Origin: Acidobacteriaceae bacterium
GTDB lineage: Bacteria; Acidobacteriota; Terriglobia; Terriglobales; Acidobacteriaceae
Reading direction: 5' to 3'
Length of the DNA stretch: 64,000 nucleotides
Assembly (NCBI GenBank): GCA_025360645.1
Contig: JANYBT010000059.1
Coordinates: 1 to 64,000 of the forward strand
The notes below the pieces were generated by a model that worked only from the letters and a program-made list of their open reading frames with translations, had not been told where the DNA came from and ran no database searches. The stretch's first letter is position 1. Each line of letters begins with the position of its first letter. A program made the position numbers and the translations under genes. Shown here piece after piece: positions 1 through 64,000 of the stretch.

Positions 1-305
1 TCACCCGATGCACGAAAAAAGTCACAACCTCTCAGGGTGACAAACTGAGTTTCGAGTTTCGAGTTTGAAAACCGGTGGGGAGATGATCAGAGGCTCTGCT
101 GGGTTCAGACGGTTGATATTTTGACCACAGAGGACGCGGAGTAAAGCAGGTCCTTCGCTTCGCTTCAGGATGACAAACTTCTACACTAACCGCAGGTTCT
201 TCGCTGCGCTCTGAGGATGACAACCTGTGCACTAACCGCAGGTCCTTGGCTTCGCTCAGTGGTGTCGCATAGCTTCCCCGACATGACTCGTGCTATGTTT
301 CGCAC
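1..305. repeat. intergenic region with dispersed acidobacterial-type repeat units
   Basis: No convincing gene lies here. Three related units start with GCAGGT and continue with a CTTCGCT-rich core: about 146-177, 192-223 and 238-264. The first two end in AGGATGACAA. Units two and three are each preceded by CACTAACC. A tandem GAGTTTC run sits at about 47-68. A degenerate fourth copy with a TTCTCCGCTTCGCTCAAAACG core occurs at about 40230-40251. I infer a dispersed non-coding repeat family; no transposase is present. Confidence 0.55.
291..299 (+). promoter_or_regulatory. extended -10 box (TGCTATGTT) before the MobA/MocA-like gene
   Basis: TGn-TANNNT pattern ending 6 nt before the ATG at 306. 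There is no ribosome binding site between box and start, so a leaderless transcript is likely if this is the promoter. No good -35 box is seen. Confidence 0.35.
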
Positions 306-926
306 ATGGCGCATACATTCAGCTTGTGCGGAGTGATTCTGGCGGCGGGAGAGTCCTCGCGCATGGGGCGCGACAAGGCGCTGCTGCCCTGGCCGCCGGG
401 AGAGAGCGGGCACGGGACGTTTTTGTCGGCGACGATCCGGTCGCTGATGGCGTCGTGCGACCAGGTGATAGTGGTGTGCGGCGAGAACGAAAGCCAGATC
501 GCACCGGTGGTGTATAGCGAGGGCGCGGCGCTGGTGCGGAACCCTGCGCCGAGCGAGGGCCAATTCAGTTCGTTGCGCATCGGCCTCGGCGAAGTGCTGC
601 AGCGGGGCCGGGACGCGGCCATTGTCACGTTGGTGGATCGTCCGCCGGCGAACCGGGAAACGGTGGCACAACTGGTGGAAGCGTTTGACGCGGCGATGAA
701 GAGCGGGAAGTGGGCGGCGGTGCCGGAGCATGAGGGGCGCCACGGACATCCCATCGTAATTGGGCGCGAGATGATGGAAGCATTCCTGCGGGCGCCGGCA
801 ACCACCAACGCACGGGAAGTGGAACATGCCCACCAGGAGAAGATGGCCTACGTCACGGTGGCCGACCCATTCGCCACCATGAATGTGAACACGCCAGCAG
901 ACTACGACAAGCTGACGGCGCGATAA
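306..926 (+). CDS. MobA/MocA-like nucleotidyltransferase
   Basis: A 206-residue protein of the NTP_transf_3 family, which transfers a nucleotide (CTP or GTP in characterised members) to molybdopterin or to a sugar phosphate. The N-terminal nucleotide-binding signature is clear at residues 6-23 (GVILAAGESSRMGRDK). The conserved GHP triplet lies in the middle (GRHGHPIVI) and a typical NVNTPADYDKL ending closes the fold. Length fits MocA-like proteins. It is the first gene of the + strand block and stops 7 nt before the transglutaminase gene. No other molybdenum cofactor gene is visible, so the substrate (molybdopterin or something else) is not settled. Confidence 0.8.
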   Translation: MAHTFSLCGVILAAGESSRMGRDKALLPWPPGESGHGTFLSATIRSLMASCDQVIVVCGENESQIAPVVYSEGAALVRNPAPSEGQFSSLRIGLGEVLQRGRDAAIVTLVDRPPANRETVAQLVEAFDAAMKSGKWAAVPEHEGRHGHPIVIGREMMEAFLRAPATTNAREVEHAHQEKMAYVTVADPFATMNVNTPADYDKLTAR

Positions 927-933
927 TGTAAGC

Positions 934-3162
934 ATGGGTACGGCGAGGGCAAATGCGGCATCCGGAGGTCGGGTTGCTTTAGGCGCGCCCGTAATGTCTT
1001 CTGCAATGTCTTCGCCGGCGAGCGCGGCCATCCAGCGATACTTCGAAGTTTCGCTGTACCTGATGATCCTGACCGCGTTTGGAGCGCTGGCCAGTACGGG
1101 CGGACTGGATCTTCCGGGAGTGGTGCTGGTGGGGGGGGCGCTGGTGGTGCGCGGTTATCTGATCGCGCGGCGGAAGCGGTGGCTGATCCCGCAGCGGTGG
1201 ACGACCTATCTGACGCTGGCCTACGTCGCGGTGTACCTGGCCGATTATTTTGTGGTATCGCAGAGCCTGCTGACTGCAACTGTGCACCTGGTGCTGTTTG
1301 GGCTGGTGGTGCGACTGTTCTCAGTGGAGCGAGAGCGCGACCACTACCTACTGGCGGTGCTGGCGTTTCTGATGATTCTGGCAGCGTCTCTGCTGACCGT
1401 GGACAGCCTGTTTTTGATGAGCTTCGGCGTGTTTCTGCTAGCGGCGATCCTGACTTTTGTGCTGATGGAGATGAGGCATTCGTTGGGAAGCGGGCTGACG
1501 GTGGCGCGGGAGCCTCGCGAAGCCCGCCGGTCGCGGCGCCTGGGCTACACGCTGGCGACGCTGGCACCGGTGCTAATGGGGTTGGTGCTGGCGGGAGGAG
1601 CGGCAATTTTTTTTCTGATGCCGCGGAGCGCAGCCCAGTACTTGAGCGCGTACTCGCACCCCAGCGATTTTTCGGTAGGGTTCAGCGAACAGGTACAACT
1701 AGGACGAATCGGGCAGATCCAGCAATCGAACGCGGTGGCGATGCACATCCGGATTGATGGCGACGAGCACGGGAATTATTCGCTGCTGTGGCGTGGAGTG
1801 GGGTTGAGCGAGTTTGACGGACGGACGTGGTCGAATCCGTATCGGCGGCTGGCGACTCCGGTGCGTCGCGCCGCCGATGGAAACTTCCAGTTGCGCGCGC
1901 TGACGGGTGCGAGTGTGCAGGTACCGCACTCGCGCGCCATTCACTACCACGTGCTGATGGAGCCGCTGGGCAGCAATGTTTTCTTTTTGACGATGCAGCC
2001 ACGCCTGCTGGCCGGCAATTACCGCATGGTGACCCAGGACGCAGCGGGAGCGGTGTACAACGTGGATGGCACGCATCCGGTCAGCCAGTATGAGGCGGAT
2101 TCCGAGCTGCCACTGAACCTCGCCGAAGACTTGCAGCGGTCGCAGGGGTTGATGCCTCCCGAATATCCGGCGGCCTATTTGCAAGTGCCGGCGCTCGACA
2201 TCCAGATCCCGCAACTGGCGCGACAGATCACGGCGGGGGCGACGAATTCCTATGACAAAGCTGCGGCGATTGAGCAATATCTGAAAACCAACTTCAGCTA
2301 CACGCTGGAATTGCCAAGCACTCCACCGGAGGACCCGGTCGCGAATTTCCTGTTTGAGCGCAAGGCGGGACACTGCGAGTATTACGCTTCGGCGATGGCG
2401 GTGATGTTGCGTAGCGTGGGAGTGCCGACACGGGTAATCACTGGATTTCGCGGGGGTGAGTTCAACGATGTGACCCGCAGCTACGTAGTGCGTGAGAGCA
2501 ATGCACATGCGTGGGTGGAAGTGTATTTTCCGGGGACAGGCTGGGTGAGTTTTGACCCAACGCCCTCGACGCCGGGGCTGTCTCGAACGGGATGGAGCCG
2601 GGCGATGCTGTATTTCGACGCGATGGGATCGTTCTGGCGGGAGTGGGTGGTGAACTATGACTCGGCGCACCAGAAGGGGCTGGGCGAAGAGGTGAATCAA
2701 AGCACGCGGGCGTGGGTGGACCGAGTGCGGAGGTGGGGACAGAAGGAGCACGAACGGCTGTTGGCGGTGGCGCGTTCGACGGGGCTGCGGATGGCGCGGT
2801 CGCCGGAGCGGTGGATTGAAGGCGGCATCGCTTCCCTGCTGCTGGTGGGATTGCTGGTGGGGGCGCGTCCGGCGTGGCGGGGGATGCGGCGAAGTTGGGT
2901 GCAAAGGAATCCGGAGAAGGCACCGAAGCAGGCGGCATCGCTATGGTATTTCCGGATGCTGCGAGTGGTGGCGCGGAGCGGGGTGAAGAAGCATCCGGCG
3001 GACACGGCGAGGGATGTGGCGCGGCGGGTGAACGATCCGGCGATGCGGGCGCGGATGGTGCGGTTCAGCGAGGCGTACGAGTCGGCGAGGTTTGACGACG
3101 ACGCTGAGGCGGCCAGGCGGCTGCCGGAGCTGTATGAAGAGATTGCGAATGGGCGGAAGTAG
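934..3162 (+). CDS. TgpA-like membrane transglutaminase (DUF3488/transglutaminase/DUF4129)
   Basis: A 742-residue membrane protein. The N-terminal third is a cluster of hydrophobic helices (TgpA_N/DUF3488 type, about residues 30-230), followed by an extracytoplasmic region. A transglutaminase-like core has an intact triad: Cys481 (AGHCEYY), His525 (NAHAW) and Asp541 (SFDPTP). One more membrane helix near residue 635 precedes a DUF4129-like cytoplasmic tail. In Pseudomonas, TgpA is essential and the family is linked to envelope processes, but the substrate is unknown. The start at 934 is chosen for the short gap after the previous gene; ATG 994 is a possible alternative. The usual MoxR ATPase and DUF58 partners are not beside it. 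Confidence 0.85.
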   Translation: MGTARANAASGGRVALGAPVMSSAMSSPASAAIQRYFEVSLYLMILTAFGALASTGGLDLPGVVLVGGALVVRGYLIARRKRWLIPQRWTTYLTLAYVAVYLADYFVVSQSLLTATVHLVLFGLVVRLFSVERERDHYLLAVLAFLMILAASLLTVDSLFLMSFGVFLLAAILTFVLMEMRHSLGSGLTVAREPREARRSRRLGYTLATLAPVLMGLVLAGGAAIFFLMPRSAAQYLSAYSHPSDFSVGFSEQVQLGRIGQIQQSNAVAMHIRIDGDEHGNYSLLWRGVGLSEFDGRTWSNPYRRLATPVRRAADGNFQLRALTGASVQVPHSRAIHYHVLMEPLGSNVFFLTMQPRLLAGNYRMVTQDAAGAVYNVDGTHPVSQYEADSELPLNLAEDLQRSQGLMPPEYPAAYLQVPALDIQIPQLARQITAGATNSYDKAAAIEQYLKTNFSYTLELPSTPPEDPVANFLFERKAGHCEYYASAMAVMLRSVGVPTRVITGFRGGEFNDVTRSYVVRESNAHAWVEVYFPGTGWVSFDPTPSTPGLSRTGWSRAMLYFDAMGSFWREWVVNYDSAHQKGLGEEVNQSTRAWVDRVRRWGQKEHERLLAVARSTGLRMARSPERWIEGGIASLLLVGLLVGARPAWRGMRRSWVQRNPEKAPKQAASLWYFRMLRVVARSGVKKHPADTARDVARRVNDPAMRARMVRFSEAYESARFDDDAEAARRLPELYEEIANGRK

Positions 3163-3170
3163 GGTCCGGC

Positions 3171-3179
3171 TGCTAAAAT
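3171..3179 (+). promoter_or_regulatory. extended -10 box (TGCTAAAAT) before rimO
   Basis: Perfect TGn spacing before TAAAAT, ending 11 nt before the ATG at 3191. An AAGGAG Shine-Dalgarno (3180-3185) begins directly after the box. A start site 6-8 nt downstream of the box would exclude that ribosome binding site from the mRNA, so the two readings conflict. Confidence 0.4.
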
Positions 3180-3190
3180 AAGGAGACCCC

Positions 3191-4726
3191 ATGCCTAATT
3201 CCACCCTCAGTGTAGAGCTTGGCGGACAAGCTGCGTCTGCGCCGAAAGAGACCGGCAAAACCGCGCGGCCTGTCGTCCCCACACGCGTGGGCTTTGTGAG
3301 CTTAGGATGTCCCAAAAACCTGGTGGATTCCGAAGTGATGATGGGAATGCTGCACGAGGCTGGGGCTGAGCTTACGGCGCGCGCCGAAGATGCGGACGTG
3401 ATCGTGGTGAATACTTGCTCGTTTATTGCCAGCGCGCAGCAGGAGTCGGTGGATACGATTCTGGAAATGGTGCGACACAAGACCGAGGGGCGGGCGCAGA
3501 AGATTGTGGTGGCGGGATGCCTGGTGGAGCGCTTTCGCAGCGAGATCCAGAAAAACATTCCGGAAGTGGATGCGGTGGTGGGGACGGGCGAGCTGGAGAA
3601 TATATTGGCGGCGGCGGGGATAGAGACACCGGCGGGGCGGTTGGGCGAATCCTACACCGGTTCCAAGGTCGGGCCGTTCGTGATCTTGAATTCGCGGGCC
3701 GAAGGGGATGCACGGGAGCAGCAGGGGCGGTTCTCGCGCGAGGCGTGGGATGGGGCGATCGGCGACCTGCCCAACTATCTCTACAACGAAGACACGCCGC
3801 GCATTCTGGCGACGCCGGGGTACACCGCGTATCTGAAGATTGCGGAGGGGTGCGATCATCCGTGCAGCTTTTGCATTATTCCGCAGTTGCGGGGGAAGTT
3901 TCGCTCGCGGCGGTTTGAGTCTGTGATTGCGGAGGCGGAGCGGCTGGCGGCTTCGGGAGTGCGCGAAGTCACGCTGATTGGGCAAGACACGACTTGCTAC
4001 GGCGAAGACTTTGGCCTGCAAGATGGACTGGCGCTGCTGCTGGAAAAACTGGCGGGGATTGAGGGATTGCGATGGGTGAGGTTCCTGTACGCGTATCCCA
4101 ATAAGATCACGGGGCGGCTGCTGGAAACCATCGCGGGGCACGACAATATTTGCTCGTATATGGATGTGCCGTTGCAGCACGCGTCGGCTAGCGCGCTCAA
4201 GCGCATGAAGAGAGGCGGCGGGGCAGGAGTGTTCCTGAAATCGATTGAGAAGATGCGGCGGGTGATACCGAACCTGACGCTGCGGACGTCATTCATTGTG
4301 GGATTCCCCGGGGAGACCAAGGCGGAGTTCGACGAGATGTGCGAGTTTGTGCGGGAGGCGGAATTCGACTGGATGGGGGCGTTTGGCTATTCGGATCAGG
4401 AAGGCGCAGGCGCGTTTGGGTATGAGGCAAAGCTGCCGGAGCGTGAAATCGAGCGGCGGCGCAAGCAGCTGATGAACCTGCAACGCCAGATCAGCAAGCG
4501 CAAGAAGAAGGCGCTAGTGGGAAGGGAGTTCGACCTGCTGATGATGGGCGAATCTGAAGAGAGCGATCTGCTGCTGGAAGGCCGAACGGAAATGCACGCG
4601 CCTGAGATTGACGGCAAGGTGTTCGTGAACGACGTGCCGGAAGGCATGGATCCCCGCCCTGGGGAATTCTATCGCTGCGTGATCACCGAGGCGCATGAGT
4701 ACGATTTGGTGGCGAAAATCGTGTGA
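3191..4726 (+). CDS. rimO: ribosomal protein uS12 methylthiotransferase RimO
   Basis: Radical SAM enzyme that adds a methylthio group to the conserved aspartate of ribosomal protein S12. The N-terminal MTTase domain carries three cluster-binding cysteines in GCPKN, NTCSF and AGCLV contexts. The radical SAM motif is CDHPCSFC, followed by RGKFRSR. A TRAM domain closes the C-terminus. At 511 residues it is longer than the usual 430-450. The excess is a non-conserved N-terminal tail of about 30 residues and an insertion between the MTTase and radical SAM domains. RimO rather than MiaB is favoured by GCPKNLVDSE and the GDLP...TPGYTAYLKI stretch before the cluster. Confidence 0.93.
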   Translation: MPNSTLSVELGGQAASAPKETGKTARPVVPTRVGFVSLGCPKNLVDSEVMMGMLHEAGAELTARAEDADVIVVNTCSFIASAQQESVDTILEMVRHKTEGRAQKIVVAGCLVERFRSEIQKNIPEVDAVVGTGELENILAAAGIETPAGRLGESYTGSKVGPFVILNSRAEGDAREQQGRFSREAWDGAIGDLPNYLYNEDTPRILATPGYTAYLKIAEGCDHPCSFCIIPQLRGKFRSRRFESVIAEAERLAASGVREVTLIGQDTTCYGEDFGLQDGLALLLEKLAGIEGLRWVRFLYAYPNKITGRLLETIAGHDNICSYMDVPLQHASASALKRMKRGGGAGVFLKSIEKMRRVIPNLTLRTSFIVGFPGETKAEFDEMCEFVREAEFDWMGAFGYSDQEGAGAFGYEAKLPEREIERRRKQLMNLQRQISKRKKKALVGREFDLLMMGESEESDLLLEGRTEMHAPEIDGKVFVNDVPEGMDPRPGEFYRCVITEAHEYDLVAKIV

Positions 4727-4930
4727 GCGGGGATGTGTGATGGGGCAGGTTTGAGCGCCATACCAAGGGGGGCACGGCTTACGCTGTTGTCCTTTTTGCG
4801 ACCGTGGAGGTGTACGCTCCTTGAGTCGGGTAAAACAACTCGGCGGACCGAGGCGAATGGGTGTACACTTCGTGGAATCGGGAAGCCGTTGATGGAATCC
4901 CGAATAGTCCCATCTTGGAGGAGGATGTCA

Positions 4931-5596
4931 ATGAATAAACTCTCTAGAGTGTCCTGTATCGCTGGTATGGCGATACTATCGGTGTCATTCGCGGCGGCAC
5001 AACAAGACCTGGCCACTGGGGCAGTGCAAGGCGTGACCAGTGTGAAAGGCGGCACCATTGATACAACTACAGCAATCTTTTCCAACTGCGGAAATGGTTG
5101 CGGCCAAATCAATTCGAAGTCCGGATACTACGTCTCCGGAACCGGTATTTCGCCGGGAACCGGGCAGACGTTGGCAATGGGCTTCAGTGTGAAAGCTGCG
5201 CAACAATTTTCGAGGGCGCTGACCCCGAATAGCGTGTACACGACGAATGGCGGCTCGAGCTCAGGCACCATGTCAGCCTACCTGCTGAACGGGACCAAAG
5301 CCGGCGGGCCTACCACGCTTTTCGCAACTCTGAACCAGTTTGGCACCATTCCCGATTTCCCGAGTATCAAGGTTTTGAGCTACACTTCGACCGCTCCCGT
5401 GACTTTCAAGACGGGGGGCACCTACTTCCTGTGTGAGACCGAATCCGTCAGCAACGTTCAGTTGCTATGGATGCTCTCCCTCAAGGATTTCACCAGCCCG
5501 TTCTGGTTCCAGACCAGCGATTCCTGCACCGCGGGTGGCATTGTCTGGTCGAACACGACCGGCGCCGTCGCAGGGGGAGCATTCGAGATCGACTAA
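4931..5596 (+). CDS. small exported protein of unknown function
   Basis: A 221-residue protein with a clear signal peptide (MNKLSRVSC...SVSFAAAQQ). I do not recognise a family. The mature part is rich in Gly, Thr and Ser and looks all-beta: a CGNGCG stretch near residue 55, GGSSSGTMSAYLLNG in the middle, and a late GGTYFLCETESV segment. The ATG at 4931 is chosen over an upstream in-frame ATG (4733) because GGAGGAGG lies just before it and the signal peptide starts there. It appears to be its own transcription unit, ending at the hairpin at 5625-5653. A surface-exposed or secreted beta-sandwich is the best guess from composition alone. Confidence 0.7.
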   Translation: MNKLSRVSCIAGMAILSVSFAAAQQDLATGAVQGVTSVKGGTIDTTTAIFSNCGNGCGQINSKSGYYVSGTGISPGTGQTLAMGFSVKAAQQFSRALTPNSVYTTNGGSSSGTMSAYLLNGTKAGGPTTLFATLNQFGTIPDFPSIKVLSYTSTAPVTFKTGGTYFLCETESVSNVQLLWMLSLKDFTSPFWFQTSDSCTAGGIVWSNTTGAVAGGAFEID

Positions 5597-5624
5597 AGCT
5601 GGTTGGCTGTCGCAGTATTTACCG

Positions 5625-5653
5625 AACAGGCCGCCTACCATGGGCGGCCTGTT
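5625..5653 (+). terminator. hairpin terminator after the small exported protein
   Basis: Perfect 11-bp stem AACAGGCCGCC / GGCGGCCTGTT with a 7-nt loop, followed by TGATTCTGCTT, a weak T tract. It lies 29 nt after the stop codon. Confidence 0.65.
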
Positions 5654-5800
5654 TGATTCTGCTTCCGCGTTTCTTCGATTTCCCGTCAACCCTCTGCGGG
5701 CTGCGCAACATGGATGAAGTGTGCATGTTAGAGAATGCAGCCAACCCGCGCGGCCGTCTCTGGGCCTTGTGTTAGCATTTTCTTTCTTCCGGAGGCATGC

Positions 5801-6829
5801 ATGATGCGTTACGTTTCCCTTGCAGTCGTACTCATCCCATTATTCAGTTGGGGACCGGCACAGGCCCAGACCCTTGCCGCAGGCAATGGGCGGAGCAGCG
5901 CGTCGTCTGCCGCAATCGCGCCAGAGACCCCAGTCGTTACTCTGGAGGGACTTTGTGACCAGGAGGCGTTCTCGATTGCGAAGCCGGTTCGCACGCCGGA
6001 CACCGGTAAGCCTACGGTTGGCGAGCCGGGCTGCCAGTCGGTGATTACTCGCCGCGACTTCGAACAACTCTCCGCTGTAGTCGCCCCGAATGTGAATCCC
6101 GCGAGCGCTTTGCAGTTAGCTCGCTTCTACAGCGAACAACTCGCATTCGCCCACAAGGCCCGTGAACTTCACCTGGATAAGGATCCTCATTTCGAAGAAA
6201 TTCTCCGCTTTACATACCTTCAGGTACTGTCGCGCGCGCTCAACAATCGGCTGCAAGAGGAGGCAGACCGCTTTGCCGAGACCGAATTCTCCGCGGCTGT
6301 GAAACTACATCCCGAGCAATTTGAACAGGTTTATCTCAGGCAGATTTCCATTCTCAAACAGAAGAAACACAAGGTCGGGCCCGCATCGACGGGAACGCGC
6401 GACACCGCTGCCGAACAGGCTGCGATGAAGTTGGTGGCGGAGGACATTTACCGTCGAGCGACAGGGGGGGAAGATTTTGCCAAGCTGCAGAAAGAAGCCT
6501 ATGCGGCTTCGGGTAACCCCGAGGACTCCCCGGACTCAGAAGTGGGATTGGTTACCCGCGCACAACTGGGAACGTTCCACGAGGCGATATTCGGAGTGCC
6601 TGCCGGCCAGATCTCTCCGCTTCTCGATGGACCGGAAGCCTGGCACATCTTTCGTATTGTTTCCAAGGGCGCGATGTCACCCCACGACGCCAAGCAGATG
6701 ATCGCGGGACAGCGTTTGAAAGAAACCCTGGATGCGATGCGGGACTCGGTTGGATCTAAACTCAATGATGGCTACTTCACGGCTCCCCCCGATGTTGACC
6801 CGGCCCAAGTGGGCGTGGAAGCGAAGTGA
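5801..6829 (+). CDS. exported PpiC-type (parvulin-like) peptidylprolyl isomerase
   Basis: A 342-residue periplasmic protein with a signal peptide ending near AQAQ. A helical SurA/PrsA-like N-terminal part (residues 85-180) precedes a parvulin-type region at about 195-320 (GEDFAKLQKEA..., DSEVGLVTRAQLGTFHEAIF, GPEAWHIFRI). In the family such proteins isomerise X-Pro bonds or act as chaperones for envelope proteins. The start is ATG 5801, where GGAGG sits 5 nt upstream; an in-frame ATG at 5735 lacks both this site and the signal peptide. The canonical parvulin domain is divergent here, so a pure chaperone role is possible. Confidence 0.75.
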   Translation: MMRYVSLAVVLIPLFSWGPAQAQTLAAGNGRSSASSAAIAPETPVVTLEGLCDQEAFSIAKPVRTPDTGKPTVGEPGCQSVITRRDFEQLSAVVAPNVNPASALQLARFYSEQLAFAHKARELHLDKDPHFEEILRFTYLQVLSRALNNRLQEEADRFAETEFSAAVKLHPEQFEQVYLRQISILKQKKHKVGPASTGTRDTAAEQAAMKLVAEDIYRRATGGEDFAKLQKEAYAASGNPEDSPDSEVGLVTRAQLGTFHEAIFGVPAGQISPLLDGPEAWHIFRIVSKGAMSPHDAKQMIAGQRLKETLDAMRDSVGSKLNDGYFTAPPDVDPAQVGVEAK

Positions 6830-6940
6830 TGGCAGGATAGGGTGAACCCGGCAACTACGTCACGGCAAACCAACCACGGGCCTGCTGTCCCAAGGATTGC
6901 TCAGTGAGTGCGTCCTCCCCGCCAGAGTAAGTCCAAGTCG

Positions 6941-6949
6941 TGCTACTCT
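6941..6949 (+). promoter_or_regulatory. extended -10 box (TGCTACTCT) before yacG
   Basis: TGn-TANNNT pattern ending 10 nt before ATG 6960, with no Shine-Dalgarno in between. It supports both the choice of start and a near-leaderless transcript. Confidence 0.35.
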
Positions 6950-6959
6950 CGTCATTCCG

Positions 6960-7169
6960 ATGGCTAGCGCGCGCACCCTCCGTCTCCGTTGTCCGATCTG
7001 CAAGAAGCTGGTGGAGAGTTCCGGCGCGGAGTTCCCTTTTTGCTCGGAACGGTGCCGCACCGAGGACCTGGGGCGCTGGGCTACGGGACAGTACGTTGTC
7101 TCCGAATCGGTTTCTGAAGCAGCGGAGGAGAGCGACGCATTTGCTCCGCCGGAGCCAGATGAAGATTAG
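6960..7169 (+). CDS. yacG: DNA gyrase inhibitor YacG-like zinc protein
   Basis: A 69-residue protein with the YacG zinc signature: CPICKK near residue 10 and FCSERCRTEDLGRW near residue 30, giving four cysteines. In E. coli YacG binds GyrB and inhibits gyrase. ATG 6960 gives the usual length; an upstream in-frame start would add 21 residues unlike the family. The tail is acidic (PPEPDED). The end overlaps the start of pgpA by 11 nt, so the two are translationally coupled. Confidence 0.85.
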   Translation: MASARTLRLRCPICKKLVESSGAEFPFCSERCRTEDLGRWATGQYVVSESVSEAAEESDAFAPPEPDED

Positions 7170-7680
7170 ACCTCAAGTAACACTTGAGGGTACGCCGCGG
7201 CCGCCGGCTCCCCGCTGGGCTGAACTCATCGCAACGTTTTTCGGAGCTGGGCGCATGAAGCCTGGGCCAGGGACGTGGGGGTCGGTGGCGACGATCATCG
7301 TTTGGGCGATTGCGACGCGCTTCATCCCAGTGGGTTGGCACACGACTGCGACGGTGGTCGCCGCGGCGGTGGTGGTGGTGGTGGGCATTCCCGCGGCGAC
7401 GGCGGTTTGCCGGGCATCGGGGGTGAAGGACCCGCAGTGGGTGGTGATTGACGAAGTGGCGGGGCAACTGGTCACGCTGATCGCGGTGCCTCTGGGATGG
7501 AAAACGTTTCTGGCCGGCCTTATACTTTTCAGGGCGTTCGATATCGTGAAGCCGCCGCCGGTGAGGCAACTGGAACGGCTGCCGGAAGGGACGGGCATTG
7601 TGATTGACGATGTGGGAGCGGGGCTGTACGCGCTGGGGGTGATGCATCTGCTACTGTATCTGGGATTTTTCGGACGCTAG
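7159..7680 (+). CDS. pgpA: phosphatidylglycerophosphatase A
   Basis: Integral membrane phosphatase that dephosphorylates phosphatidylglycerol phosphate to phosphatidylglycerol. The 173-residue protein shows GAGRMKPGPGTWGS near the N-terminus and DPQWVVIDEVAGQL in the middle, with metal-ligand-type acidic residues, then membrane helices and an ending with the DDVGAGLYA motif. The start at ATG 7159 lies inside the end of yacG, and GGAG occurs 5 nt upstream (7151-7154). Phospholipid synthesis continues nearby with plsY and gpsA. Confidence 0.9.
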   Translation: MKIRPQVTLEGTPRPPAPRWAELIATFFGAGRMKPGPGTWGSVATIIVWAIATRFIPVGWHTTATVVAAAVVVVVGIPAATAVCRASGVKDPQWVVIDEVAGQLVTLIAVPLGWKTFLAGLILFRAFDIVKPPPVRQLERLPEGTGIVIDDVGAGLYALGVMHLLLYLGFFGR

Positions 7681-7738
7681 CAACCGACCCGGGCGAGACG
7701 CATCTATAAAAGGGTAGAGTGGGGTCGAAACAAATATT

Positions 7739-8797
7739 ATGAGCATTTCCGAGCGACTGCTGGGCAAGAAGGCCGCGAAAGACGGGAAGCCGCACATTGA
7801 GACGGTATCGCCCGGGTCGGCGCTGGCGGGAGCGGAAATTCGAATTACGGGCAGCGCGTTGCGTCCGCTCGAGTTTCGCGTGCCGCGAGTGCATTTTGGG
7901 GACATCCAAGCGGCAATCGTGGTGAGCTGCGATGAATTTGTGGTGGCGCGCGTTCCTGAGGGGGCACTGACGGGGCCGGTGGTGGTGGCGACCAATGGAC
8001 ACATCAGCAACGCGCAGTCGGTGAAAGTGGCGGTGCCCATTGCCGACGAACTGCATCCGGTGACCAACCCGGCGATTGACCACGACGGCAATATCTTCGT
8101 CACCTTTTCCGGCTCGCGGGGACAGGACACGCCGGTGTCGATCTACAAGATTGACACCAACTACGCGGTGAAGCCATTTGTATCTGAGTTGATGAACGCA
8201 ACTGCGATGGCGTTTGACGGGGATGGCCAGCTCTATGTTTCGTCGCGCTACGATGGCACAGTCTATCGGGTGGCGCCGAACGGAACCATGGCGACCTATG
8301 CGGAGGGGATGGGTGTAGCGACGGGCATTGCGTTTGATCGGAACCGCAATCTTTACGTGGGGGACCGCAGCGGCACCATTTTCAAGATCAGCCCGGATCG
8401 GCAGATGTTCGTGTTTGCGATGCTGGAACCGAGCATGTCGGCATACCATCTGGCGTTCGATGCGGACGGCGACCTTTTTGTGACCGGCCCCACAACATCG
8501 AGCTATGACAGCGTGTACCGGGTGGACCCGCATGGGACGGTGAGTACGTTCTATCGCGGTCTGGGACGGCCGCAAGGCCTGGCGTTCGATGTGGAGGGAA
8601 ACCTGTATGTGGCGGCGTCGCTGCACGGGAGTTCGGGGATTGTGAAGATCACTGCCGACGGCAAAGCCAGCCTGGAACTTGCGGGACGCGGGCTGGTGGG
8701 GCTGGCGTTTGCACCGGGAGGGGCGGCGATTCTGGCTACGACGAACGCGATCCATCATATTTCGTGGAACATTCGCGGGCTGCCATTGGTGCCGTGA
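7739..8797 (+). CDS. IPT/TIG and NHL-type beta-propeller protein
   Basis: A 352-residue protein without a signal peptide. Residues about 18-105 resemble an IPT/TIG immunoglobulin-like domain (IETVSPGSALAGAEIRITG). From about 110 to 345 there are repeated propeller blades of the NHL/SMP-30 kind, each with a core such as GIAFDRNRNLYVGDRSG, LAFDADGDLFVTGP or LAFDVEGNLYVAAS. The lactonase active-site residues cannot be assigned with confidence, so I give no enzyme activity. A role in binding proteins or ligands is inferred from the fold only. Confidence 0.7.
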   Translation: MSISERLLGKKAAKDGKPHIETVSPGSALAGAEIRITGSALRPLEFRVPRVHFGDIQAAIVVSCDEFVVARVPEGALTGPVVVATNGHISNAQSVKVAVPIADELHPVTNPAIDHDGNIFVTFSGSRGQDTPVSIYKIDTNYAVKPFVSELMNATAMAFDGDGQLYVSSRYDGTVYRVAPNGTMATYAEGMGVATGIAFDRNRNLYVGDRSGTIFKISPDRQMFVFAMLEPSMSAYHLAFDADGDLFVTGPTTSSYDSVYRVDPHGTVSTFYRGLGRPQGLAFDVEGNLYVAASLHGSSGIVKITADGKASLELAGRGLVGLAFAPGGAAILATTNAIHHISWNIRGLPLVP

Positions 8798-8866
8798 GAT
8801 TCCCAGTGGCGGGAGCGCGATTGGCCGCTGAGGTCCAGGGAGAGTCCCTACGCGCGGTTCTTGCTT

Positions 8867-8872
8867 TACACT
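8867..8872 (+). promoter_or_regulatory. -10-like box (TACACT) before cinA
   Basis: TACACT ends 7 nt before the GTG start at 8880 and there is no Shine-Dalgarno between them. It fits the near-leaderless pattern seen at several genes here. Confidence 0.3.
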
Positions 8873-8879
8873 TCTATAG

Positions 8880-10124
8880 GTGAACGCGGAAATTGTAGCC
8901 ATCGGTTCTGAGTTGCTGTCGCCTTACCGGCAGGACACCAACTCGCTCTATCTGACGGAGCGGCTGAACCAACTCGGCGTTGAAGTGATCTTCAAGACCA
9001 TTGTGGGGGACGAGCGAGCGCACTTGACCAGCGCCGCGCGCACGGCGCTCAGCCGAGCCGACATTGTGATCTTCATGGGCGGACTGGGCCCGACGGAAGA
9101 TGACCTGACCCGGGAAGCGGTGGCGGAAGCCCTGGGGCTGGAACTGCATCGCGATGACGCCATCCTGAAGCAACTGGAGCAACGCTTCGCGGCCCGCGGG
9201 TACAAGCTGACGGCCAACAATCACAAGCAAGCCGACGTTCTGACTGGTGCCGTAGTGCTGGCCAATCTCAAAGGCACAGCTCCGGGGCAGTGGATTGCGG
9301 GCCAGTATGAAGAGCGGGAAAAGCTGGTGCTGCTATTGCCGGGGCCGCCATTTGAATTGAAGGCGATGTTTGACGAGGAGTGCGTGGAGCGCCTGCGCGC
9401 GAAGCTGCCGGTGCAGCACATCGCGAAGTGCGAATTGCGGGTGGCGATGTTGGGCGAGTCGCTGGTGGATTCGCGGATCGCGCCCATTTACAAACGGTAC
9501 AGCGATGTGCAGACGACAATTCTGGCAGGAGCGGGAGAAATACAACTGCATCTGCGCTGCCGGGGCGAATCGCTGGAAGCGGCGCAGCGGCGGGTGGACG
9601 ACCTGGCCACCAAGATCGAAGATGAACTGGGCGATGCAGTTTTCTCGAGCAATGGCGAATCGCTGGAACAAATTGTCAGCTACCTGCTGCAAATGCGAGG
9701 GATGACACTGGCGGTAGCGGAATCATGCACGGGCGGGCTGTTGAGCGAGAGGCTGACTTCAATCGGCGGGGCGTCGCGCTATTTTCTGGGCGGGGCGGTG
9801 GTCTATTCCGACGAATTGAAAACGGAGATGGCGGGAGTTCCGGCGCGGCTGATTGAGAAGCATGGAGCGGTAAGCCGGGAAGTGGCGATCGCGCTGGCGG
9901 AAGGGATTCGCGCTCGCGCTGGATCGGACCTGGGGGTTGGGATCACGGGCATCGCTGGGCCCTCCGGGGGAAGCGAGGCCAAGCCGGTGGGGCTGGTGTT
10001 TCACGCGCTGGCCCATCGCGAGGGCACTGACGTAATTGAGAAGTCGTTTCCGGGGGACCGCAAGCGGATCCGCTTTTTCGCATCGCAACAGGCGTTAGAT
10101 ATGGTGCGGCGGCAGTTAATGTAA
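8880..10124 (+). CDS. cinA: CinA family protein: nucleotide pyrophosphatase/NMN amidase
   Basis: A 414-residue two-domain protein. The N-terminal MoCF-like domain (EIVAIGSELL, FMGGLGPTEDDLTREA) corresponds to ADP-ribose pyrophosphatase activity in studied CinA proteins. The C-terminal PncC domain (AVAESCTGGLLSERLTSIGG, GGAVVYSDELK, GITGIAGPSGG) corresponds to nicotinamide mononucleotide deamidase. Together they are thought to clean up and recycle pyridine nucleotides. The start is GTG 8880. thpR follows after 15 nt, then plsY and gpsA. Confidence 0.9.
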   Translation: MNAEIVAIGSELLSPYRQDTNSLYLTERLNQLGVEVIFKTIVGDERAHLTSAARTALSRADIVIFMGGLGPTEDDLTREAVAEALGLELHRDDAILKQLEQRFAARGYKLTANNHKQADVLTGAVVLANLKGTAPGQWIAGQYEEREKLVLLLPGPPFELKAMFDEECVERLRAKLPVQHIAKCELRVAMLGESLVDSRIAPIYKRYSDVQTTILAGAGEIQLHLRCRGESLEAAQRRVDDLATKIEDELGDAVFSSNGESLEQIVSYLLQMRGMTLAVAESCTGGLLSERLTSIGGASRYFLGGAVVYSDELKTEMAGVPARLIEKHGAVSREVAIALAEGIRARAGSDLGVGITGIAGPSGGSEAKPVGLVFHALAHREGTDVIEKSFPGDRKRIRFFASQQALDMVRRQLM

Positions 10125-10139
10125 GAGAAGCTGGGCGTG

Positions 10140-10730
10140 ATGCGCATCTTTGTCGGTCTCGATCTTGATCCCGCGATTCGCCAGCGCATCCAGCGGTTTC
10201 TGGAAGGCGTGAGCGCGTTCGCACCGGAGGCGCGGTGGGTGCGGCCAGAGTCGCTGCACATCACCCTGAAGTTTATCGGCGAGCAAACAGCCGAACAGGT
10301 TGAAGCCATCAAGCACGTGCTGAGCAAGGTCGAGGCGCCAGGATTTGAAATTGCGCTGCGCGGCTGGGGATTTTTTCCACCTGTGAAAGCTCCGCGAGTT
10401 TTCTGGATCGGAATGGATGGGCCACCCGCGCTGGCGGGGCTCGCGGCGGCCATTGACGCGGCGACTGCGAGCCTGGGGATTCCGGCCGAGGAGCGCGCCT
10501 TCAGTCCCCATCTGACGCTGGCCCGCTCAGGACGGGGAGCTTCGGGAGCGCCGGGTTTGCGCAAAGGCTACGGCCCGAACCCAGTCTTTCAGATGCTGCA
10601 GAAGCGGTTGGGACAAATGGCAGAGGTCGAATTCGGTACAATGGCGGCTCGCGAGCTCTTTCTCTACCAGAGTCAACTGGGTGCCGGCGGCTCGAAATAC
10701 AGCAAGCTGGAAAAGTTCGAGTTGTTGTAG
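10140..10730 (+). CDS. thpR: RNA 2',3'-cyclic phosphodiesterase (2'-5' RNA ligase family)
   Basis: A 196-residue protein of the two-histidine phosphoesterase family. Both HxTx motifs are present: HITL (SLHITLKFIGE) and HLTL (FSPHLTLARSGR). ThpR hydrolyses 2',3'-cyclic phosphate ends of RNA and was first found as a 2'-5' ligase. ATG 10140 is chosen; GTG 10137 immediately before it would add one residue. It sits between cinA and plsY on the same strand with short gaps. Confidence 0.87.
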   Translation: MRIFVGLDLDPAIRQRIQRFLEGVSAFAPEARWVRPESLHITLKFIGEQTAEQVEAIKHVLSKVEAPGFEIALRGWGFFPPVKAPRVFWIGMDGPPALAGLAAAIDAATASLGIPAEERAFSPHLTLARSGRGASGAPGLRKGYGPNPVFQMLQKRLGQMAEVEFGTMAARELFLYQSQLGAGGSKYSKLEKFELL

Positions 10731-10768
10731 CCGGGCTGCATCAAGGGACGGGATTCGCTAAACAATTT

Positions 10769-11389
10769 ATGTCTGCCTACTTCCTCACCGCCGCTATCGG
10801 ATACTTTCTGGGCTCGATCCCGTTCGGCTATCTGCTGGTGCATATTTTTCACGGGGAAGACGTGCGGCTGAGCGGCAGCGGAAACATCGGAGCGACCAAC
10901 GTCTCGCGCAAATCGCCGGGCCTGGGAGTCGCCACACTAGTGCTCGATGCCGGCAAAGGCGCAGCTGCGGTGATGCTGGCGCGGCACTTTTTCGCTGCCG
11001 GCGATGGGAACGTGCACGGGCTGGTCATTGCAAATCTTGCCGCTGTGTCCGCGGTCATCGGACACCTGTACCCGGTGTGGCTGAAGTTCCGGGGCGGCAA
11101 GGGAGTGGCGACCAGCTTGGGGGGATTCGGCGTGATTGCGCCTTGGGCGGTGCTCGCAATGGTGGGCGTTTTCGTGGTGGTACTGCTGTCATTTCGCTAC
11201 GTCTCGCTGGGCTCGATCGTGGCCGCAGCGCTGCTCCCGCTGCTGACCTGGTTGTTGTACAAGGATGCCGGATCAAGCGTCGTCCTGGGGCTGATCAGCA
11301 CCGCTTCCCTGCTAGTGATTTGGAAACATCGAGCCAACATGCAGCGGGTGTTGGCAGGCACGGAAGCCAAGTTTGGGAGGCGGAGATGA
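10769..11389 (+). CDS. plsY: glycerol-3-phosphate acyltransferase PlsY
   Basis: A 206-residue polytopic membrane enzyme that acylates glycerol-3-phosphate with acyl-phosphate, the first step of phospholipid synthesis. Family motifs are present: GYFLGSIPFGYL at the N-terminus, LSGSGNIGATNVSR, and LKFRGGKGVATSLGG. Four to five hydrophobic helices are apparent. Its stop codon overlaps the gpsA start (ATGA), so the two enzymes that make and use glycerol-3-phosphate are coupled. Confidence 0.94.
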   Translation: MSAYFLTAAIGYFLGSIPFGYLLVHIFHGEDVRLSGSGNIGATNVSRKSPGLGVATLVLDAGKGAAAVMLARHFFAAGDGNVHGLVIANLAAVSAVIGHLYPVWLKFRGGKGVATSLGGFGVIAPWAVLAMVGVFVVVLLSFRYVSLGSIVAAALLPLLTWLLYKDAGSSVVLGLISTASLLVIWKHRANMQRVLAGTEAKFGRRR

Positions 11390-12399
11390 GCCGAATCGCG
11401 GTGATCGGAGCGGGCGCGTGGGGGACCGCGCTGTCGATTGTGCTGGGCCGCAAGGGCACGCACATTGTGACGCTGTGGGCTCATGAGACGGAGGTGTGTG
11501 AGTGCATCATGGCGCGCCGCTGCAACGACCTGTTTCTGCCGGGACACGCCATCCCCGCGCTGGTGACGCCAACCAACAACCTGGAAACTGCGCTGGAAGG
11601 GGCGGAGATTGTGGTCAGCGTGATGCCATCGAATCACTGCCGCGGACTTTTCCAGAAGATGCTTCCCTTCCTGGGCCCGGACCTAATTTTTGTGAGTGCG
11701 ACCAAGGGGTTGGAAGAAGGATCGCTGCTGCGCATGACGGAGGTGATCGCGCAGGTGGTGGGCTCGTCGGCGGATGTCCGGGTTGCTGCCATCAGCGGGC
11801 CGTCGTTTGCGAAGGAAGTGGCGAAAGGCGATCCCACGGCGGTCACGGTGGGGTCTGGGGACGGCACGCTGGCCGAACTGGTGCAGCGCGAGTTCAGCGA
11901 TCCGCGTTTCCGGGTGTACACCAACGCGGACGTAATTGGAGTGGAGCTGGGGGGCGCGCTGAAGAATATCATCGCGATTGCCGCGGGAGTTTGCGACGGC
12001 CTGGGGCTGGGGCACAACTCCGTGGCTGCGCTGATTACCCGGGGGCTGGCGGAGATGGCGCGGCTGGTGGTGGCCAGCGGGGGGCGACTGGAAACTATGT
12101 CGGGCCTGGCGGGTCTGGGGGATTTGGTGCTCACCTGCACCGGTGGCCTGTCGCGGAATCGTAGCGTGGGCGCCGAACTGGGACGCGGACGCAAGTTGCC
12201 GGACATCATTGCGGGAATGCACGGGATGGTGGCGGAGGGAGTACTAACGGCGCGAGCCGCAGTTGGGCTGGCGCACGCACGCGGGGTGGAGATGCCCATC
12301 ACCGAACAGATCCATGCAGTGTTGTACGAGCACAAACCGCCCGAGCAAGCCATCCACGAACTGATGACGCGCACGACGCGAAGCGAATCACTGCAGTAA
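11386..12399 (+). CDS. gpsA: NAD(P)-dependent glycerol-3-phosphate dehydrogenase
   Basis: A 337-residue cytosolic enzyme that reduces dihydroxyacetone phosphate to glycerol-3-phosphate, the substrate of PlsY encoded just upstream. The Rossmann motif is VIGAGAWGTALS. Other signatures are SATKGLEEGS, ISGPSFAKEVA and the lysine region ELGGALKNIIAIAAG, followed by GDLVLTCTG. The start is ATG 11386, overlapping the plsY stop, with GGGAGGCGGAG just before it. Confidence 0.95.
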   Translation: MSRIAVIGAGAWGTALSIVLGRKGTHIVTLWAHETEVCECIMARRCNDLFLPGHAIPALVTPTNNLETALEGAEIVVSVMPSNHCRGLFQKMLPFLGPDLIFVSATKGLEEGSLLRMTEVIAQVVGSSADVRVAAISGPSFAKEVAKGDPTAVTVGSGDGTLAELVQREFSDPRFRVYTNADVIGVELGGALKNIIAIAAGVCDGLGLGHNSVAALITRGLAEMARLVVASGGRLETMSGLAGLGDLVLTCTGGLSRNRSVGAELGRGRKLPDIIAGMHGMVAEGVLTARAAVGLAHARGVEMPITEQIHAVLYEHKPPEQAIHELMTRTTRSESLQ

Positions 12400-12449
12400 G
12401 GCGGAGCGCTGGACGACGACGGACGCCGCCGGGAGTGGCTTAGCGAAAG

Positions 12450-12761
12450 ATGAGCCGCGATATAACGCTATCTATGGCCGACCATGTAATCTTCATCTCG
12501 GAGACGGAGGCCACGAACGACTTTGCCTCGGTGTTGGCCCGAGCACGGGCTGGCGCGGAAATTGTGATAGAGAGTGGAGGGGGCAAGGTACCAGTAGCGG
12601 TGATCCATGCGCCAGCTCCGATGCGCCGTTCCATGGCGGAGTGTATAGCGCTGTTGCCCGAGGATTCGAGCGCGACCATGGATGCGGACTTTGCTAAGGA
12701 TGTCGAGGCCGCAGTCGAGAGCCATCGCGAGCCGCTCGAGCCGACGGTGTCTGCAAGCTGA
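12450..12761 (+). CDS. Phd/YefM-like antitoxin without an adjacent toxin
   Basis: A 103-residue protein resembling the prevent-host-death family: residues 9-50 hold a short beta-helix module with FISETEATNDFASVLARA and IVIESGGGKVPVAVI. Such antitoxins bind DNA and block a partner toxin, usually a PIN-domain RNase. ATG 12474 is an equally plausible start, because family members often begin close to the HVIFISE segment. No PIN, RelE or Doc gene follows: the next gene is an exported glucosidase. It may be a solitary regulator or a remnant of a lost pair. Confidence 0.6.
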   Translation: MSRDITLSMADHVIFISETEATNDFASVLARARAGAEIVIESGGGKVPVAVIHAPAPMRRSMAECIALLPEDSSATMDADFAKDVEAAVESHREPLEPTVSAS

Positions 12762-12813
12762 GATGGCGCTCGATGTTCCCGAGCGCGGGCTTGCTCGATC
12801 CCAGCGCGGCGGC

Positions 12814-12819
12814 TACACT
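12814..12819 (+). promoter_or_regulatory. -10-like box (TACACT) before the GH13 gene
   Basis: TACACT preceded by GGC, ending 6 nt before ATG 12826. It matches the near-leaderless pattern noted elsewhere. Confidence 0.3.
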
Positions 12820-12825
12820 TCGCGG

Positions 12826-14583
12826 ATGAGCTATTTGCGTGTTGCCCGCTCCCGACTTGGCATCCTCCTAGCCCTCGCTTTGGTGGGGACAACTCCCAGC
12901 CGCTCGCAAACCACAACCAACGGCTACCAACCGAAGTGGTGGAAGGAAGCGGTGGTGTACCAGGTGTATCCGCGGTCGTTCAAAGACTCCAATGGCGACG
13001 GCATTGGAGACCTGAAGGGGATCACGGCGGAGCTGGATTACATTCACGGAATTGGGGTCAACGTGATCTGGCTAAGCCCGCACTATGACTCGCCGAACGC
13101 GGACAATGGGTACGACATCCGGGACTATCGCAAAGTGATGACGGAGTTCGGCACCATGGGTGACTTTGACGAACTTTTGCGCGGGGTGAAGCAGCGGCAC
13201 ATGCGGCTGGTGCTTGACCTGGTGGTGAACCACACCAGCGACGAGCACAAGTGGTTTGTCGAGAGCCGCAAGTCGAAAGACAATCCTTACCGTGATTACT
13301 ACATCTGGCGCCCCTCCAAGAATGGCAAGGAACCAAACAACTGGACTTCGTTCTTCTCTGGCTCGGCGTGGAAGCTGGATCCAGCGACCGGCGAATACTA
13401 CCTGCATTTGTTTGCGGAGAAACAGCCGGACCTGAACTGGGACAATCCCAAGGTGCGCCACGAAGTATACGACTTGATGAAGTTCTGGCTTGATAAGGGG
13501 GTGGACGGGTTTCGGATGGACGTGATTCCCTTCGTCTCCAAGGATCAGACTTTCCCCGATCTGCCCAAGGGAGCGGAGGCGCATCCCGAGTTCATCTACG
13601 CTGCGGGACCGCATCTGCACGAATACTTGCAAGAGATGAACCGGGAAGTGCTGTCGAAGTACGACGGGATGACGGTAGGGGAGGCCTTCGGCACCACGCT
13701 GGACAAGACTCCGCTGCTGGCGGACGAGCGCCGGCAGGAACTGAATATGATCTTCAACTTCGACGCGGTGCGCATCAACCAGGACAACGGACACTACCGG
13801 TCGTGGACGTTGCCGGAGTTCAAGGCGATCTATACCCGGCAGGACCGCGCTCTGGATGTGCACACGTGGAACACGATTTTCCTTTCGAATCACGACAACC
13901 CGAGGGTGGTGTCCGCCTTTGGCGACGATTCTGCGGCGTATCGCGTGACCTCGGCGAAGTTGCTGGCGACCATGCTGCTGACGCTGAAGGGGACACCGTT
14001 CATCTACCAGGGCGACGAACTGGGGATGACCAACTATCCGTTTCAGGGCATTGAGGATTTCGACGACATCGCGGTCAAGAACGCGTGGAAGGAATACGTA
14101 GTAAGCCAGAAGGTCAGCGCGGCAGATTTCATCGCCAACATGCGCAAGACCAGCCGCGACAACGCGCGGACACCGATGCAATGGGAGGCCTCCCCAAATG
14201 GAGGATTCACCACGGCGGCGAAAGCGTGGCTGGCGGTGAACCCGAATTATCGGGAAATCAACGCGAAGCAAGAGGTGGGAGATCCGAATTCGATCTACCG
14301 CTATTTCGGTCAGATGAACGAACTGCGGAGGAAGACGCCGGCATTTGTCTATGGGGAGTATTCCGACCTGGACCCGCAGAATCCCAAGGTGTACGCCTAT
14401 ACGCGAAAGCTGGGGGAGGAGAAATATCTGATCGTGCTGAATTGTTCCGGAGAGGCCGTCGCGTACTCGGTTCCGGGCGGGGTGAAGCCAGGACAGTGGG
14501 TGATTGCGAATTTGGCCAGGACGGAGGAGCACGGGAGCGTCCTGAACCTGAGGCCGTGGGAAGCCAGGATCTACAAATTCTAG
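12826..14583 (+). CDS. exported GH13 alpha-glucosidase
   Basis: A 585-residue glycoside hydrolase of family 13, oligo-1,6-glucosidase/alpha-glucosidase type. It begins with a signal peptide (ILLALALVGTTPSRSQ), so it probably acts in the periplasm or outside. Catalytic residues are in place: nucleophile Asp232 (DGFRMDVI), acid/base Glu286 (MTVGEAFG) and His356-Asp357 (FLSNHDNPR). The N-terminal YQVYPRSFKDSNGDG and DLVVNHTSDEH motifs are canonical. The start at 12826 yields the signal peptide; the frame is open upstream but overlaps the antitoxin. It likely releases glucose from malto- or isomalto-oligosaccharides; exact specificity cannot be read. Confidence 0.9.
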   Translation: MSYLRVARSRLGILLALALVGTTPSRSQTTTNGYQPKWWKEAVVYQVYPRSFKDSNGDGIGDLKGITAELDYIHGIGVNVIWLSPHYDSPNADNGYDIRDYRKVMTEFGTMGDFDELLRGVKQRHMRLVLDLVVNHTSDEHKWFVESRKSKDNPYRDYYIWRPSKNGKEPNNWTSFFSGSAWKLDPATGEYYLHLFAEKQPDLNWDNPKVRHEVYDLMKFWLDKGVDGFRMDVIPFVSKDQTFPDLPKGAEAHPEFIYAAGPHLHEYLQEMNREVLSKYDGMTVGEAFGTTLDKTPLLADERRQELNMIFNFDAVRINQDNGHYRSWTLPEFKAIYTRQDRALDVHTWNTIFLSNHDNPRVVSAFGDDSAAYRVTSAKLLATMLLTLKGTPFIYQGDELGMTNYPFQGIEDFDDIAVKNAWKEYVVSQKVSAADFIANMRKTSRDNARTPMQWEASPNGGFTTAAKAWLAVNPNYREINAKQEVGDPNSIYRYFGQMNELRRKTPAFVYGEYSDLDPQNPKVYAYTRKLGEEKYLIVLNCSGEAVAYSVPGGVKPGQWVIANLARTEEHGSVLNLRPWEARIYKF

Positions 14584-14644
14584 GGCGAGGCTGGGGGGAA
14601 GGAGAATGGAGGGCGGGCGGCATCGCTGAAGTCGACACCTTCAT

Positions 14645-14650
14645 TACAAT
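14645..14650 (+). promoter_or_regulatory. -10-like box (TACAAT) before thiG
   Basis: TACAAT ends 6 nt before ATG 14657, too close for a Shine-Dalgarno to be transcribed. A leaderless thiG transcript is inferred. Confidence 0.35.
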
Positions 14651-14656
14651 ATTGTT

Positions 14657-15427
14657 ATGGACTCATTCGTCATTGCAGGCAAGGCACTCCGCTCGCGTCT
14701 GATCGTTGGCACTGGCAAATACAAATCGTTTCAGGAGACAGCTCGCGCGCTCGAAGCCAGCGGCGCCGACATGGTGACCGTAGCGGTGCGGCGGGTGAAC
14801 CTGGATCGGAACCAGGAATCGCTGCTGGACTATATCGATGCCAAGAAGTACGTGCTGCTGCCCAACACGGCAGGGTGCTACACCGCCGAGGAAGCGATTC
14901 GGGCGGCGCGATTGGGGCGCGAGGCGGGACTCTCGGATTGGGTAAAGCTGGAGGTGATCGGCGACCTCGCCACCCTCTATCCGGACGTTCAAGCCACCTT
15001 GGAAGCGACTCGCGTACTGGTAAAGGAAGGCTTTACGGTTCTGCCGTATACCACTGATGACGTTATCTTTGCCAAGCGGCTGGTGGATGCGGGCGCGGCC
15101 GCGGTCATGCCCCTGGGGGCACCTATCGGGAGCGGGATGGGGATTCAGAACCAGGCCAATATGCGGATTCTGCGGGAGATGATTATTAGCGTGCCGCTGA
15201 TTGTGGACGCGGGGGTGGGCACCGCCTCAGATGCGGCGATCGCGATGGAACTAGGTGCGGATGCAGTGCTGATGAATACAGGAATCGCCGCAGCGCAAGA
15301 TCCCATTTTGATGGCCGAAGCGATGAAGCACGCGGTGATAGCGGGACGCCAGGCGTATCTGGCTGGGCGTATGCCGAAGAAGCTGTACGCGACTGCGAGT
15401 TCGCCGTTGGAAGGTGTGGTGAAGTAA
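14657..15427 (+). CDS. thiG: thiazole synthase ThiG
   Basis: A 256-residue TIM-barrel enzyme that forms the thiazole phosphate of thiamine from deoxyxylulose phosphate, dehydroglycine and ThiS thiocarboxylate. Diagnostic segments are [21 protein letters not shown], the Schiff-base lysine region [23 protein letters not shown] and [12 protein letters not shown]. No thiS, thiF, thiH, thiO or thiE lies in the window and no TPP riboswitch is evident upstream, so the rest of the pathway must be elsewhere. It converges on the FtsB-like gene, with only 5 nt between the stops. Confidence 0.94.
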
Positions 15428-15432
15428 GCGGG

Positions 15433-15903
15433 CTACTTCTGCGCGGTGTTGGCGGCGGGACGATTGGGGTTCGCGGGCGCGGGGGAGACGTACACAATTT
15501 CGCCGGGCCTGGCGTAGTGCAACACCTCGCGGGCTTCTTTCTCAATGGCTTTCTTATCTGACTTGAGCGAGTCAATGTGTTGCAGGTAGGCGTCGTTTTC
15601 TTTCTTCAGGCGTTCGTTCTCCGCGGTCAGGCGGATGAAATCGGCGTGCTTCTTGTTATAGACCACGATTCCGTTGTCGCCAAAGGTGGCGTGGGCGAAC
15701 AGCCAACTCGCGAGCACGAGCACCGCCACAGTGGCCATCTTGCGGCGCATGCGGGCAAGCCAGGAGCGCGCGGTGGAAGTTCGTGCCACCACGTGATCGG
15801 TGAAGGCTTCGGCGCGGGGAGCGTGCTGAAGGGCAACACGCAGACCTTCCTCGGCCAGCGGTTGCACCCGGTCCTTGGCGAATTTGCTTACTCGAAAATC
15901 CAT
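15433..15903 (-). CDS. FtsB/DivIC-like septum formation initiator
   Basis: A 156-residue single-pass membrane protein. A cytoplasmic N-terminal part of about 50 residues precedes a membrane helix (MATVAVLVLASWLFAHATF). A coiled coil follows (FIRLTAENERLKKENDAYLQHI), then a region like DivIC proteins (EKEAREVLHYARPGEIVYV). Family members link FtsL and FtsQ in the divisome. The cytoplasmic extension is longer than in FtsB of proteobacteria. The start overlaps the end of the phosphohexomutase gene upstream by 16 nt, so they are co-transcribed. Confidence 0.8.
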   Translation of the reverse strand: MDFRVSKFAKDRVQPLAEEGLRVALQHAPRAEAFTDHVVARTSTARSWLARMRRKMATVAVLVLASWLFAHATFGDNGIVVYNKKHADFIRLTAENERLKKENDAYLQHIDSLKSDKKAIEKEAREVLHYARPGEIVYVSPAPANPNRPAANTAQK

Positions 15904-17294
15904 ACTTTTGCGGCTGCGCTCAACTTCTCCAGAGCTGCGTGACTGCCTGCTTCGGTGTAGGCCCGAACCACCGGCTCAGTGCCTGACAAGCGATAGCAGA
16001 CCCACGACCCATCGTCGAGGACCAACTTCAAGCCATCTTTGCGAACCACTTCCTGAACCTTGTGGCCGGCAAACTCGGCTGGGTCAAGTCGTACTTTATC
16101 AGTGAACTTCTGTTGGACGTCATTCGTCAAGCGAAAGTTTTCGCGAATCGGGTAAAAGGAACCAACTTCGGCAAATAGGGCCTGCAACTGGGCGCTGAGG
16201 GAGGCGCCGCGGCGGGCCACCATCTCGCAACAGAGCAGCCCAGCCAGGACGCCATCCTTCTCGGGGACGTGACCGCGGATGGAAAGGCCAGCGCTCTCTT
16301 CCCCGCCGATGAGGATCTTGTCCTGCTTAATGAGCTCGCCGATGTACTTGAATCCTACGGGCGTTTCATAGAGCGGAACATCGTGGTGGCGAGCCAGGGC
16401 GTTGATCAAGTTGGTGGTGGCGACGGATTTGGCCACGCCGTTTTTCCAGCCGCGAGTTTCGACGAGGTAATCGAACAGCAGGGCGATGACGTAGTTGGGC
16501 TGCAGGAAAGTGCCGTCAGTATCGACAATGCCGAAGCGGTCGGCATCGCCGTCGGTGGCGATACCGATGACTGCGCCGGTGTCGCGCATCCGGGCGCGCA
16601 TTTCCTCCAGCAGATGATCGTCGGGTTCGGGAGCGTGGCCGCCGAAGAGCACGTCGCGATGGTCGTGGACGGTGGCGACGGGCACGCCCGCCTCGCGCAA
16701 GAGTTCGTCCGAGTATCCACGCGCCGCGCCCCACAGGGGATCGAAGACCACTTTGATCCCGGATTTCTTGATCACGTCAAAGTCAACGATCTCACGCAGG
16801 CGCGCCAGGTAACCCGGTTTGGGATCGAGCGGCTCGGAGTCGACTTTGTTCACGGGCGGCAGAGTGGATTGGCTGGAATCGGCCGATGCGATGGCAGCCT
16901 CGACGGCTTTGGTCACTTCCGGCAGGGCGGGCGCGCCGTCGGAGGTGGAGAACTTGATACCGTTGTATTCTGGCGGATTGTGCGAGGCGGTGAAGTTGAT
17001 AGCGCCGTCCGCTTTGGCCTGAATGACAGCGTAGGAAATCGCGGGAGTGGGAGCGGGTTCGGCGATCAGCAGGGGAGTGATGCCGTGGCGGGCCAAAACT
17101 TCGGATGCAATTGAAATTAGAGTCTCGCCTAAGAAGCGGGGGTCGCGACCGACAATGACGCGTGCGCCAGTGGGTTTCTGCGAGACCACGTAGCGGGCGA
17201 TGCCATCCACCGCGCGGCATACATTGGCAAAGGTGAATTCATCCGCCATTATGGCGCGCCATCCCGAAGTACCGAACTTGATTTGAGTTGCCAT
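15888..17294 (-). CDS. phosphoglucomutase/phosphomannomutase family protein
   Basis: A 468-residue alpha-D-phosphohexomutase that moves phosphate between C1 and C6 of hexose phosphates through a phosphoserine. The catalytic loop is FTASHNPPEYNG, the metal-binding loop is DGDADRFG, and the sugar-specificity loop is GGEESAGLS. A C-terminal CYRLSGTEPVVRAY phosphate-binding motif completes the four domains. ATG 17294 (MATQIKFGTSGWR) matches the usual family start; an in-frame GTG at 17351 would add 19 residues. GEESA in the sugar loop is typical of glucose or mixed glucose/mannose enzymes. Confidence 0.88.
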   Translation of the reverse strand: MATQIKFGTSGWRAIMADEFTFANVCRAVDGIARYVVSQKPTGARVIVGRDPRFLGETLISIASEVLARHGITPLLIAEPAPTPAISYAVIQAKADGAINFTASHNPPEYNGIKFSTSDGAPALPEVTKAVEAAIASADSSQSTLPPVNKVDSEPLDPKPGYLARLREIVDFDVIKKSGIKVVFDPLWGAARGYSDELLREAGVPVATVHDHRDVLFGGHAPEPDDHLLEEMRARMRDTGAVIGIATDGDADRFGIVDTDGTFLQPNYVIALLFDYLVETRGWKNGVAKSVATTNLINALARHHDVPLYETPVGFKYIGELIKQDKILIGGEESAGLSIRGHVPEKDGVLAGLLCCEMVARRGASLSAQLQALFAEVGSFYPIRENFRLTNDVQQKFTDKVRLDPAEFAGHKVQEVVRKDGLKLVLDDGSWVCYRLSGTEPVVRAYTEAGSHAALEKLSAAAKVWIFE

Positions 17295-17389
17295 AGGTAG
17301 TGGTGCAGCCTTTCGCGGCCTGGCTCGATGCACGTAGTCTAAAATACCCACGGATATGAACCCTGGATATTGCCAGGCCCTGATTTTAT

Positions 17390-17713
17390 ATGACGGACAA
17401 AATACTCGTCCTCACCACCGCAGGTTCTGCCGAGGAGGCGCGCCGTATCGCGAGCGCGCTGGTGGAACGCCGGCTCGCGGCCTGCGTCAACATCGTGCCA
17501 CAAATCGAGTCGGTGTATCGATGGGAGGACGCAGTCCAGCAGTCTGCAGAGTGGCTGTTGCTGATCAAGACCACGGGGGAGGCGTTCGCCCGGGTGCGAG
17601 ACGCGATCAAGGAATTACACTCCTACGACCTGCCGGAGTGCATTGCGGTGGCGATTGATGAGGGAACGCCGGAATATTTGCGGTGGATTGGGGACGAAGT
17701 GCGGGGGAGTTAG
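17390..17713 (+). CDS. cutA: divalent cation tolerance protein CutA
   Basis: A 107-residue trimeric ferredoxin-like protein. CutA signatures are present: ARRIASALVERRLAACVNI, YRWEDAVQQSAEWLLLIKT, and LHSYDLPECIAVAI. E. coli CutA was linked to copper tolerance; its molecular role in most bacteria is unclear. The gene is divergent from the phosphohexomutase and converges on the cystathionine lyase gene, with a shared hairpin at the two ends. Confidence 0.9.
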   Translation: MTDKILVLTTAGSAEEARRIASALVERRLAACVNIVPQIESVYRWEDAVQQSAEWLLLIKTTGEAFARVRDAIKELHSYDLPECIAVAIDEGTPEYLRWIGDEVRGS

Positions 17714-17751
17714 CGGGGGGGGAGCAACGCTGGCTGCTCACAACCCCGCTA
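17711..17751. terminator. possible shared hairpin at the convergent ends of cutA and the gamma-lyase gene
   Basis: TAGCGGGG (17711-17718) pairs with CCCCGCTA (17744-17751), with an inner AGCA/TGCT pairing. It includes the cutA stop codon and the last codons of the opposite gene. There is no clear T tract, so it may slow rather than stop transcription. Confidence 0.35.
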
Positions 17752-18892
17752 GCGCATTGTCCAGATCGGCGATGATGTCTTCGACGTCTTCAATGCCGAC
17801 AGAGATTCGCACCAGGCCGTCGGTGATGCCGATTTTCTTGCGGCCCTTCTCTCCGAGAGCGGCGTGGGTCATGGTGGCGGGATGGGAGATAAGAGTCTCG
17901 ACTCCGCCGAGGGATTCGCCGAGGGTGCAGACGCGAACTTTCTTCAGCATCTTTTTTGCATTGGCGAGCGACCCGGTTTCAAAGGTGATCAAGGCGCCGA
18001 AGCCGGTCATCTGGCGCTTGGCCAACTCGTGTTGCGGATGCTCGGCAAGGCCGGGATAAAAGACTTTTTTGACTCGCTTGTGTCCGGCCAGGAAGGCAGC
18101 GACGATGCGGCCGTTGACGTCGTGCTGCTCCATGCGCACGGCCAGCGTCTTCACTCCGCGCAAGATCAGCCAGCACTCAAATGGGGACAGGATGGCGCCT
18201 GCCGCCTTCTGCAGGAAGGCGAGCTTTTCTACCTGGTCTGGCCTGGTGCACACAATTACGCCGCCCAGTCCATCACTATGGCCGTTGAGAAACTTGGTAG
18301 TGGAGTGCATGACCATGTCGGCGCCCAGGGCGAGGGGCTTCTGGAAATAGGGCGACATGAAGGTGTTGTCGACCACGAGTTCGGCGCGGCGGGCGTGGCA
18401 AATATCGGCGATGGCGCGAATGTCGCTGATGGTCATCAAGGGATTGGTCGGAGTTTCGATATAGACCATGCGCGTGTTCTTGCGCAGCGCCTGCTTCACG
18501 TTGGCGGGATCGGTAGTGTCAACGTAGGTGAACTCGAGGCCGAAGTTTGCCCACACCTGGTTGAACAGCCGGGGCACTCCGCCATAGAGGTCATGGCCGC
18601 AGACCACGTGATCGCCGGCCTTGAGCAGGGTGGCGAGCGCGTTGACGGCCGCCATGCCACTGGCAAACACCTTGGCGCCGATTCCCCCTTCGAGAGCTGC
18701 GAGGTTCTCCTCGAGCCGAGTGCGGGTGGGATTGGAGACGCGGGCATACTCGTAGCCCTTGTTCTTGCCCAGTTCCTGCTGCACGTAGGTCGAGGTCGCG
18801 AAAATTGGAACCGCCACCGCGCCGGTGGAGGGGTCGGGGTATTGCCCGACGTGGATGGACTGGGTTGCGAAACCTGCTTTTCGTTTTCTCAT
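17738..18892 (-). CDS. cystathionine gamma-lyase/gamma-synthase family PLP enzyme
   Basis: A 384-residue fold-type I PLP enzyme of the Cys/Met metabolism family. The lysine that binds PLP is in MHSTTKFLNGHSD, and GYEYARVSNPTRTRLE and ETPTNPLM are typical. The paralogous activities (gamma-lyase, gamma-synthase, O-acetylhomoserine sulfhydrylase) cannot be separated by eye. The upstream beta-synthase-like gene favours cystathionine gamma-lyase in reverse transsulfuration (homocysteine to cysteine). ATG 18892 begins the conserved KAGFATQSIHVGQ region; upstream in-frame codons come from an AT-rich inverted repeat and are unlikely to be translated. Confidence 0.85.
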   Translation of the reverse strand: MRKRKAGFATQSIHVGQYPDPSTGAVAVPIFATSTYVQQELGKNKGYEYARVSNPTRTRLEENLAALEGGIGAKVFASGMAAVNALATLLKAGDHVVCGHDLYGGVPRLFNQVWANFGLEFTYVDTTDPANVKQALRKNTRMVYIETPTNPLMTISDIRAIADICHARRAELVVDNTFMSPYFQKPLALGADMVMHSTTKFLNGHSDGLGGVIVCTRPDQVEKLAFLQKAAGAILSPFECWLILRGVKTLAVRMEQHDVNGRIVAAFLAGHKRVKKVFYPGLAEHPQHELAKRQMTGFGALITFETGSLANAKKMLKKVRVCTLGESLGGVETLISHPATMTHAALGEKGRKKIGITDGLVRISVGIEDVEDIIADLDNALAGL

Positions 18893-18917
18893 AGAGGTTG
18901 AAGAATTTGGTAATTGG

Positions 18918-18968
18918 GTAATTGAGTAATTTGAAACCTCAAGGCAAATTAGCAAATTACTCAATTAC
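18918..18968. repeat. AT-rich 16-bp perfect inverted repeat between the transsulfuration genes
   Basis: GTAATTGAGTAATTTG (18918-18933) is exactly complementary to CAAATTACTCAATTAC (18953-18968) with a 19-nt loop. Fragments of the same motif (GGTAATTGG, CACTCAATT) flank it. The base composition contrasts with the GC-rich surroundings. It lies in the leader of the gamma-lyase gene on the minus strand. Confidence 0.8.
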
Positions 18969-18984
18969 AACATCACTCAATTTT

Positions 18985-19941
18985 CTAAACTCCGCCTTCG
19001 AAGATTTTTTTCGACAAGTAGCGTTCGGCGGAATCGGGAATCATGGTCAGGATGCGCTTGCCGGGACCCAGGCGTCGCGCAATCTGCAGCGAGGTGAAGA
19101 CGTTGGCGCCCGCGCTGGATCCGGCCAGCACCCCCTCGACCGCTGCCAGACGCTTGACCATGTCAAAAGCATCCACGTCGGAGACGGCGATGATTTCGTC
19201 GCACACGGTGGGGTCGAAAGTTTTTGGAATGAAGCTGCTGCCAATGCCTTCTACTTTGTGCGGGCCCACCTTGCCGCCGCCCAGCACGGAGCCTTGGGTT
19301 TCGACCGCGATGGTCAAGACGCGCGGCAGGCGCTCTTTCATGTAGCGCGCAATTCCAGTAAACGTGCCGCACGTGCCGCAGCCGATGCAGACCGCATCCA
19401 CGCGGCCTTCCATTTGCTCAAACATCTCGACGGCCGTGGTTTGATAGTGGTAGTCGGGATTGGCGGGATTATCGAACTGGGCGGCCATGAAGGCGGTGGG
19501 ATCGCTGGCGGTGAGGGCTTTGGCTTGATCGATGGCGCCTTGCATGCCGGCGGCGTCTGGGGTGCGGGTGACCTCGGCGCCGAGGGCCCGCATGATCATC
19601 ACTTTTTCTTCGGAAAATTTCTCCGGGACAAAGAGGCGAACTTTGTACCCGTGATTGACCCCGATCAGGGCCAGACCAATGCCAGTATTGCCGGCAGTAG
19701 CTTCGATGATGGTGCCGCCCGGCCGCAGCTTGCCTTCGCGCTCGGCCCGCTCGATGATGCCGACGGCCGCCCGGTCTTTGACGCTGCCGCCGGGGTTAAG
19801 GTACTCCAGCTTGGCGAAGACGTCGCCCCCATCGGGCGGCGCCAGCTTTCTCAGTTGCAAGATGGGAGTGTCGCCGACGAGTTTGGTGATGTCGTCGCTA
19901 ACGCGCAGGCGCGAGGCTTCAAGGGTTCGCATTGGGGGCAC
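18985..19941 (-). CDS. cystathionine beta-synthase/cysteine synthase family PLP enzyme
   Basis: A 318-residue fold-type II PLP enzyme. The lysine motif NPGGSVKDRAA and the substrate loop EATAGNTGIGLAL are intact. The C-terminal half (KVEGIGSSFIP, DEIIAVSDVDAF, EGVLAGSSAGANV) reads more like cystathionine beta-synthase or an MccA-type enzyme than classical CysK. Regulatory CBS domains are absent. The phosphate loop is GCGTCGTFTG, where a cysteine replaces the third residue of the usual GTGGT. The gamma-lyase gene lies directly downstream, so a two-step homocysteine-to-cysteine route is inferred. ATG 19932 is an alternative start. Confidence 0.85.
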   Translation of the reverse strand: MPPMRTLEASRLRVSDDITKLVGDTPILQLRKLAPPDGGDVFAKLEYLNPGGSVKDRAAVGIIERAEREGKLRPGGTIIEATAGNTGIGLALIGVNHGYKVRLFVPEKFSEEKVMIMRALGAEVTRTPDAAGMQGAIDQAKALTASDPTAFMAAQFDNPANPDYHYQTTAVEMFEQMEGRVDAVCIGCGTCGTFTGIARYMKERLPRVLTIAVETQGSVLGGGKVGPHKVEGIGSSFIPKTFDPTVCDEIIAVSDVDAFDMVKRLAAVEGVLAGSSAGANVFTSLQIARRLGPGKRILTMIPDSAERYLSKKIFEGGV

Positions 19942-20012
19942 CTTTTATGAGGACTGATGTGATGAGAGTACCCCTAAGGGTAGTGAAGTGGGGCGGGTAG
20001 CGTCAAGAAAAC

Positions 20013-21086
20013 TTACTTCCCTGCCCCCGCCCCGCCCTCTTGCCCCGCGTAATAGCCGCTCTTGGTGCGGGCCGTGAGCTTGGTGCGACCCTGCGTCTGG
20101 ACATCGACGCGGATGGTGCGGTAGCCGCCTACGCTTTTAGGGGTCGCGGGCTTGTATCCGATAGTGTATTGGTTGCGGATGTCGTGAGCGATTTCTCGGC
20201 TGATCGCGTCCACTTCGTCCACGGTGCGGGGGAAAAATGCGACACCGCCGGTGCGTTCGGCCATGATTTCCAGGGCGCGTTTTGCCCGCTTGGGATGCGA
20301 CTCTTCGGCCAGCAAGCCGATGGCATACACGGTGGGGCCGTTCTCCGCCTGCAACCGTTTCACAGCGGCTTCGAGTTGAAGCACGCTGGCATTGTCTTCG
20401 CCATCGGTTACCACGAACAGAACTTTGCGCTGAAGCTTGCCGTTCCGCTTCAAGTGGTCGGAGGAGGCGACGACTGCATCGTAGAGCGCAGTGCCGCCGC
20501 GAGCGTCAATCTTTTCGAGACCGTCCTTGAGCTTGTTGATGTTGGAAGTGAAATCGGTGTCGAGGTAGTACTCGTCGTTGAAGTTCACTACGAACACTTC
20601 ATCCTGGGAATTGCTTGAACGCACCAGATTGAGCGCGGCCTGATTGACCTTCTGCCGCTTCTCACGCATGGAGCCGGAGTTGTCGATGACAACGCCCATC
20701 GCAACAGGAATGTCTTCATGGCGGAAGGAAGTGATGTTCTGCATCTTGCCGTCTTCAAAGACTTTGAAGGCGGTCTTTTCCAAGTTGGTGATGAGCCGCT
20801 GTTTTTCATCCACCACGGAGGCGTGCAGCACCACTTCGTCCACTTCCTTGCGGAAGACGAAAACGCCAGAGTCGCTGTCTGGCTGCTGGCCCTCGGTGCT
20901 AGGCGGAGTGGTGACCGGCGGGTTGGCAGCCGGACGATGCTGGGAGGAGGGGGGAGGCATGTCCCCGGGTGCAGCTTGGCCACCAGCATTGCTGGACTGC
21001 GCCCAGCCGATTGCGGCCAGGCCGCACAGCAGTACCACCCAACAGCACCAACTACTCCGAGGGAGCATAGTAACCCGTTTTGGCAT
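20013..21086 (-). CDS. exported acidobacterial-type VWFA protein (1 of 2)
   Basis: A 357-residue protein with a signal peptide (WVVLLCGLAAIGWAQ), a Pro/Gln-rich linker and a VWFA domain. The MIDAS-like motif is VVIDNSGSMREKR, followed by ALYDAVVASSDHL and VVTDGEDNAS. The N-terminal beta segment (EVDEVVLHASVVDEKQRLI) and the C-terminal TARTKSGYYAG end are hallmarks of the VWFA-related family abundant in Acidobacteria. Function is unknown; adhesion or envelope protein interaction is plausible. The start at 21086 has AAGG upstream and overlaps the end of the paralogous gene by 35 nt. Confidence 0.85.
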   Translation of the reverse strand: MPKRVTMLPRSSWCCWVVLLCGLAAIGWAQSSNAGGQAAPGDMPPPSSQHRPAANPPVTTPPSTEGQQPDSDSGVFVFRKEVDEVVLHASVVDEKQRLITNLEKTAFKVFEDGKMQNITSFRHEDIPVAMGVVIDNSGSMREKRQKVNQAALNLVRSSNSQDEVFVVNFNDEYYLDTDFTSNINKLKDGLEKIDARGGTALYDAVVASSDHLKRNGKLQRKVLFVVTDGEDNASVLQLEAAVKRLQAENGPTVYAIGLLAEESHPKRAKRALEIMAERTGGVAFFPRTVDEVDAISREIAHDIRNQYTIGYKPATPKSVGGYRTIRVDVQTQGRTKLTARTKSGYYAGQEGGAGAGK

Positions 21087-22152
21087 AGACCTTCAGTGGC
21101 GGTAAACCTTTCGGTGGGATGAGCCTCACCTTAATCTTACGCCACTTGCCGTCCTTCCCTGGGTTCCTTGGACGGTAACCGAGCACATATTGGTTGCGTA
21201 GCTCGACACCTATTTTGGTGGAAACATCGGCCAGGTCGTTTGGATTGTCGATAGTGAAGGCGCGGCCGCCGGTCAATTCCGAGACTTCGCCGAGCAGTCC
21301 GGGGCCCAGGCGTTCCTCTTCGGTGGGGAAATAATGGTCATAGATGCCGATGGCATAGATCAACACGTCGGCCTCTTTCACCATGGCCTTGATTTCGCCC
21401 TCGGTGTAGCGGCTGTGGTTGTCGCCACCGTCGGAAATGACCAATAGCGACTTCTTGGGGTACTTGGCCTGCCGCATCTTGCTCATGCCCAGGTAAATGG
21501 CATCCAGGAGCGCGGTGCGCCCTTTGGGAACGGTGTACACCAGTTTGCCCTGCAAGTCCTCGATGGAATTGGTGAAGTCGGAGATCTCTGAGGGCTTGTC
21601 GGCGAAGGCGATCATGAAGAACTCGTCCTGGGGATTGGCGGTCTTGAAGAATTCGATGACCGCCTCGCGAGCGCGCTCGATCTTGGTGCTCATGCTGCCG
21701 CTCATGTCGAAGATCACGCCCAGCGAGATGGGAGCATCTTCACTGGAGAAGGTGCGGATGTCCTGCTGGTCGCGGCCTTCGTAGACGGCGAAGTTGTCCT
21801 TGTCGAGGCCGGTCACCAGGCGGTTGAGCGGGTCGGTGATGGTCACCGGCACCAGCACCATGTCCACATCCACTTTGAAGGGCTTGGTATGGGTCTTGAG
21901 GGCGGGATCAATGTCCGGCTCTTTGGGCGGCGGTTGAGTGCGCGGAGTGATGTGAACATCATCGGCGGTATTTTGTGCCGCCAGTTGCGCCGGCATTAAG
22001 GCAGCGGTCAGCAGAAGCACCAGGACACAGAGTGTTCCCAGGGTTCGATCAAAAGATGGCATGGATGCACCCGAGACCCCGGACGGGGCCAGTTGGAGGT
22101 TCCGAAAAGAGTTGGTGGGGAGTATTGACCCACCCCCACTATGGCGGGCCAT
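21052..22152 (-). CDS. exported acidobacterial-type VWFA protein (2 of 2)
   Basis: A 366-residue paralogue of the following gene. The core has VIFDMSGSMSTKIERAR, ALLDAIYLGMSKM and VISDGGDNHSRYTEGE, with the preceding VDVDMVLVPVTITDP strand and the ending VYAKTGYYAPSE. ATG 22152 is chosen because AGAGGAATTT precedes it. This gives about 30 residues before the hydrophobic LCVLVLLLTAALMPAQ segment; ATG 22062 would give a conventional signal peptide but has a poor ribosome binding site. The pair is probably co-expressed and may form a hetero-complex (inference). Confidence 0.83.
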   Translation of the reverse strand: MARHSGGGSILPTNSFRNLQLAPSGVSGASMPSFDRTLGTLCVLVLLLTAALMPAQLAAQNTADDVHITPRTQPPPKEPDIDPALKTHTKPFKVDVDMVLVPVTITDPLNRLVTGLDKDNFAVYEGRDQQDIRTFSSEDAPISLGVIFDMSGSMSTKIERAREAVIEFFKTANPQDEFFMIAFADKPSEISDFTNSIEDLQGKLVYTVPKGRTALLDAIYLGMSKMRQAKYPKKSLLVISDGGDNHSRYTEGEIKAMVKEADVLIYAIGIYDHYFPTEEERLGPGLLGEVSELTGGRAFTIDNPNDLADVSTKIGVELRNQYVLGYRPRNPGKDGKWRKIKVRLIPPKGLPPLKVYAKTGYYAPSE

Positions 22153-22350
22153 AAATTCCTCTTCTGGGGCAGATGTTAGCACAGACCGGGCTTCGCGCAC
22201 GGCCTTTTTCATGGCCAAACCAATTCTTTCGCGGTTGCCGGAGCGGTACGCGCTTCGGCAAAGCCGATTTTGCTTCCCCGGACCATCCCGGGCGCAGCTT
22301 TGATGGAGGCTCAAATCAAGGATTTGCAAGTTGGGAGGGTGCGTTTCCGC

Positions 22351-22356
22351 TAGAAT
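22351..22356 (+). promoter_or_regulatory. -10-like box (TAGAAT) before the DUF1015 gene
   Basis: TAGAAT overlaps an in-frame ATG at 22355 and ends 10 nt before ATG 22367. If used, only the second ATG can be the start. Confidence 0.3.
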
Positions 22357-22366
22357 GCAGTTTCCG

Positions 22367-23668
22367 ATGGCCATCATCTTTCCCTTCCGCGCCCTGCGTT
22401 ACAACCCGGACCTGGTGGCGCTACCCGACGTGGTGACGCAGCCCTACGACAAGATCACGCCAACCATGCAAAAGGATTACTACGCGCGGAGTCCCTTCAA
22501 CCTGGTGCGGATCATCCTGGGCCAACGACACTTGGATGACAATGAGGCCGACAACGTATACATCCGCGCCGCCGCTCACTTTCGGGAGTGGCGCCGGGAT
22601 GGCATCCTCAAGGCCGACGACGCGCCATCGCTGTACGCGTACACCCAGACCTTCGTCGCGCCGGGAAGTGCGGCACAAGTCACCCGGCGAGGATTTATTG
22701 CCCTGGGGAAGCTGGAAGACTATTCCGCAGGCGTGGTGTTCCGCCATGAGCAAACGCTGAGCAAGCCCAAGAGCGACCGGCTGAACCTGCTGCGAGCCAC
22801 TCGGGCGCACTGCGGACAAATCTTCATGCTGTATAACGACAGCGGAGAGATCGACAATGCGTTGGCAACAGATGCGCCGCCGGCCATCGAGGTGGGCGAC
22901 GAGTATGGCGTGGTCCACCGGGTGTGGCAGGTTTCGGATTCCGCGCGTATCGCTCAGGTTCAGCTGGCGATGCGCGATAAGCAGTGGATCATCGCCGACG
23001 GGCATCATCGTTATGAGACCGCGCTGAATTATCGCGACGAGCGGTTGGCGGGAGCGCTCCCTTCGCCCGATGCCAACGCTCCCTACGAGCGCGTGATGAT
23101 GACCCTGGTCAACATGGAAAGCCCGGGCATGGTGATTCTGCCGACGCATCGCGTGGTGCAAGGCTTACCCAACTTTTCCGTTGAAGAATTTAAGTCCCGG
23201 ATAGGGCCCTATTTCAATGTGGAAGAAGCCGACCCCGCAATCGATGCTGGGCGAGCCGCCGTGCAACTGCGGGAAGCGGGCCGGATCGGCAACGTTTTTT
23301 TGGCTGTCACCAAATCCCACGCAATGCTGCTGCACACTCCCAAATGCGTGGGAAGCGCTCTATTCGGCGACCTGTCTTTGCGACAGCAAGCACTCGACGT
23401 GGTGCTACTCCACAAGTGTCTTTTGGAAGGGGTGCTGGGAATTTCCCAAGAGGCTATTCGCAACCAGGACCACGTGTCCTATTATCGCGATGCCGGCGAA
23501 GCGATGGCGCTGGTCCGCAGTGGCGCGGCGCAGATCGCTTTCCTGATGAACCCGTGCCGGGCTGCGCAGGTGCGCGACATCGCATTCGCAGGAGAGGTAC
23601 TGCCCCAAAAATCGACCGACTTCTTTCCCAAATTGTTGAGCGGTCTGGCCATTTATGCCCTGGAGTAA
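22367..23668 (+). CDS. DUF1015 family protein
   Basis: A 433-residue cytosolic protein of the DUF1015 family. Conserved features are the opening IIFPFRALRYNP, VVTQPYDKI, the YAYTQTF strand, the IADGHHRYETAL motif near residue 210 and the late FLMNPC segment. No enzymatic activity is established for the family that I know of. The DGHHR motif suggests a metal or phosphate site, which is inference. ATG 22367 fits the family start; ATG 22355 is also in frame. The exported amidase gene follows after 4 nt. Confidence 0.85.
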   Translation: MAIIFPFRALRYNPDLVALPDVVTQPYDKITPTMQKDYYARSPFNLVRIILGQRHLDDNEADNVYIRAAAHFREWRRDGILKADDAPSLYAYTQTFVAPGSAAQVTRRGFIALGKLEDYSAGVVFRHEQTLSKPKSDRLNLLRATRAHCGQIFMLYNDSGEIDNALATDAPPAIEVGDEYGVVHRVWQVSDSARIAQVQLAMRDKQWIIADGHHRYETALNYRDERLAGALPSPDANAPYERVMMTLVNMESPGMVILPTHRVVQGLPNFSVEEFKSRIGPYFNVEEADPAIDAGRAAVQLREAGRIGNVFLAVTKSHAMLLHTPKCVGSALFGDLSLRQQALDVVLLHKCLLEGVLGISQEAIRNQDHVSYYRDAGEAMALVRSGAAQIAFLMNPCRAAQVRDIAFAGEVLPQKSTDFFPKLLSGLAIYALE

Positions 23669-23672
23669 GAGG

Positions 23673-25085
23673 ATGGCGACCCGAGGGATAGCGCTCTTGT
23701 TGATGCTCGCGTTCGCCACGGCGGCGACGTCGAGCGACGAGAAGCGCCTCTCTATCTACTCGCCCAATACCAACTACTCGCTGACGGTGGTGGACAACGA
23801 GAACCGCGAATATGTAGGTCTGCTGGAATTGCTGGAACCATTGGGAAAGGTGTCAGCCCGCCAGGAGGGCCGCCGGTGGAAGCTGAACTTCAATAACCAG
23901 GAGGCGGAGTTTACTCTGGGCCAAGCGAAGGCCAGGATCCGGGGTGCGGACTTCGACCTCACCGGCAACTTCTTGCTGCAGAACGGGCGCGGGCTGGTTC
24001 CGCTGACCGCGCTGACCACTTTGCTGCCGCGTTTTCTGGGGAATCCAGTGGAGTTCCACAGCACGGGGCGGCGACTGTTTGTGAACGGCGTGTTCACGGA
24101 GTGCCGGGCGGCGACTGTCCCTACTGGCTTGGTGGTGCATTGCTCGGCCCCGGTGAATCCCGCCATTTCCACCGAGCCGGGACGCCTGCGTATGGTATTC
24201 ACGCGCGAGCCTCTGGCAGCGATCGAGACGCGCGGCCTACAACTCGACGGAAAGGTGCTGTCGCAGGTGTCGTCGCAAGAAAGTAACGGCGCCGTGGAAG
24301 TGAACATCAGCGGGAGTGTCCCCCTACTGGCCAGCTTCAGCGATGGCGGGCGCACCATCACTCTGGCTCCAGCTCCCCAAGTCGAGAGCGCAACGGAATC
24401 CGCACAGAACTCCACTGCCTCGCCAGCTCCGAACACTCCGGACGCGGCCCCGGTCAACCCGACGGCGGGAGCGCGGCCGCCTTGGTTGGAGCCTGGCGCC
24501 GTGGCCACGCAAGCTCTAGTGATAATTGATGCCGCCCATGGGGGTGACGACAGCGGCACCGTGCTGGCGCCGAAGCTGAACGAAAAAGAAGTGACTCTGG
24601 CGCTGGCACGCTACTTGCGCCGCGAACTGCAAACTCGGGGCATGGCAGTGCTGATGCTGCGGGATGCGGATGCAAGCCTATCGCAGGACCAACGCGCCGG
24701 ACTGGCCAATTCTTCCCGCGCGGCCGCCTATGTCTGCCTGCACGCGTCCGCCGACGGTAACGGAGTGCGAGTGTACACCGCGTTGCTTCCAACCGGGCAC
24801 GAGGACAAGGGTATCTTCAAGGCCTGGGCGAGTGCGCAATCCAGCGCGCTCAGCGACAGCCGGGAGCTCGCCGCGGCGCTGGCCGACGAGATCCGCAGTC
24901 AAAACATCAGCGTGCGCGCGCTGGCGGCGCCGCTCAGGCCCTTGAACAACCTGACTCATGCCGCAGTCGCGGTGGAACTCTCGGCGTTGAACCTGGCACA
25001 ACTCACTTCTCCTAAGTATCAGCAACAGGTCGCTGCCGCCATCGCGAGAGGGCTGGCGCGGCCACGCCCGGGAGCGGGCCGATGA
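23673..25085 (+). CDS. exported N-acetylmuramoyl-L-alanine amidase (Amidase_3)
   Basis: A 470-residue peptidoglycan hydrolase. A signal peptide (GIALLLMLAFATAATSS) leads into a copper-amine-oxidase-N-like beta region (about residues 25-130) and an AMIN-like middle part. A Pro/Ala linker (about 235-275) precedes the zinc amidase domain. Zinc and catalytic residues are visible as DAAHGGDDSG, NEKEVTL, CLHASADG and a final VAVELSALNL. The start at 23673 has GGAG 7 nt upstream; 23655 lies inside the previous gene. The stop overlaps the GerMN gene. Confidence 0.85.
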   Translation: MATRGIALLLMLAFATAATSSDEKRLSIYSPNTNYSLTVVDNENREYVGLLELLEPLGKVSARQEGRRWKLNFNNQEAEFTLGQAKARIRGADFDLTGNFLLQNGRGLVPLTALTTLLPRFLGNPVEFHSTGRRLFVNGVFTECRAATVPTGLVVHCSAPVNPAISTEPGRLRMVFTREPLAAIETRGLQLDGKVLSQVSSQESNGAVEVNISGSVPLLASFSDGGRTITLAPAPQVESATESAQNSTASPAPNTPDAAPVNPTAGARPPWLEPGAVATQALVIIDAAHGGDDSGTVLAPKLNEKEVTLALARYLRRELQTRGMAVLMLRDADASLSQDQRAGLANSSRAAAYVCLHASADGNGVRVYTALLPTGHEDKGIFKAWASAQSSALSDSRELAAALADEIRSQNISVRALAAPLRPLNNLTHAAVAVELSALNLAQLTSPKYQQQVAAAIARGLARPRPGAGR

Positions 25086-25678
25086 TGCCGCGCCACTTGG
25101 TGGTGGGCCTGATCGTTGTTTTGGTCGCGGTGCTAGTGCTGGGGGTGTATGTTGGGCGGATGCACTACCGCGCGGCTCAGCTGCCGCCGGCGGCGAGCGA
25201 CGCGCGTCCTATCGAACCTCCCGGCGCTGGGCCCACCGAGCCGATCACTCTTTATGTCGCCGACGACGCGGCCGGGACCATCCGGCCCTACTCGGTAACC
25301 ATCCCACTCTCTGCCGGGCGCCAGCAGCGCGCCAACTTGCTGGTCGCGGCCTTGCTGGCGTTCTATCGCGAGTCCACGTCGGCGCACGCGATTCCGGTCG
25401 CGTCCGAATTGCGCGCCGTGTATCTGATCGACTCCGACACGGCGGTGATTGATCTCAATGCCGCCTTCGCCGACGGACATCGTTCGGGCGTTTTGATCGA
25501 AGAGCTTTCGGCGCTGTCGCTGGTTGAGAGCCTGAGCGAAAACGTGGAAGGAATTCGACGCGTCAAGATCTTGATTGACGGCAAGACTCGCGACACCCTG
25601 GCCGGCCATGCCGATCTGAGCGAATTCTACGACAGTGGAAGCGCGAAGGAAGCTGCCGTGCAAATGGGCAGCGATTGA
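25082..25678 (+). CDS. GerMN-domain membrane-anchored protein
   Basis: A 198-residue protein with an N-terminal membrane anchor (VVGLIVVLVAVLVLGVYVG) and a GerMN domain from about residue 55 to 185: ITLYVADDAAGTIRP, ANLLVAALLAF, YLIDSDTAVIDLNAAFA, and RRVKILIDG. GerM was named in Bacillus sporulation and germination, but the domain also occurs next to amidases in bacteria that do not form spores. The overlap with the amidase stop (ATGATG) supports a joint cell-wall function. Confidence 0.82.
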   Translation: MMPRHLVVGLIVVLVAVLVLGVYVGRMHYRAAQLPPAASDARPIEPPGAGPTEPITLYVADDAAGTIRPYSVTIPLSAGRQQRANLLVAALLAFYRESTSAHAIPVASELRAVYLIDSDTAVIDLNAAFADGHRSGVLIEELSALSLVESLSENVEGIRRVKILIDGKTRDTLAGHADLSEFYDSGSAKEAAVQMGSD

Positions 25679-25731
25679 AGGCTTATTGCATGGTTCGGGG
25701 GGGAGGGCGATAGCTGTCCGCTTCTCCGCAG

Positions 25732-25740
25732 TGCTAAAAT
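25732..25740 (+). promoter_or_regulatory. extended -10 box (TGCTAAAAT) before the TPR gene
   Basis: Identical to the box before rimO; ends 16 nt before ATG 25757. The implied leader is about 9 nt. Confidence 0.4.
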
Positions 25741-25756
25741 CCGCAAAGGCCAGCAA

Positions 25757-26113
25757 ATGTCCGACCAACCCACCAAGACCGCCACTGCCGAAGACCACTA
25801 TTACGCGGCTCTCGACCACGTCTCGGAGGGGGAGTTCGAGCAGGCGGTCGCCGAGTATGAGAAGTCCTTGGCCGCCGACCCAAGCTTTACCGACGCGTTG
25901 CACGGACTGAGCCGCGCCCTGCAAGACCTGGGCCGCTTCGATGAAGCCATCGTGGTTTCGAAGCGTATCGTGGAACTCGATCCGGACGACGTGTTGGCGC
26001 ACACCAGCTTATCGATTCTCTACCAACGCAAAGGCATGGTTCCCGAAGCCGAGGCCGAGGGTAATCTCGCCCGCATCAAGGGCTGGAAACAGCAGTTAAA
26101 AAAGAACCCGTAG
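25757..26113 (+). CDS. small tetratricopeptide repeat protein
   Basis: A 118-residue cytosolic protein made of about two and a half TPR units: AEDHYYAALDHVSEGEFEQA, FTDALHGLSRALQDLGRFDEA and a third unit from VLAHTSLSILYQ. It likely serves as a protein-interaction adaptor; the partner is unknown. It has its own promoter-like box and ends before a bidirectional terminator. Confidence 0.8.
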   Translation: MSDQPTKTATAEDHYYAALDHVSEGEFEQAVAEYEKSLAADPSFTDALHGLSRALQDLGRFDEAIVVSKRIVELDPDDVLAHTSLSILYQRKGMVPEAEAEGNLARIKGWKQQLKKNP

Positions 26114-26187
26114 GACGGTCGAACCGGCTCCCCATCGCCGCGGGGCTGCTGCTCCGAACTTCAACCACCGCATTCTCCATGAAATAA

Positions 26188-26215
26188 AAAGCGCCGCAGT
26201 CTCCTGCGGCGCTTT
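26188..26215. terminator. bidirectional rho-independent terminator
   Basis: Perfect 12-bp stem AAAGCGCCGCAG / CTGCGGCGCTTT with a TCTC loop. An A-rich flank on the left gives the T tract for the minus strand. It lies between two convergent genes. Confidence 0.88.
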
Positions 26216-26240
26216 CCGTATGCATCAGCTGTCAAAGGTG

Positions 26241-27470
26241 TTACTGCACGGTAACGCTCACATCGTCCAGATACATGTAGGTCAAGTCGCCGTATCCGTC
26301 GCCGTGGGCGTTGAAGTAGATGCGCACAGTCTGCCCCTTGTAGGCCGTCAGGTCATAGGTGACCAGGGTCCACGCTTGAGCGTTGGAATCTACCTTCATG
26401 ATGGAGGCCAGCGTGGTTCCCGAGGTGTTTTGCACCTGGGCTTCCTGCCAGTCGTAGGTGATGGTATCGGTCGTGCTGGGCCAGTAGTAGTAGGTCAGCG
26501 TGACCTTGGTTGCGGTGCTGGGAACCACAATGGTCTGGTAGATGGAGGAATCGCCATTCTGTTCTGGCGACGCAAACGCCCCCAGTACCGAACTGTAACT
26601 CCCAGTGTGCTTTTGGGTGGTGGAGACCTTTGGAGCGAGCACTCCGCCAGTCGTCCAACTACTCAGGCTGCCGGTTTCAAATCCGCCGTTCGCAATCAAC
26701 TGCGTGGAGGTATTGGATACCGTGACGGTCACGGTGGAGGACTGGGCCGTGTTGCCTCCCGAGTCCGTCACCTTAGAGTAGATGGTATGCGTACCGTTGG
26801 TGGCCGTGGTGGTATTCCACGAGTAGCTGATGGTGTTTAAGTTAGTGTTGGAAGCAACCTGCGCGCCGTCAATGAATAACTGCATGGAGGCGAGAATCGG
26901 ATTGCCGACGTCAGCTCCCGTAGCGCTCACTGTCACCGTACCGGAGACAGTAGAGTTGTTTGCGGGGGCGGTGATCGAGGTAGTAGGAATGGAGGTATCG
27001 GTGGTATTGGTCACAGTGACGTCATCCAGGTACATGTAGGTGAGGTCGCCGTAGCCGTCGCCGTGAGCGTTGAAGTAGAGCTGGATGGTCTGGCCCTTGT
27101 AGGGGGTCAGGTCAAAGGTGATCAGGGTCCACGCTTGAGCGTTCGAGCCCACCTTCATGATGGAGGCGAGCGTAGTTCCGCTTATATTGCGGACCTGGGC
27201 TTCCTGCCAGTCGTAAGTGATGGTGTCTGTGGTCGAAGGCCAGTAATAGTAGGTCAAGGTGGACTTGCTGACGTTGCTGGGAATGGTGATCTGCTGGTAG
27301 ATGTAGGAATCGCCATTCTGTTCCGGAGCCGCAAAAGCCCCCAGAACGCTGCTGTAGCTGCCCGAGTGCTTCTGGACAGTGGAGGGGGTGGGAAGCAGGG
27401 CGCCGCCCGGAGTCCAGCAGCTCAAGCTACCAGTTTCAAAGCCGCCGTTAGAGAGGGTGCCGGTGACGCA
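26241..27470 (-). repeat. in-gene duplication of a ~450-bp module
   Basis: The stretches around 26250-26690 and 27010-27450 are direct repeats encoding the two C-terminal binding modules. Long identical blocks such as GGTCCACGCTTGAGCGTT occur in both. They are separated by about 310 bp encoding the Ig-like domain. High nucleotide similarity implies recent duplication or gene conversion. Confidence 0.85.
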
Positions 27471-29672
27471 AGTGCTGGCAGCAACTCCGACACCTGTGAG
27501 GCTCGCAGTTTGCGGGCTCCCCGGAGCGTTGTCCGTCACGCTTAGCGTGCCGGTCAAGGTCCCTGTGGTAAGCGGAGTGAAGGTCACATTGATGGTACAG
27601 CTGGTGCTGGCCGCCAGGGAGGCTCCGCAGTTGTTGGTCTGCGCATAGTTGCCCGTCACCGCGATGCTGGTGATGGACAAACTGGCATTGCCGCTGTTGG
27701 TCAACGTGACCACTTGTGCGGCGCTGGTTGTATTCACTGTCTGGTTGCCAAAGTTCAGACTGGTGGGGTTGAGCGAAGCGGCCGGTCCAGAAGCTACGCC
27801 AGTTCCGGTGAGGCTCGCGGTTTGCGGGCTGCCGGGAGCGTTATCGGTGACGGACAACGAGCCGCTGCGGGTACCGGCTGCGGTCGGCGTAAACTTCACG
27901 CTGATGGTGCAACTGGAACTCGCGGCCAGAGACGCGCCGCAGGTATTGGTCTGCGAGAAGTCGCCGCTGGTCGTAATGCTGGTGATGGACAAGCTGGCGG
28001 TCCCGCTATTGGTGAGAGTAACGTTCTGAGCTGAGCTGGTAGTGCCGACAGTCTGGCTACCAAAGGTCAGGCTGGTAGGACTGAGCGAAGCGGTTGGGCC
28101 TCCACCGGTTCCGCAAGTCGGGAACTTGAAGTTCACGATCCTGGTGTTCCAGTTAAAGCTGCCCGTAGTTTTCATGTACTCTTCGGTGAACCAGAAGGTA
28201 CAGTCGTCCACCGGGTCGACTTGCATGGCACTGTAGTCGCCCCAGCGGGAGAGGTTGCCGTTCTGCGAGCCGCTGCCAGAAACGGCAGTGATTTCGGCTT
28301 CCAGCGTGCTTGCCGGGTCCGACGCCAGACGTCCGGCGTAGCGAACGCCAGGACTGACCGAACTGCTGGATGTGGTGTAGCCAAGCGCCAGATCGCCCGA
28401 CTGGTCCATCGCCACACTGCCCATCCAGCGATAGTTGGAGTCAGGGGCGAAGGTGCTCTGCTGGGCTACGGTCGGAGTACCGCCGGGGTTTTGAATTTCG
28501 TACCAGCGCACGCCCCCGCCAGAGCCGGCAACCACGGAGTGGTTTACCACCAAGGACTCGTGACTGCCGAAGTTGCGATAGGCAAGCCGGAACATCAACC
28601 GGTCGGCCAAAGAATCCAATTGCTGCGTCACCCCAGGCTGGGGAACACAGGTTGCGCCGCCGCAAAGGGCGCTGAAGGCCGCCACCGGAATGTTGGTGGG
28701 ACCGGTGAAGGTCGAGTTCGACGGGGTGACGAAGTCCACATGGAATTTGTAGAGCTGCAGTGAGTTGGTCCCGTAGTAAATCATGTAGTTTGGAGACCCT
28801 GCCGGCGGCGCAGTCAGTCCGTCCAAGTCTGAGGGCAAAAGGCCGCCCACACCCGATCCCTGTTGGAAGCAGACCTGGGTCGCGGTGGTGCCGGCCAACA
28901 TGGCCGAGCGGTCGTAGGCGCAAGCATCGGCGCCCACAAACGTATTCCCGTTGAACATGTTGAAGGTCTCGTAATAAGCGTCGGACCAAACTCCCATCTT
29001 CGGATAATCGTCGAAGTTGGAATATTGGAAGGAGTAGCGGTTGTAGGTACCGGTGGCGTCGGAGGTGGTGGAAACGGCAACGCACTGCAAGTAGGGCGTG
29101 GTGGTGACGGAGAACTGGGAGAAGACCCAGCGCTGGGCCTGCTTGTCATAGAGGATGACGGGGTCGCCATCATTGTTGGATTGGCAGCCTCCGCCGAAGC
29201 CGGACCACATGGTGTTGCCGGCGGTCGGACCGGCGACGAGAGCGCCGGTGGACTTGTTGAAGATGGCGAAGTAACTGTTGACCCACTGCACGTATTGGGT
29301 GGCGCCAACGGTGCCGTTGGTGTCTGGAGGAGCGGAAGCTACCGTGAAACCATACTGTCCTGCGCCCAAGCCTTCAAAATTCAAACCGGCGGTTGGAGTA
29401 TTGCCCGCGACGGTGTGCTGAATAACCGGGTCATCCTGCGGGGAGGCAGCGCCGGGAGGCAGGGGGATGAGTTTCATGGGTTCGACTTCGCGGCGGTGCA
29501 AGTCAGGTTTGGGCGCGTTCTTCATCATCACTGTCAAAGGTTGGGAAAGGTCATGATGGAGATCGCGACGAACGGTCATGGAGGTTTGAGCTGCGGAAGC
29601 GAGAGCGAAACAGAAAACCAGAACTGCCGCGAACAACAAACGCGCAGCAGAAAAGCTGGGTCGTGTTGACAT
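26241..29672 (-). CDS. large secreted modular protein with Ig-like and duplicated binding modules
   Basis: An 1143-residue secreted protein with a signal peptide (LLFAAVLVFCFALASAAQ). The N-terminal 560 residues are a conserved but unnamed domain with likely propeller character (TNGTVGATQYVQWVNS, GDPVILYDKQAQRWVFSQF, MGSVAMDQSGDLALGY). Two choice-of-anchor-D (ASPM/SPD-2/Hydin-like) repeats follow, each with NFGNQTV or TFGSQTV and a CxxxLAAS element. Then come two nearly identical modules of about 150 residues (NGGFETGSLS...YMYLDDV) separated by an Ig-like domain (ITAPANNSTVSG). The start at 29672 has AAGGAGA 6 nt upstream. No catalytic residues are evident; adhesion or polymer binding is inferred. 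Confidence 0.85.
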   Translation of the reverse strand: MSTRPSFSAARLLFAAVLVFCFALASAAQTSMTVRRDLHHDLSQPLTVMMKNAPKPDLHRREVEPMKLIPLPPGAASPQDDPVIQHTVAGNTPTAGLNFEGLGAGQYGFTVASAPPDTNGTVGATQYVQWVNSYFAIFNKSTGALVAGPTAGNTMWSGFGGGCQSNNDGDPVILYDKQAQRWVFSQFSVTTTPYLQCVAVSTTSDATGTYNRYSFQYSNFDDYPKMGVWSDAYYETFNMFNGNTFVGADACAYDRSAMLAGTTATQVCFQQGSGVGGLLPSDLDGLTAPPAGSPNYMIYYGTNSLQLYKFHVDFVTPSNSTFTGPTNIPVAAFSALCGGATCVPQPGVTQQLDSLADRLMFRLAYRNFGSHESLVVNHSVVAGSGGGVRWYEIQNPGGTPTVAQQSTFAPDSNYRWMGSVAMDQSGDLALGYTTSSSSVSPGVRYAGRLASDPASTLEAEITAVSGSGSQNGNLSRWGDYSAMQVDPVDDCTFWFTEEYMKTTGSFNWNTRIVNFKFPTCGTGGGPTASLSPTSLTFGSQTVGTTSSAQNVTLTNSGTASLSITSITTSGDFSQTNTCGASLAASSSCTISVKFTPTAAGTRSGSLSVTDNAPGSPQTASLTGTGVASGPAASLNPTSLNFGNQTVNTTSAAQVVTLTNSGNASLSITSIAVTGNYAQTNNCGASLAASTSCTINVTFTPLTTGTLTGTLSVTDNAPGSPQTASLTGVGVAASTCVTGTLSNGGFETGSLSCWTPGGALLPTPSTVQKHSGSYSSVLGAFAAPEQNGDSYIYQQITIPSNVSKSTLTYYYWPSTTDTITYDWQEAQVRNISGTTLASIMKVGSNAQAWTLITFDLTPYKGQTIQLYFNAHGDGYGDLTYMYLDDVTVTNTTDTSIPTTSITAPANNSTVSGTVTVSATGADVGNPILASMQLFIDGAQVASNTNLNTISYSWNTTTATNGTHTIYSKVTDSGGNTAQSSTVTVTVSNTSTQLIANGGFETGSLSSWTTGGVLAPKVSTTQKHTGSYSSVLGAFASPEQNGDSSIYQTIVVPSTATKVTLTYYYWPSTTDTITYDWQEAQVQNTSGTTLASIMKVDSNAQAWTLVTYDLTAYKGQTVRIYFNAHGDGYGDLTYMYLDDVSVTVQ

Positions 29673-29958
29673 GCGTTGTCTCCTTGAAGAAACCGGTTTC
29701 AGATTGGCCATGTGTCCGGCCTTGCTGCTTGTTGCACGCCCCCTATGGCGTGAAGTGGCGGAGCTTCTCACCGAAGTGGCTGCTATAAGAACACGGAATG
29801 GGGATAAGTGCAACTCTGAGGAACGACCGGTCGGATGGTGTATGGAAAGTTGGACAAGCAAGCGGAAGAGAGGCGCGGACGGGGGACGCCGACACAATTT
29901 TCAGGCGCAGATGCGAGGTGGGTGCGGCTGGGGGCGAGTGCGAAGGGCCGAAGGACGC
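29673..29958. other. leader of the large secreted protein gene, no gene seen
   Basis: No coding region is supported. On the minus strand the proximal part can fold: CACGCC/GGCGTG near 29738-29755 and a palindromic GAAACCGGTTTC at about 29690-29701. I could not match it to a known riboswitch. Confidence 0.4.
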
Positions 29959-30135
29959 TTAAGGCCGCCTGAGACTTGCTGTATTCCGTGATACCGCAAG
30001 CACAACGGCGGCCTTAACGCAGGCGAAATCAGCAACGATCCCCACCGTCGCCGACCTCGGCCATCCATGCTGCCGGAGATAGCGAAGAGTCGCTAAGACC
30101 GCACCGGCAGGTCAGCGCACGCGCGTGTGCTTTTT
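29959..30135 (+). ncRNA. candidate structured RNA ending in a terminator-like hairpin
   Basis: Three hairpins follow each other. The first spans 29959-30017: outer stem TTAAGGCCGCC / GGCGGCCTTAA, inner CTTGC/GCAAG and GTAT/ATAC around a TCCGTG loop. The second spans 30070-30110: CTGCCGG / CCGGCAG enclosing AGCGA/TCGCT. The third is AGCGCACG...CGTGTGCT at about 30113-30130, followed by TTTTT. The arrangement could be a free small RNA or the attenuator-like leader of pepA, which starts 183 nt later. No known family is recognised, and expression is not shown. Confidence 0.4.
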
Positions 30136-30143
30136 ATCGAACT

Positions 30144-30300
30144 GTCTGCCCAGCGAGCGGTTGGCGGAGGCGAGCAGTTTGTATTCTCACTCTGCAATAC
30201 GCTGGCGAGGCAGACGTTGTTCCAAAAATTTGGAGAGTGCAGGGAGCGGTCGGTGCGGGCCGCGGACAGCCCGCCTTGCGCACTTCCGCCCCCGCCGACG
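30144..30300 (+). promoter_or_regulatory. structured 5' region of pepA
   Basis: GTCTGCC (30144-30150) pairs with GGCAGAC (30209-30215) and is extended by CAGCG/CGCTG. Inside lies GTATT/AATAC (30181-30185 / 30196-30200). A further GCGGGC/GCCCGC hairpin lies near 30258-30277. These may belong to the pepA leader; the role is unknown. Confidence 0.35.
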
Positions 30301-30317
30301 ATACTGATAGGGAGCCT

Positions 30318-31805
30318 ATGAAAACTACACTTTCGACTTCCCTTCCCTCTTCGATTGAAACTCCCTGCCTGGTTGCAGTGGTCTTGGACCGGGGGGACAA
30401 AGACAAGCCAGAGGCGACGTGCGAGTGCACGGACGCTGCGGTGCGGGCGGCGGCGCAGGACGTGATTGCGAGTGGCGAGGTCACAAGCAAGATGTTTGAG
30501 GCGACAGTGCTGCATGCGCCAAAGAGACTGAAGGCAAAGCGCCTGCTGCTGGTTGGCGGCGGCAAGGCGAAGGGATTTGGCCACGCCGGGCTGTTGAAGG
30601 TGGCCAGCACGGCGGCGCGCACGGCAAAGATTAAGGGACTACGAAGCCTGACGTTCCTGGTGCCGGAAGGGGTGGCCGGAGCAGACGGAGTGCGGGCGGT
30701 GGTCGAAGGCACGTTTGTAGGAAACTTTGAGCCCGACTATTACCGGAGCGACCGCAAGGACCAGCAGATTGATGACATCACGCTGGTGGCGGCAGGCGAG
30801 GCTGCGGCGCTCGCAGCAGCTATGAATGAGGGACTGATCCTCGGAGAGTCGCAGAATTTTACGCGCGACCTGGTGAATGAACCGAGCAATCGAATGACGC
30901 CGACGATTCTGGCAGAACGGGCGCGGAAGATGGCAGCGGAGGTGGGGCTGAAGTGCGAGGTGCTGGGACCGGAGAAGATCCGAGAACTGAAGATGGGTGC
31001 GTTCTGGAGCGTGGCGCAAGGATCGGAAGAACCGCCGGCGCTGATCGTTCTGCAATATGAACCCGAGGGAGCGCCGGCGACGCCGGTCATCGGATTGGTG
31101 GGCAAGGGCGTGACCTTTGATACTGGCGGCATTTCGATCAAGCCGGCTGACGGCATGGAGAAGATGAAGTACGACATGGCCGGGGGCGCAACGATGATCG
31201 GCGCAATGCGGGCGATTGCGTTGCTGAAACCAAAGGTGAAGGTCACGGCGATTGTGTGCGCAACGGAAAACATGCCGTCGGGCAAGGCGCAGAAACCGGG
31301 GGACGTGCAGATTGCAATGTCAGGCAAGTCCATTGAGATCATCAATACCGATGCCGAAGGCCGCTTAGTGCTGGCGGACGGGCTGCACTACGCCCAGCAG
31401 CTGGGATGCACCCATTTGGTGGACGCAGCGACGCTGACCGGGGCGGTGGTGGTGGCGCTGGGCTTTGTGAACGCGGGGATTTTTGCCAATGACGACGACA
31501 TGTACGAGCGCTTCCGCAAGGCACTGGAGCGCGGGGGGGAGAAAATGTGGCGGCTGCCGCTGGATGATGACTACAAAGATAATATCAAGTCGAATATTGC
31601 GGATATCGTAAACTCGGGCGGACGCTGGGGCGGAGCGGTGACGGCGGCTATGTTCCTGAAGGAATTCGTGGGAGAGATGCCGTGGATCCATTTGGACATT
31701 GCGGGGACGGCCTGGATGGAAGAGGCCAAGCCGTGGATTGCGAAAGGGCCCAGCGGGATCGCGGTGCGAAGTCTAGTGGAGTTTGTGAAGGGGTTCGCCG
31801 ACTAA
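30318..31805 (+). CDS. pepA: leucyl aminopeptidase (M17, PepA)
   Basis: A 495-residue cytosolic M17 metallopeptidase that removes N-terminal residues from peptides. The dinuclear-metal and catalytic motifs are intact: VGKGVTFDTGGISIKP, MKYDMAGGA and the signature NTDAEGRLVLADGL. The N-terminal macro-like domain is present. ATG 30318 has GGAG 4 nt upstream; the frame is open upstream to 30237 but in GC-rich, structured sequence. E. coli PepA also binds DNA in Xer recombination and transcription; this cannot be judged here. It converges on the DUF3307 gene. Confidence 0.95.
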   Translation: MKTTLSTSLPSSIETPCLVAVVLDRGDKDKPEATCECTDAAVRAAAQDVIASGEVTSKMFEATVLHAPKRLKAKRLLLVGGGKAKGFGHAGLLKVASTAARTAKIKGLRSLTFLVPEGVAGADGVRAVVEGTFVGNFEPDYYRSDRKDQQIDDITLVAAGEAAALAAAMNEGLILGESQNFTRDLVNEPSNRMTPTILAERARKMAAEVGLKCEVLGPEKIRELKMGAFWSVAQGSEEPPALIVLQYEPEGAPATPVIGLVGKGVTFDTGGISIKPADGMEKMKYDMAGGATMIGAMRAIALLKPKVKVTAIVCATENMPSGKAQKPGDVQIAMSGKSIEIINTDAEGRLVLADGLHYAQQLGCTHLVDAATLTGAVVVALGFVNAGIFANDDDMYERFRKALERGGEKMWRLPLDDDYKDNIKSNIADIVNSGGRWGGAVTAAMFLKEFVGEMPWIHLDIAGTAWMEEAKPWIAKGPSGIAVRSLVEFVKGFAD

Positions 31806-31840
31806 AGGAGAGTAGACGGCAGGGAGCAAGGCGGCCGATT

Positions 31841-32626
31841 TTACTTCAGCGACACCGAACCATCCCACACCTTGAGCAGCAGGAGAGCGCCCACTAGAGC
31901 GATGCTGACGCTCAACAGCGTGCCAATCAGGAAGTATTCCGCAAACTCCTCCTTGAGTTCCGGAAAGCGCGCGATCGATTTGGCGGCCAGGATCAGTCCG
32001 ACCAGCGAAGGGGCCTGCATCAGCAGAGCGGTGAGAATCAGGAAGCGCTCCAGCCATCCGATATACAGTCCGGCATTGCGCAATTGGGTGGCACTCTCGC
32101 CCAGGGCCCGGCCTGCCCCGGTGGAGAGATTGCGGGTGAGATAGCGGATGAGATATCCCCCTCCGAACACGACGGCCACAAAGACCACTGCCGCCTGCAG
32201 AACTCGATCTTGAGTGGGAAGGGACCATTCCCAGGGGGAACCGGGACGCAGCACGCCGGGAGGAAGCAGCCACCACACCAGAACCAGAATGCTGCTGAGG
32301 TGGAGAGCCTGATCGACTAGGAAGGTGCCGACGGAATCCGCAGCCCACTGGTGGTGGCTCAGGAGGCGCTGCTTGAGGAAATCAATGGCCAGGTGAACCC
32401 CGAGGTAGAGCAGCAGGGCTCCGACCGCGCCCGGCGAGAATTGCATCCAGGGCCGCGCGAACAGCGTAAGACAGCCGAGCAGGACGACGCCGTGAATGAG
32501 ACCATGTTGCAGGTAGGCTGCGAAGCCGCGCCGCTTGCCCAGGACAATGCGGGAGGATTGCAAAGGGAAATCAGCCAGCAGATGGGCCAGCAGGACGGCC
32601 AGAAAGATTCGTTCGGTGGGTTGCAT
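31841..32626 (-). CDS. DUF3307 membrane protein, partner of SatD
   Basis: A 261-residue polytopic membrane protein. The family signature HLLADFPLQ lies near residue 15, then LGVHLAIDFLKQRL. I count six to seven hydrophobic segments; the last forms the C-terminus (LIGTLLSVSIALVGALLLLKVW). DUF3307 has no known biochemical function. ATG 32626 is preferred: an in-frame TTG at 32665 falls inside an operator-like palindrome. Three palindromes lie 22-95 nt upstream of the start, which suggests control by SatD, encoded next door on the same strand. Confidence 0.75.
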   Translation of the reverse strand: MQPTERIFLAVLLAHLLADFPLQSSRIVLGKRRGFAAYLQHGLIHGVVLLGCLTLFARPWMQFSPGAVGALLLYLGVHLAIDFLKQRLLSHHQWAADSVGTFLVDQALHLSSILVLVWWLLPPGVLRPGSPWEWSLPTQDRVLQAAVVFVAVVFGGGYLIRYLTRNLSTGAGRALGESATQLRNAGLYIGWLERFLILTALLMQAPSLVGLILAAKSIARFPELKEEFAEYFLIGTLLSVSIALVGALLLLKVWDGSVSLK

Positions 32627-32641
32627 GTTTTGTGCAGATCC

Positions 32642-32725
32642 GTTAAGTTGCACGTTTATGTGCAAGATTGTTAAGTTGCATGTTTATGTGCAAATTGGTT
32701 AAGTTGCACGTTTTCGTGCAATCAT
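32642..32725. promoter_or_regulatory. operator cluster A: three 28-bp repeats, each with an 18-bp palindrome
   Basis: Three direct repeats of exactly 28 bp begin with GTTAAGTTGCA at 32642, 32670 and 32698. Each holds a palindrome TTGCA(C/T)-N6-GTGCAA: 32648-32665, 32676-32693, 32704-32721. The third is read through as the last codons of satD. The cluster lies just upstream of the DUF3307 gene. Confidence 0.85.
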
Positions 32726-33370
32726 GTTTTCTTCTACAAGAAACTCTTGCATGGTCTGCCGCACTTGGATCATCTGCCAGAAGAAGCCGCGACTGAGGTT
32801 CCGTGAGACGGTGGAACCATGACGGCGCATCTGGCGCGCAGTCGCATCTTGCTTGCGGGTCTTCATCTGGGTATTGATGGTCTGCCATTGTTTTTCCGAA
32901 GTGCCGCGCAATAGGGTGTCGTGCAATAAGTAGATGGTGTTGGCCACATTATCCAGCCGGAGGCTTCCGGAATGAAACACGGTGAGGGATCCGGTGCGAT
33001 TGCGCCGCGTCTTGAGATCGGTGAGAGCTTCGCGGGCGCGTTCGAAGGCTTGACCGCAAGCGAACTGATTCACCGGTCGGCGGCGGGCCCCAATGACTTG
33101 GCCGATTCCGACCGCAATCCAAAGCTGCATGGGATAGAAAAAGCGCCGGAGATCGAAGATGATCTGGGGGGCATGCCAGGGACGGGAGAGAATGCCCTCG
33201 AATTCGTCGCCGGCGGTGACGGCATACTCCGACAGGATGAGTTTGTTCCGCTGATGGAGGCGAGAGAGCCGCCGCAGCAACAGGTCACGGTGGGCGCTGA
33301 ACTCCGGGACGCGGCGAGAAGCCACGATATCGACGGTCACGACCGCATACACTTGAGGGGCTTTGCCCAT
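32699..33370 (-). CDS. satD: SatD family protein: cyclase-like domain plus helix-turn-helix
   Basis: A 223-residue cytosolic protein of the SatD family, named from the secretion and acid tolerance operon of Streptococcus mutans. Residues 8-120 read like a class III nucleotidyl cyclase or GGDEF palm: VVTVDIVASR (Asp14), VTAGDEFEGIL (Gly54-Asp55-Glu56), then LWIAVGIGQV and ACGQAFERAREAL, in the order of the cyclase fold. Residues about 165-200 (TARQMRRHGSTVSRNLSRGF) look like a helix-turn-helix. Palindromes on both sides suggest that it binds DNA and controls itself and the membrane gene. Whether it makes or only binds a nucleotide is unknown. Confidence 0.78.
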   Translation of the reverse strand: MGKAPQVYAVVTVDIVASRRVPEFSAHRDLLLRRLSRLHQRNKLILSEYAVTAGDEFEGILSRPWHAPQIIFDLRRFFYPMQLWIAVGIGQVIGARRRPVNQFACGQAFERAREALTDLKTRRNRTGSLTVFHSGSLRLDNVANTIYLLHDTLLRGTSEKQWQTINTQMKTRKQDATARQMRRHGSTVSRNLSRGFFWQMIQVRQTMQEFLVEENMIARKRAT

Positions 33371-33405
33371 AAGACTTGGCGCCAGCCTTCCTGATGTTCT
33401 GCAAC

Positions 33406-33453
33406 TTGCACGAAAGTATGCAATATCTCATACTTGCACATTTATGTGCAAGT
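33406..33453. promoter_or_regulatory. operator cluster B upstream of satD: two palindromes 28 bp apart
   Basis: TTGCACGAAAGTATGCAA (33406-33423) and TTGCACATTTATGTGCAA (33434-33451) share the arms of cluster A and the same 28-bp period. The second extends to a near-perfect 22-bp palindrome (33432-33453). They sit 36-83 nt upstream of the satD ATG. Confidence 0.85.
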
Positions 33454-33464
33454 ATTAAAACAGG

Positions 33465-35354
33465 TCATGGGTCGGGGCGCTCGCGAAAATAGGCCAGGAT
33501 AGCCTCCGCTTGCGGGCGAGTGACCACGGCGGAGAGCGCTGGGGCATCGGCATGGGCGACCCCGCGCACGCTGCCGAAGTGCTCGAGCAGGCGGCGCGTG
33601 GTGCTCTGGCCCACCCCGGGAATCTGAAGCAAGGCGGTGGCGCGGTCACGTATCTGGCGGCGCTTGCGGTGAAAGGTCACGGCGAAACGGTGAGCCTCGT
33701 CGCGAATGAGCTGGACGAGGTGCAGCACCGGCGAGTGATGATCGAGAACAACCGGATCGTCTTCCTGCCCGTACACATAGATAATTTCTTCGCGCTTGGC
33801 AATTGAAGCGAGGGGTTGGTTGATGATTTCCAGGGACTCCAGGGCCTGGGCGGCGGCGTGGAGCTGGCCGAGTCCGCCATCGATCAATACCAGGCTGGGC
33901 ATGGGCTTATCGTCATGGCGCAGCCGCTGGTAGCGCCGTGTGACCACTTCGCGCATGGAGGCGAAGTCATCCACGCCCACAACCGTTTTGATGATGAACT
34001 TGCGGTACTCCGACTTCTTCATCTGGCCGTTTTGCCATACCACCATGGAGGCGACGGTCTCAGCACCCTGAATGTGCGAGATATCGAAACACTCGATGCG
34101 TGTGGGCAGTTCGGGGAGACCCAGGGCCTCGGTGAGCGCTTCCTGGGTGAGCTGCGCGGTGGGCTTCAACACGCGGAAGCGCTGATCGTAAGATTGCTTG
34201 GCGTTGTTGCCAGCAAGGTCGATGAGCGAGCGCTTCTCGCCGCGCTGGGCAGCTTCGATGTGGACGCGGGTGGCGCGGGCCCCCGCCTGCTCGAGTTGGT
34301 CGGATAGAAGTTCTTCCAGTTCGGCGCGATCTTCAAAGTCGGCGGGGACATAAATCTGGCGGGGCACGTAGGGCTGGCCGAGGTAGAGTTGCTTGAGCAG
34401 GGCGGAGAAGAATTCGCCGGGCTCAAATGCCGGATCTGTGCCCACCGCGGGCGACGGGAACACCGGAGGAACGGGAGAGATCGAGGCTACAGCTGGCAGA
34501 TCTTCCCAGAAGAATTCGCGGCGGTCCACGAACTTTCCGGAGCGCATGTGGAACACGTTGACCGCGAGCATTTGGTTCTCGAAGTGGTAGCCGAAGACAT
34601 CCGCGTCGTCACTGTCGGCGGAAGCCATTCGCTGCTTGTCCTGCAGCATTTCCACGGTGGAGATCAGGTCGCGGTAACGGGCAGCGCGCTCATACTCCTG
34701 GGCGGCGGCGGACTGCTCCATGCGGGCGTGCAACGACTTCATCAGATCGGTCTGGCGGCCTTCCAGAAACAGCTTTACATCGCGCACGGCCTCAGCGTAG
34801 ATTTCGGGCGTGGTCAGTTCCTTCACGCAAGGGCCGAGGCAACGCTTGATGTAGAACTGCAGGCACGGGCGGGGGTGGTAGCGGGTCAAATCCACCTTGC
34901 AGGACGGCACTAAGAAGTGGCGGTGGATGAGATCGACGATGCGATAGGCCAAACTGGTGGGGAAATAAGGGCCAAAGTAAGCGCTGCCGTCTTTACGCAG
35001 GCGGCGGGTGACATAGACGCGGGGAAAGCGCTCGCCGAGAGTGAGCTTGACGTAGGGATAGGTCTTGTCATCGCGCAGGAGGATGTTGAAGCGTGGCTGC
35101 TTCTGCTTGATGAGATTGTTTTCCAGAGCCAGGGCTTCCCGGTTGTTGGCGACGACAATGTACTCGACATCGGCGGCTTCGCGCACCAGAGTGCCGGTCT
35201 TGGCGTCTGCCCAGCGGCCTTCGTGAAAGTAAGACGCCACGCGACTGCGCAGGTTCTTGGCTTTGCCGACGTAGATGACCTCGCCCTCGGCGTTTTTATA
35301 GAGATAGACCCCGGGAGAAGTGGGGAGGGAACGGATTTTCAGGGCAAGATCCAT
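33465..35354 (-). CDS. uvrC: excinuclease ABC subunit C
   Basis: A 629-residue nucleotide excision repair endonuclease that makes both incisions around a lesion bound by UvrB. The GIY-YIG domain is at residues 12-90 (SPGVYLYKNAEGEVIYVGKAKN). A UVR segment (AAAQEYERAARYRDLI) lies near residue 220. The RNase H-like domain contains ECFDISHIQG and LIDGGLGQLHAA. A helix-hairpin-helix (LQIPGVGQSTTRRLLEHFG) ends the protein. Length and domain order are normal. satD cluster B lies just after its end. Confidence 0.95.
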   Translation of the reverse strand: MDLALKIRSLPTSPGVYLYKNAEGEVIYVGKAKNLRSRVASYFHEGRWADAKTGTLVREAADVEYIVVANNREALALENNLIKQKQPRFNILLRDDKTYPYVKLTLGERFPRVYVTRRLRKDGSAYFGPYFPTSLAYRIVDLIHRHFLVPSCKVDLTRYHPRPCLQFYIKRCLGPCVKELTTPEIYAEAVRDVKLFLEGRQTDLMKSLHARMEQSAAAQEYERAARYRDLISTVEMLQDKQRMASADSDDADVFGYHFENQMLAVNVFHMRSGKFVDRREFFWEDLPAVASISPVPPVFPSPAVGTDPAFEPGEFFSALLKQLYLGQPYVPRQIYVPADFEDRAELEELLSDQLEQAGARATRVHIEAAQRGEKRSLIDLAGNNAKQSYDQRFRVLKPTAQLTQEALTEALGLPELPTRIECFDISHIQGAETVASMVVWQNGQMKKSEYRKFIIKTVVGVDDFASMREVVTRRYQRLRHDDKPMPSLVLIDGGLGQLHAAAQALESLEIINQPLASIAKREEIIYVYGQEDDPVVLDHHSPVLHLVQLIRDEAHRFAVTFHRKRRQIRDRATALLQIPGVGQSTTRRLLEHFGSVRGVAHADAPALSAVVTRPQAEAILAYFRERPDP

Positions 35355-35631
35355 CGCGGACGCTTTCCTTTTAGATGCGAACGAGACGCAGCAGTTTCGA
35401 GTTCAGGAACTGGGGGAGACACAAAACGTCAGCTGGCAAGGACAATTTTTGTCAGTACGACGGAAAGTGGCAAGAGCGCAGGCGAAGCCGGGGGGATTGG
35501 ACATTGAAAATAAAGGGCGGGGAGGGCGAGGGAGCGAACCACTTTGGTAACTCGGGCTTGGAGTGGCAAGTGCATGTATCCCGGTGGACGTTGGTTCGAC
35601 CAACGGAAAATCTGGGAAACGAGGAATGCAC
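35355..35631. other. divergent region between uvrC and the first pilin gene
   Basis: No gene is supported. The notable feature is a perfect hairpin CGTTGGT-TCG-ACCAACG at 35589-35605, 15 nt before the GAGG ribosome binding site of the pilin gene. It could affect translation or mark a protein site. Confidence 0.5.
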
Positions 35632-36153
35632 ATGCGCAAACAAAAAGGCTTTTCGCTGATCGAACTACTGATTGTTGTGGCTATCATTCTGATCATTGCG
35701 GCGATCGCTATCCCCAACCTGCTGCGCGCACGGATGGCGGCGAACGAAGCATCGGCGGTGGGATCGATCCGCACCGTTAACACGGCAGAGGTGACCTACA
35801 CGTCGACCTATCCGACGGTAGGCTACGCGGGGACGTTGCTTGCCCTGGGCGGGGCCCTGGGAACCACGTGTACGCCGAGCACGGCGACTGCCTGCCTGCT
35901 GGATGGAGTATTAGCCAATAACGGAAGTCCGGCGGGTTCCGGAAAGAGTGGGTACAACTTTGCGATTACCCCGGGAGCCACCGCAGGGGGAGTGGTCATT
36001 CAGTACAGCGCATCCGGGGTTCCGATTACGGTGAACCAGACGGGCATTCGGGCTTTTTGCTCGACCGAGGATGCGGTGCTGAGGGTGGATCCGGCGGGAG
36101 TGGCGTCCAGTGCCCACGATACCTGCCTGGCGTTTGACCCGCTCAATAACTAG
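35632..36153 (+). CDS. type IV pilin-like protein (1 of 2)
   Basis: A 173-residue prepilin. A short positively charged leader (MRKQKG) is followed by the class III signal FSLIELLIVVAIILIIAAIA, with Gly at -1, Phe at +1 and Glu at +5. The head has two likely disulfide cysteine pairs (TTCTPSTATAC; FCSTEDAV...HDTC). ATG 35632 has GAGG 7 nt upstream; ATG 35626 would add two residues. A near relative lies immediately downstream. No assembly ATPase, prepilin peptidase or secretin gene is in the window, so whether it is a major pilin, minor pilin or pseudopilin is open. Confidence 0.88.
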   Translation: MRKQKGFSLIELLIVVAIILIIAAIAIPNLLRARMAANEASAVGSIRTVNTAEVTYTSTYPTVGYAGTLLALGGALGTTCTPSTATACLLDGVLANNGSPAGSGKSGYNFAITPGATAGGVVIQYSASGVPITVNQTGIRAFCSTEDAVLRVDPAGVASSAHDTCLAFDPLNN

Positions 36154-36309
36154 ATGGTTCGAAACCCTGGAGAAATGAGGGGCGGCGGCGCAAGCTGCCG
36201 CTCCTTGGTGCGTTCCTGGTTTAGACTAGAGATGGTTCGAGAGGTGCCGCAGGGGCGAAAGCCGTGCCCTTCCGGGGCGTTACGGACAAACTAGATTTTT
36301 GGGGGATCC
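36154..36309. other. inter-pilin spacer with repeated GGTTCGA motifs
   Basis: Two copies of CTAGA(GA)TGGTTCGA occur, at about 36151-36163 and 36226-36240, with GC-rich hairpin sequences after each (GCGGC...GCCGC and GGGGCG...). It resembles a dispersed intergenic element. There is no clear terminator T tract. Confidence 0.35.
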
Positions 36310-36834
36310 ATGCGCAAACGAGACCGAGGATTTTCGCTGATTGAGCTGTTGATTGTGGTCGCGATTATTTTGATCATCGTGACCATCGCCATCCCCAACT
36401 TCACCGGGACCAAGATTTCCGCCAACGAAGCGGCTGCGCAAGGAACGCTTCGAGCCATTAACACCGCGGAGGTGACCTACAACTCGACGTACTCCTCGGT
36501 GGGTTATGCCGGGACGCTGGTGGCACTGGGCCAACCGCTGAGTGCGGCGTGTGTGGCCAGTCCAACGAGCGCGTGCCTGATTGACGGGGTGTTGGCGAAC
36601 AACGGCAACCCGCCGGGATCGGGAAAGAGCGGCTATTTGTACTCGATTACGCCTGGGGCAGCGGTGGGCGGGGTGCTGGTGCAGTACACGGCGCTGGCGG
36701 TTCCGGTGAAGAAAGGGCAGACCGGCAACAAGGCATTCTGCGCGACGGAGGACGGAATAACGCGCGTCGATCCGGCCGGAGTGGCGAGCAATGCCCACGA
36801 CTCCTGCGTATCGTTCAATCCGGCGAGCCAGTAG
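36310..36834 (+). CDS. type IV pilin-like protein (2 of 2)
   Basis: A 174-residue prepilin, clearly a tandem duplicate of the previous gene. Leader MRKRDRG, then FSLIELLIVVAIILIIVTIA with Glu at +5. Shared blocks include NTAEVTY, VGYAGTL, DGVLANNG, GSGKSGY and RVDPAGVAS. The four head cysteines are conserved. The preceding GGGGGATCC gives a usable ribosome binding site. Conservation of core and framework with divergent surface residues suggests subunits of one filament or alternating pilins (inference). Confidence 0.88.
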   Translation: MRKRDRGFSLIELLIVVAIILIIVTIAIPNFTGTKISANEAAAQGTLRAINTAEVTYNSTYSSVGYAGTLVALGQPLSAACVASPTSACLIDGVLANNGNPPGSGKSGYLYSITPGAAVGGVLVQYTALAVPVKKGQTGNKAFCATEDGITRVDPAGVASNAHDSCVSFNPASQ

Positions 36835-36956
36835 AGGGCAGAGACGATCGGTGATTTGTCATTGTCGGCGGGACTGATCTTCAGGCATTACGAAAGGCGC
36901 TGGGGCTGGAGTGCGGCCTTGGAGTTGCTGGATCGATTGCGGTGTCATTCCGCCTC

Positions 36957-37892
36957 ATGCCCGTCATCGAGATACTCGGATTAGAAAAGACTTATGCCAC
37001 AGGCCTGTTCCGGAAGCAGCGCAAGCATGCTTTGCACGCCTTCACCCTGGAGGTTTACGAAGGGGAAGTATTTGGCTTTCTAGGCCCGAACGGCGCAGGC
37101 AAGACGACGACGATCAAGCTGCTGATGGGGCTGGTGTTTCCCAGCGCCGGTTCGGCGCGCATTCTGGGCTTGAGTATTGGCGACCCGCGAGTGCATGCGT
37201 ACCTGGGCTTCCTTCCTGAACAACCTTACTTCTATGACCACCTGACTGCCCGCGAGCTGTTGGAGTACTACGCTCAGCTTTCCGGGATGGAGGCGAAGGG
37301 GAGAGCGCGACGCATTTGCGAAGTGCTGCAACGAGTTGGGCTGGACGGCTCCGCCGAGACAGCCCTGCGCAAGTTTTCCAAGGGGATGTTGCAGCGAGTG
37401 GGCCTGGCGCAAGCTATTTTGCATAATCCTCGGGTGTTATTTCTGGACGAGCCGATGTCCGGGTTGGATCCGCTGGGGCGCCGCGAGCTTCGGTTGCTAA
37501 TCGAGGAACTCAAGGCGGAGGGCAAGACGGTGTTCTTTTCCACCCACCTTCTGGCGGATGCGGAAGCGTTGTGCGACCGCGTGGCGGTGCTGCACGCAGG
37601 CCGGCTGCGGGGAGTGGGCGCAGTGTGCGATCTCATCGGGGATGCGGGGCGAGTGGAGTTGGTGTGGCGGGGCAGAAACCCGGTGGCCATGAGGCCCTTG
37701 CTACTAGAAACCCATATTTCAGGAGAGTTGGTGCGAGGGGTGGTGCCGGAGGCGGCGCAGGAGGAAGCGATGAAAATACTGCGGTGCGCCAGCCTGCCAT
37801 TGGTATCGCTGACACCGGTGCGAACCTCGCTGGAAGAATACTATCTGCGGCAAACGCAGTCTGAAGCGCCACCGCAGGAGGTGCGGGCGTGA
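36957..37892 (+). CDS. ABC transporter ATP-binding protein
   Basis: A 311-residue ABC ATPase of the type paired with ABC-2 permeases. Walker A is GPNGAGKTTT, Walker B VLFLDEPMSGLDP, and the H-loop is FFSTHLLADAE. The signature motif is degenerate, FSKGMLQRVGLAQA instead of LSGGQ, as in several ABC-2 ATPases. ATG 36957 is chosen; GTG 36942 is possible. Its stop overlaps the permease start (GTGA). Substrate is unknown; with the TPR gene they form a three-gene overlapping operon. Confidence 0.9.
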   Translation: MPVIEILGLEKTYATGLFRKQRKHALHAFTLEVYEGEVFGFLGPNGAGKTTTIKLLMGLVFPSAGSARILGLSIGDPRVHAYLGFLPEQPYFYDHLTARELLEYYAQLSGMEAKGRARRICEVLQRVGLDGSAETALRKFSKGMLQRVGLAQAILHNPRVLFLDEPMSGLDPLGRRELRLLIEELKAEGKTVFFSTHLLADAEALCDRVAVLHAGRLRGVGAVCDLIGDAGRVELVWRGRNPVAMRPLLLETHISGELVRGVVPEAAQEEAMKILRCASLPLVSLTPVRTSLEEYYLRQTQSEAPPQEVRA

Positions 37893-38659
37893 CGGTACTG
37901 ACAATTGCACGGAGCACGTTCCGCGAAGCCGCGCGCGACCGGGTGCTCTACAGCCCGGCCGTGTTTGCCGTGTTGATGACGGGAGCGGCGATTCTAGTGG
38001 GGCAGGTGTCAATCGGGATTGAGCGGCAGGTGGTGATCAACTTGGGGCTGGCGGCAGTGACATTCTTCGGAGTGATCGTCGCCATCCTGGTGGGGACCGG
38101 GCTGGTGGCAAAGGAGATCCAAAAACGGACGCTGTACACGGTACTCTCGCGTCCGGTGGAGCGGTGGCAGTTTGTAGCAGGCAAGTTTGTGGGGCTGGCG
38201 GGAACGCTGGCGATCAATGGGGGCTTGATGGGGCTGGGGCTGCTTGCGGCCTTGCGCTATGTTTCGCCGGGATTTTCGGGCGCCGACGCATGGGTGCTGG
38301 TAGCGGTGTACTTCATCCTGTTGCAACTGCTGATGGTGTGCGGGCTGGCGCTGCTGTTCTCAACCTTTTCTTCTCCACTTCTGGCAGGAGTGTTCAGCTT
38401 TGCGCTGTTCGTACTGGGAAACTTTGCGCAGGAACTGAGAGACGTGGCGCAAAGTGGGGCGGGGTGGGTACATCGTCTGATGGTGGGAGCGACATACCTG
38501 ATGCCAAATTTCTCGGCCTTCAACGTGGCAGCAGGAGTGGCCCATGGGGAGAGCATCGCTTCCCTGCTGATTTTGCACAACTCGATTTATGCGGTGACCT
38601 ATACGGGGATGGTGCTGTGCGCGGCGGTATTGGCATTTGAGTGGCGGGAGTTGCAATGA
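37889..38659 (+). CDS. ABC-2 type transporter permease
   Basis: A 256-residue membrane protein with six hydrophobic segments, typical of ABC-2 permeases. The first helix follows a short cytoplasmic start (TIARSTFREAARDRVLYS). The conserved GLVAKEIQKRTLYTVLSRPVE segment lies between helices 2 and 3. It works with the ATPase encoded just upstream, presumably as a homodimeric exporter. The GTG start overlaps the ATPase stop, and the end overlaps the next gene (ATGA), so expression is tightly coupled. Confidence 0.88.
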   Translation: MTVLTIARSTFREAARDRVLYSPAVFAVLMTGAAILVGQVSIGIERQVVINLGLAAVTFFGVIVAILVGTGLVAKEIQKRTLYTVLSRPVERWQFVAGKFVGLAGTLAINGGLMGLGLLAALRYVSPGFSGADAWVLVAVYFILLQLLMVCGLALLFSTFSSPLLAGVFSFALFVLGNFAQELRDVAQSGAGWVHRLMVGATYLMPNFSAFNVAAGVAHGESIASLLILHNSIYAVTYTGMVLCAAVLAFEWRELQ

Positions 38660-39318
38660 GGCGGGGGAGCGTGGGGGCGGGGCTGCTGCTGGCGGCTTGC
38701 CTGGCGTTGTCGGTGGCGCTGGTGCGGCGCACGGATGAACAACGAGCCGCGACGGCGCGAGACGAAGTGCTTTACTTGCATTCGCCGGCTCTGCTGAGGC
38801 GGCTCAGCCTGGGACACGAGGGCTTGGTGGCCGATCTTTACTGGACGCGGGCGGTGCAGTATTTCGGGATGAGGCATCATGCCCGAAAGGGGACGTTTCC
38901 GCTGCTCGATCCGTTGCTGGAAATCGCTACTGCGCTTGATCCGAAGCTGACAGTGGCCTACCAGTTCGGGGCGAGCTTCCTCTCGCCTCCGCCGCCAGAT
39001 GGGGCGGGACAGCCGGAGAAAGCGATCGAATTAGTGGAGTTTGGTATCCGGCACAATCCGGAAAAATGGCGGCTGTTCTACAACCTCGGGTTCATCTACT
39101 ACCTGGAAATGAAAGACTATGCGCGCGCGTCGGAAGCGTTCGGACGCGGGGCGAAAGTTCCCGGCGCGCATCCGTTCTTGCGAGTGCTGGCGGCGCAGAC
39201 GGCGGAACATGCGGGCGAGGTAGAAACGGCCCGCCTGTTGTGGGAAACGACGCTGGAGAGCAGCACAGATCCTCTGGTGCGGGAAAACGCGAGGACGCAT
39301 CTGCGCGGGCTGCAGTGA
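38656..39318 (+). CDS. TPR-like exported or anchored protein in the ABC operon
   Basis: A 220-residue protein with an N-terminal hydrophobic segment (GAGLLLAACLALSVALV) that could be a signal or an anchor, then TPR-like helices. YDxxLxxDP-style elements are visible as IATALDPKLTVAY and LGFIYYLEMKDYARASEAF. The conserved GLVADLYWTRAVQYFG motif occurs in proteins next to such ABC-2 systems in Acidobacteria and Deltaproteobacteria, as I recall. It may scaffold the exporter or its cargo. Confidence 0.72.
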   Translation: MRRGSVGAGLLLAACLALSVALVRRTDEQRAATARDEVLYLHSPALLRRLSLGHEGLVADLYWTRAVQYFGMRHHARKGTFPLLDPLLEIATALDPKLTVAYQFGASFLSPPPPDGAGQPEKAIELVEFGIRHNPEKWRLFYNLGFIYYLEMKDYARASEAFGRGAKVPGAHPFLRVLAAQTAEHAGEVETARLLWETTLESSTDPLVRENARTHLRGLQ

Positions 39319-39452
39319 CGGTGAGCCGGGGGAGATTCGATCGAGGAGTGACTTTTCGCGGACTGAGAGGAGGGCGCCAGGAAAGAGGAGGAATTCCCGG
39401 CGCGCGCAACTTTCCCCGGTTTCGGGACTCTAAAGCGGAAGAAGTCCAAAGA

Positions 39453-40160
39453 ATGAAAGGCAATTCCTTCATGTCGCGATTTTTGGTTTGGAATGCGATT
39501 ACTGGTTTGGTCGTGATGGCGATGCTCGCCGCCTGCAATGCGGGCACCCCGGCTTCGGTGCGAGCACAGTCTTCGCCGGTACCGGGTCCGGCAGTGGACG
39601 CGGCGCTGGCGAGAACCAAAGGTGAGCAGAGCATGGTTGTGGCCGGAGGGTGTTTCTGGGGGATTCAAGGAGTGTTCGCGAGGGTCAAGGGCGTAAACAA
39701 CGCGACCTCTGGATACTCTGGCGGCGAGGCCAACACTGCCGAGTATGAGGTGGTGAGCACGGGCACGACTGGGCATGCGGAGTCCGTCAGTGTAACCTAC
39801 GATCCGTCGCAGATTACATATGGCGAGTTGTTGCGGGTGTTCTTCTCAGTGGCGCTGGATCCAACCGAGTTGAACCGGCAGGGCCCGGACGAGGGCACCC
39901 AGTACCGCTCCGCGATTTTCTATAACAACGATGAACAGAAGCGCATTGCGGAAGCCTACATTGCGCAGCTTGACCGGGCCAAGGTGTTTCCCGGCAAAAT
40001 CGTGACCCAGGTGGCGCCGTTGAAGGCGTTCTATGCCGCCGAGGGGTATCACCAGGACTACTTCACGCGGCACCCGAACAGCCCTTACATCATCTACAAC
40101 GATGCGCCCAAAGTGACGCGCTTGAAAGAGAAGTTCCCGGGGCTGTACACCGGAAAGTAG
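39453..40160 (+). CDS. msrA: lipoprotein peptide methionine sulfoxide reductase A
   Basis: A 235-residue MsrA with a lipoprotein-type N-terminus: hydrophobic segment then lipobox LAAC. It probably repairs oxidised envelope proteins. The catalytic motif GGCFWGIQGVF is intact, with SGYSGGEANTAEYEVVSTG and GTQYRSAIF downstream. A TAEYEVV context replaces the more usual NPTYxxV. ATG 39471 is an alternative start. It lies alone after the ABC operon, with 134 nt between. Confidence 0.9.
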   Translation: MKGNSFMSRFLVWNAITGLVVMAMLAACNAGTPASVRAQSSPVPGPAVDAALARTKGEQSMVVAGGCFWGIQGVFARVKGVNNATSGYSGGEANTAEYEVVSTGTTGHAESVSVTYDPSQITYGELLRVFFSVALDPTELNRQGPDEGTQYRSAIFYNNDEQKRIAEAYIAQLDRAKVFPGKIVTQVAPLKAFYAAEGYHQDYFTRHPNSPYIIYNDAPKVTRLKEKFPGLYTGK

Positions 40161-40605
40161 AAGCGGCTTCCTTCCTCCTTCGGTCGCGCCTTGCGCACCC
40201 AGGACGCGCGGGTCCGGGGAAAAAGTGGGTTCTCCGCTTCGCTCAAAACGACATTGCCGTTTTTGTCACAGCAGTCCTCAATGGCAGGGGAAAACCTATC
40301 TTTACGGATAGCTCCCTATCTTTCTGGTTAGGACTGGGCCGAATGTGATTCCTCAGCAACCTCCATCCTCACCGCGTAACTTTTGTATTTCCTGCCAATT
40401 TCTAGCGATTTCTGGGTTGTTTTGCGCCGAAGACGCGGGAGCTGTCCCCGCTGCGGGCACTTCCCCGGGTTTGGCGCTCGGAGTGCAATACCCCCGGTGG
40501 CACCTAGTCGTACTTCCCCGTAACGATTGACCTGCCCGCAGTCGCTCATCCAGCCTTTCTGGCCTAGGATTGCCGTGGCGACCGCTCTCGAACCGAGGAG
40601 GTTCC
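40161..40605. other. long leader of the duplicated-domain protein gene
   Basis: No coding region is supported. It holds a degenerate copy of the 1-305 repeat (about 40230-40251), the 20-bp-phased direct repeats at 40295-40331, and foldable GC-rich sequence: GCGGG/CCCGC at 40435-40451 inside GCGCC/GGCGC (40424-40428 / 40473-40477). Confidence 0.55.
40295..40331. promoter_or_regulatory. two direct repeats CCTATCTTTNNGGNTAG, 20 bp apart
   Basis: CCTATCTTTACGGATAG (40295-40311) and CCTATCTTTCTGGTTAG (40315-40331). The first is itself dyadic (CTATC-N6-GATAG). A 20-bp offset puts both on one face of the helix, as for tandem activator sites. Confidence 0.5.
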
Positions 40606-42783
40606 GTGAAAGAAACCAAGAAAGCAATCGCAAACAAGGCGCAAGAAAAAATTTCTCTAAACAAACTGGCGCCAGAACATGCGCGCAAGAATTTCAAGGC
40701 GCTGCTACAAGCCAACCCCAACTTTTTCGGAAACGTCGCCAATAGCAAATTCAAGGCGGCGATGAACATTGCCGGCGACACCACCTATGAGGAACTGGCC
40801 TGTGTCGGTTTCCAACCCCAATTCAACCGGCTGGAAGGCGTGGTGTACTTGAAGCAATCCGGCGGGTACTCGGGCGACATCTGCTCGAGCGGATCGCAGG
40901 AGTACGTCCGCTTTTATTTGTCGTATGACAACGGGGCCACATGGGAAGACCAGGGGCTGACCAGCTTCACCGCTTACGACGTTGCGCACGACCAACCGCT
41001 GGAATTCGACGTGACCCTGCAAATCAATCCTTCGCAGAGCTTCTGCTTCTTCCAGAACCTTCCGAAAGTGCGGGCCATCCTGTCGTGGAATCAGGTGCCC
41101 GACCCCAACACACCCAATTTCACCCCGGTGTGGGGCAATGTGGTGGAAGCCAACATCCAGATTGCGCCGGGCTACCTCTACGAGCTCTCCAGCGTACTGG
41201 CAGAAGCGAAGCTGACCCTGCCAGAGAAGCTGGCCGCAGCCATTGACAGCACCGCCAAGATCCCTGCGCCGGCACCGAAAAAACTGGAGGCAGACGAACT
41301 TTTCAAGCTGTATTCGGGCAAAAATGTACCTCCTCACCGTTTCCTGTTCAGCGGGACCCAGAGCCTGATGAATATCAGCGCCCTGCAAGCCGCCGCGCAA
41401 GCTCCGGTGAAAGCGGCCAAGGGTGGATCTGCGATCAGCAAATTCCTCAACACCAATCTGGAAGAAATCCTGGAAATTCTGCTCAACACTTTTGGCGACA
41501 CCACCTATGAAGAACTGGACTGCATCGGGCTAAACACCAACACCGACCAACTGGTGGGCACCATCAACGTAAAACTGAGCTCCGGCTACTCGGGCGGACT
41601 CTGCACCGCGGGCAGCCAGGAATACGTGGCGTTTTGGATGGACTTCGGCTCCGGCTGGGAATACCAGGGCACGACCGCAGTCAACACGCATGACATCAAC
41701 CCGATGCCGGCAGGGGGCTTGCAGTACAGCGCATTCCTGCCAGTGGACATCACCAGCCACCGCAAACCTTGCGGCGACGGGCCAGTGACGGCCCGGGTTC
41801 GCGCAGTGCTGTCGTGGAACGCTGCACCGGACCCGAACGATCCGTACGCGCCGCCAACCTGGGGCAATGCACAGGAAACGCTGGTGTTGATCACGCCGGG
41901 TGCGGGAAGCAGCACGCTGCCATTCCTGAGTTCAGTGGGCGACATCGCGCAGAACTTGATTAACGGCTCGGGCCGAATCACCGACGCGGTAGCCATCCAC
42001 ACCGGTGGCCACTTCGTGGACGCCCCCTTCGGCGGGAGAATCTCGCTGGCTGGACACGTTCCCAATCCGACGGCTGGAATGAAGTACCGGGTGGTGAAGA
42101 AACCACAGGGTACTCCCGATACGTCGTATGTGCCGATCGTGAACGAGCCCGGCGGGTTGACTCTGACCGTCAATGTCTTCGATGGAGTGAACTGGACACA
42201 GAGCCAGCAAACCTTCCATGCGGATGTCGACGGCTACTACCCGTACCAGGACTACGCCTCCACGCACTCCGTGGAAGGCAGCATTCTGGGCTACTGGTAC
42301 TCCACGCTGGCCGAGGACAGTCATGCCTTCGATTTGCGCATTGACTTGAGCACGGACGGCATTCCGGCACACGACCTGCACAGCAACGTGGTGACGGTGC
42401 TGGTGGACAACACGGCTCCGGTGGCTTTACTGGACCTGAACCTGATGGGAGCGGACTGCGCGTTCTTCGCACCGGGCACGGTGTTCAGCGGAAACTACAC
42501 GGCGACGGATGACGATTTCGGTCAGTTCTCGTTCGTGATTCGTCCCGCGGGACCAGCGCACGAGGTGCTGCCAACTCCGCCGTCGGGCTCGTCGGTCCAG
42601 TATGGTGGGGCGATCAATGATCCGGGAGTGGTTTCCACTTATTCCCTGAACACGGCCAAAATGGACCAGTGCGGATACTCACTGACCCTGCAGGTGTGGG
42701 ACCGGACCAATGTCAACAGCGGCGCTGGCAACAACTACAACGAAGCGTCGGTGGGCTTCTGCCTGTGGCAGATTATTGCGTAG
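40606..42783 (+). CDS. large protein with duplicated domain, function unknown
   Basis: A 725-residue protein that I cannot place in a named family. Two copies of a domain of about 200 residues are evident: GDTTYEELACVGF...GGYSGDICSSGSQEYVRFYL near residue 52 and GDTTYEELDCIGL...SGYSGGLCTAGSQEYVAFWM near residue 300. Each continues to a VRAVLSWN or VRAILSWN strand. The C-terminal 250 residues are another beta-rich region (DNTAPVALLDL). No signal peptide is seen; the N-terminus is basic (VKETKKAIANKAQEK). GTG 40606 is chosen for the adjacent GAGGAGG (40595-40601). A strong terminator follows. Confidence 0.7.
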   Translation: MKETKKAIANKAQEKISLNKLAPEHARKNFKALLQANPNFFGNVANSKFKAAMNIAGDTTYEELACVGFQPQFNRLEGVVYLKQSGGYSGDICSSGSQEYVRFYLSYDNGATWEDQGLTSFTAYDVAHDQPLEFDVTLQINPSQSFCFFQNLPKVRAILSWNQVPDPNTPNFTPVWGNVVEANIQIAPGYLYELSSVLAEAKLTLPEKLAAAIDSTAKIPAPAPKKLEADELFKLYSGKNVPPHRFLFSGTQSLMNISALQAAAQAPVKAAKGGSAISKFLNTNLEEILEILLNTFGDTTYEELDCIGLNTNTDQLVGTINVKLSSGYSGGLCTAGSQEYVAFWMDFGSGWEYQGTTAVNTHDINPMPAGGLQYSAFLPVDITSHRKPCGDGPVTARVRAVLSWNAAPDPNDPYAPPTWGNAQETLVLITPGAGSSTLPFLSSVGDIAQNLINGSGRITDAVAIHTGGHFVDAPFGGRISLAGHVPNPTAGMKYRVVKKPQGTPDTSYVPIVNEPGGLTLTVNVFDGVNWTQSQQTFHADVDGYYPYQDYASTHSVEGSILGYWYSTLAEDSHAFDLRIDLSTDGIPAHDLHSNVVTVLVDNTAPVALLDLNLMGADCAFFAPGTVFSGNYTATDDDFGQFSFVIRPAGPAHEVLPTPPSGSSVQYGGAINDPGVVSTYSLNTAKMDQCGYSLTLQVWDRTNVNSGAGNNYNEASVGFCLWQIIA

Positions 42784-42810
42784 GCAATGACTGAGGTCGT
42801 TCCTTCAGCA

Positions 42811-42843
42811 GGGCGCTGACCCGAGTGGTCAGCGCCCTTTTTT
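42811..42843 (+). terminator. rho-independent terminator
   Basis: Perfect 10-bp stem GGGCGCTGAC / GTCAGCGCCC with a 7-nt loop, followed by six T. Located 28 nt after the stop of the duplicated-domain gene. Confidence 0.92.
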
Positions 42844-43099
42844 GTGCACTGCGCCCGAAGGTTGACGGCCTGTTTCGAGGGGCAGGAATGCGGGCCATAG
42901 TTTGACCTGCAGGCACATTTACTGAAAAACCTATTATATATAGCAAACTCAAAGGCATTTCTGAAGGGATCGGCGCATCTAATTGGGGCAGTACTTGTGC
43001 AATACTGCCGCAGCGATGGGCCTACCCGGATCGACCGCCCACCGCCGAACTGGGGTCCTCGCATCGGCAAATTTGCCAGAAACAAAAGGAGAACTCCTA
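42844..43099 (+). promoter_or_regulatory. promoter and leader region of the HAF-repeat gene
   Basis: An AT-rich CTATTATATATAGC tract at 42931-42944 is the best -10 candidate. It implies a leader of roughly 150 nt. The leader contains the hairpin GGCAGTA / TACTGCC (42987-42993 / 43003-43009). No riboswitch class is recognised. Confidence 0.4.
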
Positions 43100-43951
43100 A
43101 TGAAAATGAAACTGCTCGTCTTAGCGGTTGCGATCACAATCAGCAGCCATGCCTTCGCTCAAACCTACAGCTTTCAAACGGCAGATTTTTCCGGCGACAC
43201 CTTCACTCAACTGTTGGGCATCAACAACAATGGAGTCATCGCCGGGTACCATGGTTTCGCAGTCAACCAGGGGTTCACATTGACTCTGCCGGCAAACTTC
43301 ACCACGGAAAATTACCCCAACTCCTCCCAGACCCAGGTGATCGCGATCAACAACGCTGGCAATACTGGAGGGTTTTACATCGACCAGAGCAATGTGACGC
43401 ACGGTTTTTTGCAATCGTTCGGTGTTTTCCAGACAGTGGACTTCCCAGGCACAACCTTCAACCAGATTCTGGGTCGCAACAATCTGGCCCAGGCCGCGGG
43501 ATATTACGCCGACGCCAGCAACCTGTTCCACCCCTATATCTACGACATCAACGGCGGGGTGTTCGAGCTACTGATCCTTCCCAATGCAGTCAGCGCGCAA
43601 GCCACGGGTGTGAATGACTCGCGGTCGGTGGTGGGTTTCTATATCGACAGCGCGGCCGTTACCCGCGGTTTCCTGCTCACCAGCGGGACCTTCAAGAAAC
43701 TTGTATTCCCTGGCGCCACCTCGACCCAAGCCCTAGGGATCAACAAGGCGGGGACCGTAGTGGGAAGCTACGTAGACAAAAGCGGCGCAATGCATGGATT
43801 CGTTTATACCAAGGGCGCCTACACAGCGGTGGATGATCCCAACGGAGTGGGTACGACTCTGGTCAACGGAATCAACGACCAAGGCAAGATCGTCGGCTTC
43901 TACATGAACTCGACGAGCACAGCCGACGGATTTGTTGGCACCCCCAACTAG
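43100..43951 (+). CDS. secreted HAF-repeat-like protein
   Basis: A 283-residue exported protein with a signal peptide (LLVLAVAITISSHAFAQ). The mature part is six or seven repeats of about 40 residues with the pattern GINNxGxVxGxY...HGFL, as in HAF-repeat proteins: LLGINNNGVIAGY, VIAINNAGNTGGFYID, ALGINKAGTVVGSYVD, VNGINDQGKIVGFYMN. A beta-propeller or solenoid is likely. Function is unknown. AAAGGAGA lies 8 nt before ATG 43100, and a terminator follows at 43995-44027. Confidence 0.82.
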   Translation: MKMKLLVLAVAITISSHAFAQTYSFQTADFSGDTFTQLLGINNNGVIAGYHGFAVNQGFTLTLPANFTTENYPNSSQTQVIAINNAGNTGGFYIDQSNVTHGFLQSFGVFQTVDFPGTTFNQILGRNNLAQAAGYYADASNLFHPYIYDINGGVFELLILPNAVSAQATGVNDSRSVVGFYIDSAAVTRGFLLTSGTFKKLVFPGATSTQALGINKAGTVVGSYVDKSGAMHGFVYTKGAYTAVDDPNGVGTTLVNGINDQGKIVGFYMNSTSTADGFVGTPN

Positions 43952-44381
43952 TTCAGCCGAAAGGGCGAATTGCGTTGGATTGGCTCGACTGGAGGCGGCG
44001 TGGGCCTTGTAGGCCTGCGCCGCTTTTCTGCTGCCGATGGGTGCCGCCAGCTGCTTCCCCGTCGGCAGCGACAACACCATGCCGCCGGATATTTGGGGAC
44101 GCCTCCGTCCCATCGCTAGTCTCGTGGCACACCGAAACTCCCGCAGAATGCAGGCCTGCGTTACAAAATGCAGTACCGGGACACCTTCCCGGGTTACCCA
44201 GGTGAGCGATCAATTGTGCCCAGCAGGTTGGCCCGCGAAAACGTCCAGCCCGACTCGCGCGTAGTCCGCGCCGAGTGGTGACCACGGGCGAAACTCCGCC
44301 CAATCGAAAGGCCAGCGCAGGAGCACCAGCCTTTCCTGGTTGGAATTGAAACTCAGCTATTTCCGAGACCGAACGTTTCCG
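43952..44381. other. gene-free convergent region with hairpins
   Basis: No gene is supported. The terminator at 43995-44027 is followed by another stem, GCTGCCGA (44030-44037) with TCGGCAGC (44062-44069). The rest to 44381 shows nothing I can name. Confidence 0.5.
43995..44027 (+). terminator. rho-independent terminator after the HAF gene
   Basis: GCGGCG-T-GGGCCT / AGGCCT-GCGCCGC stem (with wobble pairs) around a TGT loop, followed by TTTT. Confidence 0.75.
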
Positions 44382-44606
44382 CTATCGACCGCCGGTCTTA
44401 GCGCCTATCCCGGCCGCGTTGGCCAGTCCGAAAACGCCCAGCGCAATCGCCAGAACGCCAAACAGCATGGTGCCGGGCCGTCCGATGTATCCAGGCTGTT
44501 CCACGGCCACCCCGCACGCGATACAGAATACTCCTCCGGGGGTGATGAGCAGAACCCCGATCAGAATTTCCCAGGCCCAAGCAAGGTAGATGATCCAGCT
44601 TTTCAT
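44382..44606 (-). CDS. small two-helix membrane protein
   Basis: A 74-residue protein with two hydrophobic segments (WIIYLAWAWEILIGVLLITP; TMLFGVLAIALGVFGLANAAG). The start at 44606 has GGGAG 6 nt upstream. No family is recognised. It lies 107 nt downstream of the ybdD gene on the same strand, separated by an 8-bp stem that may end the cstA unit. Confidence 0.6.
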   Translation of the reverse strand: MKSWIIYLAWAWEILIGVLLITPGGVFCIACGVAVEQPGYIGRPGTMLFGVLAIALGVFGLANAAGIGAKTGGR

Positions 44607-44674
44607 AGACAACTCCCTTCCAGGATTGATGCGATTGGCGAAGCATCAGCGCCAGAAGCATACCACCGCTGAGG

Positions 44675-44696
44675 GAGATTTGAACCAGCAAATCTC
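44675..44696. terminator. possible terminator hairpin after cstA-ybdD
   Basis: Perfect 8-bp stem GAGATTTG / CAAATCTC with a 6-nt loop, 18 nt beyond the ybdD stop. It lacks a T tract. Confidence 0.35.
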
Positions 44697-44713
44697 GCCG
44701 GTTTCCCGCGAAG

Positions 44714-44968
44714 TCAACAGCAGCGCGGACGGCGTGAGCTGGCGATATCGCTCTCGCGGACAAAAGCGGCGTAGGCGGCGCGCGAGGAAGGGCAATGGTG
44801 GCGAGCGAGGTAGCGAGTGTAAGCGGCTTCGTCGAAGATTTCGCGCAAGATGGCAATCAAGGTGTGAAGGAGACGGTAGAGCGGACCGCGGGTGGGCCTC
44901 TGCAGTAGGGCGGTCCGCGGAGATTTTTCGCTTGTTTCAGAATGACGAAGCTGTGGATGCTCGCTCAT
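44714..44968 (-). CDS. ybdD: YbdD/YjiX family protein, CstA partner
   Basis: An 84-residue protein. The C-terminal part matches the short family encoded next to cstA in many bacteria: [23 protein letters not shown] and the terminal RCC. In E. coli, YbdD and YjiX accompany CstA and the pyruvate transporter BtsT and are needed for transport. The ATG overlaps the cstA stop (ATGA). The N-terminal 30 residues are a family-atypical extension. Confidence 0.82.
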
Positions 44969-47016
44969 TGGGAGACTCCGGATTGGCTGAACAGACGGGT
45001 TTGGATGAACGGCGCTTCTTTTACGCCGGCGGGTTTGCGTCCGCTGAGAATGCGGGACCATTCCAGTCCCGATTCGATCAGGATCAACGCCACCATGCCC
45101 ACGAGGATGGCGGTCACTGCGGCATCCAGCCTGTCGTTGAAAATCAGCCGGGCATTCGCGCTGGAGGCTGGGCTGGAGGCGAGTTGCCGCGCATTCGCCA
45201 GAAACCCGATGCGCGGGTTCAAGCTCAAAACCTTCTGGTACGAGGCGGTAAAGGTCGCAGCCACCAGCCAGCACAATGGCGCGAGTGTGACCACGACATA
45301 GCGAGCCCGTCCCATCTTGATGATGATGGTGGTGGCGACACACAGAGCCACGGTCGCCAGCAACTGGTTGGCGATGCCGAACAGCGGCCACAGCGAGTTG
45401 ATGCCGCCAAGCGGGTCCTTCACTCCCTGCCACAGAAAGTATCCCCAGGCGCCGACAATCAGGGCGCTGGTGGCAAGAATCGACGGATACCAACTGGTGC
45501 GGCCAAGAGGCTTCCAAATGTGGCCGAGCGCATCCTGCAACATGAAGCGGCCAACTCGGGTGCCAGCGTCCAGAACGGTGAGAATGAACAACGCTTCAAA
45601 CATGATGGCGAAGTGGTACCAGAGGGCCATCAGGGTTTGGCCGCCAAGAGTGCGCGCGAAAATGTGGGCCATCCCGAGGGCGAAGGCAGGCGCGCCCCCG
45701 GTGCGGTTGAACAGGGTTTGTTCCCCGACCGCCTGCGCCAGGGATTGCATGTCGGCGGCCGTGACTGGAAATCCCCATCCGCTAATCGTGGCGGTAGCGG
45801 CTGCGGGGAGCTGGCCCACGATGCCGGCGGGGCTGTTAATTGCAAAGTAAACCCCGGGTTGGAGCACGCAGGCGGCGATGGTCGCCATGATCGCGACCAT
45901 GGATTCCGCCAGCATGGCTCCGTAGCCTACTGTGCGAATCTCAGGTTCGCGCGAAATCAGCTTGGGTGTAGTACCGCTGGCAATCAACGCGTGGAAGCCG
46001 CTGATCGCGCCGCACGCAATGGTGATGAATGCGAAAGGAAAGATGGAGCCCGCGAAGACGGGGCCGGTTCCGTCAATAAAACGGGTCAGCGGAGGCATGT
46101 GAAGCGTGGGCCGCAGGGCTACGATGCCGAGAGCGAGCACTGCGATAGTTCCGAGCTTGACGAAGGTGCTAAGGTAATCGCGCGGCGCCAGCAGCAACCA
46201 GACTGGCAAGGCCGAGGCTGCGAATCCATACACGATGATCATGACGGCTAGCGCGGGCGCAGAGAAGGTGAACAGGCGCGCCCACGATGGGGTCACCGAC
46301 ACCCACTGTCCGCCGACCACCGCAAGCATCACCAGGATGAATCCGAGAATGCTGGTCTCCAGTACTTTTCCCGGCCGCAAGGCACGCAGATAGAGGCCCA
46401 TGAAAAGCGCGATCGGGATGGTCATGGCGATGGTGAAAGTGCCCCAGGGGCTGGCCTTCAGAGCATTGACCACGATCAACGCCGCCACGCCCAGCAGGAT
46501 GACGATAATCGCGATGACTGCGGTGTAGGCTACGAACCCGCCGACGCGGCCGATTTCCGACTTCGCCATTTCGGTGAGCGATTTGCCGTCGCGGCGCACC
46601 GAGAACAACAGGATCACGAAATCCTGTACACATCCGCCAAAGATGGCGCCAGCGAGAATCCAGAGCGTGCCGGGAAGATAGCCGAACTGAGCGGCGAGCA
46701 CCGGCCCGACAAGCGGCCCCGGCCCGGCGATAGCAGCGAAGTGATGTCCGAAGACGACCCACTTGTTGCTGGGGACGAAATCGCGGCCATTGTCGAGGCG
46801 TTCGGCGGGCGTGGCGCGAAGGGGATCCAGCCCGAGAACCTTGGCGGCGATGAACTTGCTGTAGAAGCGGTAACCGAGCGCGTAGCAGCAGACGGCGGCG
46901 ACCACCAGCCACAGCGCGTTGATTTCCTCGCCGCGATGCAGTGCGATCATGCCCAGGGCGAGCGCGCCAGCCAGGCTGATAAACGTCCAAAGAAAAACGC
47001 GAGAGAGTTTGCCCAT
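44965..47016 (-). CDS. cstA: carbon starvation protein CstA-type transporter
   Basis: A 683-residue polytopic membrane protein with about 16 to 18 helices. Diagnostic stretches are [40 protein letters not shown] and [16 protein letters not shown]. CstA and its relatives take up pyruvate or peptides in carbon starvation. The C-terminal region contains [18 protein letters not shown], as usual. The ybdD gene overlaps its end. There is no LytS/LytTR-type regulator nearby. Confidence 0.93.
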
Positions 47017-47226
47017 GAGAGTTCGTAACCGGTGGCGCTATTGTGGCGAAATATGCCCTCGGGCGCAACTGAAAAGGTGTGACGCCGCGCACGCCGGAGC
47101 AAAACCGATTGGTGATAACCTTGAAAGTTCCGGAAGAATGTGACGTGCCCGAGGGGCATCAGCGCTCGTGAACCACCCCGCGCGGGACACAGCGATCATT
47201 TTAGAAATCAGGCAAGGAGCCAGGGA

Positions 47227-48303
47227 ATGAGAATCGGAATGTTGACAGGGGGCGGCGATTGCCCCGGTCTGAACGCGGTGATCCGTGCCATTGTGCGCAA
47301 AGGATGTTTTCACTATCAGGATGAGTTTGTGGGGTTTCTTGAGGGTTGGCGCGGCTTGATGGAAGACAAGAGTATAGCGCTGGACCTCTCCAGCGTGGGC
47401 GGCATCCTCCCGCGCGGGGGAACCATTCTGCGCACCTCGCGGACCAATCCAGCGAAAAAGGCGGACGGACTGGACACCTGCATTGCGACCCTGGAAAAGC
47501 ACATGGTCGAAGTGTTGATCGCGATTGGAGGGGACGACACCCTCTCGGTGGCACAGAAGTTGCATGAACAGGGAGTGAAAGTGGTCGGGATTCCCAAGAC
47601 GATTGACAACGACCTGGGCGGCACGGACTTTTGCTTTGGGTTCGACACTGCGGTCAACGTGGCCACCGAAGCGATTGATCGCGTTCACACAACCGCCGAA
47701 GCGCATAACCGCGTGATGGTGGTCGAAGTGATGGGCCGCGATTCGGGCTGGATCGCCATGTACAGCGGCATTGCAGGCGGCGCCGATGTGATTTTGATTC
47801 CAGAACTGCCCTTCGACATTGAGAAGGTGGCGGAAACGATTCGGTTGCGGCACGCGCGCGGGCGGTACTTCAGCATCGTGGTGGTGGCCGAGGGAGCCAA
47901 GTTCTCCAGCGACGTGGGCCCGCAGCAGGGAGGCGCCATTGTGCAAGACCTGGGGCTCGACGATTTCGGGCACGTCCGGCTGGGAGGCATTGGCACCATC
48001 CTGGCGCGCGAGATTGAGAAACGCACCAGCTTCGAAACCCGCACCGTCGTCTTGGGACACATTCAGCGCGGCGGCTCTCCCACTGCGTTCGACCGGGTAC
48101 TGGCGACCCGCTACGGCATTGGGGCCATTGACATGGTGCACAAGGGAGAATTCGGCTGCATGGCAGCGCTCAAAGGGAACAAGATTGTTTCCATTCCACT
48201 GGCGGAGGCAATCGCCACCAACCGCAAAGTGGATGCGGACTTGATTGAAGTATCGGTCGGCATTCTCGACAAACTGACCGATGACAAACCCGCATTACCG
48301 TAA
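47227..48303 (+). CDS. 6-phosphofructokinase, probably pyrophosphate-dependent
   Basis: A 358-residue PFK that phosphorylates fructose-6-phosphate. It carries GGDDT at 101-105 and PKTIDND at 123-129. In E. coli numbering these put Asp at 104 and Lys at 124, where ATP-dependent enzymes have Gly at both. Both changes are the known markers of pyrophosphate-dependent PFK. Catalytic Asp127 and Asp129 are present, and VMGRDSGWIA and HIQRGGSPTAFDR are conserved. AGGAGC lies upstream of ATG 47227. If correct, the step is reversible and saves ATP. Confidence 0.9.
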   Translation: MRIGMLTGGGDCPGLNAVIRAIVRKGCFHYQDEFVGFLEGWRGLMEDKSIALDLSSVGGILPRGGTILRTSRTNPAKKADGLDTCIATLEKHMVEVLIAIGGDDTLSVAQKLHEQGVKVVGIPKTIDNDLGGTDFCFGFDTAVNVATEAIDRVHTTAEAHNRVMVVEVMGRDSGWIAMYSGIAGGADVILIPELPFDIEKVAETIRLRHARGRYFSIVVVAEGAKFSSDVGPQQGGAIVQDLGLDDFGHVRLGGIGTILAREIEKRTSFETRTVVLGHIQRGGSPTAFDRVLATRYGIGAIDMVHKGEFGCMAALKGNKIVSIPLAEAIATNRKVDADLIEVSVGILDKLTDDKPALP

Positions 48304-48321
48304 AGACGCAGTAAAATATCG

Positions 48322-50040
48322 GTGCCGCTTACTGCAAACAGATTGGGAATCGAACTCTACGCGCGCCTGGCGAACTGGTCGCTGACCCTGATCGAACTGC
48401 TGCTGGTTCTGGAGGCGGCGGGCCTGGCGGCTCGAGGCGCGAGGCGTTTTGGCGGTGATACTCCGGCACAATTCGCCGCCGTCGAACGAGCGTTCGGCGG
48501 GCTGGCGCGGCAAAAACGGCTGAGCGTAACGGTATGCGGCTTGCTGCCGTTGGTTGTGCGAGCCGCGCTGATTCCGTTGCTCGGCATTCCCTTCCCTACC
48601 TGGCACGACGAATTCAGTTTTCTGCTGGCCAGCGACACCTTCGCGCACGGGCGGCTGACCAATCCCACCCATCCCATGTGGGTGCATTTCGAGAGCTTCC
48701 ACATTTTCCATCATCCCACTTACATGTCGATGTACCCGCCGGGTCAAGGACTGGTGCTGGCGGCGGGGCAAGTGCTCGGTCATCCTTGGATTGGCCAGTT
48801 GGTAGCGACCGCCGTGATGTGCGGTGCGCTGTGCTGGGCCTTGCAAGCGTGGCTGCCGCCGCAGTGGGCGCTGCTGGGCGGATTGCTGGCCGTGCTGCGG
48901 ATCGCGCTGCTCAGCTATTGGATGAACACCTACTTCATGGGATCGCTGGCAGCAATAGGTGGCGCGCTGATGCTGGGAGCGTATCCACGAGTGCGGCGGC
49001 GGGCCCGGTGGCGTGATGCGTTGTTGATGGCTGCGGGGGTGGTGATCCTGGCGAACACACGTCCGTATGAGGGCTTGGTGTTCTGCCTGCCATTCGCCGC
49101 GGGGATGGCGGTTTGGCTGGTGCGGGGCGAGAAGTTCCGCTTCCGTCAGCGCGCGTTACGGGTCGCGCTCCCTGTGCTTCTGACGCTTGCGGTCGCCGGG
49201 GCCGGAATGAGCTACTACTTCTGGCGTGTGACCGGCAGCGCTTTGAACATGCCCTACCAAGTGGATCGCGCGCAGTACGCCGCGGCTCCGTATTTTGTCT
49301 GGCAGAAGGCGGGGCCAGAACCGGAGTACAGGCATCCGGTGATGCGCAATTTCTACGTTGGATGGGAATTGCACGACTACAAAGCGACCCAAAGCCTGAG
49401 TGGATTTCTGGCGCACACCGCGCACAAGGCGCTGGTGCTGTGGACGTTCTACCTGGGTCCGGTGCTTACCATTCCGCTCCTCATGATGGGACGGGTGTTT
49501 CGCGACCGGCGGATGCGGTTTCCGCTCCTGGTCGCGGCGGTGTTTGGTGCCGGGCTGTTGGTGGAAACGTGGACGGGCTCGCACTACGCCGCGCCGGCGA
49601 CCTGCCTGTTGTATCTCCTGCTGTTGCAGTGCATGAGGCACCTGCGCCGGGCGCAATGGCGCCAGCGGCCGGTGGGCGCACAAATAATGCGAGTCATCCC
49701 GCTGATCTGCCTGGCAATGATTGTGCTGCGATTTACCGCAGTCGCGGCCCATGCGCGCATTGAGCCGGTATGGCCCCGGGGCAATCTGGAGCGGGCTGAA
49801 GTCGTTCAAAAACTGACCGAGATGCCCGGCAAACAACTAGTGATTGTCGAGTACGGTTCAGGCCATGGGTCGCACATCGAGTGGGTATTCAACCACGCCG
49901 ACATCGACGCGGCAAAAATCGTCTGGGCGCGCGACATGGGAAGGCAGAACGAAGAGTTGATCCAGTACTTCCACGATCGGACGGTCTGGCGGGTGTGGGC
50001 GGATGAACGCCCGGTGCGGATGGAGCAGGTCGCCCCCTAG
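48322..50040 (+). CDS. polytopic membrane protein, glycosyltransferase-like
   Basis: A 572-residue protein with about ten to twelve hydrophobic segments. The first loop has PTWHDEFSFLLASDTFAHGRL, a DE pair in the place of GT39/ArnT-type membrane glycosyltransferases. This is followed by MSMYPPGQGLVLAAGQ and NTRPYEGLVF. The soluble C-terminus is short (about 95 residues). A lipid-linked sugar transferase is suggested, but no signature is decisive. The GTG start at 48322 has no clear ribosome binding site and is tentative; a TTG at 48343 is possible. Confidence 0.65.
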   Translation: MPLTANRLGIELYARLANWSLTLIELLLVLEAAGLAARGARRFGGDTPAQFAAVERAFGGLARQKRLSVTVCGLLPLVVRAALIPLLGIPFPTWHDEFSFLLASDTFAHGRLTNPTHPMWVHFESFHIFHHPTYMSMYPPGQGLVLAAGQVLGHPWIGQLVATAVMCGALCWALQAWLPPQWALLGGLLAVLRIALLSYWMNTYFMGSLAAIGGALMLGAYPRVRRRARWRDALLMAAGVVILANTRPYEGLVFCLPFAAGMAVWLVRGEKFRFRQRALRVALPVLLTLAVAGAGMSYYFWRVTGSALNMPYQVDRAQYAAAPYFVWQKAGPEPEYRHPVMRNFYVGWELHDYKATQSLSGFLAHTAHKALVLWTFYLGPVLTIPLLMMGRVFRDRRMRFPLLVAAVFGAGLLVETWTGSHYAAPATCLLYLLLLQCMRHLRRAQWRQRPVGAQIMRVIPLICLAMIVLRFTAVAAHARIEPVWPRGNLERAEVVQKLTEMPGKQLVIVEYGSGHGSHIEWVFNHADIDAAKIVWARDMGRQNEELIQYFHDRTVWRVWADERPVRMEQVAP

Positions 50041-50090
50041 CGTTCGCGAGCTAACATCGAGTCCTGAGACGTTACGCCGTCACATTGACT

Positions 50091-50106
50091 TGTGACAGGG
50101 GTCACA
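50091..50106. promoter_or_regulatory. Crp/Fnr-family operator-like palindrome
   Basis: TGTGA-CAGGGG-TCACA matches the Crp consensus TGTGA-N6-TCACA exactly. The symmetry extends to CTTGTGAC / GTCACAAG (50089-50108). It lies 78 nt upstream of ATG 50184. Confidence 0.6.
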
Positions 50107-50183
50107 AGAGCTTGGGCAGGACGGGAACATAATCAACTCAGGACGAAGGTCCCTTACCGGACCTGTCGGGAAGGAGAACAGTC

Positions 50184-50588
50184 ATGAAGACCTGGCACGC
50201 TGGAGTTCTAATCGCAGCGCTGCTGGCGGCGGTATTTGCCTTTGCCGTCCCGCAACAAAAAGAGGACGTGCCGAAGTATGTTGCCGCCCAGGAGAAGACT
50301 TTTCGGGGCGTGGTGCAGGAAGTGAAAGACCGGGAGTGCCCGATGAGTGGCGGCATGGGATCCCACGTGATCATCAAACTGGACGAACCCGGCAAGACGA
50401 TCGAGGTCCACATCGCACCCACAAGAATCATGAAAGACTTTGAAGTCACATTTAATGTGGGCGACAAGATTGAAGTCATCGGCACCAAAGTGGTATTCGA
50501 AGGCGTAGAAACCATTTTCGCGCGTGAAATCCATCGCGGCGGGGATGTGTACGTGTTCCGCGACAAGAATGGCAAACCCATTTGGTAG
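50184..50588 (+). CDS. small exported protein, OB-fold-like
   Basis: A 134-residue protein with a signal peptide (VLIAALLAAVFAFAVPQ). The mature part of about 110 residues is beta-rich (TFRGVVQEVKDRECPMSGGMGSH; EVTFNVGDKIEVIG) and looks like an OB-fold of the periplasmic BOF or DUF5666 kind. The GMGSHVIIKLDEPGKTIEVH segment is distinctive. Function is unknown. GGGAAGGAG precedes ATG 50184. The Crp-like site upstream suggests control by a Crp/Fnr regulator. Confidence 0.7.
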   Translation: MKTWHAGVLIAALLAAVFAFAVPQQKEDVPKYVAAQEKTFRGVVQEVKDRECPMSGGMGSHVIIKLDEPGKTIEVHIAPTRIMKDFEVTFNVGDKIEVIGTKVVFEGVETIFAREIHRGGDVYVFRDKNGKPIW

Positions 50589-50641
50589 CGATTTGCGAGT
50601 GTTGACGCACCAGCTTGAAGTCACAAGCGACTAGCTTCTCG

Positions 50642-50666
50642 AGGCGTCTGGCTCGGCCGGACGCCT
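50642..50666 (+). terminator. hairpin terminator after the small exported protein
   Basis: Stem AGGCGTC / GACGCCT with a 11-nt loop that can pair further, followed by TTGATATTTCTT. Confidence 0.6.
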
Positions 50667-50794
50667 TTGATATTTCTTCTCCCCTCCACAGTTTCGTTCT
50701 TTCTTGCAGCGCCCCAAGCCGTACAATCAATTCCGTACAATCAAGCCCATCGGATGCAACCAGGCGTTGAGCCTGATACCCTGACGCCTGACGC

Positions 50795-52102
50795 ATGGAT
50801 CCCGCACCCGAGTCCGAAATCACCCGAGTCTCGCTCGCGTCCTACACCCGCTTAATTCGCGACAACCCGAACTTCCGCCGCTTGTGGCTGGCGCAGATCG
50901 TCAGCGAACTCGGCGACTGGTTCTATACCCTGGCCATCTACAACCTGCTGTTGCAACTGACCGGTCGAGCCGGCGCGGTGGCGCTGGCCCTGGTGCTGCA
51001 AGTGCTACCGCAAACACTGGTCGGCCCCATGGCGGGAGTGGTGAACGACCGCATCCGCCGCAAGCACGTGATGATTGCTGCGGACGTAGCGCGGGTATTC
51101 ATCGTGCTTGCCATGCTGCTGGTGCGTTCGCCCGCGATGGTCTGGCTGGTGTATCCGCTGCTAATGGTGGAAACCGTGATGGTCGCGTTCTTTGAACCAG
51201 CCCGCAGTTCAGTCATCCCCAACATCGTGCCGAGGGAAAGTGTGGTGGTCGCCAACACATTGTCCTCGATGACGTGGTCCATGAACCTGCTGTTGGGGGC
51301 AAGCATCGGCGGCGTGGTGGCGGCGCTGCTGGGGCGGGATGCGGTGTTTGGCCTGAACGCATTGTCGTTTGTTGTGTCGGCGATTCTGATCGGGCGGATG
51401 CACTTCGCCGAGCCCCACGCCGCGGGCACCGCCCGCTTCCACGTTCGCGAGCTGGTGGACTATTCCCCGGTGGTCGAGGGCTTCCGCTATGTCCGCAGAA
51501 ATCGCCAGCTTTTGGCCATGGTGTTCGTGAAAGCCGGCAACTTGATGGTCGGTCCCAGTTGGGTGCTGTTTACGGTGATGGGGCACCGGGATTTCGCCGT
51601 GCATTGGCATGGATTGGATGAAGCACGGGGGGCATTCCTGGGCATGAGCATTCTGTTGGGGGCGCGTGGCCTGGGAGCGTTACTGGGGCCGCTATTCTCT
51701 GCACCGTGGGCCGGCAACGAGCAGCGCCGATTGCGTCTGGGCATCCTGCTGGGATATCTCGTGGTTGCCGCAGGCTACGCCGCGTTGGCCTTTGCCAGGA
51801 ATGTGTGGGAGGCTTCGCTGATGGTGATGCTGGCCCACTGTGGAGGCTCGACCGTCTGGGTGTTTTCGACCACCTTGCTGCAACTGAATACTGAAGACCG
51901 CTTTCGCGGGCGGGTGTTCGCCACCGACCTGGGACTCTGCATGTTGAGCATCGCAGTGGGCGCGTTTCTCGCGGGACGTTTTGTGGACGCCGGTTTTGCG
52001 CCGCGCTACGTTGCCAGCGCCACCGGATTGCTCATGCTGGTCCCGGCCGCGCTATGGGCGTGGGCCAATACCGCCCGCAATGCGCCCCAGGAAAATCCGT
52101 AG
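50795..52102 (+). CDS. MFS transporter (MFS_3/EntS-like)
   Basis: A 435-residue major facilitator with twelve predicted helices. The N-terminal part (NFRRLWLAQIVSELGDWFY) and the loop VVNDRIRRKHVMIAADVARV match the MFS_3 group, which includes the enterobactin exporter EntS and many drug exporters. Substrate cannot be inferred. The gene converges on the cytochrome/TPR gene, with 15 nt between the stops. Confidence 0.88.
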   Translation: MDPAPESEITRVSLASYTRLIRDNPNFRRLWLAQIVSELGDWFYTLAIYNLLLQLTGRAGAVALALVLQVLPQTLVGPMAGVVNDRIRRKHVMIAADVARVFIVLAMLLVRSPAMVWLVYPLLMVETVMVAFFEPARSSVIPNIVPRESVVVANTLSSMTWSMNLLLGASIGGVVAALLGRDAVFGLNALSFVVSAILIGRMHFAEPHAAGTARFHVRELVDYSPVVEGFRYVRRNRQLLAMVFVKAGNLMVGPSWVLFTVMGHRDFAVHWHGLDEARGAFLGMSILLGARGLGALLGPLFSAPWAGNEQRRLRLGILLGYLVVAAGYAALAFARNVWEASLMVMLAHCGGSTVWVFSTTLLQLNTEDRFRGRVFATDLGLCMLSIAVGAFLAGRFVDAGFAPRYVASATGLLMLVPAALWAWANTARNAPQENP

Positions 52103-52117
52103 CGGACTGGCCTGGCT

Positions 52118-53941
52118 TCAGCGCCTTTCCCGCAACTGCTCCAGGTTCTCGCGCGCCAAAGTATTCTGCGGATCAAGCTGGAGCGCCTTCTCCAAATGCA
52201 GTTTGGCTTCCGGCAACTGTTCGGCCAGGGCCAGCGCGCTTCCCAGATTCGCCTCCGCCGCCGCGTCCTCAGGATTCAACCGGACGGCTGCGCTAAAGTG
52301 TTCAATAGCGCCGCGGTAGTCCCCTTGCGTCGCCAACACGATCCCCAGATCGTAGTGCGCGTCGAAATAGTCGGGCCGGGATTTGAGAGCCGCGGCAAAC
52401 CTGGCCGCCGCCTCGTCCCCATGACCCGTCGAGGCGAGCAGTCCGCCGAACGCATTGTTCGCCACCGCATCGTCGGGGCGAATGCGAAGCGCCGCTTCAT
52501 ACTGTGCTGTGGCCTCGTCCAGCTGGTTGCGAGCCTGCAACATTGAGGCTAGATTGTAGTGGGCTTCGAAGTCGGCGGGATTCTTCTCCACATTGTGCCG
52601 TGCCAATGCTTCCTGCAGCACCATGCGCGGATCGCCTCGCGCCTCCGCGCCACGCGGCAATACTTGCAACCACAGGTGAGCCATCTCGTCGCTGGACCGG
52701 TTGCCTCCCATCACCCGCTGCGGCGGATGGTGGGGGTTCGCCTGGTTGTCCGCAGAGTTGTCGTAGGAGTAGCGCATGGAAATGGTCGTGCCTCGCGGCA
52801 GGAACACGGGCGCAGCGTAGCGGTAAACGGCTTGCCAGTTCAAGTCCCAGCGCTTGATGTGGATCAGCGTTTTCGTGGATTTATCAGGCAGGGTCGCCAA
52901 CGCCAACATATCTTTGCCCAGATAGTGCGCGTGCGGGTAGATGGCCAGAAGATCCACATCCAGCGGAAGGGTGAAGTCGTCGGTCACCGCAAAATTCCTC
53001 TCGCCTGGGGGAATGTCGAGCCGCGCATCGTTCTCCATTTGCAGCAGCATGGGATGCAAAGTGGCTGGCTGGTCGGTGAAATAGAGGCCGATGCTAGGTT
53101 GAATGATCTCAGGCTTCCCGGAGGGTTGAAGGTGCGTATTGAGCACCAGATCGGTCCCCTTGTCGAAACGCAGCGCCATGCCGTCAGGCTCGGCCGCCGC
53201 CACGGTGCCCGGCTTCCAGAAAAGAAAGTGGCTGTCGGGCTCGAAGGTTTCCGCCTCAATCCGGATTTCCATTCCGCCAAATCCGGCGCCTGGCTCTTCC
53301 TCGCGTCGCCGTGCGGATTGGGTGCGGTCCACCAGAATATTGGCGTGATGCACCAGCCGCTTGTCTCCGGGATGGATCTCCACCGCCTTGACCCATCGCG
53401 GCGACTCCAACGGCAGGCGCAGCACAAAGTTCCAATAAATGTCCGTTCCGCTGGCGGGCACATGGAGGGGCTTAGCGGCTTGCACGATCATGTCAGGCTT
53501 ACCCAGTTGCCAGCCCTCGGCAAATGGTGGAAGCGGGGGGAGTGGCGACTCGCCCTCCATCGCGCCTTGGTCCACCCATCTCTCGATCAGCGTGATCTGT
53601 TCGTCTGTCAGGCCTCGTTGGTCGGCGAATTTCAGGTCTCCAGGTTCTGGCAGCCAGGGAGGCATGAAGCGTCGCCGCGTCACTGCTGCAATCTGACGCG
53701 CATGACTGTGCACTTCCTCATAGGTGCGAAGGGGAAACGGCCCCGCCTCGCCAGGACGATGACAGGCGACGCAATTGTGAAAGATAATCGGCGCGATCTC
53801 GCGATTGAAAGTGACAGGCGCTTCCGCCCGCGCCGGTGCTGCAGACTGCGCTAAGGCTACTGCCGCCGAGGTGGCCAGCGCGAACGCCAGGATCTTGCCC
53901 GCGGACCCTGAAAGCAAAAATTGTGAAAACGAAACCATCAT
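52118..53941 (-). CDS. exported cytochrome c, copper-monooxygenase-like and TPR protein
   Basis: A 607-residue exported protein with three parts. After a signal peptide comes a c-type haem motif, Cys57-Val-Ala-Cys60-His61 (NCVACHRPGEAGPF). Next is a region matching the order of copper ligands in peptidylglycine monooxygenase: His198-His199 (LVHHANIL), His270 (LNTHLQPSG), His337 and His339 (IYPHAHYLG) and Met389 (TISMRYSYD). Then come about four TPR units (450-600). The start overlaps the stop of the redoxin gene (ATGA). I infer a redox enzyme at the membrane or in the periplasm; the substrate is unknown. Confidence 0.82.
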   Translation of the reverse strand: MMVSFSQFLLSGSAGKILAFALATSAAVALAQSAAPARAEAPVTFNREIAPIIFHNCVACHRPGEAGPFPLRTYEEVHSHARQIAAVTRRRFMPPWLPEPGDLKFADQRGLTDEQITLIERWVDQGAMEGESPLPPLPPFAEGWQLGKPDMIVQAAKPLHVPASGTDIYWNFVLRLPLESPRWVKAVEIHPGDKRLVHHANILVDRTQSARRREEEPGAGFGGMEIRIEAETFEPDSHFLFWKPGTVAAAEPDGMALRFDKGTDLVLNTHLQPSGKPEIIQPSIGLYFTDQPATLHPMLLQMENDARLDIPPGERNFAVTDDFTLPLDVDLLAIYPHAHYLGKDMLALATLPDKSTKTLIHIKRWDLNWQAVYRYAAPVFLPRGTTISMRYSYDNSADNQANPHHPPQRVMGGNRSSDEMAHLWLQVLPRGAEARGDPRMVLQEALARHNVEKNPADFEAHYNLASMLQARNQLDEATAQYEAALRIRPDDAVANNAFGGLLASTGHGDEAAARFAAALKSRPDYFDAHYDLGIVLATQGDYRGAIEHFSAAVRLNPEDAAAEANLGSALALAEQLPEAKLHLEKALQLDPQNTLARENLEQLRERR

Positions 53942-54525
53942 TCGAGATCTGAAATGTAGCATCCCACCGCGGTCGTGGTGCTGGGCGCTATCGGTTTTCC
54001 GGCGATCACCGCTTGAATCGCATCGGCGAGTTCGTGAGTGGTGGGAGCAGCGCGCGCACGGCCAAAATCCTGATACCAATCGTCAATACGGCCGTGATAA
54101 GCCAACTGTCCGTTGCGACCGAATACCACCGCTTCGGGCGTCACCTGCACCTGGCCCTGCTTCACCAGCACGTGCCCAGGATCCCGCAGCGCGGTAACCT
54201 CGTAGCCGTATTCCTGCAAGTGTTTGCGAATCGCGGCCGCCGACTCGCTCTTGTCCGGATAAACCAGCCAGAAGGTCACCTTCCCTTCATACTGTTGGCT
54301 GAGGCGTTGAATGGCAGGCGCGTAGCGATTCGAAATTGGACAATCGGTCCGCACAAAAATCAGGACGACAACTTTTCCGCGAGACGCCAGCACCGGATCA
54401 ACCGGCTTGCCGTCAAGGTTGACTGCGGCTATCTGGGCGGCACAGAGAGCGGTCGCCAAAGAACAGAAGAGCAATCCCCGCGTCAGGCTCTCTACCATGC
54501 GAAACCAGCGCCGCCAAAATCCCAT
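53938..54525 (-). CDS. exported redoxin (AhpC/TSA-thioredoxin-like)
   Basis: A 195-residue protein with an N-terminal signal (LTRGLLFCSLATALCAAQ) and a thioredoxin fold. The only cysteine of the active-site region is in FVRTDCPISNRYAP, which resembles one-cysteine redoxins. The late part has VTPEAVVFGRNGQLAYHGRID and ends with AVGCYISDLE. The same redoxin segments occur fused to a haem/copper-monooxygenase part in other bacteria, as I recall. ATG 54498 is an alternative start. It overlaps the cytochrome/TPR gene by 4 nt. Confidence 0.82.
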   Translation of the reverse strand: MGFWRRWFRMVESLTRGLLFCSLATALCAAQIAAVNLDGKPVDPVLASRGKVVVLIFVRTDCPISNRYAPAIQRLSQQYEGKVTFWLVYPDKSESAAAIRKHLQEYGYEVTALRDPGHVLVKQGQVQVTPEAVVFGRNGQLAYHGRIDDWYQDFGRARAAPTTHELADAIQAVIAGKPIAPSTTTAVGCYISDLE

Positions 54526-54584
54526 AGAGTGACCTTGAAGTGAGTGACCTTAAAGTTTCCATTGAACCGCCAGCCCCAGCCTGA

Positions 54585-54920
54585 CTAGGAGAGTTCCTCA
54601 ATCTTCGCCGCCATAATGAAATCGCTTTCGGTCAGGCCATTCACCTTGTGGGTCCAGAGCGTGATTTCGACTTTACCCCACGCCAGCAGGATGTCGGGAT
54701 GGTGCCCCTGCTCTTCCGCCACCGCGCCAGCTTTGTTGACGAACGCCAGCGCCTGAGCAAAGTCTGGGAACAAGTAGGTTCGAGTGAGGTGATGCCCGTT
54801 GACGACCCGCCAATGTTCCGCGCGCGGCAACTGCCGGTGCAGTTCAGTGATGGCAGCGCCCTCCAGCGCAGGCACTCCGCCGCGGCACGGAACACAGGTC
54901 TTGCTTGCCAGCGTTGTCAT
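54585..54920 (-). CDS. phhB: pterin-4a-carbinolamine dehydratase
   Basis: A 111-residue cytosolic enzyme that dehydrates the carbinolamine formed by aromatic amino acid hydroxylases and helps to recycle tetrahydropterin. The active-site histidines are in QGHHPDILLAWGKVEI, followed by THKVNGLTESDF. The start at 54920 (MTTLASKTCVPC) fits the family. No phenylalanine hydroxylase is nearby; in many bacteria the protein is solitary and may serve another pterin-dependent step. Confidence 0.9.
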   Translation of the reverse strand: MTTLASKTCVPCRGGVPALEGAAITELHRQLPRAEHWRVVNGHHLTRTYLFPDFAQALAFVNKAGAVAEEQGHHPDILLAWGKVEITLWTHKVNGLTESDFIMAAKIEELS

Positions 54921-54949
54921 GGTCCAACCTACTTTCTTCCCGATCCCGC

Positions 54950-56050
54950 TCATCGGCAATCGAGAGTCCGCAATTTTTCCGTGGACAGAGCCGATCCTCG
55001 GCGCGAAGCCGCCGTCAGCAGCAACCGCGCCTGAATACAGTTCTTCTGCACCCCATCGCCACGCTGATACATGTCTGCAAGCGTCATCAGTGCGCCGACA
55101 TTTTCCTTCTTGACCGACTGCCAAAGCAAAGCCGCCGCTTGCGCGTTATTGGCTTCCGACGGCTCCGCGAGCAACTGCTGCGCCTGAATCAATTCCGCGG
55201 CACCGCCTTTTGTGTCCAACGTTTTCTGCGCCACCGGTTGAGGGGCGGCCTCGACCGCTGCCGGCTTGGCGATGGATGCTTCCTTGCGCGACGGCAGTTC
55301 TCTCTCTTCGCGCAGCGCAGCCGACTGCGGCCTGTCACCCGGGGGAGTGGCCGGAGCCACCCGTGCCGAAGACACGGAAGCGGATTCCACTGTCTTGCGG
55401 GCCGACTCGTCCGAACGGCTCTGCCAATGCAAGTAGGCTGGAATTGCCATCAGCGCCAACAGCGCGACCGCCACCGCGATCAGCGACCGCCGGTTCGGCG
55501 CCGTGGGTACCATAAGAGGCGGCATGGCATCCGAAGTCATTACAGTCTCAGACGCAGCTTCCGTTGCGCGAGGCGCCACTTCAGACGCAGGAGTCTCTTC
55601 GTCCGCACGCGCCACTTCCGCAGCATGGTCTATCAGAAGCAGTCCCGTCCGCGGTGGAAAGTCCGGTACAGGATTCTCCAAAGGTGAAGTCTCGACCGGT
55701 ATAGGGAGAAACTGCGCCGTTACGCCGCCGCGCTCATTCTCCCGGCCTAACGCGGCGCCACAGTTCGAACAATATGGACGCCACACCGAATTCTCCTGGC
55801 CGCAGCCGCACACCCCAATGGGGATCTGGGGCAACGCTGGCTTCGGCCCAACTTCGCCGGCCTCTTCCGCTTCCAGCACATGCAGCAGCGCCAGCACCGC
55901 CTGCTCCCGCTGGCCTGGCGGTGCGGTGTAGTATGCCTCCGCCCAACGACCCAGGTACTTTCCCAGCAGGGGATTCACCAGCGGATTGAGATCAGCCTGG
56001 GACAGCTCGCTCGATGCTGCGGTAGATTCGGAAGTTTTCTCGACCAACAC
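54950..56050 (-). CDS. zinc-ribbon, single-pass membrane protein with Sel1-like end
   Basis: A 366-residue protein. A helical N-terminus (residues 15-65) precedes a zinc ribbon with Cys81, Cys83, Cys94 and Cys97 (CGCGQENSVWRPYCSNCG). A membrane helix at 190-209 (SLIAVAVALLALMAIPAYL) is followed by an Ala/Pro-rich linker and a Sel1-like repeat (LMTLADMYQRGDGVQKNCIQARLLL). A GTG start at 56050, with GGGGAGA before it, is the best choice; the open frame continues upstream over the previous gene. It pairs with the GAF/zinc-ribbon gene on the same strand. Confidence 0.65.
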   Translation of the reverse strand: MLVEKTSESTAASSELSQADLNPLVNPLLGKYLGRWAEAYYTAPPGQREQAVLALLHVLEAEEAGEVGPKPALPQIPIGVCGCGQENSVWRPYCSNCGAALGRENERGGVTAQFLPIPVETSPLENPVPDFPPRTGLLLIDHAAEVARADEETPASEVAPRATEAASETVMTSDAMPPLMVPTAPNRRSLIAVAVALLALMAIPAYLHWQSRSDESARKTVESASVSSARVAPATPPGDRPQSAALREERELPSRKEASIAKPAAVEAAPQPVAQKTLDTKGGAAELIQAQQLLAEPSEANNAQAAALLWQSVKKENVGALMTLADMYQRGDGVQKNCIQARLLLTAASRRGSALSTEKLRTLDCR

Positions 56051-56123
56051 ACTCTCCCCAAGAAGCGGCGCAACCCTATTGCAAACTGCGGAACCGCCCG
56101 TTGTCAATTGGCCAGTCAGACGC

Positions 56124-57893
56124 CTATTCACATGGCTTGCGCTGGGCGGGTTCGAACTTGTCGAGCTGAGCATCGCGCTGCGTGGCAAACTTTCCTGGGG
56201 TGGTCTTACCGTACTGCGGCTCATCGGAACAGTAGTACAAAGCTGTCTTGCGATCCTCCCACACCTGAGCATTGGGACTCCCCAGATACACCGGCGCTGG
56301 CGGCGGCTCCGCCAACCCCAGGCTCACTAGAACCTTCTCCCACCACGTCAACTGCACCTCCGCTTGCACGGAGATGTTGTGGGTGGCGCCATGATTCTGC
56401 ACCCCCGCATAGCCGAGCCCGTACCACAGCCATGTCGCCAGCGCGGCCAGCAGGATCAGTACGAGGACCAGTGCGATCGCCCACCCGAACTCGTCCCACA
56501 ACCTGCTCCCCGCGGAGTCCTGCTTTTGCATGAAACTCGGATTCCAGTTGTCCAGGGGGGCGTTGGCCCGACTGGACCGATCACGAGCCAGCGGGCTGGT
56601 CGGTATAGTCGCCAGCGCGGACTTCGGCAGGACAGTGCCATCGTGCGCGATTTGTTCTGTGCTGTCCACCGCCGCCGGAGCCGGCGCTTCCTCGGCGCTC
56701 CCAGCCCCGGAAGTGGCCGCCGACGCTGAGCCCGAGCGCAGGTCCTTCTCCGCCGCGCACATGTCGCACTCTTGCGCACCAGACTCGACCGGTACGCCAC
56801 ATTCGCTGCAATTGAATATCGGCGGGAGTGGCAATGGTGGCGCGGCAACCGCGTTGGGCGTGCTTGCATCGCCGGTCTGGAGCGAGGGCACGACGTCAGA
56901 AGCAATCCCTACACTCGAAGTTTCAGCGTCAGCGGGTTCGTCGCCCGGCAAGATAAAATCGTCGATCGCGCCCGTTCTGGCTGGCTCCACGATTTGGCTG
57001 GCTTCGCGGACAGAAGCTTCGCCAGACGGTTCTTGCTGATTCTGTTTGGCATGGGCCAGCAACTCCAACTGAGGGCGCAACTGTTCCAGCGCCGCTAGCA
57101 TGAGGTTGCGTTCCTCCGCCAGACTCTGCCGCCATTGCGCTTCCCTTGCCCGCGCCAGCGCCTCGGTCACCATTCCCGCCAACAACTCGGCGGCGCGCAC
57201 TGTGTGCGACCGAAAGGCTCCCGGCTTGCTCGCGGTCAGTTCCAGCGCGCCCCGCACCGAACCATCGGAGTAAATAGGCACGGCCACCACGGATTGCGCT
57301 TCGCGCTTGCGGCATAGCTCGGGGTCGACCGACGAACTTGGCTCCACCACCGGGCAAAATAGCGCATCGCCATACAGCAGGCACTCCGCCGGCAACGACC
57401 ACTGCGCCTTCACTCGCTGGCCAATCTCGCGCGCCCCCGTACCGCAGCCCGCGCGGTACACCAAATCTTCTTCGTCCAGCAACCCAATCGCGGCGCCCTG
57501 CGCGTGTGCCGCATCCATGGCGCAGGCGCACACCAGTTCAAGCGTCTTCTGCAGCGATAACTGTCGGGCCTGAATTTCACGCTGGGTCTCGGCAATCTGT
57601 TCCAGGATCTGGAACAGGTCGTCGCCCGGCCCATGCATCAGATCGGCAGCGGACAATGCGGCGGAATTTTCGCGGGGTTCCTGGCCGGATGCAAACGGCA
57701 ACGCGGCCGGCGACAACTCGGCGCCGAAACTCTCAGGGACCGACGGCGGTGCCTCGGTCACGGCGACACTACGGACCCGGTCGTTTTGCTGCTGCATGAC
57801 AAACGCCGCCGCTAGCAGCAACTCGAAGCTCTCCGCATCCAGCGCAAATCTGCCTGCAAAACCCGCGCCGGGATTAATTCCCTGAATCTCCAA
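56124..57893 (-). CDS. GAF-domain, zinc-ribbon, single-pass membrane protein
   Basis: A 589-residue protein. A GAF-like sensor domain spans about 95-250 (TLELVCACAMDAAHAQGAAIGLLDEE; SVVAVPIYSDGSVRGALEL). A short helical region, a zinc ribbon (Cys362, Cys365, Cys376, Cys379: CSECGVPVESGAQECDMC) and an Ala/Pro-rich linker follow. A membrane helix at 471-492 leads into a C-terminal tail with CSDEPQYGKTTPGKFATQRD. No kinase, cyclase or HTH domain is seen. It may sense a small molecule inside the cell and signal to the other side of the membrane, which is inference. Confidence 0.72.
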   Translation of the reverse strand: MEIQGINPGAGFAGRFALDAESFELLLAAAFVMQQQNDRVRSVAVTEAPPSVPESFGAELSPAALPFASGQEPRENSAALSAADLMHGPGDDLFQILEQIAETQREIQARQLSLQKTLELVCACAMDAAHAQGAAIGLLDEEDLVYRAGCGTGAREIGQRVKAQWSLPAECLLYGDALFCPVVEPSSSVDPELCRKREAQSVVAVPIYSDGSVRGALELTASKPGAFRSHTVRAAELLAGMVTEALARAREAQWRQSLAEERNLMLAALEQLRPQLELLAHAKQNQQEPSGEASVREASQIVEPARTGAIDDFILPGDEPADAETSSVGIASDVVPSLQTGDASTPNAVAAPPLPLPPIFNCSECGVPVESGAQECDMCAAEKDLRSGSASAATSGAGSAEEAPAPAAVDSTEQIAHDGTVLPKSALATIPTSPLARDRSSRANAPLDNWNPSFMQKQDSAGSRLWDEFGWAIALVLVLILLAALATWLWYGLGYAGVQNHGATHNISVQAEVQLTWWEKVLVSLGLAEPPPAPVYLGSPNAQVWEDRKTALYYCSDEPQYGKTTPGKFATQRDAQLDKFEPAQRKPCE

Positions 57894-58040
57894 GACAGTC
57901 CTTGTGGGCGAACCGAAAGTCAGTCCTCATTTTAAAGCAAAGTTTTGGGTTCCTGAGTTGGGCAGTCCTGGGGCATATGACTGGGTACTCTACCCCCTAC
58001 CCCCTGAGGCTCGAAACTTCCCGTCGCTGCATCTAAAGGA

Positions 58041-58049
58041 TGGTAAAAT
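58041..58049 (+). promoter_or_regulatory. extended -10 box (TGGTAAAAT) before hpnJ
   Basis: TGn-TAAAAT, ending 15 nt before ATG 58065. The implied leader is about 8 nt. No clear -35 box. Confidence 0.4.
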
Positions 58050-58064
58050 AACGCATTCACCCAT

Positions 58065-59540
58065 ATGCCCTTAAAGACGCTATTTCTTAATCCGCCCTCC
58101 TTTGAGAATTTTGATGGGGGAGCCGGCTCACGCTGGCCTGCCACCCGCGAAATCGAGTCCTACTGGTACCCGGTTTGGCTCGCCTATCCTACGGGAATGA
58201 TCGAAGGCGCCCGTCTGCTGGATGCCCCGCCTCACCACGTCACGGGCGAGCAGACCATTGAAACCTGTAAGGAATATGAGTTTCTGGTGTTGTTCACAAG
58301 CACTCCCGGGTTTCCCGGCGACATTCGCCTGGCCACTGCCATCAAGCAGGCCAACCCGAAGATCAAGATTGCTTTCGTCGGCCCCCACGTGGGCGTGCTC
58401 CCCGAAAAGAGCCTGCGCGACTGCCCCGCCATTGATTTTGTGTGCCGCAAGGAATTCGATTACACGGTGAAGGAATTCGCCGAAGGCATGCCGCTGGAGC
58501 AGATCGCCGGCATTTCTTACCTCAAAAACGACCAGATCGTGCACAATCCCGATCGCCCGCAGATTCAGGATCTCGATGCGCTGCCCCATGTCACCGATGT
58601 GTACCGTCGCGACCTCGATGTCCGCAAGTACAACGTTCCATTTCTGCTCAATCCCTACGTGGCGCTTTACACCACGCGCGGCTGCCCGGCGCAATGCACG
58701 TTTTGCCTGTGGCCCCAGACCCTGATGGGTCATGCCTGGCGCAAGCGTTCTACCGATGACGTGGCCGCCGAAATGGCCCAGGCGAAAGAGTACTGGCCCT
58801 ACGTGAAAGAATTCTTCTTTGATGATGACACCTTCAACATTCAGGCGGCCCGGACCATCGAATTGTGCGCCAAGCTGAAGCCCTTGAAGCTGACCTGGTC
58901 CTGCACCTCGCGCGTCACCACCGACTTCGAGACCCTGAAAGCGATGAAAGAAGCGGGATGCCGCCTGCTCATCGTGGGTTACGAGTCTGGCGATCCCCAG
59001 ATTTTGAAGAACATCAAGAAGGGTGCCACCGTCGAGCGCGCCCGCCAGTTCACCAAGGACTGCCACAAGCTGGGCCTGGTGATTCACGGCGACTTCATCC
59101 TGGGCTTGCCCGGCGAGACCCATGAGACCATCGCCAACACCATCAAGTTCGCCAAGGAACTGGATGTCGAGACCATCCAGGTTTCCGTGGCACATGCCTA
59201 TCCCGGCACCGAACTCCACGAGTACGTAGTGAAGAACGGCTTCATGCCCGCCGACGGCAAGATGGTGGATGACGCGGGTCACCAGATGGTGCACATCGAG
59301 TATCCCGGTCTTCCTGCCGAGGAAGTGATGGATGCGGTGCACCGCTTCTATGACGAATACTACTTCCGTCCCAAGGCCGCGTTCCGCATCTTGCGCAAAG
59401 CCGCATTCCACAGCGACGACCGCAAACGTCTGTATAAAGAGGCCAAAGCTTTCTTGAAGTTGCGCGCCACCCGCCACAAGTGGGTGAAAGAACGCCGCTC
59501 ACAAGAGGCCGCAGCTGCGGTCGCATCCGCCAAAGCGTAG
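58065..59540 (+). CDS. hpnJ: HpnJ-type radical SAM protein (hopanoid cyclitol ether)
   Basis: A 491-residue B12-binding/radical SAM enzyme. The start LFLNPPSFENFDGGAGSRWP and the cluster motif CPAQCTFC followed by LWPQTLMGHAWRKRS match HpnJ, which forms the cyclopentane ring of bacteriohopanetetrol cyclitol ether. Other conserved parts are EFFFDDDTFNI, VGYESGDPQIL and GLPGETHETI. The B12-like domain is at about 70-140 (FVGPHVGVLPEKS). Other hopanoid genes (hpnF/shc, hpnH, hpnI, hpnK) are not in the window. Two small SMR-like transporter genes follow after 7 nt. Confidence 0.82.
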   Translation: MPLKTLFLNPPSFENFDGGAGSRWPATREIESYWYPVWLAYPTGMIEGARLLDAPPHHVTGEQTIETCKEYEFLVLFTSTPGFPGDIRLATAIKQANPKIKIAFVGPHVGVLPEKSLRDCPAIDFVCRKEFDYTVKEFAEGMPLEQIAGISYLKNDQIVHNPDRPQIQDLDALPHVTDVYRRDLDVRKYNVPFLLNPYVALYTTRGCPAQCTFCLWPQTLMGHAWRKRSTDDVAAEMAQAKEYWPYVKEFFFDDDTFNIQAARTIELCAKLKPLKLTWSCTSRVTTDFETLKAMKEAGCRLLIVGYESGDPQILKNIKKGATVERARQFTKDCHKLGLVIHGDFILGLPGETHETIANTIKFAKELDVETIQVSVAHAYPGTELHEYVVKNGFMPADGKMVDDAGHQMVHIEYPGLPAEEVMDAVHRFYDEYYFRPKAAFRILRKAAFHSDDRKRLYKEAKAFLKLRATRHKWVKERRSQEAAAAVASAKA

Positions 59541-59547
59541 GCCTAAT

Positions 59548-59994
59548 GTGACTCCTCGCAAATATCTGGTGCTCGCAGGAGTTACCGTGTTCAGTGCCGC
59601 CGGGGACTCCCTGCTCTCGGTCGGCATGAAGCAGATCGGCGGCATCTCCCTGCACCACTTTCGCCACCTGCTGCTGGCTATTCTCAATCCCTGGGTTGCA
59701 GGTGGCATTTTGCTGCTCATCGCTTTCTTTGCTTCCTACACCTCCGCGCTCTCCTGGGCCGATCTAACCTATGTGCTCCCCGCGTCTTCCCTGGGATACG
59801 TCCTGGTGGCATTCCTAGCGCGTTTCGGGCTGCACGAACAAATTTCGCTGAACCGTTGGATGGGCATCGCCCTGATCACCGCCGGTGTGGGTATCGTCGC
59901 CGGAGGCCCCTCCCTGACTCACCCTCACCTTCATCCTCCAGTGCCAGACGCTGCTCCTGTCCCGTCCAGCGCAGCTTCGCAGGTGGAACCATGA
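59548..59994 (+). CDS. SMR/EamA-like small membrane transporter (1 of 2)
   Basis: A 148-residue protein with four hydrophobic helices, like SMR and EamA half-transporters such as ArnE/ArnF. Notable stretches are AAGDSLLSVGMKQIGG at the start, ALSWADLTYVLPASSLGYVLVAFL and HEQISLNRWMGIALITAGVGI. The tail is Pro- and His-rich. The GTG start at 59548 follows hpnJ by 7 nt. The next gene overlaps (ATGA), so the two likely form a heterodimer. Confidence 0.78.
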   Translation: MTPRKYLVLAGVTVFSAAGDSLLSVGMKQIGGISLHHFRHLLLAILNPWVAGGILLLIAFFASYTSALSWADLTYVLPASSLGYVLVAFLARFGLHEQISLNRWMGIALITAGVGIVAGGPSLTHPHLHPPVPDAAPVPSSAASQVEP

Positions 59995-60371
59995 AGCTGC
60001 ACTACGCCTGGGCTGCCATCGCTGTCATCGTCGTTACTTCCACCGCCGGAGATGTCTTGCTGTCGCGCGCCATGAAGCAGGTGGGCGATGTGGGCGACCG
60101 CTGGCATCGCTCCGGCCTGCTCACCGTGATTGCCCGAGTGCTGCGCAATCCCAACTTTATCTTCGGTCTGCTGGCTATGAGCGCGGCCTTCTACAGCCTG
60201 TTGTTCGGCCTTTCCTGGGGAGACGTCAGCCTGGTCGCTCCTGCGTCGGCTTCCCTTACCTTTGTCGCCAACGCCGTGGCCGCGCGTTTCATCTTGCATG
60301 AGCGGGTGGACGGCCGCCGCTGGGCCGCTGCTTTGCTAGTTGCAGCTGGCGTGGGGATGATGGCGCTCTAA
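59991..60371 (+). CDS. SMR/EamA-like small membrane transporter (2 of 2)
   Basis: A 126-residue four-helix paralogue of the upstream gene (STAGDVLLSRAMKQVGDVG; GLSWGDVSLVAPASASLTFVANAV; HERVDGRRWAAALLVAAGVGM). Shared motifs and coupling suggest one heterodimeric transporter. By analogy with the ArnE/ArnF flippase, a lipid-linked substrate such as a hopanoid head-group precursor is possible, but this is only inference. Confidence 0.78.
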   Translation: MKLHYAWAAIAVIVVTSTAGDVLLSRAMKQVGDVGDRWHRSGLLTVIARVLRNPNFIFGLLAMSAAFYSLLFGLSWGDVSLVAPASASLTFVANAVAARFILHERVDGRRWAAALLVAAGVGMMAL

Positions 60372-60401
60372 GCTGAAAATCGCGAGCTTTGCGACCCGCC
60401 G

Positions 60402-60430
60402 TTACATTTTCCGCTCCCATCGGCTACAAT
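60402..60430 (+). promoter_or_regulatory. promoter of the BON-domain gene
   Basis: -35-like TTACAT (60402-60407) and -10 TACAAT (60425-60430) with 17 bp between. The start ATG lies at 60468 after a GGAGG site, so this gene would have a normal leader. Confidence 0.45.
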
Positions 60431-60467
60431 GCTTTGGCTTGATTTCCGTTCGACACTGGAGGCTCTT

Positions 60468-61229
60468 ATGCGCCGTTTGCTTGCACTCTCTCTTTTCGTA
60501 GGCTTGGCCTTGTCTTGCTCCGGCCATGCCCAGACCAAGGGCAGCCGTTTCGACGATCAGATCCAACAGGATGTTTCCAAATACCTGCAGGGGAAGAAGG
60601 ATTTCCAGAGCATCACGGCGGCTACCGACGACCAGATCGTCACCCTCACCGGCAGCGTCAACCTCTACATTGACAAGCTTAACCTGGAAAAGAAGGTCAA
60701 GAAGATGAAGAACGTGGAGGGCGTGCGCGACCATGTCACGATCAGCAGCACCGTCCCCGACGATCAGCTTCGGGAAAAGCTCTCGACCAAACTGGCTTAC
60801 GACCGCGTCTTCAACTACAACGCTTTCAACGCCATCACGCTCAAGGTGGAAAACGGCGTGGCCACTATCGGCGGCACCGTTCGCGACTATCCCGCTCGCG
60901 ACTCTGCCCTGGCTGTTGTCGAAACCGCTCAGGGCGTGAAAGACGTGGTGGACGAAATCGAAGTATCTCCCACCTCGATTTTTGATGACGACCTGCGGGT
61001 GCAGTTGTACCGCGCCATCTACGGCTACGGACCGCTGCAGCGTTACGCCAACGATCCCCAGAAACCAATCCGCATTATCGTGGAGAACGGAAAAGTGACG
61101 CTTCTGGGCGTGGTCAACACTGAAGCGGACAAAAATTTGGCGGGCATTCGTGCCAGCGGCGTTTCCGGAGCGTTCAGTGTGGACAACCAGTTGCTCGTGG
61201 TAGGGTCGCAACCGAAGAAGAAAAAGTAA
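60468..61229 (+). CDS. exported protein with BON domains
   Basis: A 253-residue exported protein. A signal peptide (LLALSLFVGLALSCSGHAQ) is followed by three BON-like repeats, each with an alpha-beta-beta pattern and a glycine turn: ITAATDDQIVTLTGSV, ITLKVENGVATIGGTV and IIVENGKVTLLGVV. BON proteins such as OsmY act in the periplasm in osmotic or envelope stress and contact membranes. A GGAGG site lies just before ATG 60468. A basic tail (PKKKK) ends the protein. The gene converges on secA. Confidence 0.85.
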   Translation: MRRLLALSLFVGLALSCSGHAQTKGSRFDDQIQQDVSKYLQGKKDFQSITAATDDQIVTLTGSVNLYIDKLNLEKKVKKMKNVEGVRDHVTISSTVPDDQLREKLSTKLAYDRVFNYNAFNAITLKVENGVATIGGTVRDYPARDSALAVVETAQGVKDVVDEIEVSPTSIFDDDLRVQLYRAIYGYGPLQRYANDPQKPIRIIVENGKVTLLGVVNTEADKNLAGIRASGVSGAFSVDNQLLVVGSQPKKKK

Positions 61230-61301
61230 CTGGTTCGCTTTAGCGTTGGAAGAGCCAGCCTTTCGGGTCGACTCTTCCAATCATAAACTTGCCCATCCGC
61301 G

Positions 61302-64000
<2,699 letters not shown>

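Follow-up and report, generated by a model that had tools for sequence, protein, structure and literature searches.

The SatD protein encoded in the window, the 64,000-nucleotide stretch that was analysed (positions 1 to 64,000 of contig JANYBT010000059.1 from an Acidobacteriaceae bacterium, assembly GCA_025360645.1), is interpreted here as a single-chain autorepressor of the satD-DUF3307 gene pair, in which a cyclase-type palm is joined to a helix-turn-helix that would act on palindrome arrays and would be switched by a metal-nucleotide. The probability of this interpretation is estimated at roughly two in three. It is supported by computed results, namely the fold, the helix-turn-helix, a conserved acidic pair, the operator arrays, the pairing with DUF3307 and the confinement of the array to this locus. 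The new observation is a set of five palindromes, in two groups with 28-bp steps inside each, that flank satD and cluster nowhere else in the genome. In the open-licence literature searched no mechanism was found for SatD or DUF3307, and a report in a subscription journal could exist; SatD carries only a secretion-and-acid-tolerance label, repeated by one paper (PMC10326533). The features of the locus are listed below.

32699..33370, minus strand: satD, 223 amino acids; open reading frame with its ATG at 33368-33370, PF16264 match, AF2 model
32972..33349, minus strand: palm domain, residues 8-133; from AF2 secondary structure and invariance
33329-33331, 33203-33211 and 33032-33034, minus strand: codons of the palm residues D14, G54-D55-E56 and R113, by arithmetic from the ATG
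32789..32896, minus strand: helix-turn-helix core, residues 159-194; from AF2 helices and matches to HTH families
33434..33451, unstranded: candidate operator 1, upstream of satD, TTGCACATTTATGTGCAA inside a 26-bp palindrome; palindrome scan
33406..33423, unstranded: candidate operator 2, upstream of satD, TTGCACGAAAGTATGCAA, 28 bp from operator 1; palindrome scan
32704..32721, unstranded: candidate operator 3, TTGCACGTTTTCGTGCAA, within the last satD codons; palindrome scan
32676..32693, unstranded: candidate operator 4, TTGCATGTTTATGTGCAA, 28 bp from operator 3; palindrome scan
32648..32665, unstranded: candidate operator 5, TTGCACGTTTATGTGCAA, 28 bp from operator 4; palindrome scan
32621..32637, unstranded: possible degenerate sixth site, TTGCATGTTTTGTGCAG, over the likely DUF3307 start; suggested by the sequence and by ortholog sites
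31841..32665, minus strand: DUF3307 membrane protein, PF11750 at 61 bits; open reading frame of 274 amino acids from a TTG

The window protein was assigned to SatD by Pfam (PF16264; its 43.1 bits exceed the curated cut-off of 29), and the window pair resembles the SatD family (PF16264) with DUF3307 (PF11750) in both Pfam score and gene order. The coding strand of satD is the minus strand, and on the plus strand 32699-33370 contains stops and no coding frame. The motifs pointed out by the sequence-only reading were all located in this minus-strand frame: D14 in VVTVDIVASR, G54-D55-E56, GIG at residues 88-90 and GQAFERAREAL at 106-116. The gene pair is flanked by uvrC upstream and a leucyl-aminopeptidase-like gene downstream; the further satD loci of the family that were compared do not share these neighbours. 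Elsewhere in the window two tandem type IV pilin-like genes (35563-36153 and 36310-36834, with a start of the GFSLIELLIVVAIILII type) lie upstream of an ABC transporter gene.

The structure of SatD was predicted with AF2 from an alignment of the window protein and 67 SatDs taken from genome contigs, giving a confident model (pLDDT 90.4, pTM 0.86). The model follows the SatD layout of a palm (8-133), a linker helix (137-155), a helix-turn-helix (159-194) and a long C-terminal helix (197-222). The palm contains strands at residues 8-15, 45-51, 56-61, 83-90 and 129-133 and helices at 24-42, 64-78 and 107-121, and the C-terminal part contains helices at 137-155, 159-171, 174-180, 185-194 and 197-222. 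The helix-turn-helix proposed earlier for the C-terminal stretch TARQMRRHGSTVSRNLSRG, which corresponds to residues 177-195, was borne out by these helices, with which weak matches to numerous HTH families agree; a PDB sequence search with SatD returned essentially HTH matches alone.

When the model was compared with solved structures using Foldseek, the top match was the adenylyl cyclase Ma1120 (E 2.2e-4), followed by the PucR-type regulators 3onq and 9f80, soluble guanylate cyclase and Rv1625c, and OptS (Panoptes mCpol) was also among the matches. VIA-align placed Rv1625c first (Z 10.2, rmsd 3.4 over 141 residues), then other class III cyclases, and after these Cas10, GTP cyclohydrolase III and GGDEF domains, so that the AF2 model has the palm of the class III cyclase homology domain. 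A fold unrelated to the palm had been named beforehand as the outcome that would speak against a cyclase-like domain; model and structure comparison instead gave a palm with class III cyclases as top matches and its acidic positions kept. In profile comparisons the relationship was weak. With hhalign the class III cyclase profiles gave probabilities of 18-22% (P about 0.001), and the matches to class III and GGDEF profiles were weak, local and above reversed controls, which is not decisive. The Guanylate_cyc profile matched neither the window SatD (Pfam at E up to 1, where SatD was the sole match) nor anything in G000, and the PucR/CdaR domains PF17853 and PF13556 had no match in the window SatD at E up to 1. 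The GG(D/E)EF signature is replaced in SatD by AGDEF or AWDEF, in which the first glycine is absent. The kinship of SatD with class III cyclases therefore rests on fold and motif order, since the profile-profile similarity is weak. SatD shares with these cyclases (Rv1625c, Ma1120, Guanylate_cyc) the fold, the motif order D...GD...GxG...AR and the metal-type aspartates, but differs from them by the weak profile similarity, by the added helix-turn-helix and, on inspection of the alignment, by an apparent lack of the canonical class III asparagine.

In the model D14 is situated at the end of strand 1, and G54-D55-E56 lies in the hairpin that joins strand 2 to strand 3. In class III and GGDEF proteins the metals sit at these positions, the end of strand 1 and the strand 2-3 hairpin. 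Judged by placement in the predicted secondary structure, D14 and D55 of SatD appear to match the two metal-binding aspartates.

The residues D14, S18, T52, G54, D55, E56, G88, G90, G106 and R113 were invariant in the 68 aligned SatDs. This set was collected with two search patterns, one of them GDEF, which biases the invariance of the GDEF part; D14, S18 and R113 lie outside the patterns. Relatives gathered without the GDEF pattern (phmmer or Pfam matches, and plasmid genes located through their DUF3307 neighbour), including those missed by Pfam, also have D14, S18 and D55 invariant. Compared with the typical SatD family the window branch is divergent, with W or G at position 54 and with D105 and P107 lost; its clade retains D14, S18, D55, E56 and R113, and G54 is replaced by W in 8 of 10 members. 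In three plasmid relatives E56 is replaced by S, and across ten diverse plasmid-type relatives the only fully invariant residues are D14, S18 and D55. The W54 and S56 relatives indicate that the two acidic positions, and not the full G-D-E triplet, are the constant feature. In the region of the third motif R113 is invariant and mostly H, Y or F is found near the expected N, in a register that is uncertain.

The combination of a palm and a helix-turn-helix in one chain is not wholly unprecedented. The PucR/CdaR regulators (MabR Rv2242, BAD_0249) are transcription factors that likewise join a GGDEF-like palm to a helix-turn-helix, but MabR, the member checked, is without the catalytic motif, which is replaced by HGTWL (PMC11617747). 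In SatD the acidic pair is retained, and the globin domain that MabR carries in addition is lacking; SatD is further set apart by the operator arrays spaced at 28/29 bp and by a constant membrane partner. By analogy with these regulators the palm of SatD might be a dead structural or dimerisation module that takes no nucleotide, the signal arriving by another route such as contact with the DUF3307 protein. The high Foldseek rank of 3onq and 9f80, the degenerate GGDEF-like domain of MabR and the apparently missing asparagine are all in keeping with this, but a purely structural palm would have no need of D14 and D55, which are invariant in very distant SatDs, and we consider it unlikely, though worth keeping in mind.

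The DUF3307 gene is the next gene after satD and lies on the same strand. Comparison with the homologous locus L031 suggests that translation actually begins at the ATG of 'MQPTERIF' (32624-32626). AF2 predicted an all-helical protein (pLDDT 87.9) with no convincing match among solved structures (the top scores being a Foldseek E of 0.16 and a Z of 6.4), and these poor matches are no proof of a new fold. Among 71 aligned proteins encoded downstream of satD a G..IG..ER motif was present in 67 and a DUF3307 match in 52, the conserved C-terminal motif of DUF3307 being G..IG.LER...K..AR...FAEY.L.GTL.S. In several partners from Acidobacteria (L052-L060, for example L053:2420-3295) the N-terminal half is atypical for DUF3307 and the C-terminal G..IG..ER is kept, suggesting that it is the C-terminal half of the partner that stays constant.

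SatD is sporadic in the family, being found in 22 of 398 genomes, and a single-sequence search of the genome contigs with the window SatD returned no relatives. On plasmids, 'hypothetical' genes located 5' of DUF3307 proved to be distant SatDs (E. coli pEC34A, Klebsiella, Vibrio lentus, Salinivibrio, Segatella and Sphingomonas), which were missed by Pfam or scored under its cut-off; their layout is GD(I/L)..S, then GDEF, GDSF or GDSW, with a helix-turn-helix in most. A satD-DUF3307 pair is also present on a Halorientalis plasmid. Two of the plasmids with a SatD-like gene leading into DUF3307 are very small, pEC34A of E. coli (L184:1792-3481) and a 4.4-kb Klebsiella plasmid (L185:362-1937). On a Sphingomonas insulae plasmid (L190:1820-6271) the distant satD-like gene and the DUF3307 gene adjoin genes whose annotations read Pycsar effector, E2-associated protein and adenylate/guanylate cyclase. 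A search of the complete E. coli genome collection found no counterpart of the E. coli plasmid pair, and no SatD was found in viral and phage collections.

The sporadic distribution, the small plasmids and the one adjoining Pycsar cluster raised the idea of a defence role. Neither the window SatD nor the DUF3307 protein had a match in PADLOC-DB 2.0.0. The neighbours of 80 satD loci are mostly housekeeping genes (biotin ligase, pantothenate kinase, nucleoside kinase, topoisomerase). By inspection, the PADLOC matches near satD loci appear for the most part to be RecQ-type helicases and other general enzymes, and the flanking genes, read in the same way, tend to speak against a defence island. 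A defence role is therefore retained as a minor hypothesis for which no clear sign was found.

The Pycsar and Panoptes (mCpol OptS) systems resemble the SatD locus in having a palm protein with a membrane-protein partner, but SatD has in addition a helix-turn-helix and an operator array, and DUF3307 is without a convincing fold match. In a system of that kind SatD would be a working synthase of a nucleotide that acts on the DUF3307 membrane protein, the autoregulation serving as dosage control. Such a role would agree with the conservation of the acidic pair, G-D-E and R113, with the constancy of the membrane partner, and with the sporadic occurrence, small plasmids and Sphingomonas insulae cluster described above. 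It fits poorly with the apparent absence of the canonical transition-state asparagine, with the loss of G54 in most of the window's clade and of E56 in plasmid relatives, and with the lack of a PADLOC match for the window proteins or an obvious defence signal in the flanks; this role is judged improbable.

The palindromes of the window are 18 bp long and follow TTGCAC-N6-GTGCAA with at most one mismatch. Two of them lie upstream of satD, at 33406 and 33434, and the other three come between satD and DUF3307, at 32648, 32676 and 32704; the steps inside each group are 28 bp. The final satD codons (IARKRAT) form one palindrome, so that operator and coding sequence overlap at 32699-32722. The genome was searched by pattern matching with up to one mismatch, using the backwards pattern as a control. 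All five palindromes clustered at satD, the other eight matches were singles and the backwards control gave five matches; no comparable array was found elsewhere in this genome by the pattern search. Compared with the typical SatD family the window branch has a separate operator array 5' of DUF3307.

The arrangement recurs in relatives. Most of nine orthologs at about 50% identity share the upstream pair at a spacing of 28 or 29 bp, with arms of TTGCAC or TTGTAC, and in most an extra palindrome lies at the satD stop codon, with a weaker site 28-29 bp beyond it that covers the DUF3307 start, so that the possible sixth site of the window has its counterpart in a degenerate site across the same start codon. 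The ortholog L033 has palindromes after the satD stop (around 6456-6700) and no DUF3307 gene by tblastn; its partner may have been lost. Distant SatDs show the same geometry with other sequences (TCACCC-N6-GGGTGA, CAAGG-CCTTG, AATCAAGC-type and TGCAT-type), and in the Vibrio lentus relative, whose score falls under the Pfam cut-off, TTAGCC-N6-GGCTAA occurs three times in 28-bp steps. Over 79-80 satD promoters palindrome pairs were 29 bp apart in 13 loci, 28 bp in 5 and 58 bp in 10, the remaining distances from 20 to 60 bp occurred in at most two loci each, and shuffles averaged close to 0.1, and at most 0.25, per distance. Pairs at 28/29 bp were present in 18 of 79 satD promoters against 1 of 1,841 control windows of the same loci, the array loci not being independent events since they are partly related; the phyla represented include Acidobacteria, Firmicutes, Spirochaetes and Eisenbacteria. 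With a looser score arrays were found in 46 promoters of the combined set, and many satD loci show none. In these 46 promoters operator similarity correlated with recognition-helix similarity after palm similarity was removed (partial r 0.27, permutation p 0.0005), and the correlation may partly reflect shared ancestry because it is absent among distant pairs (r 0.04). That the palindromes are instead RNA hairpins, terminators or a repeat element is very improbable: as hairpins they are perfect or nearly so, and one scores as terminator-like, but they are not dispersed through the genome, they keep a fixed 28/29-bp spacing across unrelated sequences, and they are located in the promoter region 5' of the start codon.

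A dedicated, clade-specific array at its own promoter, with none elsewhere in the genome, together with its own helix-turn-helix, makes SatD most simply an autoregulator. For the earlier proposal of a one-protein sensor or synthase plus repressor, the clade-specific arrays at satD promoters lend support to the repressor part, and the sensor or synthase part is carried forward in conditional terms. In the autorepressor model a SatD dimer would bind the tandem 18-bp palindromes, spaced by 28-29 bp, across the satD promoter and, for the clade of the window protein, a second set in front of the DUF3307 gene. Bound SatD would repress both satD and the membrane-protein gene. In the orthologs L033 and L034 operator 1 spans a -35-like TTGCAC that has TCTAAT at a distance of 17 bp, and operator 2 comes immediately after it, suggesting repression by occlusion; in the window the promoter scan found no sigma-70 consensus promoter, so the sign of regulation is one that we infer. 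The conserved acidic pair suggests a metal-bound nucleotide as the signal, and this complex in the palm, or its turnover, may alter the SatD dimer and thereby switch repression, the output of the module being the DUF3307 membrane protein. An extended version, in which SatD combines a catalytically active palm with a repressor domain of its own and so makes or destroys a nucleotide signal, reads it at the DNA and gates the membrane protein, possibly in a defensive capacity on plasmids, is speculative and on balance doubtful.

The satD and DUF3307 pair spans many phyla, including archaea. SatD is now provided with a predicted fold, a candidate DNA target, a proposed two-gene regulon, predicted key residues and ready-made candidate operator DNA, and the predicted switch design and evenly spaced DNA sites make its function directly testable. 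If the palm binds nucleotides, SatD would be a one-chain nucleotide-responsive repressor with a cyclase fold in which the metal site is kept, unlike MabR of the PucR family. If SatD is enzymatically active, the pair would constitute a widespread, undescribed nucleotide-signalling module in bacteria and archaea.
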